Below, piece after piece: positions 1 to 64,000 of a stretch of 64,000 bases of DNA (its first letter is position 1; every line of letters starts with the position of its first letter). A program made the position numbers and the translations under genes. Location: NCBI GenBank assembly GCA_037039685.1, contig JAWNGF010000007.1, forward strand, positions 1,054,001-1,118,000, read 5' to 3'. The notes under the pieces were generated by a model that saw only the letters and a list, made by a program, of their open reading frames with translations, was not told the origin of the DNA and searched no databases. The stretch is from Ceratobasidium sp. AG-K (lineage: Eukaryota; Basidiomycota; Agaricomycetes; Cantharellales; Ceratobasidiaceae).

Positions 1-617
1 TATTAGTGTGAGTTGCTGTAAGTGTAAGACCTAGAGCCGCTAGGACTCCACCAACAGGGCCTAAAGTGGCACCAACAACCAGGGCGACCACTCCCACAAC
101 TGCAGCAGTAATTTTCCAAACCATAGTGCGTAATCTGCCCCAAACCGTCTGATTTGAAATCTGAATTTCTTCTGATAGCTCCCTCATCTTGTCAAACGAT
201 TGTTTGAGAGATGATATCAACACACTGAATGCACCAGTCTCCCTTTGCATGTCGGTAACAATGGCACAGATTTGTTCAGTCGTGCTCACTGAAGCAAGGT
301 GGCTAGCTAGATCCGTTTGTTTTTCATGCAGATTCTGCGCGCAGGAGAGTGCTTTGCCAAGTTGTCCTGTGCATGCATCCACTGTTTGCTTGACCTCCAG
401 GAAGTTGTTGTTGTTGGATTTATGCCTAGGTATAAACAGCAAGTCAGCTCTAGTTCTGGCCATATTGCAGACAAGAAGCATACCCGTCCACCTCTTGTAC
501 TAAACTGGATATCTGTTCCTTGACAGTTTCCAACTAGTTGATTATAGCCAGAATTTTATCAGACGCCTCTGTAATGCCTCCTTGAATCTCAATCGTGTTT
601 TGGTATATCAAAGTCAT
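1..617 (-). pseudogene. Coiled-coil protein with C-terminal glycine/alanine-rich hydrophobic segment, 5' part, broken
   Basis: Reading the minus strand from an ATG at 617, a helical open frame begins MTLIYQNTIEIQGGI and continues across a clean 58-nt intron (426-483, GTATGC to CTAG) into a long heptad-like stretch, then enters a Gly/Ala/Val-rich hydrophobic hairpin at the window edge (KITAAVVGVVALVV, then GATLGPVGGVLAALG). An in-frame TAG at 534-536 interrupts exon 1 at a position where Glu would fit. The gene is therefore either a pseudogene or carries a sequence error. The layout (coiled coil, then a glycine-rich membrane-active hairpin) resembles pore-forming or fusion-type proteins of fungi, but I do not recognise a named family. 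The 3' end lies outside the window. Confidence 0.55.
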
Positions 618-1942
618 TGTGTGCTGCAATGGAGAATGTGGTCTAGTCGATGGGCGAGCCTAGGACAATAAGGGGGAGATGGTCAGAATCTGCAGGTGGC
701 GGGTAGATGCAAAGAGAGGTTAGCCACAATCACACAAGACCCATTACCATCAGGGAAATACGAACTGGGTTGCAGCCGGCTTCCAGTTTTATCGGAATTT
801 CACACTGGTGGAGCCGGTTGCGGCCAGTGTTGTCATGGAGCGGTTGCTTGACTCCAATGGTCAAATGGGTCTGCTGACCTAGGACCCTGCACGAAAATTG
901 GCTTCATTAGGGGGGGGACCTTGGCGAGCAAGGTGATTACCATGATCAGGAAACTCGCTTGACTTGCGCAACTATCTCATGACTCCGCAGAATCCGATTT
1001 TCGACGCTAAAACAGACTCGGGTCTAGAACTTTTGCTAATCTTGTACGTTCGAATAGCCGGACTCCCGCCTGTTTGCGTCCGGATCATTCTGCCTTGATC
1101 TCCTCATGTCGTCACAAAGCCAGAAAAACCAATTCACACGTCTTGATCGTTGTTCTGGATAGACATGACAGACAGTTGGACTATTTCTCGGCCGCTGAGG
1201 TCCGGATCCAGTTCGCCGCGACTTTCTAAGTCAACCCCCCGCGATGGTTGCGACCTCCGCGGGGCCCAGCGCGCTGATACGCAGGTTGCCGGTCGGGCTC
1301 AGCATTTCGGAAAGGGCTAAAATTTTGCCATGTGCGCTGGGAACGGGGGCATGCGATACCTGTCTGCCGGATTTTGAACTGAATCCTATTTTGCGCCCTC
1401 CGCCTCTGAGCCTCTAAGTCTAAGCTATCTGGTTTCACAAACCACCTAGAAAGGTTCTCGTTTGATTATATTGCCCCCACAAAAACACCACATCGGTGGC
1501 TGCATGCGCGAATCATGAACTACCTGTCCCACTCAACCCGGCCCTGAACCACCTACGACAGGCCATATGTAACGGGGTGAATGTCTTCTTCTGACATCTC
1601 ACGCCATCTACAGTGAAGTTTAACCTCAAGAAAACATAGTTGCCTTGTGGGTGGGCACGTAGGCACTCCACTGCCTTGCTGCGTCGCTGGCTCAACTGCA
1701 CTCCGATACTCACGGACATACAGAGGAACACACAGAGGATCTACCATAGGATTCAAGTTGCCGAGGCGCGATGCTCATGCTAGTTTTTCGGACATTGCCC
1801 TCGGGTTATCAGCGAGTGTCACGGGTTGACAGGCATCTATATTTACATGAACTGAGACAAGGAGTCACGTATGGCGCGGGCTTAAATGTGCCTTTGGGTC
1901 AAACAGAATGTACCAAGCATTACCCACCTCGCCGTCGCCAAG
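618..1942. other. Intergenic stretch, no supported gene
   Basis: I see only short shadow frames on both strands. A minus frame around 1553-1756 has protein-like composition but no intron or domain support. The 3' part (about 1850-1942) is the presumed promoter of the downstream membrane-protein gene. Confidence 0.4.
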
Positions 1943-4045
1943 ATGGCATCCGACCCGCAATCCCCTTACGCTAGCTCTCATACTCTGCACGGCTCCGCGC
2001 ATGCACCATTCGACGAGAATATCTCTACACATGGAAACGTCGCCAAGAACGAGACAATCCTGCCTACCGTGACCGCGGCGTTCTCTCCTCGTACTCCAAG
2101 AGCGCGCCGTAATACTTTACGTGAACGGGCAACTCCCCGCAGTCCCGTTACTATCTTGCCCCCCGTCGAGGTGGATTCAACGGAAGTAGCATTCAAACAG
2201 AAGCAAAACTATTCCCATCATTGTACGTCTCGAAGCATATTTGATCCAATCCCCTAACTTAATGCTACAACGTAGTTCTCGATCCCGTTATTCGCCCCAT
2301 GACATGGGCATATGTCAAGGCCATACTCGTGTCCGTTGGGTTCACGGTAATACTCATGTGGACCGCAATGCCTCTCTACTGGGGCTCGCTTGCGCCAGGA
2401 CAGCGCCATGGGCCGAGTTTCCGGACTTGGGTCGTAGACTTTGACGGTGGAGAGCTCGGAGCCTTTGTGACGGAGAGCGTCATGAACTCAACTTTGGTAA
2501 GCACCCGAAAGTGTCCGCGAATATTCGCGAACTGAGCTCCATCCAGATCGGCACAAAAGACCATCTAGGGTGGGAAATTGCCCATGCTAGTTCAATCGAA
2601 GAAGTCACACACAATGTCGTTGAGGAGCATGCTTGGGCCGCAATCGTCAGTGAGTACAAATCGAGGTGATGTAAGAGCGGCGAACCGTTCTGATATCTGG
2701 CGATTAGTCAATCAAGGAGCAACTAGTGCTTTGGAGGCGGCACGCGCCTCTGGCGACACTGATTATGACCCTGCAACTGCAGTCACTCTCTACGTCGAGG
2801 AGGCCCGCAATGACAATGCGGCAGGAACTCTCGTCATCCCTCTTTCACAAAGCCTGCTCGATGATGTGGGTAGATGCGTCCTCAGTTCCGAGCCTCCGTA
2901 ATTCTCAAGTCTAATTGCGACGCAGACAATGCGCAGGTTTAATGCTAAAAGCATCGCCGAATATTTTTCGTCAATCTCATCAAACGCGACTGCGATTTCT
3001 GCTGCAGTGCGTGCTCCCGCCGCTCTGAGCGGTGCGTGGTGGAAGACGGTTGATCTCCGACCTTGGAAGTAAGCGGGGTTGACCTAGCTGTACTTTTGTT
3101 CGATTATTGATTGACTGGTTCAAATCTTAGCGCTCCTATTGCTACTGCGATGACAGTCGTTGGGCAAATTTATATTTGCGTATTTTGGTGTGTACAGGCC
3201 TTGATTTTCAATCAAATAATCAACTGACGGGATATGTCATTGCGTTGTAAAGCTTCATCCTGGTAAGTGAGATAGCTCAATAGTCATCTGGATGTTACTG
3301 ATGGAGTTGCAATAGACGATGGCAAGCTTCCCGATCCGAGGAGCACTAGAACCATATCTCACCAACCGAGCCGTGATGCTTCTCCGAGTACTATTCCCAG
3401 CGATTGCATATATCCCGCTCAGTCTCTCTTTTGCCATGATCAGTCTGCCGTTCCACCCCCCGTTCGGAACAAAGTATATACTGTGGTTTAGACTTCATGG
3501 GCGAATACTGAGTAGTATTTTTAGATTTACTTATGGTGGCGGTTTCTTCCTCTATTTCGCATATGTCTACCTGGATATGCTAGCATTAGGATTAGCAATC
3601 GAGGCTGCCGTGTCTATCCTTCAGCCTCGGTTTATGGCCTACTTCCTGGTTTCCTGGGTATGTGGCCCTGGGGGTTGAATTAGCCTTGGAACTAAATATG
3701 CTTGTTGCAGCTCATCGTAAATGTTTCAACTCCAGTTGAGCCCCACGAGATGCAGGTCTGGTGGTATAAATATGGCTATGGAATGCCTTTCTTGTATGTA
3801 CATTTTATTTCGATTACATCTGCGTGCCGCTAACTCCTACCTAACCTTGTAGCAACCACGCGGAAGCAGTCAACACAATATTGTTCAACACTAAGAACGT
3901 CCTTGGGCGAAACGCTGGAGTTTTGATTGCATGGGCCGTGCTCTCGACTATTACAACGGCTGGCTTGACCTGGTGGGGGCGCCGCGAAAAGGTTGCCAAG
4001 TATCGGGCTGGCTTGGTGAACAACGCCCCAGGCAAGCCGGAATGA
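1943..4045 (+). CDS. DUF3533 / SNG1-like multispanning membrane protein
   Basis: The family includes yeast SNG1 (nitrosoguanidine resistance) and is thought to export or flip toxic or lipid compounds at the plasma membrane. Start ATG 1943 (MASDPQSPYASS). The cytosolic N-terminus is Ser/Thr/Pro-rich. Introns seen: 2223-2275, 2497-2546, a doubtful 26-28 nt one near 2650, 2866-2925, 3069-3130, then one or two between about 3180 and 3318, and two near 3659 and 3795. Exon 2 holds the first membrane segment (VILMWTAMPLYWGSL) and the family's RTWVVDFDGGELGAF motif. The ectodomain contains DYDPATAVTLYVEEARN. The C-terminal membrane block ends in the conserved NVSTPVEPHEMQVWWYKYGY, MPFLNHAEAVNTILFNTK and WWGRREKVAKY. 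The join around 3180-3320 is unresolved. Family assignment is firm; substrate unknown. Confidence 0.85.
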
Positions 4046-4246
4046 AGGCGCTTCGGTTAAATAGTTATCATTTAGTCTCCTGCTTCGTCTATTGTATGCG
4101 TCACCTCAGGGCAGTAATTCATCTCACGCAGAGTTCCCCGATCTTCGTTTGGCACTTGCTGATGTTAGAGTACGAAAATCTAGTATACAACTTGAATATA
4201 TTATTTATCAAAACGCTACTATACATTGTTGGTTAAGTTCACATAC

Positions 4247-7200
4247 TCAGGAGAAACTACGTCTCCAGTGGGTGATTTGGAATGCCCAGGCGTGCTCCAC
4301 GGCATCCAGCTGCTTCTCGGATACTTTGATGGCGAGTCGGTCCCTGTATTTGCTCCAATGCAAACCACCATCGAGCGATGCGCCCAACAAGTTGATAACG
4401 TCTCCATCCCTGATAGGCAAGGGCTTTTCGATTACGAGTGTACCGTTCTTTGGCCGAGAGAGTGAAATAATGCAAGTTGTGGTCAGAGTCCTAGTGAATC
4501 GTAGGTCCCCCTCATCCGAACCGAAGAAATTATAGTCCTTGGTCAAAAATTAGTCCTTTGAACCTGGGCACCGGTAGTTCCTACTCACAGTCCCATATAC
4601 GCAATCCCCCGAATGTTTTAACCACCTTCCAACCTCCAACACTCGGTCAACCATGGGCTTAATGATGCGGCCGGTTCGAGTCGGACCGAGGTTGAGAAGG
4701 CTAAAGAGATTTTAGTTTCGTCGAGAATGCCTAGCGTCCGAAACTCACTAGTTTCCGTTCTTGGAGGTAATGTCTACCAGGGTATGGATGATCTTCTCAG
4801 CAGACCTGTATTCTTCATCCTTGGTTTCCCAATTGTAACCATAGCACACCCTACTGCTGCGTTAGCAAGACCCAGCTGTCGTGCCGGGGAAACTTACGGA
4901 TCAATACCCTCGCTGGTCTCCCATTTCTGCGCTTGGATCGAGCGGAATTTTGTATACTCGGGGGTATCAAAGTCAGGGATAGCCCCACAACGGTTGTTCA
5001 TCGTCACTTCTCTGCCAGCCCCCGTTGCTGCGTTATACCATTCAGCCGCAAACTCGAGAGTTCTGTTGGGACCGCCAATATCGCACCACTAGTAACGTGG
5101 AAACGTTTGGGTAATTTTTCATTTATAGCAGACAAATAGAAACATACCATTATCTCAGTCTCATAGGTATGAGCCAAAGTTCTCATGTGGGCGAGTTGAA
5201 TGTCGCGTAAATAGTCTTTTCCTTCAATCCTCCCAGTATAGGGCTCAACCTTTGATTGGTTGTACGCATTTCGAGCCAAGTGACCGGGGAATGTTCCGAA
5301 ACCATAAGGACCAGCGTCGGGATTGAACCTGCACGAAAAAGGTATGAGTAACGCTTCTCAAAGTACATTAGTTGAAGCTGTACCATTCCGGCATAGAATA
5401 ATAGGTCCCTCGACGCATTTCGGGATGTTCAGTGCGGGCTGCATGCATGAGCTCCGCGACAAAATCACGTTTGGGCCCCAAATAGACAGAGCTTCGGTGA
5501 GTCGTATTCCCCGTGTCAAACAGGCTGAAACCTTCATGATGTTTCTGTCCCGTTTCAGCAGGTAAATGTCGTTGCACTGATAGACGAACTCGACGAGGCA
5601 CTGACCGTCACCAAACTACAGCCAGAACAAGTTTAGAGTGGATTTGCTTTATCAGGGTCGCACTCACACAAAGTATTTCGCTCCAGCGTCGAGAACAATT
5701 GGATCCACTCGCTAGCGTTAAACTCGGACGCGGTGAAGTCGGGAATGAAGTCGTCTGAGCATCAATAATTAGATTCGACTTAGCCAGCTCATCCAGGAAA
5801 TTCACCGTATACAACATCCTAGTCATAGCCCTCGTTAGATATGATGTTTTCAGAAACGATGGACTACCTCTCCGTAGCGCTCTTTATGATATTCCACAAA
5901 ATGTTCTGTGGCCCAGGTGGGTTATGTAACCACCATCTACACAATTAGCCAACAAGCCGCTCGAAAAGGGAGGATACTCACTGATACCAGGCAGCATAGT
6001 AACCTTTGGGGGACTGTTCCAAACGCGCAGGTGTTCAGTTTAGTTATTCAAAATATCGTACGCTTGTTATTTACCCAGGCAGGCACAGAATAAATACCCC
6101 AGTGGATGCTGTTAGTCCAGTTAGAACCGTAAATGATTGGAAGATCTTGGCCTGGGTAAGATCACTTACAAGATTCCAAACTTGGCGTCATCCCACCACA
6201 ACGGGGTTTCATGCCGTTCCAGACTTTCTTTCGATTCCTCGTACGGTGGGACTCCAGCAATCATCGGCCAGTCGTCCGAAGCAATAATTGTTTGATCAGA
6301 TGCTTCAGAAATACTGTGAACTTCAATGTACGCCTTCCCTGGGGTCCCAGCTCGAACTCCGTCAAAATTGCGGACCCAAACTCGCACTTTGGTTTCATCA
6401 CCAGGCATCAGCCGTGGGACCTCTCCATGTTTGACAGTGTACATGTCCTTGCTGTGGACCCAGACATGTATTTTCTCAGCCCAGCATAGATGATTAGCAC
6501 TGGCGGGAGTTGGTCGCATGTTGGCCAGAGTAACTTCTACAAGCTGTGCCCCTGCCAGGTCTTGTGGATTTCCTAGTCGGTCGAATGCTTCATAAAGTTT
6601 GCTGGTGGTGCGTGCTCGTCGAACAATGACTCGCGGCCCCGGGGAAGGTGGTATAGCGCCCAGCGCGACCTGTCCATCGAACGAAGCGACAGAATGAGAC
6701 TCGCATCCCGCTATCAATCCCGCGGGAACAATATTCAGCGCAAATAGATGGAAGCGATTGTAAGAGCCTCTAGACGGCAAAGTAATCGAACGGAGAGGAG
6801 AATGGGTACGCAAAGCAGTGGACCAGTGGTGTATTTGAGTCAGATTATGGTTTATCGATTTGCCGTAGTTAGTTGTGTGGTAGGGGCTATGATACAGTTG
6901 ACCGTCTGGCTGCCGGTGCATATCACATTGACTTACGATCGTATAACACCCCTGTTAAGCCAATGGAGAGTCCACCAGTTTTTGGCGCTCACTAATGACC
7001 TCTTCCATTAATGCACATCAAAACTGAAGAAACCCTTACTCACGCTCTACCTCTTGTTCACTGCCATCCTCGTACTTGAACCGAAACCTGGCACCCGTTT
7101 CACCTGAAAATCGAAATCTTGACTTTCTTCATAGTTAGGGAGTTGAATTACTAAATACCATTATTATAATCACCGGCGTAAAGGACGTGGATTTCTCTAA

Positions 7201-7602
7201 TATATTGAGAGTTATTCAGCTTGAGCACCTCGCCGTTTGTGATAGCGTTGTCTTTGTCACCATTTCCGAAAGTAGGGAGTTGGAACTATATCATCGGGAA
7301 TGTATTAAATGAATCGGAGAAAGACGCAGAGATGATTCAATCTCACTAAAACCCTATCATACTCGAACTCTTTCGGGGGAGTTCATGAGCAGGGAAGGCA
7401 GAGCCCCAACCATCGAAGTTGCCATCGGGACCACTCGCAACATTATTGTAGAGATGGGCTAGAGAAATTGACTCTGAGTGGATCAGCTTCTGTGGGCGGG
7501 CTTGCTCGCTTGTTGCGTAGTTCGCTGGGTGTGGGGGGTGGGTGTGGCGACCCCAAGGTACCCCAAGTTTGAGAGAATGGCAATTGCAAGGCTCCATTTC
7601 AT
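4247..7602 (-). CDS. Secreted alpha-L-fucosidase, GH29 (frameshifted in this sequence)
   Basis: Retaining exo-glycosidase that removes alpha-linked fucose. The frame from ATG 7602 gives a clear signal peptide (MKWSLAIAILSNLG). It is followed by N-terminal beta-sandwich regions (LAHLYNNVAS, FDGWGSAFPAHELP, REIHVLYAGDYN) and a second sandwich (about 6170-6900). The catalytic barrel has WWDDAKFG|IHWGIYSVPAW, KHHEGFSLFDTGNTTHRS, YYSMPEW, GHLARNAYNQSKVEPY, and WCDIGGPNRTLEFAAEWY carrying the Asp nucleophile. SKNGNYLLNLGPT, GASLDGGLHWSKYRDRLA and VEHAWAFQITHW close it. About a dozen short introns. Reading frame is lost by one base at three places: about 7540 (after the signal peptide), 7375-7379 (C run before KEFEYDRV) and about 5692 (EWIQLF/DAGAKYFV). 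All other motifs, including the nucleophile, are intact. Either a recent pseudogene or uncorrected indels. Confidence 0.85.
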
Positions 7603-8576
7603 AACGATATATACGCAGGACAGCGTGATGTAGAGTGGTTTCTTGGATGAAAGTCGTCACTATCGGTCCCCAAACTTCCTGACGCCAAGAGGTGGATCAG
7701 GACAAGATCGCCGTTGAGAACTCAGAAGCGAATGTATTCCTGTGATAATTACGTAATAGCTCGACTTCTTGTTTCTTGCCAAGCAAAAACCACCCGTGCT
7801 ACATCAGCAAAACCGTTTGCGGATTTGGGCGCTTAGGAGTGCTCCAATCCAAAGTCTTTGTTTCAAATCACCTGAAAGCGCCTAAATCAGCCAAAACACT
7901 CACAAAACCGCAAACAGTTTTGCTGATGCGATGGCTGGGACAAGAGACTTGTAAAATTCAAATATTGTGTCGGCGAGCACCGGGACCGGGACCACGCTCT
8001 TCCTTGCAGTGTGTTTTCATGATCAGTATATTGGTATATGTAGTGGATTTCAACTAGCCGTACAGCCAAGACCCGGAGAAGGGGGTCATTCCAAGACACG
8101 CCCCAAGTAATCAAGAGCACTTGTTTCCAACTCGTGTTGCGAGATTCTTAGCCAATCAGTGAGCGGAAGCGGTAGATCCTCCCATGCTCTTGATATGCAT
8201 AAACGCCACCCCGGGCAATTCCACCACCCGAATTTAAGGCAAGACACCTTTGCTCCTCTCGCAGTATATATATTTGGGAGAGGGTATGCCGTCTTTTGTG
8301 AGTCCAAGCCGGGAGAAGGCGGGTGGAAGACAAGTCCTTTGCTCCAGAGATCCAAATTTCCAGCAGCTCCAAGCCGAATAGCACAATCATGCCAAGCGCT
8401 TGCGTGGCTACCCACGCCACACCAACCATACAGAGAAAAAGAGATTTATATACAATACAGATGACTTGTGTGTGTACGTACGTGCAATGCATGACGAAAC
8501 AATCGACAGCGACATGACAAGCAGAATAAACATGATAGAATCGGCCAAGAGCAGGCCACGACAGAACCAACACGAG
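7603..8576. other. Intergenic region containing an inverted repeat
   Basis: No gene is supported between the fucosidase promoter and the OTU gene 3' end. The 141-codon minus frame at 8148-8573 and its overlapping plus frames lack introns, domains or any plausible composition. The only structure I see is the inverted repeat listed separately. A GT-rich stretch (gtgtgtgtacgtacgtgc) lies near 8467. Confidence 0.4.
7802..7928. repeat. Inverted repeat / possible small foldback element
   Basis: The left arm at 7802-7822 (catcagcaaaaccgtttgcg) and the right arm at 7908-7928 are reverse complements with one mismatch over 21 bases. An inner block (atttgggcgctt, and its complement near 7875-7886) also pairs. 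The roughly 127-bp unit could form a cruciform or a small RNA hairpin, or be a MITE. I see no convincing target-site duplication. Confidence 0.6.
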
Positions 8577-10302
8577 CTAGATCCTCAACTCTCTAAACCC
8601 ACGTACGTCCAATCGACCAGCCCCATTATCCAACCACTCGCCCGTACCCAAGTCCCGCACCTTGCCGGCGTCCCGATACGCTTTGGTCGCTGACCGGGTC
8701 TCGCGCTTTGCAGGTGTCGTCGGCGTCGAATTCGACTTGGATGCTTTAGACGCGACCGCTGCGACTTTTGTCGAGCCGAAGCCTTGGCCGACACCGGTGC
8801 CTTGGCTCGCGTCTTGCCCACGCTCGCTCGCGCCGCTTTGGACTTGGGAACTCCGAGCGACTTGCGCTGTCGTTTTGTCAACTTTTCCGGCTCCGGTTCG
8901 GGCTCGGGTGGGGGAGGGGGTGGTGCATCAGAGATGAACGACTCGGCCGAGGCGGATACGCCCGTCGACTCGGCGCCTTCGCCGTCATCGTCCTCATCCT
9001 CCAATGCGTGCCGTGTGATCGTCCCCCGGCGTCCGCGCTTCCGGCCCTCGTCTTCCTCCTCATCGTCCTCGTCTATCGCGCGTTTCGGACTTCGAGAGGG
9101 TGGGGGTGGAGATGGACTGGAGGATTCGGGGGTAGGTTGTTGTGTCGTGGGTTGTTTGCGTGAGGATTTAGCGGGTTTGGATGGTGGTGGTGAAGGTAGG
9201 GAGGACGTTTCGGGTTCGGGGACTTCGCGGACACTAGGGGGGGCCTGTGTGAGGGCCGGCAAGGTTTCGTACGGATGAAAAGTGCTCCCAGTCGTGGTAT
9301 CTGCCATGTGGTTAGGCGGCGTCAAGTGGTGGATGGCGTGGGGAGACATACGCAACGTAGACCGTTGCGGGAAATGGGTCGCTCCCGCCAGAGTCGTCAT
9401 CATCGTCGTCGTCTTCGTCGTCGTCCTTCTCTTCCGACTTTTTCTTCATCCGCTCTTTCCGCGCTTTCCGTCTCTCCTTGGAAGTCATTTCCTCTCCGAC
9501 CACTGTACTCGCACCCGCCGCACATCCGCTCGCCCCACCAACCTCCGTCTTGGACCCCTCGATGACATAGACTAGACCAGGTTGGACGACTTTAACATTG
9601 ACAACCTTGAGTTGTGCAAATGCAGTCAACTCCAAATGGCCGCCATAAGTTCCGCTCTTGCTCATTGTCGAAATATGTTGATCCCAACTTCGGTCATCAT
9701 CGACAAACGCCTCAAACCGAGACTTGTGCGCAGCCATATAGGCACATATTTCCTGCCGTAAGGGCAAATGTTTGTCGGCGGTGCCGTACATCTGTTCAAT
9801 CGACAAAGGTGGGTTGAATGGGCCCAGGAAACAAGACCGAACATTACCTGGTCACTCAGCGCACGGAACAAACAGTTTCCGTCGCCTAGCGTAGGCGCCG
9901 CGTAGAGACCCATAGCGCGGAGCTGGGCGGTGAGTTCGGCGGTGTTGGTTGCGGGATCATGGAGCTACGTCAGGTAGCAGCGTGGCCGGAAGCAAATTCC
10001 AGATCGAGTCGTCAGCGATGATGACCAGCGCAGCTTGTGTGTTGAGTAAGACTTACCTTTCCGCGCTGTCCGCGGGTGCGTGGGCGAGCTGCAATCACGG
10101 GAAAAAGTCAGCACTTGTTGGTCGGTGCGCAAGCCACGCTGCCTTATCCGACAGGCGGGGTCGGAGTCGGCGGGGTCAACGGCGACGATGACGACGACGA
10201 CTGGAGCGGTGATGGCGGCTGAAATGGCGGCGGAGAGTGCTTACATGCATTCACCGGAACTCTTCCTCTCCTCTCCTTCCTTATGGTGTTGCCTTTGGCC
10301 AT
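8577..10302 (-). CDS. OTU-domain cysteine protease (OTUD3-like deubiquitinase), frameshifted twice
   Basis: Predicted ubiquitin-specific cysteine protease. Start ATG 10302 (MAKGNTIRKERRGR), then a basic stretch RPRTRGQRGK. The OTU core is AELTAQLRAMGLYAAPTLGD followed by GNCLFRALSDQ: the catalytic Cys is in GDGNC. MYGTADKHLPLRQEICAYM, GTYGGHLELTAFAQLKVVN and the catalytic His in VYVA|YHDWEHFSSVRNLAG follow, the last across an intron. Downstream is a long acidic and basic low-complexity tail (poly-Asp/Glu, KERRKARKERMKKK, many Pro/Ser), ending TGEWLDNGAGRLDVRGFREL and a stop at 8577. Two one-base frame changes are needed: a run of seven C (9237-9243) after GPHTGPP reads as one C too many, and near 8776 one G appears to be missing. 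The protease core up to the His is unaffected. Confidence 0.85.
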
Positions 10303-11216
10303 CGAGATAACGTGTTAGATAGCAATGAGCGATAAGCGAAAAGAGGGCAGCGAGTCCAATAGGGGCTATTAGTGGGATTCGGCTGAAACCAGTCCAGAGC
10401 ACACAGATCGAGAATAACAGCCAGCCGCGGTCCGGGGAAGGGGAGCAACCACCGTCACGTGTTTCCCCTGCAACCACGGTGCCGGCGGCTAGCGCCATGC
10501 CAATTTCGGGTCTCCAGATTGGCTTTGAACGAGTAAGGTGATTCACTCGAAAACGTGCCCTGAGTGCCTGTGCTGCTGTTTATACGGGCGGTAGTTTAAA
10601 TCTCTGGGCGTCAATTCTGATAAACGTAATTTGTTGAAAACGCCCTCGAATCGCAATGAGCTAAGAATAATGCCGGTCACACGCGATGAATTCCCGTTCG
10701 AGGTCCGACACAGCATCCCCTAACCGAAGTCCGTACGGAGGCGGTCTGCACATCTACACCAAACAAATGACGCTCTCGAAAAGTACCGGCCAAACCTCGG
10801 CAATTTCATCCAAGCTGCTCTCTGATTGGTCGAGCCTCCACTCTCAATGAGGACCCCTCCACTTTTGTCCAGAACCCTCCACTTTTTCTTCGAGGACCCT
10901 CCACCTAGCCTCCACCGACCTCCACCGACAGAGTCAATCCAGTCTTCTTCTTGGCTTGGATCCTACTGCTTCATCTGCTTCTCCTCTGCCACGGTGTACA
11001 CAACCTGCGCCCGCTTTCTGAGCTCGCCGGTGTTTTACTCATCTCTCCGCCCTGGTTTGCGAATGACTCCACGTCCCCGCACACCATTTTCAGTATCAAC
11101 GACAGCGGCCTACTTCTCATGGTGGGGGCGCGTAGCGTGATGGTTATCTCACGCCTATATAACTCGAGGAGGCTCTCTGCTCCTTATCGCCAATTTTTAC
11201 TCCCCGCTCTTGAACA
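10303..11216. promoter_or_regulatory. Divergent intergenic region between OTU and arrestin genes
   Basis: The two genes diverge from here. Pyrimidine-rich CCTCCAC is repeated five times within about 85 bp (10850-10935), each in a context of dccctccact/cctccacc. A TATA-like tatataa lies at about 11156, some 60 bp upstream of the arrestin ATG. Composition suggests promoter use; no operator is recognisable. Confidence 0.35.
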
Positions 11217-12546
11217 ATGGAGTTTTGCCGTCTTACACTTCTGAAGTCCTTCCTGGGTACGACTTGACACCTACGACGAGTCTTGCGCCCTCTACCCGAC
11301 CCAGCTCGCCGGCCTCCTTCCTGTCCCGGGCTCGAGCTCATCCCAACTACACTTACCGTTCGGAACGCATGGAACTCGACCTCGGTGCACGACGATGGGG
11401 GACTAGATTACCTGCCTACGGACGCGGTGGAGAGGTCCAAGGGACAGTCCAGGTCCATTCATTCAAACACGTCGACAGGATCGTAGTCCGCGTAAGGATA
11501 TCTACATCAGATATTTAGAATAGGTACTTATGGGTATATGCAGCTTATAGGTAAACTGAGCACTAGTCAAGTCGTGAATCAGATACCGACCTTTTCTCAG
11601 AGCCATCTGATTGTGAATGAGAGCACCGAGCTCTGGTCTGCTGGCACGCCATCGACGAGCAAGAACGCGTTTTCGTTCTCGTTCAACCTGGCGAACGAGT
11701 TCCCGCCGTCTGCCACGGTTGAGCTTCGTCGCGCTCACGCGCACGTCGCATACGCCGTGCGAGTGGACATGTACCGCAAGGGCATACATATGCACGAGAC
11801 GTGAGTATCTCTTTCTTCCCGTTCACATGCTCTCATCGTGCTCTGTTACAAGGACAATAGCTTACACATAACCCTTTACCCAGGCTCCAGACTGAGATCC
11901 TCCACCTCCCACGAACGACAACGTCCTACTGCCGCCCATTCATCCCCGAGTCGGGTAACGAGAAGCGACCGAGAATCTCTCCTAGTGAATGGCACACTGT
12001 TCAACTCCAACGCGAATCCGCTACGACCAAGACGCCCATGTCTGCCGGAAAAGCACCCGAGCTGCTTTTGCCACAAAACCTGACATACCCGTCCGGACAC
12101 ACAATCCCTTTCATGATAAACTCGTCGACTGGAGCGGCCGAGGTACAGCTTGTCCGAGTATCGACCGTTCAGACTCGCACGGGGGTGGTTCAGCAAGTGA
12201 GTACTGTCTCGCACGGCCGAGTCACAACCGACGACGGCGAGCGGATACGAGGGGAAATTGATACAGGCGAGGTAGAAAAGGAGAGTAACTGGGGAGTCGA
12301 AAAGGTTGCGAGCGTTTCCGTAAGTCTCAGGTCCTTGCTTCACTCGACCCATATGCTTATACGGGGTATATGCAGTACGAGATCCGTGTAACGGTTTCCT
12401 CGAGTGGAGGAGCGGGGTGGAAAACGACGCAGGGTGTAGCGCTAACGACACATGAGTGGAGGGGGGAGATGGCGTCGAAACTGCCTGCGCTTGGAGCAAG
12501 GGTAGCGTCTAGGACAGCCGTGAACTTGATGCATATGAATGTATGA
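11217..12546 (+). CDS. Arrestin-fold protein (alpha-arrestin-like)
   Basis: Alpha-arrestins act as cargo adaptors for ubiquitin ligases in endocytosis. The N-terminal PSYTSEVLPGYD is followed by the arrestin-N strand block YRSERMELDLGARRWGTRLP, AYGRGGEVQGTVQVHSFKHV, LIGKLSTSQVVNQIPTFSQS and FSFNLANEFPPSATVELRRA. The arrestin-C part has LTYPSGHTIPFMINSSTGAA, YEIRVTVSSSGGAGWKTTQG and ends NLMHMNV, stop 12544-12546. Introns: after VVR (about 11491-11550), after HMHE (about 11802-11881), and after VASVS (about 12321-12375). The ATG at 11217 is one base out of frame with PSYTSEV; adding one G (ATGGAG to ATGGGAG) would give MGVLPSYTSEV, so I suspect a one-base deletion at the start. The 3' half has a near-identical second copy at 61.6-62.3 kb. 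Confidence 0.75.
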
Positions 12547-12547
12547 G

Positions 12548-12568
12548 CCCCCCCCCCCAAAAAAAAAA
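12548..12568 (+). repeat. C-run/A-run microsatellite directly after the arrestin stop codon
   Basis: Eleven C followed by ten A begin one base after the stop codon. The same compound tract (about 13 C, 11 A) sits at the same place behind the duplicated copy at 62.29 kb, showing that the duplication carried flanking DNA. Confidence 0.9.
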
Positions 12569-12623
12569 GTACCTTTTGGTGTTCATTTTTATGAAAACAT
12601 AATTGTGATATCTCTATCTACCA

Positions 12624-12730
12624 AGGCGTGGTTGCCTAGCGGGTAATACCTCAGTCGGTCCTCGCTGAGGTAATTCCCAGGAGGTCGTCAGTTCGGTTCT
12701 GACATGTGCGAACCTCGTTTCAGTGACAGC
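12624..12730 (+). repeat. tRNA-like sequence, probable SINE head
   Basis: An A-box-like tggttgcctagcggg (about 12630-12644) is followed by a perfect T-arm at 12687-12703: stem gtcag/ctgac with a seven-base loop ttcggtt that contains the B-box. A stem cctcag/ctgagg lies between. The acceptor ends do not pair and the anticodon loop is too large, so this is not a working tRNA gene. It best fits a tRNA-derived SINE or a decayed tRNA. Confidence 0.45.
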
Positions 12731-14105
12731 AATTGTTTTTGCCAAATTTCCTTTCCACCGCCAACCTCAATGTAGTAACTATGACAAACACATTAACTAC
12801 CTGATATGTACATAGGTAGACAGCGACCAGCACAGGAAAAATCACTGAAAACGGACATATTCAGTGACTTTCTTCAGCGCACATTGCACTTAATCTGACG
12901 CATACAGGCCGCTTTTCAGTGCTAAAAGCGCTGAGTGTTCAGCTTCAAGGTTACTGAACCAGGGTGCTGGATTTCAACGCTTCTAGGCTACACAGTGCAA
13001 TGTGAGACATCGATTCGTGAACGGGCTTGGCTATCGCTGAAAGCTTACGGTAAGATCGCTATTGTGCGAGAAAGAATGCACTCCAGCTAGGATATGAAAA
13101 ATTTTGTCCACCAATGTCAAGCCAAATGCACACATTCGTACTTTCATTCCACTCATACCGCACCAACCATTGCCTTGTACTGGCGGGTTGCAATTTCCGG
13201 ATGCCCGGTGCACCCGATTCGAGTGTCCCGAGCTCGGGCGAGGCATGTAATTTGAGTAGGCACCTATGCCCTCTCCTATCTCTTTGACCAAAGATCATGT
13301 CCCAGGGCAGCATCCCACTCGGTGAATCGGTTCAATTGCAGCGCTCGATGCGTGAACCCCGTCCTTGTAAATTACATGCCTTCACACATCCATATTCACG
13401 AATCTATTTCCCAGGACCCGTCACAAAGTAATTGATAAGGGAAGAACGCACGGCGATGGCTATTTGAATATCATCTGACAACATGGTGGTCATGATCGTC
13501 TTGGACCATTTGATTGACGGACATTCAGGGCGGGACCGAAACCGATCCGGAGCGCCACATCGAAGTGTTCCTTACCCCTGCGACGATCGGGATCGACAAG
13601 AGAGGAAGATCCTTGGGTGAGCGCCCCAATAGACCGTCAACCAGACTCGGGACAAAAAAGCGAAAGGGGCAGTAGGCTGACGGCATGGTGCCATGGAGAA
13701 GGTGCAGCCATTGGTCGGCGCATATGGGTGGAGCGTGGATTGGCCACCAGAACAATGCTTGTGTCAACGGACTCGAGGGTGTTGAACGTGTAGCGAAGCC
13801 TGCTCATAGTAATCGATTGAACTACCATGATGACATCTCACCTAGTGACGGGAATTGTCGCGAACATTTCCAGCACAACTTGGCCTTCTGCTTTTGGCGA
13901 TGTTACGTGATAGGCACCCTATACCGGTTTGTGCACAGATCTGCACGTGGGACGAACGATCTTGCCCTCTGACAACGACCTGTGAGCAAAGGCCGACGAG
14001 CACCAAGATCAATCGAATCGAATAGCCGAGTGACAATGGAGATTGAAATAATTGTGCGTTGCAGTCTGATATGTCTATGGTGTTTGCTGAGATGTGATTT
14101 CGCAG
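12731..14105. other. No supported gene; short palindromes; possible 5' part of the microexon gene
   Basis: There is an 8-bp perfect hairpin around 12850-12875 (tcactgaa and ttcagtga) and a second repeat of the same motif near 12915-12950. I searched for the exon-intron signature seen downstream. Possible acceptors and donors exist (for example a 33-nt frame between an acceptor near 13876 and gtgata at 13909), but none forms a consistent chain. The first exon and start codon of the downstream gene are probably hidden here. The minus frame 13842-14198 looks accidental. Confidence 0.35.
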
Positions 14106-15623
14106 TGGGTGCGCTAGACGACGTATAGCCATGACGAGTGTTGATGAATCATTTCCTGCACGCCTGTCAGGTTGAAGGCAGAGATTCTGTGAGTGCATCC
14201 CTTCGTTGCTGCTGCTTTCCGGTGATTCCTGTGGCTCAATGATCCGCCGTCACCCTAGTCTGTGGGTACACCGCGTCGGCTTTAATCACCAAGCACAACG
14301 CTGACCTTGCGAACGCCGACACGGCAATACGAACATGACTGGAAACCGACTGCTATTTCACTTGTGACTACAAGGTGTGCCGGTTCCGTCCCTCAACCGA
14401 GCATGCTGCTGACCATCACTGGAACTGTCGATGAACCATTGGGCTTGCCTCGAACGGTCACACGCATCCAGGGGGTACGTGTCCTTCGTGCCGACCGAGG
14501 CATGACTCTGACGGGCAAATTACATCGATTGGTCTGGCCTCTGATGCGTGACCTTGACTATGACAGAGCGTGCGTACCTCGACTGCTGAGCGGACTAGAG
14601 CTGACTAGGACTACACTCGCCGTTGCCAACGACTGAACCCGTTTCTTGCGCACTGTACCGTTACCAGGATGTAAGTGATGTCTTATGGGACACAGGGCAG
14701 CTGATCAGTGTATGGATTTATCGTGCGCGTGCTCGCTGCCCTCCCGCGGCGTTCGATAACATCAGACTGTATGTCGGAGTTACTTAGTACAGTGGAGATC
14801 ATGCTAATCAGTATAACAATGATGGGATTTGATTGTTCTACGGGTCGAACCTCATTTGCTTCCACGTAATCAAGTGGGTTAGTGCGCGTGATGGATATGG
14901 AGCTGCCGGAAGTAATTTACTTATGTGGTTCCATTACCATTGTTCTAGACTGTGAGTAACGTTGCATCGACATGATGTCGTTATTAGCTGACTGGGCATT
15001 CAAACGACCACAGTGGGTGGGTTCCTTCACCAGAAGGCATGGATGAGGCGTGCTAACAAGCAGGCAACGTGCGACCTCTTAGACGATAGATGAAGAAAGG
15101 GTGAGTCACTGCGCTTTGTGGGCGAATGGCCAGATGCCGACAGTCCATACTTGCGGTATCGAAACTTGGCGATAACAGAAAGTGAGTGCCACTTCAGAAA
15201 CCGAAAAGCGTGCACTAAAGTGGCCCACGGGTCGTATTTGATTGATGGGTATCGACGCTCCAGTATGTAAGTAGACAAGAGATGTAGATGCGCGAAGCTC
15301 GACTGACAGGAGTTACAAATTGGACGAAGGAGGCGAGTAGAATGCGGCTGCCTGGTGGGACTGAGATAGGAGTTGAGCTCATTGGTAAAATAATAGATTG
15401 TGAGTAGAACCGAGAAGAACCACGCGCCATGAGGCTGAGATCTTTTCTATTGCTGGCAGACAGTACGTTGGCTAGTAGTAGCCGTGATGTGAATACGTGG
15501 GAACAAACAATGACACTCGACTCTTGGTTTGTAGAAAGCGAGTGGGGATCTATGATCAAACGAGAATGATGATGCTAACCAATGCGGTGCATTTTTGGAC
15601 CTGACGCTTCACTATGACTTTAG
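14106..15623 (+). other. Tract of single-codon (3-nt) exons, 5' part
   Basis: Fourteen three-base exons lie between splice-like signals: TGG 14106, TCT 14259, GGG 14472, AGC 14567, GAT 14668, ACT 14766, TGG 14875, ACT 14949, TGG 15014, AAA 15179, TAT 15264, ATT 15397, ACA 15460, AAA 15535. Thirteen are preceded by YAG, one by AAG. Donors are mostly GTRNGT; the last is GCGAGT. Two longer exons of exactly 18 nt (14171-14188, VEGRDS; 15083-15100, TIDEER) keep frame. Intervening introns are 60-130 nt with branch-point-like CTGAC/CTAAC motifs. One interval (14262-14471) probably hides one unit and another (15267-15396) may do so. None of the three-base exons is a stop codon. I infer these are exons of the kinase gene downstream; no transcript evidence is available. 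Confidence 0.6.
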
Positions 15624-18600
15624 GGAGTACGTATGAATCTGTGATCGCAGGAGGACGATGGTGCTGACTAATGCGGCGCATTTCTGCACCTGATGCTCGT
15701 CGTCGCTGCTGTCTGACGCTTCACTACGAGAATAGTATGTACGTATGAATCTGTGATCGCAGGAGGACGATGGTGCTGACTAATGCGGCGCATTTCTGCA
15801 CCTGATGCTCGTCGTCGCTGCCGTCTGACGCTTCACTACGAGAATAGTATGTACGTATGAATCTGTGATCGCAGGAGGACGATGGTGCTGACTAATGCGG
15901 CGCATTTCTGCACCTGATGCTCGTCGTCGCTGCCGTCTGACGCTTCACTACGAGAATAGTATGTACGTATGAATCTGTGATCGCAGGAGGACGATGGTGC
16001 TGACTAATGCGGCGCATTTTCTGCACCTGATGCTCGTCGTCGCTGCCGTCTGACGCTTCACTATGACTTTAGCGAGTACGTATGAATCTGTGATCGCAGG
16101 AGGACGATGGTGCTGACTAATGCGGCGCATTTCTGCACCTGATGCTCGTCGTCGCTGCCGTCTGACGCTTCACTATGACTTTAGCTTGTACGTATGAATC
16201 TGTGATCGCACGAGGATGATGGTGCTGACTAATGCGGCGCATTTCTGCACCTGATGCTCGTCGTCGCTGCCGTCTGACCCTTCACTATGACTTTAGACCG
16301 TACGTATGAATCTGTGATCGCACGAGGATGATGGTGCTGACTAATGCGGCGCATTTCTGCACCTGATGCTCGTCGTCGCTGCCGTCTGACGCTTCACTAC
16401 GAGATTAGCGGGTACGTATGAATCTGTGATCGCACGAGGACGATGGTGCTGACTAATGCGGCGCATTTCTGCACCTGATGCTCGTCGTCGCTGCCGTCTG
16501 ACGCTTCACTACGAGAATAGTATGTACGTATGAATCTGTGATCGCAGGAGGACGATGGTGCTGACTAATGCGGCGCATTTCTGCACCTGATGCTCGTCGT
16601 CGCTGCCGTCTGACGCTTCACTATGACTTTAGGTTGTACGTATGAATCTGTGATCGCAGGAGGACGATGGTGCTGACTAATGCGGCGCATTTCTGCACCT
16701 GATGCTCGTCGTCGCTGCCGTCTGACGCTTCACTACGAGAATAGTATGTACGTATGAATCTGTGATCGCAGGAGGACGATGGTGCTGACTAATGCGGCGC
16801 ATTTCTGCACCTGATGCTCGTCGTCGCTGCCGTCTGACGCTTCACTATGACTTTAGCGAGTACGTATGAATCTGTGATCGCAGGAGGACGATGGTGCTGA
16901 CTAATGCGGCGCATTTCTGCACCTGATGCTCGTCGTCGCTGCCGTCTGACGCTTCACTACGAGATTAGGATGTACGTATGAATCTGTGATCGCAGGAGGA
17001 CGATGGTGCTGACTAATGCGGCGCATTTCTGCACCTGATGCTCGTCGTCGCTGCCGTCTGACGCTTCACTACGAGATTAGTATGTACGTACGAATCTGTG
17101 ATCGCAGGAGGACGATGGTGCTGACTAATGCGGCGCATTTCTGCACCTGATGCTCGTCGTCGCTGCCGTCTGACGCTTCACTATGACTTTAGGGAGTACG
17201 TATGAATCTGTGATCGCAGGAGGACGATGGTGCTGACTAATGCGGCGCATTTCTGCACCTGATGCTCGTCGTCGCTGCCGTCTGACGCTTCACTATGACT
17301 TTAGGGAGTACGTATTAATCTGTGATCGCAGGAGGACGATGGTGCTGACTAATGCGGCGCATTTCTGCACCTGATGCTCGTCGTCGCTGCCGTCTGACGC
17401 TTCACTACGAGAATAGTATGTACGTATGAATCTGTGATCGCAGGAGGACGATGGTGCTGACTAATGCGGCGCATTTCTGCACCTGATGCTCGTCGTCGCT
17501 GCCGTCTGACGCTTCACTACGAGAATAGTATGTACGTATGAATCTGTGATCGCAGGAGGACGATGGTGCTGACTAATGCGGCGCATTTCTGCACCTGATG
17601 CTCGTCGTCGCTGCCGTCTGACGCTTCACTACGAGAATAGTATGTACGTATGAATCTGTGATCGCAGGAGGACGATGGTGCTGACTAATGCGGCGCATTT
17701 CTGCACCTGATGCTCGTCGTCGCTGCCGTCTGACGCTTCACTACGAGAATAGTATGTACGTATGAATCTGTGATCGCAGGAGGACGATGGTGCTGACTAA
17801 TGCGGCGCATTTCTGCACCTGATGCTCGTCGTCGCTGCCGTCTGACGCTTCACTATGACTTTAGGGAGTACGTATGAATCTGTGATCGTAGGAGGACGAT
17901 GGTGCTGACTAATAATGCGGCGCATTTCTGCACCTGATGCTCGTCGTCGCTGCCGTCTGACGCTTCACTATGACTTTAGGTTGTACGTATTAATCTGTGA
18001 TCGCAGGAGGACGATGGTGCTGACTAATGCGGCGCATTTCTGCACCTGATGCTCGTCGTCGCTGCCGTCTGACGCTTCACTATGACTTTAGGTTGTACGT
18101 ATGAATCTGTGATCGCAGGAGGACGATGGTGCTGACTAATGCGGCGCATTTCTGCACCTGATGCTCGTCGTCGCTGCCGTCTGACGCTTCACTATGACTT
18201 TAGGGAGTACGTATGAATCTGTGATCGCAGGAGGACGATGGTGCTGACTAATGCGGCGCATTTCTGCACCTGATGCTCGTCGTCGCTGCCGTCTGACGCT
18301 TCACTACGAGAATAGTATGTACGTATGAATCTGTGATCGCAGGAGGACGATGGTGCTGACTAATGCGGCGCATTTCTGCACCTGATGCTCGTCGTCGCTG
18401 CCGTCTGACGCTTCACTATGACTTTAGCGAGTACGTATGAATCTGTGATCGCAGGAGGACGATGGTGCTGACTAATGCGGCGCATTTCTGCACCTGATGC
18501 TCGTCGTCGCTGCCGTCTGACGCTTCACTATGACTTTAGGGAGTACGTATGAATCTGTGATCGCAGGAGGACGATGGTGCTGACTAATGCGGCGCATTTC

Positions 18601-19662
18601 TGCACCTGATGCTCGTCGTCGCTGCCGTCTGACGCTTCACTACGAGATTAGGATGTACGTATGAATCTGTGATCGCAGGAGGACGATGGTGCTGACTAAT
18701 GCGGCGCATTTCTGCACCTGATGCTCGTCGTCGCTGCCGTCTGACGCTTCACTATGACTTTAGCGAGTACGTATGAATCTGTGATCGTAGGAGGACGATG
18801 GTGCTGACTAATGCGGCGCATTTCTGCACCTGATGCTCGTCGTCGCTGCCGTCTGACGCTTCACTATGACTTTAGGTTGTACGTATTAATCTGTGATCGC
18901 AGGAGGACGATGGTGCTGACTAATGCGGCGCATTTCTGCACCTGATGCTCGTCGTCGCTGCCGTCTGACGCTTCACTACGAGATTAGGTTGTACGTATGA
19001 ATCTGTGATCGCAGGAGGACGATGGTGCTGACTAATGCGGCGCATTTCTGCACCTGATGCTCGTCGTCGCTGCCGTCTGACGCTTCACTACGAGATTAGG
19101 ATGTACGTATGAATCTGTGATCGCAGGAGGACGATGGTGCTGACTAATGCGGCGCATTTCTGCACCTGATGCTCGTCGTCGCTGCCGTCTGACGCTTCAC
19201 TACGAGAATAGTATGTACGTATGAATCTGTGATCGCAGGAGGACGATGGTGCTGACTAATGCGGCGCATTTCTGCACCTGATGCTCGTCGTCGCTGCCGT
19301 CTGACGCTTCACTATGACTTTAGGGAGTACGTATGAATCTGTGATCGTAGGAGGACGATGGTGCTGACTAATGCGGCGCATTTCTGCACCTGATGCTCGT
19401 CGTCGCTGCCGTCTGACGCTTCACTATGACTTTAGGTTGTACGTATTAATCTGTGATCGCAGGAGGACGATGGTGCTGACTAATGCGGCGCATTTCTGCA
19501 CCTGATGCTCGTCGTCGCTGCCGTCTGACGCTTCACTACGAGATTAGGTTGTACGTATGAATCTGTGATCGCAGGAGGACGATGGTGCTGACTAATGCGG
19601 CGCATTTCTGCACCTGATGCTCGTCGTCGCTGCCGTCTGACGCTTCACTACGAGATTAGGAT
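15624..19662 (+). repeat. 112-bp tandem array: 37 single-codon exons separated by near-identical 109-nt introns
   Basis: Thirty-six units of 112 bp, with only 4 extra bases in total (one near 16018, three near 17911). The constant part begins gtacgtatgaatctgtgatc (5' splice consensus GTACGT) and contains gctgactaatg and later gtctgacgct, both branch-point-like. It ends in one of three 3' ends: tatgactttag, tacgagaatag or tacgagattag. The only strongly variable part is the three bases between that AG and the next GTACGT: TAT, GGA, GTT, CGA, GAT, CGG, CTT or ACC. Read as codons, these give Tyr 12, Gly 7, Val 7, Arg 5, Asp 4, Leu 1, Thr 1. The tacgagaatag end occurs only before TAT. A block with the variants gatcgtagg and gtattaatc recurs (about 17880, 18790, 19350), indicating higher-order duplication. 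Confidence 0.9.
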
Positions 19663-20514
19663 GTACGTATCAATCTGTGATCGCACGAGGATGATGGTGC
19701 TGACTCAAAACTTTCTTTCAATCACCTATGCTTTGCTCAGACTGTGCGTGAAGCCTGACTACTACGTCCTACCTACTGTTAATTCTACCAATTTTTCTCC
19801 CTGATTAGCTTGTCAGTGTCTCAAGGATTCATTTCCGCCCAGCCACTTATTCTACGAGCTTACTCTTCTCTCCTCCTAGGATGTGAGCCCTTAACTCGTG
19901 GTGTTATTGGCCGTTATTTCTCTCGTGCTAACAATCACGTTTCCCCCCAGGAGGCTCGTTATATTCTTATTTATTATTTTAGTGGAGTCTTACTTCCTTA
20001 TAGGCTGTGAGTTCTCGAGCCATTATTACTTCTCATGCGATCCCTCTAACATGTCCCATCCCTTACAGAAGGTATGCATTATATCCCTCTTACTTCTCTT
20101 ATGAATCAACTTCAACTCACAAATCTGTAGAATGTGAGCAACCGTTCCTCGACACTCTTCGGTTTACGTTCTGACCTGCGTACATCCAGAATGTATGTCA
20201 CGTGACTCTCGATTTTGATCCACTTGTCGATTGCTCCTGAATCGCATGTCACTTCCAGGCCGTAGGAATCCTTCATTGACGCTGACGATTGCTACACTAA
20301 ACAAATGTTGCTTTACGAACAGGTGGTACGCTCCCGTTGGTTGCGACAGCTCGTTTTATTGTTGACAACAACTCTCATACACCACTAGAAAGTTGGTACT
20401 GCTGCTATCGATCACTTCCTGGCCCTACTGATCCTGGACTCATCCCGTCCCTCATAGGATGTGAGTTGCCGGGCGCACTGAGCCTTTCATCGCTTACAAT
20501 GTCTCGTCCCCAAG
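19663..20514 (+). other. Tract of single-codon exons, 3' part
   Basis: The pattern continues past the array with diverged introns. Three-base exons: ACT 19741, CTT 19809, GAT 19880, GAG 19951, GCT 20004, AAG 20069, AAT 20131, AAT 20190, GCC 20259, GTG 20323, AAA 20389, GAT 20458. Every one is preceded by YAG (ctcag, attag, cctag, cccag, tatag, tacag, tgtag, tccag, tccag, aacag, actag, catag). Donors include gtgcgt, gtgagt, gtatgt and one GC donor (gctcgt). Introns are 50-78 nt, several with perfect CTAAC branch points (near 19928 and 20046). The last intron (from 20461) leads into the first ordinary exon of the kinase gene. Confidence 0.6.
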
Positions 20515-22631
20515 TTTTTACGAAGAAACCCCACCATGACTCTGAACGAGGTTCGTTCACATTCCCCACTGATTACGCAATGGCCTCGCGGTGGTCCGTA
20601 CTCGCCATACTTCGTCGACACGATCCACAACGATCTTAATATCAATTTGGTATTATTGGCTACTTGCATACTTATACCATTATTCCTGTCATTGCCGTAG
20701 AACAAGACCGGATTCATCCCACTCACCAAGCCCGAGGTGTTGATCTCATCTCAACAAAGTCAATATGTAAGCTTCATTTGCCTAATGGGTGACTATTTCT
20801 CAATCAATTGGCCCCCAGAAGCACAACCAAGTGGATCCGGAACAAAATAACCAACATGTAGAGGACTCCGGAGCCCAGCCGGTTGTGTCAGGCAATACAC
20901 CTCTAACCCTACAGGCCGACTCGCCAGATCATCGTCGTGGGAAAAGCGATGCCTTCAAGCGCGGAAGTTTGGTGAGTTCTGAATGGTGCACTTTCCTCGA
21001 CCATCTCATTTACCCCTTACCGTCCATATCTAGGGCGAGGACGCCAAGACAGTCGCTTCACATAGTGAATCAGTTCTCGCCTTGAATGAAGCAAACGCCA
21101 CTGATAAGCTCATTGAAGTGAAGGAGAGGGTAAGTAGATCTGTATCTGGGACGAATATCAATTTTACTGGCAGCTGCATAGATGGGACAGACGGCAGCGG
21201 TACGAGGGCCCGGAAATCCCACTAGGCTACCCGTGATCACCCGCGAGATGGAAAGCCTAACCTTCAGCAAGACTATTCTTACTCGTCACTTATGAACCCG
21301 TCTGTAGCCCATCTCCGAAGTGCTCAAGCTCCTTAGTGCCCATGGATGCGAAATCGTCACAGATCAGCTTGATGTGTCCAACTTTAGTGAGTACCCCATC
21401 TCGGCAGGTGGATATGGGGATGTATACAGGGGTGCCTTTCACAATGGGAGTCGGGTCGCAGTCAAGTGCCTGCGGCTGCATATGGACTCGACCGAAGAAT
21501 CCAAGAAGCAGCTCAAGGTGAGATCTGTCTGCGCCCCGAGTTAACCCGTCTGATCATTAGCACAGCGTGCTGCCAGGGAGATGTACGTGTGGTCGAAGTG
21601 CAATCACCCCAACGTATTGGGTTTGATCGGAGTAGCTCAATACCGAAATCAGATCGCCATGGTGTCGCCATGGATGGAATATGGTAACATACGGCGTGCG
21701 CTGACCCTGCAACCTCAAGTTGATCGCTACGAACTGGTAAGGTGGGTCGAATCGGACATAGGGCGATTCCTGAACCTATTCAAAAAGTGTGCCCAAGTCG
21801 CGGAAGGAGTTGTATACTTGCACGGCGTTGGAGTCGTGAGTGACTATCAAATTGTGCTCGGGTACTTGCTCAAGCTTCCTGGCGCATAGATCCACGGGGA
21901 TCTTAAAGGCGTAGGGATACATATTTTTGATCCATTGACGCTTGGATGCACTAATACCTGAACTACTTTATCGTAGGACAATATTCTAGTTTCAAGCGAT
22001 CTCGTCCCTAAGCTCACAGACTTTGGCAATGCCGCGCTGAGAGAATATACGCTGCAGTTCTCGAACACAACCAGCAGGGCCGGCACTTCACTCAACTGGG
22101 TGGTAAGCCCAACATCACCCATCGCCAATCGCTGATATACTGAGCCCACGACAGGCTCCCGAGGTGCTAGGGGAGGAAACGGAGCTAAGTGTCGAAGCCG
22201 ATGTGTATTCGCTCGGAATGGTGCGTCTACAGTACACAAACTGAAGTGACTGTTTTGACAGAGGCCGTTCTTAGACTATCCTTGTATGTCTCGCGAAGTT
22301 GTCTTAGCGCTAAGCCGACCTCTGATGGTCTGAATAGGAAGTCATCACTGGGGCGATTCCGTACGCTGGTATGCGGGAGTTTATTATCGTGAAGAAAATT
22401 ACAAGCGGTGTGTATCCTATGCGACCCGAAGAACAAATACCCTCGAATGTCCACCATGCCGACCTTCTGTGGTCTCTTCTTACAAGTTGCTGGACATACG
22501 CTGCTCAGGATCGCCCAACTCCCACCCAAGTACTGGATAAGGTTAGTATATGCGCATCTATGGGGGATACGATCTCACTTATATTTCCATAGATGAGGGA
22601 GATTATCTTGGAAAGGGAAGGGGGGAACTAA
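20515..22631 (+). CDS. Protein kinase (TKL/tyrosine-kinase-like fold), catalytic part of the microexon gene
   Basis: Exons: 20515-20649, 20701-20766, 20819-20971, 21034-21129, 21182-21199, 21308-21517, 21566-21736, 21788-21835, 21890-21910, 21977-22102, 22155-22220, 22338-22541, 22593-22631. All thirteen are multiples of three and all introns are phase 0. The N-terminal linker is polar (MTLNEVRSHSPLITQ, KHNQVDPEQNNQHVED). Kinase motifs: glycine loop ISAGGYGDVYRGAF, VAVKCLRL lysine, CNHPNVLGLIGVAQ, MEYGN hinge, IHGDLKGDN catalytic loop (HGD instead of HRD), DFGNA, NWVAPEVLG, EADVYSLGMEVITGAIPYAG, QDRPTPTQVLDK. It ends ILEREGGN. All catalytic residues are present. An ATG at 20536 could serve as a conventional start, but the splice pattern upstream argues for a longer protein. 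A degenerate relative lies at 62.9-64 kb. Confidence 0.85.
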
Positions 22632-23207
22632 ACTGTCTTGGGAGAGGATAGTTTGCGGATGTTCATAGCGCCTTCTAGCTGCCGAAAGAATTGTTCAGTA
22701 ATGAGAAAAAAACAATGGAAGTAAAGTGTGACTATAGTGTCTCTTTGGTTGTGCTTGGAATCTTGTGCATCATCATCGAGGCCTTGAGCCAGACGTGCGA
22801 GTACAGAGTACCGTAGGCTGTCGGGCTACACGTGCAAGACTAGGACTGGCCCGCCCCAACTGAAATATGAAGGACGCATTACCGGTGGTGCCTATGGCAG
22901 TAGTATTAGTTGAAAGGCTTCACTGTTTAGATATAAAACCCAACGATTACGAGGTCAGAAAACTCACATAGAAACGACACATATATGCTCCTTTTTGGAG
23001 TTCTTGATTGGGCTTGAAGCTAGGAATTAGGCGCCGGGCTTACCTGGGTTGCGCAAATGCGCCCCTGTCCCACTTTTCTGACAGGGGCCTCCTCAGGCTC
23101 TTCTTCCGGCAGTTCCCACCGCTCACGCACCATTGCAGGTTGCAGTATTGCGGGCAGAGCCGCGTAAAATGGGCAGGGAGTAGATTGCAGGCTAAGTCGT
23201 GCCCACT
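22632..23207. other. Intergenic, no gene seen
   Basis: Holds a short perfect hairpin at 23061-23088 (gcccctgtc paired with gacaggggc, 10-base loop). Otherwise only short shadow frames. Confidence 0.4.
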
Positions 23208-23374
23208 CTCAGCAAAAATCTAAAATGCTGCGGAGAGCTCTGTAGCTCGGTTTTGCTGGGGAGCGCTCTAGGCTCCTGAAGCACCCCGTAGCACGTGATC
23301 GCATCGCTCCGAAGCGCTCGAGGAGCCTACGGAGGGCTCTGGAGCGCCCCGTAGCAATTTCAATTTTTGCTGAG
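23208..23374. mobile_element. Small MITE-like element with terminal inverted repeats
   Basis: The left end (ctcagcaaaaatctaaaatg, 23208 on) and the reverse complement of the right end (ctcagcaaaaattgaaattg, ending at 23374) match over about 26 bp with four mismatches. Inner arms also pair (gggagcgctctaggctcc against a copy near 23315-23350), so the 167-bp unit folds back almost entirely. No coding capacity. I could not identify a clear target-site duplication. Confidence 0.6.
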
Positions 23375-23613
23375 TAGGATGTTGTACTTAAAGCCCAGTT
23401 GATCGCAGAACTTGAAGAATCGGTCATGCTTTATAAGGGGTTAAGCCAGTCACTTAAACATTTCGCTGGTAACGTAGCCCTGGCTGGTAATATCTGACAC
23501 GGTTGTCTACGTGAGCACAGCTAGCCTTGGCGGTGCCCGCTACCAACACGAAGCTTGAAGATCTAGGGTGCTGATTGATGTGAATCGTAAAGGATCTGAG
23601 AAACTATTTACCT

Positions 23614-23893
23614 TGTTGAGATTAGCGCGTCGTGCCGAGCTAAAGAGAATGTATCTCAGCTCGTGCTACGTGGAAGTAAAGAACTTTGTATATACCTAAA
23701 AAGAATGTATCTACAGGTATATCATGAGCAACATAGATAGAAAAGAAACAACAAAAACATACCTCAGCTCGTGCTACGTGGAAGTAGAGAACTGAGGTTG
23801 GAATGCCTCGACATGACACCTTTAACAAACTGTCGCGGAAACGTCTAAGTCACATGATTATATGCTATACTACGTGAGACTGAAATTCCAACA
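23614..23893 (-). repeat. Copia 3' LTR (left copy)
   Basis: 280 bp, TG...CA ends; matches the copy at 35176-35455. Contains two internal repeats of agaatgtatct and two of gtgctacgtggaagta. Confidence 0.92.
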
Positions 23894-23937
23894 CGCCCAC
23901 TCAGGATTACGAGTAGAAAGAAGAAAATAAAAGAAAA

Positions 23938-26616
23938 CTAAATCATTCCCATACCAGCTACAAAACCGGGAAACTTGACACGGCCAAGTGGCTTGGTAAG
24001 CACGTCAGCGACTTGCTGATCGGTTGGGATGAACTGGAGATCGACTTCACGAAGCTCAATTACTTCGCAAATAAAATGGTATTTCACTCGTATATGCTTG
24101 GTGTTCTGGTGGTTGACGGGGTTCTTGGCAAGTGCGATGCTCGATTGGTTGTCGGTGAGCAACGTAGTTGGACCGTCGGACAAAAATCCGAGCTCGGCAA
24201 GGAACTGACGCAGCCAAAGAAGCTGGCGTGCAGCGCTCGCAGCGGCAACGTATTCGGCCTCGGTACTTGAAAGCAAAACGGTGGGTTGTTTTCGCAATGA
24301 CCAAGCGATAGCGCCTCCGGCGATTTGGAAAACCCAGCCGGTAGTCAATCGGCTCGTGTTCGGATCGCCAGCGTAGTCAGAGTTGACGTAGCCGCTGAGG
24401 TTTGACGGCTTGGAGCGATCGAATACGATCCCGAGCGCCCTAGTGCCTTGTAGGTACCGCAGCACACGCTTGAATGCCGACCAATGTTTGTCGCCAGGAT
24501 TTGCGGCATGCCGTGCGAGCAATCCAGTCGCGAAACCGATGTCGGGGCGAGTCGAGATCATCGCATACATGAGCAATCCGACGCCACGTTGATAGAGGGT
24601 TCAATCGATGGTCGGAGATTCGAGTTTGGGAAGGTTAGGCAACTCTGCCATCGGCGTGTCGCATGATTTGGACTTGGACATGCTGAAACGAGCGAGTATA
24701 TTGTTAATATAGCGTTTTTGGCATATCTTGAGAGTTCCGGCAGTTCGATTGCGTTCGATTTCGACTCCTACAAACATTCGGGCTTCGCCTAGATCGACAA
24801 TATCAAATGATTTGCGCAATTTCGACTTGATCAACTCGAGAAAAGAAAGGGGTTTGCCGGCGAGCAGCATATTGTTGACGTGGGCTAGGATGATTGCCAG
24901 GTTATTGCCGTCGCGTGAAATGAAAACGGCGTGGTCGGATTCGGTCCGGGTAAAGCCAATTCCCTCGAGTACCTCCTTGAGTTGCAAGTAAAACGCTTGC
25001 GCAGCCTGTTTCAGCCCGTAGAGTGCCTTAACAAGCTGCCAGACGTGATCGCCATTGACGAAACCTTCAGGTTGCTCCATATAGAGCTCCTCTTCGATAA
25101 CGCCGTGGAGAAACGCGGTCTTGATGTCCATTTGAAGTAGTTCGAGGTCTTCGCTCGCGACAATGCTAAAAAGTACCCTATATGCGTCTGCAGCGGCGAC
25201 GGGCGGCGAGATTTCGACGTAGTCGGTGCCTGGGGCCTGTAAGAAACCTTTTGTGACGAGTTGGGCCTTGTACTTGACGATTTCGCCATCGACGCCACGC
25301 TTGTATGCGTACACCCATTGACATTTGATGACCTTCTTGTGGGTAGGTCTCTTGGCCGGCTTCCAGACCTTGTGCTCAGTTATCAACTTGATTTCTTTGA
25401 CCATGGCTTTGAGCCATAGGTTGGCATTGGGTCGTGCCATCGCCTTGTTGTAGGACTCGGGTGGTAGCTGGATAGACGCGTCAAAAGCGCTCTTGCTCAT
25501 GGGTCTATCTGCTCGCATGGCAAATTTGTTCTGGGCGCCCACTTTGGCTCTGTAGTGTACAGGCGGCCTGGTGACTCAATTCAAACAACGTGGCAGCTCT
25601 AGATGGACTAGCTCTGGCTCTGGCTCGATGGGTGGCTTGCTAGGTGGCTTTTGCATGGTTCCAGGCTTGATTGGCTTGACTTCTTGTTTGTTTGGATGCT
25701 CTTGGGGCTTTGGCTCTGGCTTGGTGACCTTGGGCAATGACTCAACGTGTTCTTGATTGCCCACTTGCTCTAGGAATGGGGCGTCTTTGTTGTGCTCAAT
25801 GACCACACGTTGACGCGTCAAGAATCCCTTGTCAAAGACAACATCACACAAAGTGATTATGCGACCAGTTGGCCGTTGAACAAGTATATGCGCCTTACAG
25901 TTTGGCGCAAAGCCAAGGTAATTGCATTCAATTGATTGAGCTTTGAGCTTGGTGCGTTGATCATCAGGTACTTGTGCCCATGCTTTGCAGCCAAAGGTGC
26001 GGAGTCAGGATACATTGGGTGCCTTGCCTGTGAATATCTTGTTGGGAGTCTTGCCATTGAGCAATTGCTTTGGCGTAACGTTCCAGATATGGGCTGCGTG
26101 GAGAACTGCAAAGCCCCAGTACTTATCTGATAAGTCTGAGTTGGCTTGCATTGCCCGTTGACTGTTGTTGATTGTCCAAATTGCCTGTTTGGCAATGCCA
26201 TTACTTGCTGAGGAATTTGCCTTGGTCCTCTGGTGCTGAATCCCATGTGACTGCAGCCATGCTTGGAAAGCAGCTGAGCCATATTTGCCTCCGCCATTGG
26301 TACGTAGGTGTTTTACTCTCTTGCCTGTGAGGTTTTTGATTGACGTTTTCAACTCCTTGAAACAGGGTACGTATTTGCTCTTTTCCCTCAGTAAGTGCAC
26401 AAAAATTTTGCGCAACTTATTGTCAATGGTGACAGCAAAATACTTGACACCTTGGATAGCTTGGAGTGGAATTGGGCCGTGGAGGTTGCTATGGAGCAAC
26501 TCAAGAACCTCAGACGCATGGTTTTCGGATGTAGGAAAGGGGGATTGGGTGTGCTTGCCTTTCAGGCATGGTTTGCATTTCGATTTTGGCAGTAAGCGGC
26601 TTCCGATTATGTCCAT
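23938..26616 (-). pseudogene. Copia pol: integrase, reverse transcriptase, RNase H (inactive)
   Basis: Integrase frame (26005-26616): CKPCLKGKHTQSPF, HSNLHGPIP (normally HSDLHGP) and RTNGGGKYG (normally RTDGGGE). Reverse transcriptase (24601-25542): WLKAMVKEI, KCQWVYAYKRGVDGEI, MDIKTAFLHGVIEEELYM, LVKALYGLKQA, and the catalytic box as HVNNMLL where YVDDML is expected. An in-frame TGA at about 24602 separates it from the RNase H part (23938-24576), which has STRPDIGFATGLLARH, SSTEAEYVAAASAARQLLWL and TDNQSSIALAKNPVNHQ. Loss of acidic catalytic residues in both enzymes, always GAY to AAY, shows the element cannot replicate unaided. The integrase N-terminal region is interrupted by the gypsy insertion. 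Confidence 0.9.
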
Positions 26617-26618
26617 TC

Positions 26619-27024
26619 TGTCATGAGCTGACTAAGCTCAGACATTTTATTCCGATTTTATATCTTTTTTTCCGAACACTTTCCTTTTTTGGTACAAATG
26701 TCCTCTGGCGCTTAAACTTGTATCATGTGATGTATTTGTCTTTTCATTTGATATTAGTGATGCTTCCGGAACTTCCAGAATGTCGAGTCACGTCTCTTAT
26801 CTCGGTTGTACTCGGCTTTCCCACACTGATAGATGATGACGTGGCACTGATCCCTCATGTATATAAACCCAGAGGTCAAGCTGGTTAACGACAAGGCTTG
26901 ACCTCCTCTCCACTAGGACTTGCCCAATTAAATCCTCTTACTCATCACCACTCCTTGGGTTCAAAGACTTGTCTAAGTTGAACCCCTTAACCTTTTATAT
27001 ACCTAATTGACCCAAGTCGGGACA
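26619..27024 (+). repeat. Gypsy 5' LTR
   Basis: 406 bp, TG...CA. Contains the promoter-like tatataaacccagagg at about 26859, followed by CT-rich initiator sequence. One base differs from the 3' LTR. Confidence 0.95.
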
Positions 27025-27506
27025 TTAGGTCAAGCCTTCTAAGCATCGGCCATAAGCCCCTGCTCTTCCATCAAGTAGATAGAACGTACACGGAAAAACG
27101 GGCATAGTACAACGAACGAAGAGCTATACTTGATATAGACCAGTAGTTCCACGTCGCTATACGCTGTCAGTGAACCCAATCGTTATCCTCTTTCGGGTCA
27201 TAGCGGCTTTAGTCAGCTAAATACACCCTTACTCTGTTATACACTGTCGCTATCACGCCCGCCCAAGGCTGTTGATAACTGATAAGATCAGATAAGGAGT
27301 ATATAAAGCAAAAGCTTAGCGTCTAGCACCCTTCACATCCAAATCAACATCTCGAGGAAGCCAGATCCTCTCAAGCAAAACTGGAAAGTGGTCGGAGCAC
27401 CACCCAAGTTAACACTCTCAGCCATCAAGAACCACATCAACTTGTCGTTTCCATCAGTACGCACTAAAAAAGGAACTAATTAGTAACTAACTAATTAACC
27501 TTAAAA

Positions 27507-28318
27507 GTGTTCCCCGCATTTTTTAGCCTCTGCGAAGCAGTCTTTAGACTAAAGGACTTTGTACTCGATCTAGACACCAAAGTCGACAAATTAAACAGTC
27601 GAATTGAAGTGCTAGAAGAAGATCAAGTTGAACAAGCAGAGGATTTAAGGGTCGAACGTACCAGAAACAACGAAAACCACAATCAACTCAAAGCCGATTA
27701 TCAATCCCTCCATTCAAGGCTCGAGTTCATTGAAATTGACCTTGACAATACAAACAAGCAACAAGCCGATCAAGATCATGTCCAAAGTATAAATCTAACG
27801 GACACTAATATCGAAGTCAAGTGATTGCAAGAACAAACCCATGTCTTGATCGAAAACTGCAACCAACTTATAAAAATCCAAGAAAAACACACTCAAAAGG
27901 TCGAAAATCTCATCAGCAACAATAAGCGACAGTGGCGCACTATCGAAACCCTTAAAGATAAAATCAAGGGCAAATACTGTCATCAAGCAGCAGAAGTGCG
28001 TATTCCTATTAATCAGGATTACCGCCTTCTAAATCACCTTAATACCATCGCACCCAACCCTTTTCAGTGGGACCAAGACCTCGACTCACACAGGAACAAC
28101 ACAGGGAACAACTTAGACTAGAGTCCCTAAAACTCTTTATTGAAGACGTTCATCGTAACTACATATACGAACAGTACGACGAACTAGGAGTAATCAACGC
28201 GTTGTTCTTGGAGGACGAAAATCTTGAATTGATATTTTTGAGAAGTTTGCGCATCATTAAAGACAGACGGGTTCGAAGAAGAATCCGTGATATTTTGTAC
28301 GGTCTGGGATCCCAATAA
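27507..28318 (+). CDS. Extra coiled-coil ORF of the gypsy element upstream of gag (interrupted)
   Basis: Between the 5' LTR and gag lies a helical, charged reading frame beginning MFPAFFSLCEAVF, with heptads (LDLDTKVDKLNSRIEVLEED) and a second coil (HTQKVENLISNNKRQWRTIE). A TGA at 27822-27824 is followed in the same frame by LQEQTHVLIENC. Near 28080 the reading shifts by one base into RLTQEQHREQLRLESLKLFI, then VINALFLEDENLELIFLRSL, ending at 28318. A protein of about 270 residues is implied if the stop and shift are repaired or recoded. Such an ORF is not part of the standard gypsy plan. Function unknown; a Gag-like or assembly factor is possible. Confidence 0.55.
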
Positions 28319-28343
28319 ATCTACCTGTTTTCCCTGCTCCGAT

Positions 28344-29696
28344 ATGTCAAGAGCCCCATCACCTAGTCAAGGGGGATTTACCCAAATCTCAGCGACATCC
28401 GGACCCGAAGTAGTTGCACATGCAATCAATGCCTTAATAGACGAAGTGCGAAAAATTAACGGTCATATTAATGCCTTAAATGGTATCACCTCTACCCTAG
28501 AACAGGGGATCGACAATAACATTGCAGATATTCACGCAATTCAAAATCAAACTGCACAAATTGCACCCCTTCACCAATTAATGAATGCAGTGTCTCAGTC
28601 ACTTGCAAACCTAGGGGCAACACCCTCCACCACCGCGTCAACAACCACCCCAGGATACAAACTCAAAATGCATCCCCCAGAAGAATTTTCTGGAGATGTA
28701 GATAAATTTGACGAGTTTAAGTCGCAATGTACCTTGTACATAAATCACACGTCGCCACAAGCAACCACAGAACAAAAAATCACTTATATCATGGGTTATT
28801 GCAAGGGGCCTGCCTATGTATGGATGCAACCTGGAATTGATGTAGACACAGCAAGAAGGGGAGCAACAAATTGGCTACACGACATGGATGAATTCTGGAA
28901 CGAAATGCAAGCTAGGTTTGGTGATGTTCACAAGATCGACCGATATAGACAATTATACAACAAATTGATCCAGAAGAACTCTGTCCAAGATTATCTACAA
29001 GACTTCGTCACTTATTCATCGGTACTCGGGTACACTGATCGAGTACTTCGTGATGACTTCTATGACGGTCTTAAGGATGAAATCAAGATGGCCATGGTGT
29101 CACAGAACTTTAAACCCCACGAAGTGACAAGGACATTCAACCAAGTTCGCGAAAGAGCCCTGGAAATTGACTCCACAATGAATGCTATTAACGCACCAAA
29201 GAAGTTGCAAAGCTCACAAACCACCACTTCGAAACAAAGTACTTCAAAGACAACCACAAGTACTCAAAACGCCTCGCTAGGTCAAAGATTCAATGTAAAC
29301 GATCGAGTCTTTATGTCAAAACCTACAGGGGGGGTGCAATACGGCAAAATCTCCAGCATTACCCGAAACGCCAAGGGCCGTCCAGTTCCACAGATCTCCT
29401 GGGATGATGGGACAAAAGGAAATGTCCCTTTTGGAGCAATTCAAAGAGACACCCGAACCAGTAACCTCAACGCTCCTACCATTCAAACACCCAAACCATC
29501 CACTCCTGCTAAAGACCCTAATGCAATGGATCTTGATGGAAAAGGAAAAGGACCAATGATCTGCTTCACCTGCGGCGGTAAGGGACACTCAGCAAGAGTC
29601 TGTCCTTCCAAGAACACAGCGTCAGGATTTGAAGCCCAGATTGAAGAAATCTCTTCAGACATCGAATCGGGAAAAGACGTCACCGAGGCTTATTAA
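28344..29696 (+). CDS. gag: Gypsy gag polyprotein
   Basis: Start taken at ATG 28344 (MSRAPSPSQGGF) because upstream codons in this frame have no support. An N-terminal helical region is followed by the retrotransposon Gag core: HPPEEFSGDVDKFDEFKSQC, YIMGYCKGPAYVWMQPG, NSVQDYLQDFVTYSSVLGY. A basic/Thr-Ser linker leads to a single CCHC zinc knuckle (CFTCGGKGHSARVC). Structural protein of the virus-like particle. It ends in TAA at 29694-29696; pol begins 35 bases later in another frame. Confidence 0.92.
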   Translation: MSRAPSPSQGGFTQISATSGPEVVAHAINALIDEVRKINGHINALNGITSTLEQGIDNNIADIHAIQNQTAQIAPLHQLMNAVSQSLANLGATPSTTASTTTPGYKLKMHPPEEFSGDVDKFDEFKSQCTLYINHTSPQATTEQKITYIMGYCKGPAYVWMQPGIDVDTARRGATNWLHDMDEFWNEMQARFGDVHKIDRYRQLYNKLIQKNSVQDYLQDFVTYSSVLGYTDRVLRDDFYDGLKDEIKMAMVSQNFKPHEVTRTFNQVRERALEIDSTMNAINAPKKLQSSQTTTSKQSTSKTTTSTQNASLGQRFNVNDRVFMSKPTGGVQYGKISSITRNAKGRPVPQISWDDGTKGNVPFGAIQRDTRTSNLNAPTIQTPKPSTPAKDPNAMDLDGKGKGPMICFTCGGKGHSARVCPSKNTASGFEAQIEEISSDIESGKDVTEAY

Positions 29697-29731
29697 GGAG
29701 CCAAGTACTCGGTGACATATTAGCTAGCAAT

Positions 29732-32700
29732 ATGGATGAACTAGAAATCATGTCAATATCAAATGAAAACCAATTATACCTTGATTTCACCGCTCACCCA
29801 CTAGCTACGGCTCCTGGTTTTAAGTCAGTTAACAGATCAAAAAGATTCTCTGGACAAGCACTTCTTGACTGCGGCGCAACCTCCTGTTTCATCAACCCTT
29901 CCCTAGCAAAAGAGGCAAACCTTCCCCTTTTCCAACACGAAAAACCCAAGACTCTGCGAGTTATAGACGGACGAGAAGTCTTGTCTGGAAAAGTCACCCA
30001 CTATACCAAATTCAAACTTGTCATGGGAACACATTCCAGCGAAATAGAATGTCATGTTACAAACATTGGAAGACACCCTATCGTACTCGGGATGTCATGG
30101 CTCAAGAAACATAACCCACAAATTAATTGGAAAAATAGGACAATTGCATACACAAGCGAATTCTGCTCAAAAAACTGCCTAGAAGTCCCATCTACACTCC
30201 AAATCGCAGCAGAAACTACATTACCAGAGGAATATAAAGAGTTTGCAGATGTGTTCGACGAGTCCAGATTAGAAGAACTCCCACCTCACAGGCCAACTGA
30301 CATTACGCTCGACCTCCTACCAGAAGCTAAACTAAAGCATGGCCCTATTTATAAAACATCCCCAGCTGAAGACAAAGAAATGAAGAAGGTGCTAGAAACC
30401 CTTATCCGAAGGGGACACATTCAGATTTCTAAGTCTCCTTTGGCTTCCCCGGTTTTGTTTGTCAAAAAACCACATCCAGAAGATCCAAACAACCCAGAAT
30501 TACGCTTTTGCGTTGACTACAGATATGTGAATTTGCTATGCAAATTCAACGCAAGTGGAATACCTCTATTGGATCAATGGTTAAGGGCCCTGGAAGGATT
30601 TGTCATTGGCACCACTCTAGACTTGGCACAAGGATTCCATCAAACCCAAATAGCAGCAGGCCATGAATGGAAAACAGCATTCAAAACTCAATACGGCATG
30701 TACGAATGGAAAGTCATGCCCTTTGGTCTCAAAAACGCTCCATCAAGCTTCCAGTCCCTAATGAACTCTATATTCAGGGACATTATGGGGGTTTTTGTAC
30801 TCATATACATTGATGATATCTTTGTTTTTTCCAAACGAGTCGAAGATCATCCAGGACACGTGAAAGAGGTGCTAAGAAGACTAAGGGAACACAAGCTGAT
30901 TGCGAAATTGAGAAAATGCAAGTTCCACCAGACCAAACTGGACTGGGTAGGATTGGCAATTTCCAATAAAGGAATCGAAACAGATCAGGAAAAGGTCACG
31001 GCGGCTGTGAATTGGAAGGCTCCCAAAAATGTCAAACAAGTTCAAGAATTCCTAGGATTCGTCAATTTCTATCGAAGATTCATTCAAGACTTTGCCGGCA
31101 AAGCCAGACCTCTGTACAACCTACTTAAGAAGGATCAAAAGTGGCAGTGGACAAGCAAAGAACAAGAGGCCATGACTGCACTAAAAGAAGCTCTTAAAGT
31201 AGCACCTGTAATGATGCAGCCCAATCAGAATAAGGAATTTTTCCTCGAGACAGATGCGTCGGGATTTGCCACAGGAGCAGTTTTATCTCAGAAAGATGAA
31301 GAAGGGAAATTACACCCTGTAGCTTTTCTTTCTAAATCACTAAATCCGGCTGAGCGAAACTATGACATTTTTGACAAAGAACTATTGGCAATAATTAGAG
31401 CTTTCAAAGAATGGCGGCACTTACTTCAAGGCACAGAAAAAGCCATTCAAGTGATGACAGATCACAAAAATTTGGAATACTTCTCATCATCCAAACAATT
31501 GAATCAACGCCAAATCCGCTGGATGAATTTCTTGGTAGACTTCAACTTCCAAATCTTATACAGGCCAGGAAGCCAAAATAAAAAAGCAGACATTCTCTCA
31601 AGGCGATACGACCTAGAACCTTTGGGGGGGGTAGAGAACCAAGTTCTCCTCAAACCAGACATTTTCATTTCGGCTATTACCCCTGACCAGGAAATTAACG
31701 ACCTAATCAGACAAGCAATCCTTGAAGATTCCAGATTAGAAGAAGCCCACAATAAGCTGAGAAACGGAGAAAAAGTCAAAGATTGGGAATACAGAGAAGG
31801 ACTCCTAATGTTCAAAGGGAAGATCTTTGTCCCCAAGGATGAAACCATCAGAAACCTGATATTGGAATCGCGCCATGACAACATTACAGCTGGGCATCCT
31901 GGACAAGCAAGAACATTAGAATTGGTCTCAAGAACTTATTACTGGCCAACCATGAAGAAATTTGTCAATTCTTATGTGTCACACTGCGAAACATGCATTC
32001 GAATTAAACCATCGAACCAACTCCCCACAGGACTACTGCGTCCTTTACATATTCCTGAGAGACCCTGGGAAGAGATCTCCTATGACATGATTGTAGGGCT
32101 CCCAGAATCAGAAGGATATGACGCAATCTTGACAGTGGTAGATCGGTTCTCCAAGATGGCACACTATATCCCTTGCAAATCAACGGCCACAGCAGTAGAC
32201 ATAGCCAACATCTTCATTGCAAACGTTTGGAAACTTCACGGCACCCCAAAAGCAACAGTCTCGGATAGAGGATCCACTTTCAACTCAAAGTTCATTAGGC
32301 ATCTGTACAAACGGTTGGACGTAAAACCTACCTTCAGCACAGCTTACCATCCAAGGACAGACGGACAGTCAGAACGAGCAAACCAAGTCGTTGAAATCTT
32401 TATCAGGGCTTTTGTCAACCATAGGCAAAACGACTGGGTAGCCTTACTCCCTATGGCAGAATTTGCTTACAACAATGGAATCCAAGCATCCACTGGCAAA
32501 ACCCCTTTCCAAATCTGCCAGGGTTTCAACCCTAGAATGAACATTGGGGAAGAATCAGACTATACTGTTCCTGAAGCTGATGCCCATGCGGAATTCCTGT
32601 TGAAAGGATACGACGAAGTCAAAGCTGCCCTTATCCTAGCAAATCAGTCCTATAAATACTACTTTGATAAAGGAGCCAAAGAACCAGAAGAGATAAACCC

Positions 32701-33130
32701 GGGGGATAAAGTCTGGCTTAATCATCAGAACATTTCCACAGACAGACCCTCAGTAAAACTCTCCCACAAAGTTTTAGGCCCTTACAAAGTAATAGAAAAA
32801 GTAGGAACTCATGCCTTTAGACTGGAATTACCAAAATCAATGAAAGTTCATCCTGTCTTCCACGTCATGCTGCTCAAGAAATTCCACTCTGATCCCCACG
32901 GCCGCGAACCCGCTCAACCACCCCCTATTATCACACAAGACGGAGAGGAAGAATGGGAAGTCGAAGAAATCCTCAATTCCAAGGAAATCCGCCGTCAACT
33001 CCACTATTACATTAAGTGGAAAGGATACTCTCATGCAGACAACTCTTGGCAGTCAAAGGAAGATCTCAAGAACACTCCTGAACTGGTGGATAAATTTCAC
33101 AAACTCCACCCCACCATGCCAGGCCCTTAG
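29732..33130 (+). CDS. pol: Gypsy pol: protease, reverse transcriptase, RNase H, integrase, chromodomain
   Basis: One open frame of 1132 codons. Aspartic protease LLDCGATSCFI (about residue 47); reverse transcriptase with MPFGLKNAPSSFQSLMN and the active site YIDDIFVFS (about 358); RNase H with LETDASGFATGAVLSQ (about 506). The integrase has an HHCC zinc finger (SRHDNITAGHPGQ to CETC, about 713-753) and a DDE triad (YDMIVGLP about 783, TVSDRGSTFNS about 843, TDGQSERANQVVE about 879). The C-terminal chromodomain (from about 1072) reads EWEVEEILNSKEI, YYIKWKGYSHADNSWQ and targets integration to heterochromatin in related chromoviruses. All catalytic residues are present. The separate ATG downstream of the gag stop implies re-initiation or frameshifting. 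Confidence 0.96.
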   Translation: MDELEIMSISNENQLYLDFTAHPLATAPGFKSVNRSKRFSGQALLDCGATSCFINPSLAKEANLPLFQHEKPKTLRVIDGREVLSGKVTHYTKFKLVMGTHSSEIECHVTNIGRHPIVLGMSWLKKHNPQINWKNRTIAYTSEFCSKNCLEVPSTLQIAAETTLPEEYKEFADVFDESRLEELPPHRPTDITLDLLPEAKLKHGPIYKTSPAEDKEMKKVLETLIRRGHIQISKSPLASPVLFVKKPHPEDPNNPELRFCVDYRYVNLLCKFNASGIPLLDQWLRALEGFVIGTTLDLAQGFHQTQIAAGHEWKTAFKTQYGMYEWKVMPFGLKNAPSSFQSLMNSIFRDIMGVFVLIYIDDIFVFSKRVEDHPGHVKEVLRRLREHKLIAKLRKCKFHQTKLDWVGLAISNKGIETDQEKVTAAVNWKAPKNVKQVQEFLGFVNFYRRFIQDFAGKARPLYNLLKKDQKWQWTSKEQEAMTALKEALKVAPVMMQPNQNKEFFLETDASGFATGAVLSQKDEEGKLHPVAFLSKSLNPAERNYDIFDKELLAIIRAFKEWRHLLQGTEKAIQVMTDHKNLEYFSSSKQLNQRQIRWMNFLVDFNFQILYRPGSQNKKADILSRRYDLEPLGGVENQVLLKPDIFISAITPDQEINDLIRQAILEDSRLEEAHNKLRNGEKVKDWEYREGLLMFKGKIFVPKDETIRNLILESRHDNITAGHPGQARTLELVSRTYYWPTMKKFVNSYVSHCETCIRIKPSNQLPTGLLRPLHIPERPWEEISYDMIVGLPESEGYDAILTVVDRFSKMAHYIPCKSTATAVDIANIFIANVWKLHGTPKATVSDRGSTFNSKFIRHLYKRLDVKPTFSTAYHPRTDGQSERANQVVEIFIRAFVNHRQNDWVALLPMAEFAYNNGIQASTGKTPFQICQGFNPRMNIGEESDYTVPEADAHAEFLLKGYDEVKAALILANQSYKYYFDKGAKEPEEINPGDKVWLNHQNISTDRPSVKLSHKVLGPYKVIEKVGTHAFRLELPKSMKVHPVFHVMLLKKFHSDPHGREPAQPPPIITQDGEEEWEVEEILNSKEIRRQLHYYIKWKGYSHADNSWQSKEDLKNTPELVDKFHKLHPTMPGP

Positions 33131-33140
33131 GAGGGGGTAA

Positions 33141-33546
33141 TGTCATGAGCTGACTAAGCTCAGACATTTTATTCCGATTTTATATCTTTTTTTCCGAACA
33201 CTTTCCTTTTTTGGTACAAATGTCCTCTGGCGCTTAAACTTGTATCATGTGATGTATTTGTCTTTTCATTTGATATTAGTGATGCTTCCGGAACTTCCAG
33301 AATGTCGAGTCACGTCTCTTATCTCGGTTGTACTCGGCTTTCCCACACTGATAGATGATGACGTGGCACTGATCCCTCATGTATATAAACCCAGAGGTCA
33401 AGCTGGTTAACGACAAGGCTTGACCTCCTCTCCACTAGGACTTGCCCAATTAAATCCTCTTACTCATCACCACTCCTTGGGTTCAAAGACTTGTCTAAGT
33501 CGAACCCCTTAACCTTTTATATACCTAATTGACCCAAGTCGGGACA
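33141..33546 (+). repeat. Gypsy 3' LTR
   Basis: Matches the 5' LTR over 406 bp with one difference; preceded by a purine-rich primer tract and followed by the target-site copy cattc. Confidence 0.95.
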
Positions 33547-33551
33547 CATTC

Positions 33552-35171
33552 CCTCTATGGCGCCCTTCTTGACCATATCCAGCACATATTGGTAGCTAAC
33601 GTGGCCTAGGCAACAATGCCAGGTGTGGACATTGGCTTGGGCAACGTGTGTGGCTGTGTATGCAACAAATTTGCTCGCCTCCTTGTCATTCTGGTTGTTC
33701 AAGCTCTTGGGGCCAACAGAGGCAGTATGGGCAATTGCTTTGGTATGTGTTACTCAAGCGTTGAGTTGATAGAGGTCGCCTTCTGACCCAGATGCAAACG
33801 CAATTTCAGGACCATTGCCCCAATCTGCTAGCAAGTGCACCCCGTGCTTGCCAAAGTGGATGGCGAAATGGTTCCAGACAAGTTCTCAAACGGATATCAG
33901 GCTCGCATGGAGCTCTGGGACATGTAGAACAGACTGGAGGACAGCGGGAGTCTGCTTTTGGGATTGACCATGTAAGATGGGTCAAATTCAGCCAATTCCA
34001 GTAGCATATATCTGGTTCCCATTGCCCACTCAAACTGCTATTGGTGGTATGAGAGGCTGGTACCTGGAAAACCACTGACAATTTGCTGTCATGTGTTTTG
34101 ATGCTCCAGAGTCCAGGAGCTGTGCTGACCTCAGCAATGCATTGTCTAAAGCAGGTAGTGCGTATAGCATTGGTGTATCATCTGTTGCTTGACTTGCAAT
34201 AGCCATCTTGGCTGTTTCAACTCTGGGTGTGGAGCTCAATTTGTTTGGCTTTGACTTGCCTGGCTTTGCCTTGCGTTGCTTCTGACGTGGTCCCGTTCCC
34301 TCAGCGCCTCCTCCCTTTGCCCAGCAATCCTTCTTGCCGTGCCCGGGCTTTGCGCAGTTGTTGCAGAGAGGGCCTTTGGCCTTCTTCTTGCCCTTTGGGT
34401 TGATCAACTTCTTGAGTGCTGGCTTGGAGATTTGGGAGAACATGGCAGTAAGTCCTACACCTTTCTTGCGTTGTTCCTCTTCAGCTAAAGCAGCTTTGAT
34501 AACCATATCAGAGGTGACAAGTCCAGTCTGGTTTGATGTCTGGATGACAGTGCTAACAATTGAGTAGGATGCGGGAGCATGTTCATGAGGATCTGTGCAA
34601 GCATAAGGTTGGTAATGGGTTTGCCAAGGGTTTTCATCTTGGAAGCAATTGAGTGGAGGTTGTTGAAACCAGTAGATATGTCTTCCTCCTCTTTGATTTT
34701 TGTGTTTGTTAACTGCTGGTAGAGGAATGAGAGCAATTGCATGCCCTTGCCTTCCCATTGCTCAATGACCTTTGTCCACGCCTTGTGTGCTGTTGTTGCT
34801 TCAATAACATCAGCCATTGCGCCATCTTCCATGTTCAAGGAGACCTGGGCAAACACCTCTTCATTGCGCTTCTGCCACTTTGCAACTTCCTTATGGTGGT
34901 TTTCAACCTTTGTTGTGTCCTTGCTGTCAGCTTTGGTGAGTGGTTCTGGCATTGTCTTGGTCCCATTTGCAATGTTGAGCAGTCCCCGTAGTTGTAGCAC
35001 GGTCATTTGGTGGAACTTCCATGCATTGTAGTTTGATCCATTGTCCTTGAGCAGCAGAATCTTGTAGGTTTTCTTGCTCAGGTAGGCGTCTGTTGTTGCC
35101 ATTGTGGGTGTCTGAACGTTAACGGTGTTTACTGGGTTCTCTTTTTCCTCTTTTACGGATGCAGGGCTCAT
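33552..35171 (-). pseudogene. Copia gag, zinc knuckle, protease and pre-integrase region
   Basis: Minus frame from ATG 35171 (MSPASVKEEKENPV): UBN2-type gag with YLSKKTYKILLLKDNGSNYN, AWKFHQMTVLQLRGLL, AHKAWTKVIEQWEGKGMQ. A second frame (34030-34758) contains a CCHC knuckle CNNCAKPGHGKKDC and the protease box LLDSGASKHMTANC. A third (to 33552) has the pre-integrase histidine motif VHTWHCCLGHVSYQYVLDMV, broken off exactly at the gypsy insertion. The frame changes between these pieces show decay. It joins to the integrase part at 26616 once the gypsy element is removed. Confidence 0.88.
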
Positions 35172-35175
35172 AACC

Positions 35176-35455
35176 TGTTGAGATTAGCGCGTCATGCCAA
35201 GCTAAAGAGAATGTATCTCAGCTTGTGCTACATGGAAGTAGAGAACTTTGTATATACCTAAAGAGAATGTATCTACAGGTATATCATGAGCAACATAGAT
35301 AGAAAAGAAACAACAAAAACATACCTCAGCTTGTGCTACGTGGAAGTAGAGAACTGAGGTTGGAATGCCTCAACATGACACCTTTAACAAACTGTCGCGG
35401 AAACATCTAAGTCACATGATTATATGCTATACTACGTGAGACTGAAATTCCAACA
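35176..35455 (-). repeat. Copia 5' LTR (right copy)
   Basis: 280 bp; flanked on the right by the target-site copy tacct (35456-35460). Seven sites that are CpG in the left LTR are TpG or CpA here. Confidence 0.92.
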
Positions 35456-35460
35456 TACCT

Positions 35461-35976
35461 GAGAGTAGTTGTGCCTCCCACAACTCTTCTGGGATCAGTG
35501 TGTATCTTTTACAGAATAAAATAGTAATCTTGATGTTCTCTGAGGACAGCGGGACGAGCATGGATGCTAGCTGGTAACTCTCCGAAAAGTACGAAGGGGA
35601 AGCAAGCTGGGAGAACAGAAGGGTGTTAGACGCCGTACTGCCAAACAAAACTCACAGCACAGACAAATTGAATGAATGCGGGTAAAAGCAGGGGATGTTG
35701 ATGAACCCGAGCAAACCGGGTGACCATATGCGAATTGTCTGTCGATACGCGTATGATAATACAACTCCTATGGAAGGATTCTACCGCAAACTCTGATGAA
35801 TGAAATACCACAATTGTCCACAGCCCTACTGAGAACTGCTGAGACTACTCAATAGCGCTATGCGCATATACTATTGACGAGTCAGCACCCTTCTCTCAGT
35901 TATATCGATATTCGAATATTCAACTTCCCATTTCATATAATATACATGCAGTTAATTACTTTTCCCAACCTTTCCT
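35461..35976. other. Short intergenic region downstream of GH3
   Basis: No supported gene. Presumed 3' region of the GH3 gene at its right end; short frames only. Confidence 0.4.
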
Positions 35977-38900
35977 TTACAACCAATCGAAAGACTGCTT
36001 CAGACTAATCTCGGCCGTGAGTCCGGCCTCAGCGCTATTAGGGGCTGCGATAATCTCAAAGTCTCCCGCCTCGGCAACCCAGAGACCCTCACCGTCCTTG
36101 CCCTCGCCGGCCCAGTCATCAAAGTAGGCAAATGCATACTTGTCGAGAATGATGGTGACCGTTTCAGACTTGCCGGGCTCGAGAGTCGAGGTTTTGGCGA
36201 AACCTTTGAGTTCTCTGACTGGCCGGTCAAGGCGAGATACAAGATCGCGGACGTAAACTTGGCTGTATAGGGGCAAACTGGTTAGAATCAGCCAACGTGA
36301 AATCGTAGGCGATGCTTACACAACATCGCGTCCGGCTACTTTGCCAGTATTCTTGACGGTGACCGAAGCTTTGACAGTGCTATCCTTGCCAATCTCTCCA
36401 GAAACTTTCAAGTCCGAGTGCTCGAACTGGGTATATCTACACTAATATTTAGCTTGGTTTATGTCTCAGCCAGTTGATACGTACGAGAGACCATATCCGA
36501 AGGGGAACAATACGTCCTTCTTGAAGGTCTGATAGTGCCTGTATCCGACAAACACGCCCTCGGCTGCAATAGAACACATAAGTAAGAGCTCGAGTCTCAA
36601 TATTCCTTGACTTACAGTACAGAACCTTGCCGTTTTGACCTGGGAAGTTGAGGTACGATGGCGCGTCTTCGTCTCTCTAATTACCGATATTCGTCAATTA
36701 CCCTCATACAAAGCATATCTAGCCAACCCACAATCGGGAAAGTAAGGGGTAGCTTGGAGCTGGGGTTGATTTTTCCAAACAAGACATCTGCGAGGCCATT
36801 TCCAGCTTCACCGCCCGAGTAGAAGGACTGGACGATCGTCGAGGCCGAGTCGATCCAAGGAAGGGCAACGGGGGTACCGCTGATAATCACCACCACAGTG
36901 TTCTTGTTGGCTTCGAGAACAGCCGAGACGAGTTTGTTGGTGGCTCGAGGAAGCTCCATATTGGCGCGGTCGTAGCCCTCAGACTCCCAATCTGTTGCAG
37001 ATTAGACATGGGTGCTTTGAATTGAAAGGGCCGAACATACCGTTGTTGAGACCGACAACCAAGACAACCTTGTCAACCTTCTTTGCAAGGTCCACAGCCT
37101 CCTTGACACCCTCGTCATCGCTGAAAACACGCGCACCTCCCCATCGGCAGCCTCCACGGCTGTCACTGGACAAGGATCCGGCTCCAATTTGGCTAAAGCC
37201 GAGAGAGCGCGCGGCAACGGGACTTGTGAACTGAAGTACAATTTCGGCAGGCTTTCCAGCTTCCAGTTCGACGGTGCCGCAAACTTCAACAGTTCCGGTC
37301 ATGAAGAATACATCTGAGAAGCAGGTCAGTCGACATGCGAAGGGCGGGAAACTGCGAGGACATACGTCCGGGAACGGGGTTGGACGAGTTGTCAACAATC
37401 TTCTTGCCATTAACATAGATATCGACAAGGCCAGTGGCAGCTGCGCCAAACTCGTACTACCAATGGGTTCTGTCAGCATGCGTGCGAATAGAACCCCAAG
37501 GCACGTACCTTGCCCGATATCGAGGGAGTGAAATATGCAGTCAGAGTAGCCCAGCACGCTTGTGCGAGGACCTATCATTCGAAATCAGTAGGTAATTTAG
37601 GAGATCGGTCAAGGCAATCGACTCACATTATCACCTGGCAAGTTGTCGTTGAAGAACGCAAACGATGTCGTGGCCCTGGTATAATGAACTCGCTTTGCGC
37701 TAGGGTTCTTGAGCGGATCCTCGTTGAACCACTCGATGTCGTAACCTGGCTGGCCATCCTTGGTCTTCAAGTCCTTGTCACCCAAGAGCGGCGACTCCTT
37801 GTGTGCGTGCGCGCCAATGGTGTGGTGTACCTGGGCTCCTGGTAGAGCAGCCTTGATGCCCTCGTAAGCGGTGGTGTGCCTATAAGGTCGCAGGTTGGCG
37901 GATCCACCACCAGAAAATACGGGAGCATCTGCGTTGGGGCCAATAACGGCGATAGAGGTCTCGGAGGTGGAGAGAGGGAGAAGGTTTGCCGAGTTTTTGA
38001 GGAGGACGTTGGCGCTCTAGTACTCACGATTAGATTTATGATTGGTAGATGGAAATTTGGCACATACCCCTGCAGCCTGACGCAGCAAGTCAACAGTTGC
38101 TTGCTTAGCTTCACCAGTCTCTTCGGCGTCTTCAGGGATTCCAGAGGCGGAAACTTTATTGATCAGTCCCAAGACCTATCGGGACGTCAGCAAGAGAAAA
38201 CTTACGCACTCTTGAGTACGTACCTGCCGCACACGCGCGTCAATCTCGGCGACGCGAATCTTTTGCGAGACGACACATCGTTGCAGAGCATCAGCGCGCC
38301 ACGTCGGCGGACCCTATATGCGGCCTAGTTAGGAAATAATTGATCGGGAGCAGTTGGCTTTGCTCACAGGCATCTCCAGATCAAGGCCGGCCTTGATGGA
38401 CGCGTCCGCAGAGTACGTGCCATACCAGTCAGACATGATCATTCCGTCCCAGCCCCATTGCTTGCGCAGAACAGTGTCCAGAAGGCTATAGACAATGTTA
38501 GGTTACACGCATTATACACGGATTTGGCTTACTATTTGTTCTCAGACGCGTGTAATCCTATCACAATCACATGAGTGATCTATTTAGATAACGCATCAAG
38601 CCAAGACTTACCATTCACACGGTTATATGCAGTCATCACTGCCCATGGCGCGGTCTCCGGATCACGAATCGCCAACTCGAACGGACGAAGGTAAATCTCG
38701 CGCAACGCACGGGTCGAGAGCTCGGCTGCAACAACGGTCAGTAAGCGTGCCACGTAAAACGCAACAAAACTCACACGACATGGACATGCGCTCAAACTCG
38801 GAATCGTTGGTCACATAGTGTTTGATCGTGGCCGAGACACCCTCGGACTGGACACCCTTGATGAATGCGCGGGCAAGTGTACCGGACAAGAGCGGATCTT

Positions 38901-39480
38901 CAGAGTAGGATTCGAAGCCGCGTCCGCCTAGGGGTGAGCGTTGGATGTTGATGGTCGGGCCGAGGAGAACGTGGGCTCCTGTACAGGTAATATGGTCAGT
39001 GATAGCGTCTGGAGGCCGGGAAATGAACTCGCCTTTGTCTTTGCAGTCCAAAGCGATGCTCTGGCCGACTTTTTGGAGGAACTCGGGGTCCCAAGACGAG
39101 GCAAGACCAGTCGCGGCCGGGAAGCACGCAGCCGGGACACCTTCGAAGACTACATGCGACAAAAGATTAAAACGACCCAACTCCCCCCTGACATGCACAG
39201 CTCACACTTGGTTCCGCGAGCTCCATTAGGCCCATCCGTAAACTAGAAACACGATAAGACATTTCCCCAATCGCACACCACCATACTCACACGAAGGGAC
39301 GGAACGCCAAGACGAGGGACAGCAAACGTATGCCACTACAAGCGGTCAGTATCCCGACGGTTCACCGAAAATCTCGCCACCGACGTTATCAATACCAGCA
39401 AGCAAACGAGTCTTTTCGTCCAACGAGAGCTTGGAAATCACATCCTCGACATCGAGGGCCTTGAACGGACGCGGGGCCAT
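35977..39480 (-). CDS. Beta-glucosidase, glycoside hydrolase family 3 with PA14 and fibronectin-III-like domains
   Basis: Hydrolyses terminal beta-glucosides (cellobiose and aryl glucosides). Start ATG 39480 ([20 protein letters not shown]); no signal peptide, so probably intracellular. GH3-[76 protein letters not shown] and the nucleophile Asp in [15 protein letters not shown]3-C begins [23 protein letters not shown]14 insertion follows ([35 protein letters not shown]). Then [54 protein letters not shown], and a C-terminal FnIII-like domain ending QSFDWL. About 15 short introns. Two splice sites are unusual: a GC-AG intron is possible near 39028, and a GTCGGT donor follows GIDN. No frameshift found, in contrast to several neighbours. 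Confidence 0.95.
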
Positions 39481-40046
39481 GACAAGTAAAGAGATGGGGC
39501 AATGGGGAACTCGGCGCCATCCCCCATCTTTTATACGCTCCCACACATCAATTGTCCGGCGACGATACAGGCTAGGCGACGCTGCCGGCTGATTGAGAAA
39601 TCAATCATGGGACCATACGCTCTCCCAGAATGTACCGGTCCTGCTCGGAGAATCCTCGGGAAGCTTCCGAAATGATATGAAGGTAAAGTATATGCACGTT
39701 ATTTGTTTCGTTTTGCTCGGAGAATATCGTGGGTTGGTAATAAAGGTGCTTGGTCACCCGTCCACCGGTGTTTTTCGAGAGGATGGCTGCTGCGAGTTGT
39801 GGCCAAGCTCGTGTGCGAGGAGCGGCCCGCGGAGCTGACCTGTGTGTGTCCGAAGCTGAAGAATATGAGTGCATGTATAATTGATATCCGGGGGGCGACC
39901 AATAGCCCAGCGGACGCGATTAGGGGTCAGTACCTCAACGCATGATTCATGTCGTGATCGGCGTGGCGTGCTCTGATGTCCCAAAATGACCACGTCGCCG
40001 AACAATGGAGGTCTGTCACAAGTATTTCAGTGAAAGATAGTCTCCA
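39481..40046. other. Intergenic: GH3 promoter and DCN1 3' region
   Basis: No gene supported; the frames on both strands (39593-40005) are mutually antisense shadows. Confidence 0.4.
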
Positions 40047-41463
40047 TTAATCTATATCACCGCAGCGTGAGATGCAAGACACGTATGCGTGAGTCCATAT
40101 CCTAAGTGCCCCACCCTGAATCCGCTCCTTTGCCCAATCTACAAAATCATCGATCGTCGAAGGCCACGCAGCTGTACCACGTATTAGCACTGTATACTCA
40201 AGCTTTATGAAACCCACCTTCGAGATCGTGGTTCTCGAACTTCTCGTCGATCGTCTTGATAAACTCGGGGAGCTAGAGACCGAGCAATATGGTCAAATCG
40301 GGTATAGGCGCACAAGTAGGACATTCAGAGGCGCTCTGAATGACCGATGCAAACGTACCATTGCCCAAGTATCCTTGCTAACCCCCTTTCCGCCCTTGTC
40401 GTTCAAAAACTCAAACCACCACTGCGTGTACTCTGACTTCCATCCGTTTCGGGGTAGCGCCGATCCAGAGAGTCCGATGTCTAGTAGCAGTCCCCAAAAC
40501 GCAATCGCCGTCTCGGTCGCTTCACGTCATGTAAGTATTTCGAATTGGAATTGAGTATAAATGAGTCTTGTGTACGTACATATACTCCTCGCACCCTCTA
40601 CCCTCGCGAAATTAAATGTGTAGGTGTATACTTTGTTAAAGTATACGTTGGGTCTTCGGATAGTTTTTGTCGTAGCTTTGCGATGGATTCTTTCATGGCG
40701 GGTATGGTGTCGCATCTACGCATTTCAGTTGACAAGTCGAGGTTCGGTCATAGGTAATGGCCGGGCAGTAAAGGTAATAACCAGGCAGTGACCGGTTAAT
40801 AATGAGAATGACTGGGTTAGTAAAGGTAACGGTATTACAAGGACTGGAACGCACCCAAGTCTCTTCCAGCCATCCAGAAACCCAGCCCGCTCCCACTGAC
40901 CGACCGAGGGCGACTTGAGCTCACACGCGACGGCGAGGAGGGATACGTCTCGGGGTCTACCTCGAGGTCTGTGCACCATCGGATCGTGCCGTCGATACCG
41001 ATCGTGTCCGAGCCCGCATCTTCCAGCACGTCAGTACTCAGAAATGCGAATAAACACAAGAAGCAAGTAGCAAGTAAACAGATTGAATGGGTGGCGAACG
41101 AATGCGTGAATAAGTGGCACACAACCCACGAAACAAGTGCAAGAACCACGAAACACGAGTAGACTCACCTTTATACTGATCAAACAGCTGCCCAAGTTTC
41201 TGCACCGACACTGGAGGCGGTGCGTCCGCCAAGCCCTGATAATACCCATCCACAGCAGCGTCGAGTCGGTAATTATGCTTCTTGAGCGCCGAAAGAGCCT
41301 GTTCCTTGCTACTCCACGTCACTTCACGTCCACACACAAACACCCAACCCACCTCGCATCGGTAATAGCCTGAACTGGGCGACGAGAGCGTCCCGTTGTG
41401 TACTCGACAGGCGTGAACTCTACCCAATCAGTGGCCGTCTAGTCGAGAGTGGGCACTCACCAT
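40047..41463 (-). CDS. DCN1: DCN1-like cullin neddylation co-E3 (UBA-like + PONY domain)
   Basis: Promotes NEDD8/Rub1 transfer to cullins, activating SCF-type ubiquitin ligases. The ATG at 41463 is followed directly by an intron (gtgagt to gtag), so exon 1 is only the start codon. Then SSRLSSTQRDALVAQF and QAITDASSKEQALSALKKHN (UBA-like), VQKLGQLFDQYK, DTIGIDGTIRWCTDLEVDPE, DVSLLAVACELKSPSVGQW, GFLDGWKRLG, IPAMKESIAKLRQKLSEDPT, VYTYTFNFARVEGARS, TAIAFWGLLLDIGLSGSAL, GVSKDTWAM, IKTIDEKFENHDLEAAWPST and IDDFVDWAKERI. Two one-base deletions are needed to keep frame: near 41372 (TTCAG for TTCCAG) and at 40638-40640 (TTT for TTTT). Assignment is secure because the PONY motifs are collinear. Confidence 0.88.
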
Positions 41464-41560
41464 CTTGGAGCGATAGAGGAATAAACAAGAGACAAGAAAG
41501 GTAGCAAAGATGGCGAGGGTGAACTGATTAGCCAGATGAGCGTCAAACGTCTTGGGATCT
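41464..41560. promoter_or_regulatory. Short bidirectional promoter between DCN1 and the hypothetical gene
   Basis: The two start codons are only about 70-100 bp apart and point away from each other, so both genes must share this region. No TATA box visible. Confidence 0.5.
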
Positions 41561-42707
41561 ATGTTGGCGGCGATAGTGGTCGTGGGGTGAGTCGAGCCGC
41601 CGGGTTACGTAATGGGCATTGGCGGTGCTGCGGTTATTCTTGTCCACCATGTCGGTCGAGGGGTCGTCTACGCGGTTTCTGGTGTCTACGTGGGTCTACT
41701 AACGTCGCCGAGTGTGGTGCTAATTGGGGTGTAGGTCAGATATCCTCGAAGGCGGACAAAAAGTGTACATTCGGGATGAAAAGACGGGAGACATCAAATG
41801 GACCAAGGTCAGTCTTTTGCTGGTTTGCTTCTCACGCTCACACGACCCAGACACGGACGCTAGCACACAAGGAGATCATCGATGAGTTGTATTCTGGAGA
41901 CTCGGTCGCGTACTCGATCCACCGCCCGACACGGGGATGGTACATCCAAGTCCGATCCCGCACCTCTTCGTTTCTGCTCGCCCCGGACCCACTGGTCGAT
42001 CCACAGAGCCAGGACGCAGACTCGGAACTCGTCATTCAGTTTCCTGTAAAGCCTAAAGAGGTCGAGCCGACGAGTGGACTGGAAGCTCAAGACGAGTACT
42101 CGTTCCCGCCCACACCTTCGATTAAATCTCCACCCCCAGGACGACCGACTTCAACCCCAACCTCGGCTTCACTAGATCTACCACCAGCAGAACCACACAC
42201 GGACCCACTGCGCTCACCCGACCCACCCCAACCTAACCCTCCCAACCCGCTCAACCAACACAAACTGTGACTTTGCACTTTGCACCCACTCCACCCCCAA
42301 CGCTCCCCACCAAACCCACGTTTTCACGGTCCTACGCGTCGGGTCTGTGGCGCGTCGTGGCCAACGCAGTGTTCAGCCCTCCAAGACGGTCCTTTGTCCT
42401 CTCGTCGCGTTCAGGTGCAAAGATGGGTGGGTCCATTCCAACGCCCATGCTCGAGACGGCTGTGGCGGGGCGGGTGCCGGTCGTCACGTATACAGATACC
42501 ACACCCGTGTTTTCCGTGTCCCAGATGACGGGGGTATTAGAACTCGACTTGAGTGCGGTGGGAGACGATGCGGACGTGGGGTTGCTCGTCACAGCCGCCA
42601 TGGCATATCTTGATTTTCTAGGAGACCGAGAGGTACGTTCTCCGCCTACTCCCAAAGACCGACTAACTGGGTTACAGGGCTACATTGCAGCCGCCAACGG
42701 TGGTTAA
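41561..42707 (+). CDS. Conserved-looking hypothetical protein with disordered middle
   Basis: I choose ATG 41561 because MLAAIVVVG splices (donor at 41587, acceptor 41734) in frame into SDILEGGQKVYIRDEKTGDI. An upstream ATG at 41536 is possible. The N-terminal globular part (TRTLAHKEIIDELYSGDSVA, RPTRGWYIQVRSRTSSF) is followed by a Pro/Ser-rich linker. The C-terminal part holds SRSYASGLWRVVANAVFSPP, LSSRSGAKMGGSIPTPMLET and MTGVLELDLSAVGDD, ending YIAAANGG. A one-base deletion at 42255-42256 (CC for CCC) breaks the linker frame. The retained first intron also contains a hydrophobic open frame in the same phase, so a membrane-anchored isoform is possible. I do not recognise the family. Confidence 0.6.
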
Positions 42708-42857
42708 CTGAATCACGCTTTCGATGTGTGTATATGTATCCAGTCACATGTATTATACCTACCGTATCTCGATTCAAGGACTAATCAACGGACTTGCCTA
42801 ATCGCGGACAGTTTCAAATCAAGAATACATATTATCCATTATCTCTAAATCTACAAT

Positions 42858-44179
42858 CTACTCAAACACCCACCCCGCATCCCCAAGCAACACATTATCA
42901 ATCAACCGCGTCCTCCCCACCCACAACGCCCCACTCAAAATCACCGCCGGGCCCTTTTCCCCACCCGCCCTCAACTCTTCCGGGACGACCTCCAACGTGA
43001 CCGGATCGTTCATCTCGATATAATCCAACCGCATCGTCACACCCTCGGCGCGCGCCGCAACCTCGTCCACAACCGCTCGCCCAGCAGCCAACGCATCCGA
43101 CCGCGACGCACCCGCATACCACGCTGCCTGCACGGCTCCAAGCGCCCGTCGAAGCGTAGGCGCCACAGCCCTCTCCTGCGCACTCAAATACGCATTCCGG
43201 GAACTCAGCGCCAATCCCTCGACCTGCCCCGCTCCCTCTTCGCTAGTCACGACCTCCTCCTCTCTAACAGTCTTGACAACCCTCACCCTCACTCCCATAC
43301 ACAAATCCCGCACCATCCCACGCATCAACAACGCCTGCTGAATATCCTTTTGCCCGAAATAGACTCGGGTGGGGAGGACGGCGTTCAACAACTTGGTGAC
43401 GACGGTTGCGACGCCCCGAAAGAATGTGGGCCGGGACTTGCCTTCCATTTGGCTGGCTAGGGAGGGTGGGGGGAGGACGTAGGTTCCGAGTTGGGTGCTG
43501 TGCGACAGGCCAGAGGGGTACATCTCGGATGTAGGGGGGAGGAAGACTGCGACTGGGGGACGACTGGGAGAGTCGGTCGAGTAGAGTTTGGAGAGTAGGG
43601 AAACGTCCGAGTCGAGCGTCCTCGGATACGTCGCCAGATCCTCGTGTGGCGCAAACTGCGCGGGGTTGACATAGATCGAAACGACCGTCAGATCATTCTC
43701 CTTTAGCGACTCGCGCACTACCCACCCGTCAGTAAACCAACCGATCAGATCAAGTGAGATGAGACGTACCGAGTGTGATGTGGCCATCGTGCAACGCACC
43801 CATGGTGGGCACGAACCCAACCGTCTTGCCATCCCTAAACGCCTTGTCCCGCCACGACCGCAAATCAGCCAGAGACGTGAAAATGGGAATGTCCGTCTTG
43901 GGGAGGGTGCTGGAGGTCTTGGCGGCTCCGAGCGAGGAAGGACTGATGGACGTAAGTTAGCCTGCAATTCGAAATGAGGAGCCCCACTTACAGCGCGCTC
44001 GACCCAGGTGTCGTTCGAGCAGATGTAGGGGGTTGGGTGTCTTCGGTTGCACGTGTCGGAGCTGGAGGGGGAGAAAATGCCGTCCCGGGGGTGGGATATC
44101 CAGGCAAGGCAGCAGCGTATGCGCGAGTCGAGACGCGCACGGCGCGGTGGAGCGAACCTCGAAGGCGGAGGGCGTGCAT
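42858..44179 (-). CDS. panC: Pantothenate synthetase (pantoate-beta-alanine ligase)
   Basis: Joins pantoate and beta-alanine using ATP, the last step of vitamin B5 synthesis. Start ATG 44179 gives a basic, Arg/Ser-rich leader (MHALRLRGSLHRAVRVSTRA) suggestive of mitochondrial targeting. Two introns: about 43941-43989 after SSAL, and about 43716-43770 after HITL. Motifs in order: IPIFTSLADLRSWRDKAF, the nucleotide-binding GFVPTMGALHDGH (HIGH-type), VSIYVNPAQFAPHEDLATYP, GKSRPTFFRGVATVVTKLLN, RVYFGQKDIQQALLMRGM, GLALSSRNAYLS (KMSKS-like loop), RLDYIEMNDPVTLEVVPEEL, and GRTRLIDNVLLGD. Length and order match the family. No frameshift seen. The gene is head-to-head with IMP1. Confidence 0.93.
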
Positions 44180-44368
44180 GTTTCAAGTCTCAAGTAAAAT
44201 TATTTGAGGTGTATAGTCCAAGAAATAAATCAGTCGTGAGAATGGGCCTATGCAAGATCGTTCGAGGTGGTGGTCGTGAGACAGTTTGAGCTCTCGTCTC
44301 TGGAGCCGCCGGGAAAAAGTGGGTCCGATCTGCCGGAAGCGCTGGCGCTTAGTTTCTTCTTGACCTTG
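44180..44368. promoter_or_regulatory. Bidirectional promoter, panC / IMP1
   Basis: 189 bp separate the two start codons of divergent, both mitochondria-linked, genes. No known operator is recognised. Confidence 0.5.
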
Positions 44369-45022
44369 ATGTCCTTTAAAGCGTTGGTGTATCAACGTTT
44401 GAGACGTATACGCTGGTTGTTACGCAGGTACGTGAATTCGAGTATATTTATCGTGCAAATTCACGAGGGTGGCTAGGTCACTTGCGTAGCCCATTTATTC
44501 ACTCAGCATGTCGCCAACGTCGGAATGGTACGCCCAATCATCAATCCCACCCAACCAAACTCACACCCAAACAGTGCGAAGGAGCCTCGATGCTCCCAAC
44601 ACTAAACGCCCACGGCGACGTCCTCCTCCAAGAATCCATCTCGATGAAACGAAGCCCTCCCCGGCTCGAACGGGGCCAACTTGTGATCAGCATCTCACCC
44701 GTTGACCCCACCCGACTCGTGTGCAAGCGCTTGCTGGGTCTTCCCGGGGACGTCGTGTGCGTGGATCCGACGGACAGTGCGACGAGGCATGTCGAGGTTC
44801 CGCCCGGTCATGTGTGGTTGCAGGGAGATAATTATAATAATTCGAGGGATTCGAGGATTTATGGCCCGGTGCCGATGGGGTTGTTGAGGGCCAGGGTGAT
44901 TGCTAGGGTGAGTTTAAGGCCATCGATTCCCAAGGTATATTAAGCTGATTTTTGTACAGGTTTGGCCATTGTCGGATGCCCAGTGGTTTCGTAACCCGTT
45001 TACATATATCGACGAGGAATAG
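44369..45022 (+). CDS. IMP1: Mitochondrial inner membrane protease subunit 1 (signal peptidase I family)
   Basis: Removes bipartite presequences in the intermembrane space. Start ATG 44369 (MSFKALVYQRLRRIRWLLR, a basic amphipathic leader), then an intron to about 44475. VAHLFTQHVANVGM leads across an intron (44531-44574) into CEGASMLPTLNAHGDVLL with the catalytic Ser, LVCKRLLGLPGDVVCVDP with the catalytic Lys, and the signature VWLQGDNYNNSRDSRIYGPV, PMGLLRARVIARVWPLSDAQ, ending FTYIDEE. A one-base loss near 44486 (GCGTAG for GCGGTAG) is needed to join the leader to VAHLF. All catalytic motifs are intact. Confidence 0.88.
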
Positions 45023-45621
45023 ACTGTGGCATGCCTGGACCTGCGCGAACTACCAGACGAACCGGTTGACCTCGGTACTCTCATTGGATTCGATCCCTAT
45101 TCGTAGATATGACGACTTTGGTAAAACCATGACAGGCCCGGCGCCACTTGGCACTAAGTTTACCACCTGGACGGGCCCGTGGTACTTTCCCACGCTCATA
45201 CAGGAAGAGTGATCTTTGAGGGAGGTACTGTACCATGCATATATACGTGACTTCATACCGTGTGACACAAGTAACTCGAGCGCACGGAGCAAACTATTTT
45301 TCAAGCCCCTATTCCAGCCTGCGCTCGAGTCTCAGAGTCTGGCAGGGCAAGTAGAGCAATGCACGGTGATAACAAGATTTCCGGATTTTATTGAGCAGGA
45401 CATTCCCGACAGAAACCGGTAGTGTTGACAGAATGATCCGTGGGTAGTAGGATATAGCGGTTTGAACTCTCTAGGCCGGGTCACTTGAGTGATAGTCAGG
45501 AAGAATCATCGATATGCCACCTTTGGCCTTGATAGATGACTTCGGCTTTTGCCGATCTATTTCAGCCTTTTGGCTCTGTCAGTAATTTCACTTACATAAA
45601 TTCAGTGAATTTGATTGCATA
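45023..45621. other. Intergenic, no firm gene
   Basis: Short frames only: a 84-codon minus frame at 45050-45304 and overlapping plus frames. An ATG at 45514 with MPPLALIDDFGFCRS may be the start of the next gene but the join is unclear. Confidence 0.35.
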
Positions 45622-46609
45622 GTGCCTGTCACTGCTGGCTCAGTGTCAGTGTCTACTTGGATAGATCTCTTCATGAAGCCTGCCAACGCTGAAAGACTGT
45701 CACCTGCCAATTTACGAGTATTGACATGCAACCCATTCGAAGAAATCCACCCATCAGCAACCACGGCTGGCGTAATGGGAGCACCCTCATCGTCAAAAAA
45801 ACCTTTCGACACATCGACTTTCCCTTCGTAGACGACATCGTTCGACACGTGCATGAGCTATCGGTGGCATTGACGGTCAGTCATTTGATAGACTATTCTT
45901 GTCGTGGAGATAGTGAGACGAAGCAGCCTGATTTGCTTCAGACCCCCAAGAAGAATGACCTGAATGCCCAAGAGTTGATCGAGAGGATCGGAAAGTTGCT
46001 ATGCTCGCTTGACCAAGCGGCTGAAGCAATTGAGCAAATTGATATTGCAACTTTGTCTCATAAAGCCCAAGATGATCTTGTTGAGTTGCAAAGAATCTGC
46101 GAGTAAGTGTAATGTAGACTTATTCGATATACGAGCTAACCTTAGGACACCAAGTCATCTTGCCCACTCTGTCACCGTGCTCCAAACCATGCAGAAGGCT
46201 AGATATACGACCAAGTTCGCGTCTCAGACTCAGTTTGCGGAGTGGATAGAACATGAAAAAGAAGAACTCGTGCATCTTACCGACGTCATCCTCACCCATC
46301 TCGTAGTATTCACGGTACGCGCTTCCCCCCATCAACCTACAATCAAAAAGTAGGTCTAAGCGTGTCAATTGAACATAGCTTGTTACCAAACATCTCTACA
46401 ACGCCCAAGTGAGGAGGAACATTGACTCATTTACGAAGCGCCTCGACGCGGTAGATCGGCGGCATCGACGGCTGAAACGTCGGGTGTATGCAACACTACC
46501 AGATAATCGGGCCCCTAAGGATACTCAGAAGTCGGTCCGAATTCTAAGAATCCTTTTCACTGCTGCGTTGCTACAGTCCGCCAAACTGCTCTTCGCTTTA
46601 GCGAACTGA
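45622..46609 (+). CDS. Hypothetical, mostly helical protein
   Basis: Unrecognised. Plus-strand pieces: VSVSTWIDLFMKPANAERLS and PFEEIHPSATTAGVMGAPSS, then (frame change near 45830) VDDIVRHVHELSVALTVSHL, NAQELIERIGKLLCSLDQAA, TLSHKAQDDLVELQRICE, an intron (about 46102-46146), TPSHLAHSVTVLQTMQKARY, FAEWIEHEKEELVHLTDVIL, an intron (about 46315-46377) and LVTKHLYNAQVRRNIDSFTK ... RHRRLKRRVYATLPDNRAPK, ending in a hydrophobic helix (LRILFTAALLQSAKLLFALA). Amphipathic helices and a terminal membrane-like segment are visible. No domain name can be given. The minus frame 45588-45854 is equally open and makes the 5' part uncertain. Confidence 0.5.
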
Positions 46610-47428
46610 GCCGTCTACTGAGGAGTTTGCTGTACCTGGCAAATTGACCCTCTCTGACTATCCCTGGTGCCTACCACACATAACATCGTTATGATTCACA
46701 GTGCGATTAAGGCCCCCGTGGATTTTGTGCACGGAGAATACGGTTACTTAGTAGCCCCTGTCAATCCATGCCAGTCTGACTGTATCATCATATACGAGGG
46801 TTGCCGCAGATAGACACGCATATACTGGCCATTTTCCTTCCTGTATTTCTATTTCTTTTGATCTAGCACATTTTACACGTCTGGTTGGTTTTACTCATAC
46901 CCAAGGGTCGTGATTGGGAGGGTGCTTCGCGTGTTTCGTCCTACATCAATATAGTTCCATGCTCGTCGAAGATACATGATTAAATGTGAGTAGACCTCCG
47001 TAGAATACATTGTAAAGGCTCCCAGGAGCAGCATTCATCGCATGTATGCGCTCGTAAAGGACGGGGAAGGGAGAGGGGAAAGCTCGGTGGGTTCCGGTCA
47101 CGTGTCCGTCGAACACCTAGAAAGCCGAGTACATCCAACCGTCCCCGAACGAACTCACACTGGCCTAAAAATGGATGGGATACTTTATCAAGCTTTGCTA
47201 GTAACAAGTGGGTGCAATCAATATGTGTGAATTCAATGAAGTTCAGGATTCCGCCAGCCGCGACTCAGCGCTAATAGGGGCGGAGAAGTAGGGACTTTTA
47301 CGCAATCGGGGACGGTAAAACTAAACATAATGAGTTAATTAAAGTGTATACATATAAAATGGTTATTTTAGGCACAGGTGGTAAGGCGCTGAGTTCGATA
47401 TAATAGAATCCTCCCAACTGCATGGGAT
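46610..47428. other. Intergenic, no gene seen
   Basis: AT-rich in parts; no intron-linked frames or repeats recognised. Confidence 0.4.
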
Positions 47429-47978
47429 TCAGGACACTAGTCCAAATAGGCGTCCTATTTTCCTAGCGATCTTGATCGCGGGGCTCTTCCGCGTTGGTTT
47501 GATCGGGTCCGCCGGCTCAGCCAGCCTTGGTCCTTCGGACGGCGTGGTAGGGCCAATGAGGTCTACAGACTTGATGACCTCAAACTCCAGCCTCCGGCTC
47601 GGCTTCGGCTTTCCCGAATACTCGTACATTAAGTCCCAATAGGTTTTTTTATCCGTCTCTACAAAGCTGTGAAGCTCCAATAAAGCTGATTTTGGCCAAA
47701 TGCATGCTTGGCCAAGCGACGCGCCTTGTTTTATCGATGGGTCATCCGAAGCCTACGAAACGAATCATTTCCACTTAGTTAATTCACTGACCTGGTTCAG
47801 ATGTTTTGGACTGAGCGATACCATATAGGAGCTCAATTGAACGCTGGGACTCTCCGACTCGGGAGATATCCACGGCCCAACACTGGGCCAGACGAGTGAG
47901 CAGCGAATCGAGTCCATCAATGCAGTGATGCCGTGACGGGGTCAAGGCCATTATCTCGTGACCTTCGACCTGGGTCAC
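47429..47978 (-). CDS. Small hypothetical protein (two exons)
   Basis: Exon 1 (47978 to about 47792) reads MTQVEGHEIMALTPSRHHCI ... LAQCWAVDISRVGESQRSIE. It is joined across a short intron (gtcagt to cgtag, about 47753-47791) to ASDDPSIKQGASLGQAC, LLELHSFVETDKKTYWDLMY, EYSGKPKPSRRLEFEVIKSV and a basic C-terminus (AIKIARKIGRLFGLVS). About 160 residues. No domain recognised. The N-terminus may extend further upstream; start codon choice is weak. Confidence 0.45.
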
Positions 47979-48775
47979 CCGACAGTCAAGATGTCAAAGT
48001 GGGGCATCAGCGTTATATGTGTACCTTAAATGACATGTTTATGTAACACCAGATACAAACCACAAAGCTCCAACCAACTTTTCCCTACAACTGGAGGATT
48101 TGAGGCAATATCGACTTGTGATGTGGGATAAATATCAGCGAGACGGGTCGGGAGCATCGTTAAGGTAGGCTCTTCCTTCACGAGTTAATCCTGTAGTCTG
48201 CTACGACCCGTGAACAACGGATCCTTATGCATAATTTGGCAAGTTATGATATGCTTACCCCAACCCTGAGCTTATGGTTCCTAAGTGGTGAGCATTGAGG
48301 TCAAGACTGGAGGATGGTAGCAACTAGACGTCTCCACGAGTGCATCCACAAGGATTACGTCATCGCTCGCTAGCCAGCGCTGACCATTGTGACCTTTTGA
48401 CGGTGTCATGGGTCATTGAGGTCACACGGTCATGACACGGCCATGACCCGGGGTCACGACATTACTGCATCAATGTAGGTTAGGGTTCGAAGGGTTCATA
48501 CACGCGACATATGTGACACATTTCCGACCCGACTTGTGAACTCTGAAGCGACCGTTGTAGTATCGAATCGCAAGCTTACAAGTAAGCTTAGCATTCTGGG
48601 AGTAACCAAAGCATAGGGGCATACCGTTTGGCACACATTAAGAAACAGCCAGGTATCTCAAAGATCATCATTCAAGCGCACACGTTATTATATGGTTCTT
48701 CAATCGAACTACATTCGCGCACTGAAACGTACCACCAGCAACCAGTCGCCCAGGCATATTTCCAAATACCCCTTT
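47979..48775. other. Intergenic with a short palindrome
   Basis: A hairpin ggtcatg/catgacc at 48428-48448 lies in a cluster of gtcatg/ggtcac words (48405-48470) that pair in several registers. No gene supported. Confidence 0.4.
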
Positions 48776-51700
48776 TCAAGCACCCAGATATATGAATGGT
48801 GCCCATCGAGCAATATCCGCCTCTCCCACCCTGGCACGCAAATACGCTACCGCCTGGTGCAACGCCCTCGCTGCCTTGGTATAATCCATCTTTCCACCTT
48901 TCAGTACCTCCGCATATACTCGATCCGCTACTTCGGGGCCATCTTCATCCGCGATACTCCACATGGTGCCGATCACACTCGGATACCCAGCCATTAGCAG
49001 TCCCGCGGCTAGGTGAACGGCCTCCTCCGGGATGTTTTTGTCACCTGTTGCAGTCTGGCAGGCGGATAGGAAGGCAAGACCCTTATTGGTAAACGAGCGT
49101 TGAGTTATCATCGCCAGTGTAAGATTGCCATTGTGGAGGTGAAATGCACTCTGCGTTGGATCATCTAAACCCTGACTACCATGACACGCCATGTGAACCC
49201 AGCTGTACTGGCCCATAGCGTCTAGCACTCGCTCTGGAGTCGCTTTGTCTCCCTCGAGTTGTAGATAGCAGTCAGTGATAACGTATTTTTTAATAATCGC
49301 AAGTTCGTCTTTCGTGCCGGGCAAGCTGGACAAGCCTGGAGTATTTTCCTGACCAACAGCAAGAACTCCGTTCTGTACACTGGACTTTTTCGACCGATTG
49401 GAAAGCAATACGCTGAGAGTTGGTGTATAAGAAGATATCACCAAGTCGAATGCACTCGGTTGAGACTGATCGTAATGCCGAGCAGCGTGGAGTGGAAGAA
49501 ATGAAAGTAGCCCAGTGGTGCACCAGGTGAGGCGGGGAGGTTGGTCGCTGGGTAGTTGGCGCTGTTTATGCATACTTAGCTCGCGTATCGAACCCCTGAT
49601 ATATATATGTATACTCACTAAGTATCCGAGTGATCCGAGTACAGGCTTGACTATGCCCGACCACAAGCCTTCCAATACACTCTCGAGAGACCCATGTGGA
49701 TTCAAGGGTGCGCCGAGTTTTCGGTGCCTGACTAGCGAGAGAATATGATGACGAGCAGAGGTGGCATCCTTGATAGAAAAATTTGCCAGGGGGATATGCG
49801 AAATGCTGCTCTCACCCGGCCGGAGTATGAGGCAGTCGCAACGGGACTTGTGGAGATTAATGATAGCGATAGGATGGTGCTCGGCCGCTTTGAGTAGACG
49901 ACTCGCTGGAGGAGCACGCAGGAAGTCCTCAAAACCAGAAATTTTGCGAGCATCATCAAGTAGCCTATCCCAATCGAGGGCCAATTGAACGTGACGGCTT
50001 GTTTCCTTCGCTAAGTCCGAGGCGTGACTCTCCTGTAATGCTAAGGACGACCGGAGCCCTACGTGCTCGAGTTGGCGACCAACAGTGGCAATTTTACTTG
50101 CAAGTTTGGGGTTGCAAGCGCTGAGTTGCTCAAACGGCGTGCGTAGCTGAGCGATCTGTCCCCAGACGATTGAACGACCGGCCTCTAGCCACTCAAGAGC
50201 AAGACTAAGGTTGTTAGTGGAGATAGCGTAGGCTGCCGCTTCTGTTGCAAAGTCTCCTAATTCTTCTATAAGTTCATAACGCCGATGGAGTGTAGTCCCG
50301 ATCCAGACGAGTTGTGGGAGCAGTTCGATAGCTCTTCTGTATGCTACCTCGGCAGAAGAAGTAACACAATGCCGAGACGCCAGTTGAGCCCATCTGCGGC
50401 ACGCTTCAAATCTAATAGCTGGTGATCCAGTGAGAGATTGGGCGGCTGTCCTGAAGGCAGTGATCGCAGCTTCGAGATCTGAGGGATCCCCGAGGTGCTT
50501 GAACCGGCTGCGATATGACATACCAAGGCCGGTCAGTGTTACCGGTTTGTATGGATGCCCATTAGGAATGAGTAACACGGCTTCGACACCACAGTCTATG
50601 GCCTTCTGTACATCCACAAGCTCCCCAAGACGGGAGAATCGAGCTCGGTATGAGAGTCCAAGGTTGCTAAATCTTGCCGGCTTGTCCGGATGTCCCTCGG
50701 GGGTTAAAGAAACAGCTTTTCCCCCATATTCGATCGCCTCATTCAAGTGGGAGACCTCGTCCAGGTATTCATACCCTGCTAGATAGGAGTTCCCTAGGGT
50801 TGTTAGAGTCTCTGGCTTGACCGGATGGCTTTCGGGAGTAAGTGTAACAGCTTGCAAGCCGTGACAAATTGCCTCGTTGAAATCTGCAGGGTCTTTCAGG
50901 TGACTAAACCGGGCTCGGTAAGAGACAACAAGATTAATCAGTTTCCCTGGTTTGGATGGGTCGCCATCAGAGGTGAGAGAAACAGCATCTGATGCGCATT
51001 TGATTGCGTTGTTCAAGTCCCCCAGTTCGCCTAGGCGTTCAAAACGCTGTCTGTATGAGCATGCAAGGCTACTGTATACGGCTGATTTTCCAGGGTAGTC
51101 GTCGGGAGCGAGTGAAACCGCCTGGGTACCACAATCAATCGCTTCATTTAGGTCCTTCAGATTTCCTAGGCGCTCGAAGCGAGTCAGGTATGAATTACCG
51201 AGGTTGTGGGTTCTACTCGGTTTTTCGGGATGTTTGCTGTTGGTGAGTGATGTGGCCTGTGCTGTGTATTCTATCCCTTTTTCCAAGTCAGAAAGGTTAT
51301 CTAGGCGATCAAACCGAGCCAAATGCGCGATCCCTAGACCATTGAGTCGTTCTGACTTGTTTGGATGGTCGTTTGGAGTCAATGTATTCGCCTCTGTCGC
51401 GTATTTAATCGCATCGTCTAGGTCCGTTATCTCGCCCGTGTGGTTGAAACGAGCCAATTGAGAAGCTCCCAGATTACTGAGTCTCCTATCCATATCTGGG
51501 TGTCCACTAGGGGTGCGAAAAACCGCATTTGTTCCTTGCTCAATCGCTTCATTCAGATCCAAGAGCTTGCCAAGACGATCGAAACGTATTCGGTAAGCAA
51601 CGCTTAAGTTATTCAGTCTCGCTGGCTTTTCTACGTGGCCATCGGGAGTGAGCGAAGCTGCTTGTTCGTGATATTGGATGGCGGTGTCGAGATCTGAAAG

Positions 51701-53036
51701 ATTGCCCAAATGCCTGAACCGAGTCAGGTACGAACCACCGAGGTTGCTCAGGTGTCTTAGTTTGCTTGGGTGGCTGTTGGGAGTGAGCAATATCGCCCGC
51801 TCTCCCCATTCAATCGCCTTGTTCAGGTCTGAGTGTCCGCCCAAATGGTCAAACCGAAGCTGATACGCAATACTAAGATTATTAAGCCTTGCCGGCTTGT
51901 TCGGATGGCCGTCAGGAGTGAGTAGTACCGCCCGTGTTCCGTGTTCGATTGCCTTGTCCGTATCCGATGCTTCACCCAGACGGCTTGACCGAGCTCGATA
52001 TGAAGCACCAAGAATGTCTAGCCTTCTTGCCTTTTCAGAATGCTGATCGGGGGTTAACGACACTGTTTGCTCTCCGTACTCAATTGCTTTGTTCACGTCC
52101 AATATGTTGTCGATGCGCTTAAATAGGGTTAAGTATGACAGGGAGAGGTTGGCTAGCACACCCGGTTTCTGTGGGTGCAGGTTGTGAGTGAGTGAAGTCG
52201 CTTTTTCACCGAGTTCAATCGATTTCTTCAAATCCGAAAGTTGGCCTACGCGATTGAACCGGGTTTGATACGAAAGTCCTAAGTTGCTCAACATTCCTGG
52301 TTTGTCCGAATTACAATTGCAGACGAGTGATATCGCTTCCGTTCCGCATTCAATTGCCTTATCCAAATCTTCGAGATTGTCTAGACGGCGAAAGCGAGTC
52401 AAGTAGAACATCGCAAGGTTGCTGAGCGCTGCTGGTCTCGCTGGATTCCCGTCTGCAGTAAGTGCGACCGCCTGTGCGCCACGTTCTATTGCTTGAGTCA
52501 TGTCTGAGATCTCGTCCAGACGACCAAACCGAGTTGAATATGAGATTGCAAGGCCAGTGACTTTGTCTAGTTTATCCGGATCGCTATCTGGGGTAAGTGC
52601 GATCGTCCTTGCTGTGTAAATTATTGCTTTGTTTAGGTCTGCTAGCTTCCCCAGACGTTCGAAGCGGCTTTGGTATGCGGTCCCAAGGTGACTTAACATG
52701 TTGGCTTTGCCAGGATACGATCCAGGTGTAAGTGAAAGCGCCAAACTCCAACAATTAATGGCATTGTTGAGATCCTCGATGGCTCCTGATCGCTCAAACC
52801 GGGAGTGTAGGGCAATACCAAGCTCGAATAATCGAAGAGAGCCTTGTTAGTATTGGAAACCAATCAGCAATTGCCCGTGAATATGACTTTGTTCATGCAT
52901 CACAGACCTTGATTGTTTATACTGTATCGGATGGTTAGGTCATTTGCTTTCAGTTCTACTGGATTTTTGAGACATACTTGTGTGAACCCCTCCCGTACGG
53001 GGATCCGTCTGAGTGAGGCAATAGATGGGAATCCAT
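48776..53036 (-). CDS. TPR-CHAT protein: TPR-like repeat array with caspase-like CHAT domain
   Basis: One uninterrupted 1322-codon frame (48776-52744) continues upstream in frame into LGIALHSRFERSGAIEDLNN. Probable first exon MDSHLLPHSDGSPYG starts at 53036, with introns between; the N-terminus is uncertain. The repeat region has 17 consecutive units of exactly 45 residues (consensus near SLTPDGHPDKPARLSNLGLS, YRARFxRLGxLxDLNKAIEx, GxxAV). Then comes a helical region with WLEAGRSIVWGQIAQLRTPF. The C-terminal CHAT fold has LSSLPGTKDELAIIKKY and WVHMACHGSQGLDD (His about 1188), then LAFLSACQTATGDKNIPEEA (Cys about 1229), SVIGTMWSIADEDGPEVADR and ends APFIYLGA. The His-Cys dyad is intact, so protease activity is plausible. 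CHAT is the caspase-HetF-associated-with-TPR family; substrate unknown. Confidence 0.92.
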
Positions 53037-53954
53037 GTTACGCTAGAAATACAGCTCGTGCACTTCGCCAGGGGGAATCAGCTGAGTAGACAGAGCCTGT
53101 AGGCCCTTTTTATGTATGCATGGCGTGGTCCCTGTGTCCCATTCAATTGTTACTTTGGGGGATCCGCAGCCTTTGAAACGCCTTTTGGATGAGGAATCAA
53201 GACTCGGCCTGATGATCGCCTCGTTTGGGAACCAGCATCAGGCGCTCGGGCAGAGAGTTTTTATGCACATATTTACATGATTACACTTGTTCTTTATTGG
53301 CCTAGCTTCCAAAAAAGCGGTGCAAATTTTTCTACTATATCAATTCAAGGTAACATGCGGACATGCAGTTTTCAGTGGATTGATGGGCCATAGGGCGCCA
53401 AATATCTTTAATCTGGAAAGAGCGCTCGATCCGCACCCCTGTCGCCAAATTACACCAGTACGAGTAAAGGTCGTAGTAGACCTGTACCCTGTTGTGACTG
53501 GCACGACATCGGGAGTTGAAAGCGGTTGGCTGCTTCTTGCCATGGGCGAAATCACGCCTTTCCGTGAGTAATAATACATGTACGTTTGGGCGCTGCCTAG
53601 GATTGCAACTATCATTCGCGAGTTCCACGATGCACCCCCCACCAGGATTATGCTCTTCAGGCCAAGTATTTTACTTTCAAATTAGCAACTGCAGCACCAT
53701 TTTGTATTCCCGACCTAGTTTCTGCGCTAGTGATGATGATACATACACGGCGGGGGTATCGTTCGAACGTTATAGAATTCCATTGTGGCGCCAATAGGAT
53801 AATACGGACGCATCGCGAATTGTCGGGCTAGCGACAGCGTCGGTCTGATGTCCAAAAGAACTTAGCCAACACGACTGATACACTTGGCTGCAGCTAGATT
53901 ATGATAATATACACGCTGCTGGTGCCACAGATAGCTATCAACTTGTTGATGTAA
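53037..53954. other. Intergenic, no gene seen
   Basis: Antisense pairs of short frames around 53287-53642 with no intron or domain support. Confidence 0.4.
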
Positions 53955-55180
53955 TTATATTACATCTTTAAGTTCAGGCTGCAGAATCGGGGGAGCGAGT
54001 TGATCCTCGGATGTTGTCCAATCCCTAACACGAGTTGGCGACTTGAAGTTCATGAACCGCTCCACTTCGGCTCGAATAATCAACGTGTCATTTTCGATGG
54101 GTCCTTGCTCGGACCGGAAGTCGTATTCGGCGGCAACGGTGGATCCAGAAGGAAACAACTGGGGGCGACTACTGGTATTGCATGGAACTGCAGCAAAATT
54201 AGATACCGAACGATGTGCTGGAACGGATTGTACTTTGGGGCCATCCAGCAGGGTGTTTGAAGAAGCTTCGCTGATAGTATGGTCGACTCCGGAAACGGGG
54301 GTAGCCGGTTTGTCGAGGGTGGCCAAGGATTCACCGGCGGAAGCTTGAACAACCGGAGAAGCAGATAAGTATTTGTCGAAGTGGCTGTCCTCTCTCGCTT
54401 TCAGTATCCATTGTTCGGCCAGGTCCTGGGCTTCGCATAGGGGCCTGGATGATGTCAGTTCGATCGCCTCGACCGTGTCCCAACGGATTCCATCTAGTTC
54501 GGCCTCCTTTTTGACCAAAGGTTTAGCAAAGGACACTAGTTATAAACGTATACAAACATACGCTTAGTTGTTCGATCATAGGATCCAGTATTGTATGTAA
54601 TATTGCATTCATATCCTTTAAACGACTTAGTCAGGGTCTAAATTACGCCCATCCAGCTCATCATGCTCACCGCAATAGCGTTTATAGACTCTGTTGTGTA
54701 CGTCACTCCATGATAAAGGGCGAGTCCTGCAAGAGGTTCGAATAGTCTGCGCACTTCTCGAAGCGACCCGACTTGAGTCCCGAATTGGCCGGATCATGAA
54801 AATACGTTCGTCGAGAACAGCAATACAATCCTCCCTCTTGGTGATCTAGAATAACCTTCCCGAACTCTCACCTCACTCGTAGGTAAACTCTGTGGCGTGG
54901 CCGGGCTAAACACATGAGGTCTGAGCTCCGTCGTGACGAGTGGAATCGCCAGAAGTAACGCCGATACCCTAACTTGCACTTACTAGATCTCGCGCCATCT
55001 GGCATGGATTTGGGCGAGCGGGTTCCTTTCCAAGTCGGACAGCGTCCTACCAAATCTGCAGCATGAAGTCGCTCATAGTGCATAGGCGCCTCTCGATTTC
55101 TTCGATTGTGAAATGCGAACGCTGCCACAAATCTAAACATTTGAACTCAGCCCGTTAATGCGGTGTGAGGGCGCCTAACA
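53955..55180 (-). CDS. Hypothetical multi-exon protein
   Basis: Unrecognised. Visible pieces, N to C: LDLWQRSHFTIEEIERRLCT, MSDFMLQIW, TLSDLERNPLAQIHARWREI, LRPHVFSPATPQSLPTSE, KREDCIAVLDE, SLREVRRLFEPLAGLALYHG, VTYTTESINAIA, DMNAILHTILDPMIEQLS, then a long last exon (53955-54536) with EAELDGIRWDTVEAIELTSS and a Ser/Thr-rich tail ending PPILQPELKDVI. The first pieces are predicted helical. Joins between IW and TLSDL and around 54810 are unclear, perhaps another one-base error. The start codon was not located with confidence. Divergent from the JmjC gene. Confidence 0.5.
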
Positions 55181-55270
55181 CTCCATCTTCTGCATACCGT
55201 TGCTTTACACATCACGGTCCTCCCCCGATGGTGAGAGGAGGTACTCCGCCCATCAGGAACAACGACCGAT

Positions 55271-55364
55271 CTATGGCAGTCTATATTGGAGCCTCTGATC
55301 TCCAAGAGTCTATATAGCGCTATATAGACCCTTAGAGATCGGAGGCTCCATATAGACCACCATA
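55271..55364. repeat. Long hairpin palindrome in a divergent intergenic region
   Basis: A 94-bp foldback centred at 55320/55321 (tatatagcgctatata). Arms: ctatattggagcctctgatc ... paired with gatcggaggctccatatag, extended outward by ctatgg/ccatag. Only a few mismatches. It lies between the divergent starts of the hypothetical gene and the JmjC gene. Could be a foldback element, a cruciform-forming regulatory site or a small-RNA hairpin. Confidence 0.75.
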
Positions 55365-55562
55365 GACGCCTCCTTGCTTCCTGAAGCCGCTGGTGGGGAA
55401 GAACACACGCCTTTTTTGGTGGAGCAAGCCCGATTGGGTTAGTGTATCTTGCACAGCCACTTAGGTTCCTTTGCCCAAACCCGGCTCAGTACACAACGAT
55501 CTCCAACCAAGTTCAAAATATTTACGTCTCGTTAAACAATATATATATAATATTTATCAATC

Positions 55563-57113
55563 ATGGAATGGCCAGCTATAACCCTCAAGGCTATCATGGA
55601 TGAGCTTTGTGATCCAACCGAACCGAATACACGAGGTCTGGGTTTCCGTCACGACCACCGGAGTCTCTAGAGTAACATCGTCTCTCCATCCCCGCTTCCT
55701 AGATCTCGTATTTGCTGGCATAAATTCCAGCAACATCTCTCAAGTGTCCCAACTGGATCCTGAACTTGTACGGCCCAAACTAGCTCTAGGAAGGGAGTGG
55801 CGAAGGCTGTATACCGACACTATTCTCTTGCGCTGCCTCAAACTTCTTTGTGAATCTGCTCAAGCAAGTACCACAGACCAAGGGGCGGCGGAAAAAATCG
55901 CGACAAACGCGTGGGAAGACGCAGTCCGCCAGCTCGACCTCACGATTGTACTAGCAGGTGCCCCTGGCGAAGGCCGCCTTGACCTCGTACTCGCATGCAT
56001 TGGCTACATCCAACATCACCACCTCCCACTCCACCCTAGGACCCTGGAACCCACTTCACCTCCACCTCAACAACCGCTTCTTCCGCAGCTCACCACCCTC
56101 CCTGTCCTCGTTGTCCACCCCGCCCCTTCGATCTCCTCCTTTTCCAAACTCGCCCAGAGTCCCTTTGCCCTCCCTGGTCTCGCGTCCTCCTGGCCCGCTA
56201 CTTCGCGCTGGCCGTCTCGAGACTATCTTCGATCATGTGCAGGACGGGGACGCGTTGTACCGATCGAGCGTGGAGGAGACTACCGCACGGACGATTGGGG
56301 TGTCGAGCTGATGTCATGGGATGAGTTTCTCGACAAGATCGGGTGGGGAACGGGTCTGGAGGACGACGGTCAAAAACTGTACCTGGCTCAACATTCGCTG
56401 TTTACCCAGTTTCCAAAGCTGCGGGCGGATATCGTAGTGCCAGACTACGTCTACATCGACCCTGCCTCAGCGAGTGGTATGACTATTGGACACAGTGCTG
56501 ATCTTTTAGTTTACTGATGAGTCTGTTTCGTAGGGTACGCAGGACCACCAGGAAACGACGAACAGCTTGTGATCAACGCCTGGTGTGGCGGGCAGGGAGC
56601 AAACAGTCCAGCGCATACAGTAGGCGTCCCTTCCCTCGTTAACCCTGCTTGGATATTAACATATCCTTCTAATCGTAGGACCCCTACTACAACATCTATG
56701 GTGCGCCTCCCCGTTGCAACACCGTATAATTTCACTCTGAGGTACTCGTAGTCCAGGTTGTGGGCCACAAGACCATCTGGTTAGCTCCTCCCGAGGCCTC
56801 TCCAGGGATGTATGCGTATGTCGCCTGTTCTAATGGCAAAGGGGAGCCAAATCAGGATCCGAAACGCGAAGGGATGCTCGGGAATACATCTTCAGTTGAT
56901 GTGTTTGAACTTTCGACTCATCAACACAACGATGGGGTGGGCTCAATTGAGGCCGGCGTGGAAGCGGAGTACCCACTATTCTACAACCATACTCTTCCCC
57001 TTGCTCAGAGCACCATCCTCGGGCCTGGGGATGCGTTGGTTATACCACCTGGCTGGTGGCATGCGATGAGAGGGGTGGGAGGAGGGAGCTTTAGTGTCAG
57101 TTTTTGGTTCTAG
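55563..57113 (+). CDS. JmjC-domain oxygenase, JMJD5/KDM8-like
   Basis: Fe(II)/2-oxoglutarate-dependent hydroxylase or demethylase family. Start ATG 55563 (MEWPAITLKAIMDELCDP); a first intron ends at about 55670 and joins in frame to VTSSLHPRFLDLVFAGINSS. The N-terminal helical part contains LALGREWRRLYTDTILLRCL. The catalytic part has VVPIERGGDYRTDDWGVELM, SWDEFLDKIGWG, YLAQHSLFTQFPKLRADIVV, PDYVYIDPASASG, YAGPPGNDEQLVINAWC and the metal-binding SPAHT|DPYYNIY (His-x-Asp, split by an intron). VQVVGHKTIWLAPPEA, GDALVIPPGWWHAMRG (distal His) and FSVSFWF complete the cupin. The His-Asp-His triad is complete. Four introns, no frameshift. Confidence 0.9.
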
Positions 57114-58128
57114 AACCAACAAGTCATTCCCATCAACCAATTGTACCCATAAATGAGCTCCCAGCAATTGATCTCTTACACTCTTACAAAACTCAAACCG
57201 TCGGTAGAGATATGATCCAACGTGTGATTGGTCCCCCGTTTCTTGCCTCCTGGCTTCGATACTAATACTATGGAACTGTGTGTTACGACTTGTCATACAA
57301 TCACGGCGACTACGCCGCCGTCCTAAGTCTATATAAATTGCCCGAGTAGGTCGTAGACCCTACATATCTATGGTCAAGTGGCTCGGTCCACTGTTTCATT
57401 TATACGGACGCACAATTGCATCAACCCATGGACTTAAGGCAGTACATGCGGGTATATTTACTTTAGTGGATGATCCCAATATAAACAAACTGTTCAGTCG
57501 AACGGCAATCATCCACTTGCGCAATTGCTCTATCATTGACTCGAGCTAATCCGTCGGTTCTCTTTTGGGCTCGTGAGCGCCGATTTGCTTGTGCTTGCTC
57601 GCTTAGGTATAGGAGCACCAATTGCGCAGCCACTCTGGTGCTCCTGAGTGCTCCTTTACCCAAGCGAGCACGTATGAGCAAACCGGCGCTCGTTAGCGTC
57701 AGAGGATTTTGGTGATGGATCGTGGTGGTCGGGAAGCGTTACAATCAGTAACGCGAATTAATAACCTTACCGAAGTGTCATACTGTATTAGCTTATCGTG
57801 GCTTGCGCCCCGTCTGGCGCTTGGAAAGCCAAGATGCAAATCGCGGTGAATGGGTGTACCTGGTGTGGATTCCTGCCGGTGACTCACTTGTATTACTTTC
57901 TACGTACCTGTACGGCTAATTCACTGGTCAATTCCGCAGTATAATTGTTCAGTAAACCCCTCACAGACCATACCAGAAAGCGAAACAACTTCAGTATACT
58001 ATAAACAATACAACCACGACTTGTTCATTACATCAACAACGTATGCAGTCCGTATTATCACATCTGCAAAAATACATTCTTTCAGGCTTGTTTGCTCAGA
58101 CCAGGCTTATTTTTTCGGACTCTCGAGC
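57114..58128. other. Intergenic with inverted repeats
   Basis: Contains the foldback at 57575-57691. Around 57278-57330 lies a short sequence (gacttgtcatacaatcacgg, then cgactacgccg) resembling part of the solo LTR at 63.3 kb, perhaps a remnant of a related element. No gene supported. Confidence 0.45.
57575..57691. repeat. Foldback repeat with 44-bp arms
   Basis: The left arm 57575-57618 (starting gagcgccgatttgcttgtgc) and the right arm 57648-57691 (reverse complement starting gagcgccggtttgctcatac) match at roughly 80 percent. The 29-bp loop repeats the motif gtgctcct. Probably a small foldback or MITE-type element. Confidence 0.65.
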
Positions 58129-60890
58129 CTAGTGCTTGTTGCCGGTGGGGCTGGTCGCGTCGTCCAAATGCGAATGGCCAGTCTTGAGCGCGATACCTTG
58201 CTCGACCTTGGCTTCGTTCCTGGACACCTTGCCAGAGATGATCTTGATTTCACCTACACAAGTGGGTTAGATAAATCCCGAGGAAAGGCTGGATGACGCA
58301 CCCTTAATCTTGTCCTTCAGAGGAACCTTGAACCGACTCGAAGTCGGACTTCCAGGCGCAGACGGCGAGTCGGACCCAGTCGAGGGCTCATGCTAACATA
58401 TTTTCAGCCACCTAATAGCCACGTCGACATCAAAGCTCACCTCGCTAAACCGACTCTTGGTCCTCGAAGTCGTAGTTCCCTCATCCACTGAGCGCCGGCT
58501 CCGGCTCCACAGCCTCGACACACCCTTGTTCGGGCTTCCAGGTGCCGTCTTTTCGATAGAAGCACCATTAGCGCCAGTCGAGATGCCTCCATCTTCGTGC
58601 GCATGAATCTTGCCTTGGCCTTCGCCGTGTGTGCTGATTCCGGGAATGTGCGAGCCGTTTCCTGTGTCGTTGTTGGTTTCGGCGGGGGGAGTATCTTTGG
58701 TTGCGCTCCTGGTAGTTCCGAGGTCCTTGGTCGAGTCGGCGCTAGCTCCAGAATCCTTGTGCTTGGTGGTGCTGGGAAGTACGGCCGTTCCGCCGACATG
58801 GGCCGTTCCTGCTTCCTCCTTTGGAGGAGGCAAGCCAGTATGCGCAGTATGCGGGTTGGCAGTGGTGCGGATGCCTTCAGGGTTGGCGCTTACAGGACCA
58901 ACTGGTAACACAAAGAACGATCGTTGAGTATGGAACCAAGACGAGAGCAAAAGGAAACGTACTGGGAGCGCTATCCCGCTTGGGATCGGAAGACACGCGA
59001 GCGAGCTCGTTAGATTCCTAAATGCAATTGTTATTGTCCACCACCCGGTTTTGCGAGCACGGAGCACTTACCCTAGGAGCCCGGCTTCCCGCAAACGGCG
59101 CTACGACAACGTCCTTGGCGTCCAACAGCCTTTCCATGACGCCCGAATCGGAAACCTTGGTAAGCTTGGGCTGGGCCTTGTCCCCACCTGGAGAAGACGG
59201 GGACTTTGCGGCCGAAGGAGACGAGGGCGACTTGGGAGCTGTGGTTGACTCATCAGCGCATGGCTCGCGTACGAAAGAGCGCGTTACCAGTTGAGTCCGG
59301 GACAGGGACGGAAAAGTCCTGGTTGGACCTGCTCGCTGCTTCTTGAACATCGGTGTCGGGGGAGAGGCTCGAGCCAAGTTTATTTCCTAGAGATAGTAGA
59401 TTTTATGTTTAGCTCTGCATTGTATAATAAACACGAATGAACTCACCCTTCTTATTCTTCTTCGGGTCATCGGCCAACACCGGGAACACAGATCCAGACA
59501 GCCCGGGGTCGTGAGGCGGCTTAGAAGGGTCCTATATCAATCTCGAGTCAAAACCCAGTCCTGCAAGTGTACCAGATAAACTCACAGGTGTAGAAACATT
59601 AGGGTTCAGGAACTTGGCAGCGGTATCAGCGCCTTCAGGCGAAGCAACTCGGCCCGACGCCTCCTTCTCGAGCCTGATCCGTTCATCATCAGCCAAAACA
59701 CCCTTGGGATCATGTCCACCGAGGTCGTGTCCAGCAGCGATATTATCGCCGTGTTCATTAGCGGTACGAGCGATGGCTCCACCTCCAACAAGCGCTGCGT
59801 CGCTCGTCGTGTTTCCTCCCAAAACACCTTTGGGGTTATGCCCCCCGAGGTTTTGGCCAGCGGCAATGTTGTCACCGTGTTGATTGGCGGTTTCAGCGAC
59901 GGCTCCACCTCCGACGAGGGCGGCTCCACCGGTCGTAGTGGGTGCATCAGGGGTGGGGAGTTTCTGTCCAGGAGAAGCGGGTCGAGCTAGATGGCGTAAT
60001 TTCAGTTGCCATCGCTTCTTCGGATCTGATGGCCAATGATGACGTACCAAGAAGACCAGTCAGCATGCCCTGGGCACGCGATAGCAATCCAGGCGAACCC
60101 GAGCGGGGTGGTGGAGACGAGTCGCTGTTGGCAGCGCTACCTTGCTGAGTCGCGTTGGGGTTGGCTCCACCTTGTTCGGGGTTGTTGCTCAAGGTTCCGA
60201 CGACGCTTGCTGGGAGAACTGAAAAGGCTGCTTGACCGACTGTGCCGAGCGCCGCAGACACGTCTTCGTAGAGCGAAGTCTCGGGAATGAGCATCGAGTT
60301 TTGGCGGGACTCTGATTCCAAAGTTAATCCGAAGTTCAAATCGACCGGATTATGAACTTACCAGGCCCTCGAATCCAGCCTCCGGGAAGTTGAGCGCCCG
60401 GAGTCGATGCCACACTTGAGCTCGCGCTTGGTTGGAATCCGACCGCGCCAGGAGTTCCGGATAGCGCGCTGGCGCTGGGGTCCGTAGTCGGGTTTCCGTG
60501 CTTATCCGTATAGGTCTGAGTGACTGACTCTGTCTGAAGCTTCGGTGGCTCGGTTTGAGGCCTCTCGGCATGTGTCGTCTCGGTATGAGGCCCCTCGGAT
60601 TGAGGTTCGGCAGGAAGAGGTTTCTCCACATCGACAGGCGCGCTACTGGCTGGTGGGGGGATCTTCTGCGCCTCGAGTAGAGCGCCGGTCTTATTTGAGT
60701 TGATACCATGTCCTGGCTCACCACCCAGAGCGCTTTTCTCCTTGTTCGTAGTCGGATTGCCGCTCACGTCTGTCACGACGCCAGTGCTCGCGTTGGGATC
60801 AATCGCCTCGACTGTCTGTTGAGCCCACTCGGCGGCGGGAGTGCCGAGTGGCTGATCGATGGTGATAGGCTGCAGCGTTGGTGCGGCCAT
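58129..60890 (-). CDS. Large intrinsically disordered protein with short direct repeats
   Basis: Start ATG 60890 (MAAPTLQPITIDQPLGTPAA); about six exons; stop at 58129 after SHLDDATSPTGNKH. Rich in Gly, Ser, Thr, Pro, Asn and Lys. Two tandem copies of a roughly 37-residue unit, LVGGGAVAETANQHGDNIAA and LVGGGAIARTANEHGDNIAA, are each followed by a GG-H-PKGVL motif. SPSSPSAAKSPSSPGG blocks follow. A more ordered C-terminal motif (LKDKIKGEIKIISGKVSRNE, AKVEQGIALKTG) looks conserved and helical. This C-terminal KGE...SGK...NE motif occurs in hydrophilin-like fungal proteins as far as I recall; no enzyme domain. Desiccation or stress function would be speculation. Confidence 0.65.
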
Positions 60891-61566
60891 GTTAAGCAGT
60901 TGATAGTCGAGGTGGAGAGAAAGTGAGTGGTGTAGAGGGCAATTGATAGACTTATAAGTGGGCTATCACGACGTCATCAGGTCTGATGTCATTCAGGGTC
61001 TAGACTGCCAGGGCATAATTGTCGCTCGGCGCCTGCTCCACTTGGCTTAGGTCAGGGTGGTCGCAGTATGACGTTGACCAAGAATGTCTGACGACCCGGA
61101 TACGCAACTTTTCTCTGGAATTACACAGGTCGCGATTGACCACTCATGATATGCTCTCAGCACCCCCTGACGCTCTATATTTACTTTATTTTGCCTAGTT
61201 CATCAGTTGCTAGGCTTTATTCTATCAATGGGCCGTTGGTCAGGACTACCTAGTTGCGACGGCTTTGAGTACACGTCGTATGTTACATTCGAGGAATACC
61301 GCTAGACTAGCTACGCCGACATATTTGGGCAACCGCTTGCGTTTTGAATCCAAGTCAATATCCATTGCCAATTTTGCCATGCACACGAGCTAGTTTGTAT
61401 GTTAGCCATCCTCGAGAACTGTAAGCTCTCAACTCTACGTATGTATCTCATACAAAGAGCTCTGAGGACTTCTAGGCACGATCCACAATTTCTGCAGGAG
61501 AAATAATTTGATTCAAGATTCAATGGCAAGTAACGGATTCGCTAAACGACTAATTCACTACAACAT
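60891..61566. other. Intergenic, no gene seen
   Basis: Presumed promoter of the disordered-protein gene at its left; otherwise short frames only. Confidence 0.4.
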
Positions 61567-62345
61567 CACATGCTCTCATCGTGCTCTGTTACAAGGACAA
61601 TAGCTTACGCATAACCTTTTACCCAGGCTCCAGACAGAGATCCTCCACCTCCCACGAACGACAACGTCCTACTGCCGCCCATTCATCCCCGAGTCGGGTA
61701 ACGAGAAGCGACCGAGAATCTCTCCTAGTGAATGGCACACTGTTCAACTCCAACGCGAATCCGCTACGACCAAGATGCCCATGTCTGCCGGAAAAGCACC
61801 TGAGCTGCTTTTGCCACAAAACGTGACATACCCGTCCGGACACACAATCCCTTTCATGATAAACTCGTCGACTGGAGCGGCCGAGGTACAGCTTGTCCGA
61901 GTATCGACCGTTCAGACTCGCACGGGGGTGGTTCAGCAAGTGAGCACAGTCTCGCACGGCCGAGTCACATCCGACGACGGCGAGCGGATACGAGGGGAAA
62001 TTGATACAGGCGAGGTAGAAAAGGAGAGTAACTGGGGAGTCGAAAAGGTTGCGAGCGTTCCCGTAAGTCTTAGGCCCTTGCTTCACTCGACTCATATGCT
62101 AATACGGGGTATACGCAGTACGAGATCCGGGTAACGGTTTCCTCGAGTGGAGGAGCGGGGTGGAAACGACGCAGGGTGTAACGCTAGCGACACATGAGTG
62201 GAGGGGGGAGATGGCGTCGAAACTGCCTGCGCTTGGAGCAAGGGTAGCGTCTAGGACGGCCGTGAACTTGATGCATATGAATGTATGACCCCCCCCCCCC
62301 CAAAAAAAAAAACCCTTTTGATGTTCATTTTTATGAAAACATAAT
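61567..62345 (+). pseudogene. Duplicated 3' half of the arrestin-fold gene
   Basis: Nearly identical to 11823-12600, starting inside the intron (acatgctctcatcgtgctct) and running through exon 3, the last intron, exon 4, the stop codon, the C-run/A-run and a further 40 bp of flank. Only the arrestin-C half is present; the N-terminal exons are missing. A one-base deletion in the last exon (TGGAAACG against TGGAAAACG) shifts the frame after GAGW. Retention of the intron shows a DNA-level copy, not a retrocopy. Confidence 0.9.
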
Positions 62346-62912
62346 TGTAATCTCTCAACGTATCTGCTTGTCATAATGCATTTGAATTGGTCGGGCGGTA
62401 CATGTCTGACTAAACGGCAGCTCTCGAAGAGAGCGTCCGTAAAACGGGTGCTTAATCTTAGACTACTATCTGACTCGACGCGCCTTAATTTTAGACCATC
62501 CAATGGGGTGGGCTCTCGTGAGCACCCATAATAAATAAATATTTATCAGGGGTGGCTCTTGATTATGTGGGTTCCCTCGTCGGGTCGTGCAGCACATCAT
62601 TTCCCACTGGACTAACGGCACCAAATGAGCTGCGATAGCGGAGTGATATGCAGGCGTCGACAGATGCTGGACTCCCTTCAAAGCTACTGACGTTTCTGGG
62701 GGCCCTTCAAGATCTCCAGAGCGGTAGGAGCCGGCATTGTCTGCTTGAATACTTCATATTCCTGCCTTTTACCATGCTGTGGCCGCGGCGTTTGGTTCAA
62801 TACCAAGACACTAGCGACTTTTGAGGAGGGGCACAGGACGGCCTCATGAACTGTATGAGCTATCAGTCAACATACAAGGTAATGCCACAGACACAAGAAG
62901 ACCATACTCTTC
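62346..62912. other. Intergenic, no gene seen
   Basis: Lies between the arrestin fragment and the converging kinase pseudogene; the similarity to the 12.6-kb region stops at about 62345. Confidence 0.4.
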
Positions 62913-64000
62913 CTAGGAACATCCATTCCACTTGTCTCTCTCCGAGATAATCTCCTTCATCTATAAAGATATTATTCAGGCCATATCCGCCTGTTGACGT
63001 ACATGCACCGACCTGATCCCGGACGTCAATGGGAGTTGGACGATTCTGTGCGTCGGGCGCCCAGCGGTTTGTAAGAAGAGACCACAGGAGGTCAGCATGG
63101 TGAGTGTTTGAGGGTATATGCTCCTCGGGCCACTGTAACGGATGCGTTACCGCTTACGAGAGGTTGTGGAGGAGCCACGCGCGGGGTGGCTGTAGGATTC
63201 CTTGTATGCGCATGTATTGGCCCGGTGTCCTTTAAAAAGGACCCGGGTCCCCTTCTGTTCCCCTGTCCTCGTTCTTATTCATAATATCGACTGTGTTAAG
63301 GCTTGTCATACATCGCGACTACGTCGCGTAGACTATCTAAGATACATCGGTAATACGAGAACCTCACAGCCACGCCGGGTGCACGCCATCTGGAATCTTC
63401 TTCATAATTATAAATTCGTGCATACCAGCATAGGGAATAGTTCCTGTTATGATTCCCTTTTTTCCGTCAGAAGTTGAGTCAGAGCTGGAACGGTTTGGCG
63501 AAGCGTACGAGGATTGTCTAAGAATGTTGCCGTTAACACTGTCCCTACAACACATGCATGATGGACACACCATTCCAAGCGAATATACATCGGCTTCGGC
63601 AGTTAGTCCAGTTTCCTCTGCGAGTACTTCTGGGGCTTGACATGTACTCGGTATATCAGAAGCTGACACTGTAGTGATGTGTGTTGTGAGGTCTACCACC
63701 CAGTTGAGTGAAAAGCCTGCCTTGCTGGTAGTGGTCGAGAACCACAGAGTATATTCGCTCCGCACAGCGTTACCAAAGTGTGAGATCCGGCCACGATTAG
63801 CTAGAGCCTCCTCTCCTTGATCTCCAACCAGCTTGGGTGCCTTAGCTACTCTCAGGGTCTTAGTACAACTGTCAAGGCACCATGACATCCACTCGTCATC
63901 TATGATGCGTGTTCTCCCTTCAGGTACTTAATGCCTCCCTTGCGTACAACCCCCCCCCCCCCGTCTGTCCCTTTGCTTTCCCCATCAACATGTCCCCTGC
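62913..64000 (-). pseudogene. Second, degenerate kinase copy interrupted by a solo LTR
   Basis: The minus strand reads the C-terminal half of a kinase related to the one at 21-22.6 kb. HFGNAVRSEYTLWFSTTTSK aligns with DFGNAALREYTLQFSNTTSR but has His for the DFG Asp (63778-63780). Then LNWV|APEVLAEETGLTAEADVY, IITGTIPYAGMHEFIIMKKI, PDGVHPA, a break, WPEEHIPSNTHHADLLWSLL, AQNRPTPIDVRDQ and a last exon MKEIISERDKWNGCS. Intron positions match the intact gene and remain phase 0. The break is a 235-bp LTR. The N-terminal half lies beyond the window or is lost, and a C homopolymer occupies 63950-63962. Confidence 0.85.
63134..63368 (-). mobile_element. Solo LTR inside the kinase pseudogene
   Basis: A 235-bp insertion that on the minus strand begins TGTGAGG and ends GTTACA (TG...CA), flanked by the 5-bp direct repeat gccac (63129-63133 and 63369-63373). 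Removing it and one repeat rejoins the kinase frame as HPA-WPEEHIPS. It carries no coding sequence. The internal palindrome cgcgactacgtcgcg (about 63318-63332) is notable. Confidence 0.85.

Follow-up and report, generated by a model that had tools for sequence, protein, structure and literature searches.

A predicted fungal kinase gene of over sixty single-codon exons, with an array of near-identical introns

Introduction

According to the accounts cited here, a 1-nt exon is present in APC11 of Arabidopsis (PMC4674806) and a 3-bp exon in homothorax of Drosophila (PMC7392893), and in the micro-exon genes of schistosomes exons of 6-36 bp make up about 80% of the coding region (PMC5825161). Closest to the gene described in this work are the nank genes of the truffle Tuber melanosporum, which encode NLR proteins of the NACHT-ANK type and for which dozens of mini-exons of 3 bp each have been reported (Iotti et al. 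2012, through the accounts in PMC4986451, PMC3689799, PMC9815663 and PMC10197012). The repeat arrays of fungal NLRs are described as having high internal conservation and few hypervariable positions (PMC4986451, PMC9815663).

Here we analyse a window of 64,000 nucleotides from Ceratobasidium sp. AG-K, for which a preliminary description had proposed a tract of single-codon exons and stated that no gene of this structure was known. The truffle reports contradict the latter statement, given that they already attest the one-codon-exon design, and the kinase gene predicted in the window would seem to add a second example, from another type of protein. Among the literature matches listed, there was no kinase or Rhizoctonia gene with arrays of 3-nt exons.

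Splice-site signal in the window

On the plus strand, to which all features below belong, the strict motif YAG-N3-GTRNGT was found 15 times outside the array (11 sites before and 4 after it), whereas 500 dinucleotide shuffles gave a mean of 0.126 and a maximum of 2, which rules out a chance origin and bears out the pattern as previously noted. The peak is at an exon length of 3 alone, as other lengths between 0 and 40 gave 0-2 strict sites on the 5' side of the array and 0-1 on its 3' side. In total, 64 three-base exons were identified, 15 preceding the array, 37 within it and 12 following it, so that the earlier counts stand for the array and the stretch after it, but are one short for the stretch before it, where 14 had been given. 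Likewise, the 25 YAG acceptors reported outside the array were recovered, but they belong to 27 exons instead of 26, the remaining two (at 14875 and 15330) having AAG. Three exons (15330, 15535 and 19951) have donors starting with GC, and some donors are poor, such as GCTCGT and GTAGGA. A CTRAY branch site located 8-48 nt from the 3' end was detected in 10 of 30 introns of the window (expected 4.0) and in 14 of 30 introns of its deep paralog L037 (expected 4.6). Stop codons are absent from the 64 triplets, as had been claimed for 63, and none was found among the 65 distinct site-codon states of the six close loci; because the chance of the latter is 0.044, this result by itself is weak evidence.

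Predicted gene structure

One possible reading of these sites is a gene of 81 exons, all in phase 0, in which a single frame of 519 residues would run from an ATG at 14036 into a kinase domain and end at a stop codon at 22629-22631. This model places the beginning of the gene upstream of position 14106, where the tract had been thought to start, and agrees with the earlier observation that the tract leads into a kinase with exons in multiples of three. Counting the array, the first ~95 residues are predicted to come from exons nearly all of which hold a single codon; however, three 18-nt exons (14036-14053, 14171-14188 and 15083-15100) sit among the 3-nt ones, and thus the tract is not purely made of single codons, although more than sixty of them are present as had been proposed. 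The introns of the tract measure 50-112 nt, with one stretch of 210 nt. A stretch of the predicted peptide crossing exon junctions is TLDEAKNNAVKDFLR. Comparison of eight loci, all within one genome, supports a gene whose more than sixty single-codon exons continue in frame as a kinase.

The first coding exon (14036..14053, MEIEII, donor GTGCGT) is aligned in six close loci, corresponds to MEIKIV in L037, and its ATG exon is also present in the deep paralog L036+L038. It is followed by a TGG exon (W, 14106..14108) whose AG and GT are found in 6/6 close loci and which is TGG in both deep paralogs, and by the 18-nt exon VEGRDS (14171..14188), identified by comparison with the close loci and L037. 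The third 18-nt exon, TIDEER (15083..15100), was aligned in the close loci and has a 3-nt exon at the corresponding place in the deep paralogs. Among the remaining 3-nt exons before the array, six are based on both the close-locus and the deep-paralog comparison, namely GGG (G, 14472..14474), TGG (W, 14875..14877, acceptor AAG), ACT (T, 14949..14951), TGG (W, 15014..15016), TAT (Y, 15264..15266) and ATT (I, 15397..15399), and eight are based on the close-locus alignment: TCT (S, 14259..14261), AGC (S, 14567..14569), GAT (D, 14668..14670), ACT (T, 14766..14768), AAA (K, 15179..15181), GAG (E, 15330..15332, acceptor AAG and GC donor), ACA (T, 15460..15462) and AAA (K, 15535..15537, GC donor). 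When a missing exon was sought inside the 210-nt gap, an AG|GT site alone was found there (14373..14376, AG at 14373-14374 abutting GT at 14375-14376). This candidate zero-length exon, or recursive splice site, is kept at the 14374/14375 junction in 6/6 close loci, L037 and L036+L038.

After the array, the exons ACT (T, 19741..19743), CTT (L, 19809..19811, donor GTCAGT), GAT (D, 19880..19882), GCT (A, 20004..20006), AAG (K, 20069..20071), AAT (N, 20131..20133), AAT (N, 20190..20192) and GCC (A, 20259..20261, donor GTAGGA) were recognized in both comparisons, and GAG (E, 19951..19953, donor GCTCGT) in the close-locus alignment, its counterpart in L037 being GAA with donor GTAAGT. The last three, also present in the deep-paralog comparison, are GTG (V, 20323..20325; L or M in close copies), AAA (K, 20389..20391; Q or R in close copies) and GAT (D, 20458..20460; H in the C3 copies and L036). 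Downstream of these lie a 36-nt exon (20515..20550, FLRRNPTMTLNE), which is in frame from its own splice site and whose internal ATG (20536) is not conserved, an exon homologous in P0001 (20701..20766, NKTGFIPLTKPEVLISSQQSQY), and 12 further exons (20819..22631) encoding a linker and a protein kinase domain with homologs in P0001 and P0003. This domain matched PF07714 (PK_Tyr_Ser-Thr) with an E-value of 2.4e-39 and 135.7 bits against a curated cut-off of 23.1, in a Pfam scan run on an earlier 510-residue model. At E<=1 the same scan listed six families, most of them kinases or similar to kinases, and neither NACHT nor ankyrin was among them. We take the kinase to be TKL-like.

The 112-bp array

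Tandem Repeats Finder (TRF) delimited the array at 15601-19705, with a period of 112 and 36.6 copies. It consists of 37 AG-N3-GTACGT units of ~112 bp, each comprising a 109-nt intron and one 3-nt exon, spaced by 112 (34 times), 113 and 115 bp with no gap among them. The exons run from 15624-15626 to 19660-19662 and would encode the residues GYYYRLTRYVYRDYGGYYYYGVVGYRGDRVVDYGVVD. Further such arrays exist elsewhere in the genome, and in the five arrays measured, which have from 17 to 37 units, codon variability exceeds that of the intron by a factor of 7-28 (pi of 0.51-0.71 at exon bases versus an intron mean of 0.023-0.095). Three irregular units were inspected; the acceptor has been lost from two of them, and the third is shortened. 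A plain non-coding satellite was ruled out, since the unit retains AG and GT while few of its sites vary as much as the codon.

Conservation among close and deep paralogs

In the six close loci, splice-dinucleotide columns are invariant (122/122), compared with 73.1% and 78.5% of the intron-interior columns; in 6/6 rows the GT or GC after the exon is kept for 31/31 tract exons and the AG for all 30 that have an acceptor. The 3-nt exons themselves are no more conserved than introns among these copies (71-72% versus 73-79% invariant columns), with pN and pS about the same at them; codon conservation is visible in the deep comparison only.

Between the window and L037, 30 introns show an identity of 0.617, equal to that of shuffled sequences, and 16 of the 27 residues encoded by 3-nt exons are identical and in order, with none of 50000 reorderings as good. 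Over 51 codons, pS was 0.74 versus a pN of 0.28, and the two other phases contain 4 and 7 stops. The same exon design is repeated in L036+L038, ATG exon and TGG included, and a scan with a slightly looser donor and lengths of 0-15 gave a peak at 3 in both deep paralogs (14 pre-array and 9 post-array in each). As L037 and L036+L038 are 91% identical in the post-array stretch, they are counted as one deep lineage, not two. The kinase relative L035 has no micro-exon tract within 8.5 kb, where one loose match and no strict one was found.

Homologous proteins and the start of the kinase

At the place of V-K-D, the residues of the last three micro-exons, the intronless homolog P0003 reads M-N-H; its M-N-H-F-L differs from the P-K-F-L or S-Q-F-L that unspliced genomic copies would give, and it covers three micro-exon residues only. 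The homolog P0001 begins at MTL of the 36-nt exon and thus gives no information on the tract. We infer that the contigs of both are probably transcripts.

A kinase start at 20536 was rejected given that the close copy C7b has TTG in place of this ATG, that P0003 has M-N-H, and that the ATG is preceded by seven in-frame codons, counted from the splice site; both codons changed among these between the window and C7b are synonymous, and the C3 copies and C5d each show a single amino-acid change. A single long intron was also rejected on the grounds of P0003 and of the residues conserved with L037 under saturated introns.

As for the N-terminal segment, a region search with a 473-residue model (7 candidates) gave no protein containing it at E<=1, and the aligned five N-termini gave none at E<=10 among 7370 candidates. 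Pfam returned one match below cut-off (E 0.15) and the best PDB match by sequence, a tail tube protein (E 0.035), was not informative; with these look-ups empty, the fold is left unnamed. The segment may resemble part of a C2 domain.

Proposed mechanism and alternatives

Taken from the DNA, the reading that we hold to be highly probable is a kinase gene with an N-terminus built almost one codon per exon, in which the introns would be removed serially and a recombining array would occupy the middle of the tract. Each tract intron would be recognized through intron definition and the introns would be taken out in succession, a mode in which 3-nt exons need no recognition as exons; the 210-nt stretch probably contains the zero-length exon. 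Because all exon lengths are multiples of three and all junctions are in phase 0, loss or gain of a micro-exon would preserve the frame. Near-identical introns could allow the intron-plus-codon units to be duplicated, lost or reordered, each event adding, removing or swapping one residue, and the codon diversity would be maintained by selection. All units would be joined into one mRNA, the N-terminal segment is probably a hypervariable recognition segment forming a surface or loop, and it may regulate the kinase.

A variant of this reading, with odds that overlap those of the preferred one but which we place somewhat below an even chance, is that the same exons are alternatively included cassettes, so that mRNAs would carry different subsets of codons and diversity would be made in RNA instead of, or besides, in DNA. 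Any subset of the 64 phase-0 exons would stay in frame, the near-identical splice sites of the array presumably offer little basis for choosing between neighbours, and alternative splicing of the 3-bp mini-exons is the precedent described for the truffle in the accounts cited; however, the peptide read from the flanking micro-exons is continuous and conserved, which suggests constitutive inclusion there.

It is improbable, by contrast, that the AG-N3-GT units are stepping stones, that is, recursive splice sites for removing a 6.4-kb intron in a fungus of short introns, leaving a mature mRNA with none or few of the codons. Consistent with such a role are the conserved site with zero exon bases and the recursive and intron-definition models cited for very small exons generally (PMC4674806). 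Sites of removal need not keep codons, yet the excess of pS over pN was found under saturated introns, the M-N-H of P0003 precedes the 36-nt exon, and this exon stays in frame when read from its acceptor, its internal ATG being lost in C7b. Least probable is a tract that is decaying or does not code, left over from an old array of duplicated introns, with a working kinase from ATG 20536: this ATG is surrounded by CCACCATGA, which we take to resemble a good start context, P0001 is predicted from the homologous M, insertions seem to break up the array in 3/8 loci and close copies lack a purifying signal at the 3-nt exons, but all splice dinucleotides are kept in 6/6 close loci, the same exons are retained in the deep paralogs, and C7b has TTG for the ATG.

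We tentatively postulate, as a possibility with the chances against it, that the array is a device by which a receptor is diversified in steps of one residue. The introns would act as recombination handles, unequal exchange inserting, deleting or swapping single codons without frame errors, and the product would be a recognition segment of tens of residues, with a high content of Tyr, Gly, Arg and Asp or Ser, on a kinase serving self or non-self recognition, possibly with more combinations through alternative splicing; the unique flanking 3-nt exons would be old fixed units.

Comparison with known systems

If the proposed structure is true, this would be a second fungal family built of dozens of one-codon exons, in another phylum and another protein class, which points to convergent micro-exon arrays for rapid diversification. 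It would also be an extreme natural test of the smallest exon that the spliceosome joins in order (64 per transcript plus the zero-length one), and the conserved introns with a hypervariable exon suggest a mechanism at the DNA level. Ordinary gene finders and read aligners probably miss such exons, so that the true N-termini of these kinases may lack annotation.

As reported for single exons of APC11 and homothorax, the exons are too small for exon definition, but one such exon is reported per gene in those accounts, compared with 64 here. Runs of short exons with lengths in multiples of three are shared with the schistosome micro-exon genes as described, whereas the exons predicted here are mostly of 3 nt (64/81 exons) and those of 36 nt or less make up 312 of 1560 coding nt, well away from the ~80% reported. 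The repeat arrays of fungal NLRs, in the accounts cited, are likewise length-variable and internally conserved with few hypervariable codon positions; there, however, the repeat unit itself is coding (WD, ANK or TPR), while here it is a 109-nt intron plus one codon, and the codon alone would reach the protein. The nank genes are the most alike, as a fungal gene family with tens of one-codon exons in a segment thought to diversify, a number that the present gene model reaches with its 64. According to the same descriptions, they differ in belonging to an ascomycete NLR with NACHT and ankyrin domains, in contrast to a basidiomycete kinase without such matches, and in having mini-exons said to diversify a C-terminal recognition domain through alternative splicing, whereas here the micro-exons are N-terminal to the kinase and diversity is seen in the DNA array itself.

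Three-base exons in the window and its close copies

The repeating pattern of YAG, three bases and a 5' splice consensus claimed in the preliminary description is present in the sequence, with 15 strict YAG-N3-GTRNGT sites outside the array (11 before and 4 after it) versus an average of 0.126 and at most 2 in 500 dinucleotide shuffles. An exon-length scan from 0 to 40 in the window peaked at 3 only, and the remaining 57.4 kb of the window held five length-3 sites, inside the range of the other lengths (0-8). Across the whole window, AG-N3-GTRNGT occurred 62 times on the plus strand and 4 times on the minus strand.

Searches of the genome assembly (53.6 Mb, 17 contigs; the window is C7:1054001-1118000) with the array as query found further arrays at C7:2.38 Mb, C3:2.62 Mb and C3:5.61 Mb, and array pieces at C5:2.12-2.16 Mb and C5:2.28-2.29 Mb, while flank queries returned six places for the 5' flank and six for the 3' flank. 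We read these twelve places as probably six loci, two of them (on C5) split, the half-loci being paired by order and strand. In the alignments of these close loci, all 122 splice-dinucleotide columns of the tract exons were invariant, in six of six rows for each exon (124 columns if the two bases just upstream of the initial ATG are counted), and 73.1% of intron-interior columns before the array and 78.5% after it were invariant. Gaps occurred in introns and in no exon, and donor changes were mostly A/G swaps at +3 or +4. The C3 copies are near duplicates of each other, as are the C5 copies, so the six rows represent about four lineages and are not independent tests. The 3-nt exon columns were 71-72% invariant, no more conserved than the introns, with pN close to pS, and within this close set both features count against a coding reading.

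Exon calls around and in the array were based on the six aligned close loci. The resulting plus-strand model runs from an ATG at 14036 to a stop at 22629. Upstream of the array it has 15 exons of 3 nt and three of 18 nt, 18 in all; the array contributes 37 exons; and downstream come twelve 3-nt exons, one exon each of 36 and 66 nt, and 12 further exons ending at the stop codon. The earlier counts of 37 units in the array and 12 after it were thus retained, and that of 14 before it gave way to 15 three-base exons. Of the 81 exons, 64 are of 3 nt and every length is a multiple of three, as had been stated for the kinase exons. The 80 introns range from 48 to 210 nt around a median of 96.5, a length of 109 nt occurring 34 times, and only 282 of the 6515 bases in 14036-20550 are coding. 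The spliced model is a single 519-residue frame whose sole stop is at its end, the N-terminal segment reading MEIEIIWVEGRDSSGSDTWTWTIDEERKYEITK, the array residues and then TLDEAKNNAVKDFLRRNPTMTLNE. Comparison of loci strongly supports the predicted gene with more than sixty single-codon exons.

Elsewhere in the window, all on the minus strand, Copia-type retroelement pieces lie downstream of the kinase gene at 24601-25542 (RVT_2, E 3e-61) and 26005-26616 (integrase core, E 1e-8), and an open frame at 9312-9806 matches an OTU-like cysteine protease (E 2e-8).

Conservation of the codons in distant paralogs

Two more distantly related kinase genes, L037 (C7:2.30 Mb) and L036+L038 (C7:0.83-0.84 Mb), have the same design upstream of them, with another array (period 109). 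The two loci are 91% identical over 821 bases after the array and therefore count as a single deep lineage. When the donor consensus was relaxed slightly, a length scan from 0 to 15 gave 14 and 9 sites at length 3 in each and 0-2 elsewhere; no peak at 3 was found in five control stretches scanned likewise. When 30 non-array introns of the window and L037 were paired by position, interior identity was 0.617, equal to that of shuffled sequence (0.617), and paired lengths were often similar (52/52, 62/60, 50/50). Of 27 single-codon exons, 16 encoded identical residues in matching order, a result that none of 50000 reorderings reached, and all 51 aligned codons gave a pS of 0.74 and a pN of 0.28. 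Read in the two wrong phases, the window sequence has 4 and 7 stops and the L037 sequence 3 and 4. We regard this conservation of residues under saturated introns as the decisive evidence for reading the triplets as codons. The micro-exon order recurs in L036+L038, which has W-R-G-D-P-E-W-T-W-(N)-D-Y-T-V-R-K before the array and T-P-D-R-A-K-N-D-A-V-Q-H after it. Inside the L037 array, exons resembling those after the array (CCT, ACT) recur as a second copy (L037:5860-5937 and 6677-6762), a sign of larger duplications taking in array edges.

The kinase part and its homologs

Rhizoctonia or Ceratobasidium appeared in the displayed name of 80 of the 83 kinase homologs, which points to a member of the Ceratobasidiaceae (Cantharellales, Basidiomycota) as the source of the window. 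Two database proteins, P0001 (411 residues, 1539-nt contig) and P0003 (421 residues, 1707-nt contig), cover the linker and kinase, come from contigs that we infer to be transcripts, and agree with the kinase exon joins; the 9-nt exon at 22275-22283 encodes T-I-L, which is T-I-L in P0003 and T-M-L in P0001. P0003 begins M-N-H-F-L-D-G-H-P, the intron-retained reading of eight genomic copies gives P-K-F-L or S-Q-F-L, and the last three micro-exons of the genomic copies encode V/L/M, K/Q/R and D/H. Since H before F is incompatible with an intron ending in AG, P0003 supports the splicing of micro-exon residues, three in number, in a relative. Sequence searches found no database protein that contains the remainder of the N-terminal segment.

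In the kinase linker there appears to be a GA-AG intron (21251-21307, GAAAGC...TGTAG), at whose place P0001 and P0003 join REM straight to S/P; the six close copies retain its GAAAGT/GAAAGC. Between linker and kinase, the window copy carries a segment at 21115-21250 (EVKER / MGQTAAVRGPGNP) similar to the C-terminal end of P0001 (EVKERMGQVVAARGSGNP). The segment is absent from the other five aligned copies and, at that place, from P0001 and P0003, an arrangement that might reflect recombination between two kinase genes. In the same genome, a tblastn search with the first part of the kinase domain gave at least 193 matches (150 of 323 candidates scored); many genes give two, hence the genes are fewer, yet the kinase family is still large.

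Proposed splicing of the tract

Exon definition across very small exons is hardly possible. For a 1-nt exon of Arabidopsis, PMC4674806 argues for intron definition with successive removal. A CTRAY branch site 8-48 nt from the 3' end is enriched in the tract introns without being universal: among 30 introns per locus it occurs in 10 in the window (4.0 expected) and in 14 in L037 (4.6 expected). At 14373-14376, in an interval in which one would expect a micro-exon, AG is directly followed by GT; all six close loci retain this pair, and it has counterparts in L037 (CAG|GTGGGT) and L036+L038 (AAG|GTGGGT). We read it as a candidate zero-length exon, that is, a putative recursive splice site.

Diversity of the array

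The array (15601-19705, plus strand) has a period of 112. In five measured arrays, including the near duplicates C3a and C3b, nucleotide diversity was 0.51-0.71 at the three exon bases and averaged 0.023-0.095 at intron positions, the former exceeding the latter 7- to 28-fold. The three exon bases were exactly the three sites of highest diversity within the unit in the close copies C7b and C3b; in the window array bases -9, -6 and -5 reached 0.52, level with the third exon base (0.51), and in L037 one intron site (+65) reached 0.69. Neutral drift or gene conversion alone would be expected to leave codon and intron alike in diversity. From the excess at the codon we infer selection that favours diverse codons, along with exchange between units.

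Strict unit counts in the five arrays were 37, 26, 17, 24 and 20, and the halves of the split C5 loci had 5+1 and 3+4. Among three irregular units, the acceptor was lost in two (C7b, C3a) and one was shortened (C7b); a unit lacking its acceptor would simply be left out of the mRNA, with the frame intact. The copies at C3:2.61 Mb and C3:5.61 Mb are nearly identical and oppositely oriented, with 17 and 24 array units that also differ in order, which suggests that the arrays change quickly compared with their flanks. The array appears to be interrupted in three of eight loci, namely C5:2.276-2.292 Mb (L017, L019, L020), C5:2.119-2.155 Mb and C7:0.832-0.839 Mb (L036, L038); the insertion in the first is about 15.7 kb and carries an LTR-like pair of 425-bp direct repeats (98.6% identity, about 6.5 kb apart).

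Comparison with known mini-exon genes

Among the literature matches listed, none reported 3-nt exon arrays in Rhizoctonia, Ceratobasidium or a kinase. According to PMC4014442, a TopHat microexon search was applied for the R. solani AG8 annotation, a search that may not detect 3-nt exons. A Pfam scan of the predicted kinase gene product found no NACHT or ankyrin match.

The mini-exons of the NACHT-ANK genes of Tuber melanosporum were reportedly first described by Iotti et al. in 2012. Passages in PMC4986451, PMC3689799, PMC9815663 and PMC10197012 describe dozens of 3-bp mini-exons in these ascomycete genes, alternatively spliced and thought to diversify recognition, and the earlier remark that no described gene with this structure was known does not hold. 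The Tuber genes combine NACHT and ankyrin domains, whereas the Ceratobasidium family has its micro-exons at the N-terminus of a kinase without a match to either. The kinase family would work like the Tuber mini-exon system, yet does not belong to it.
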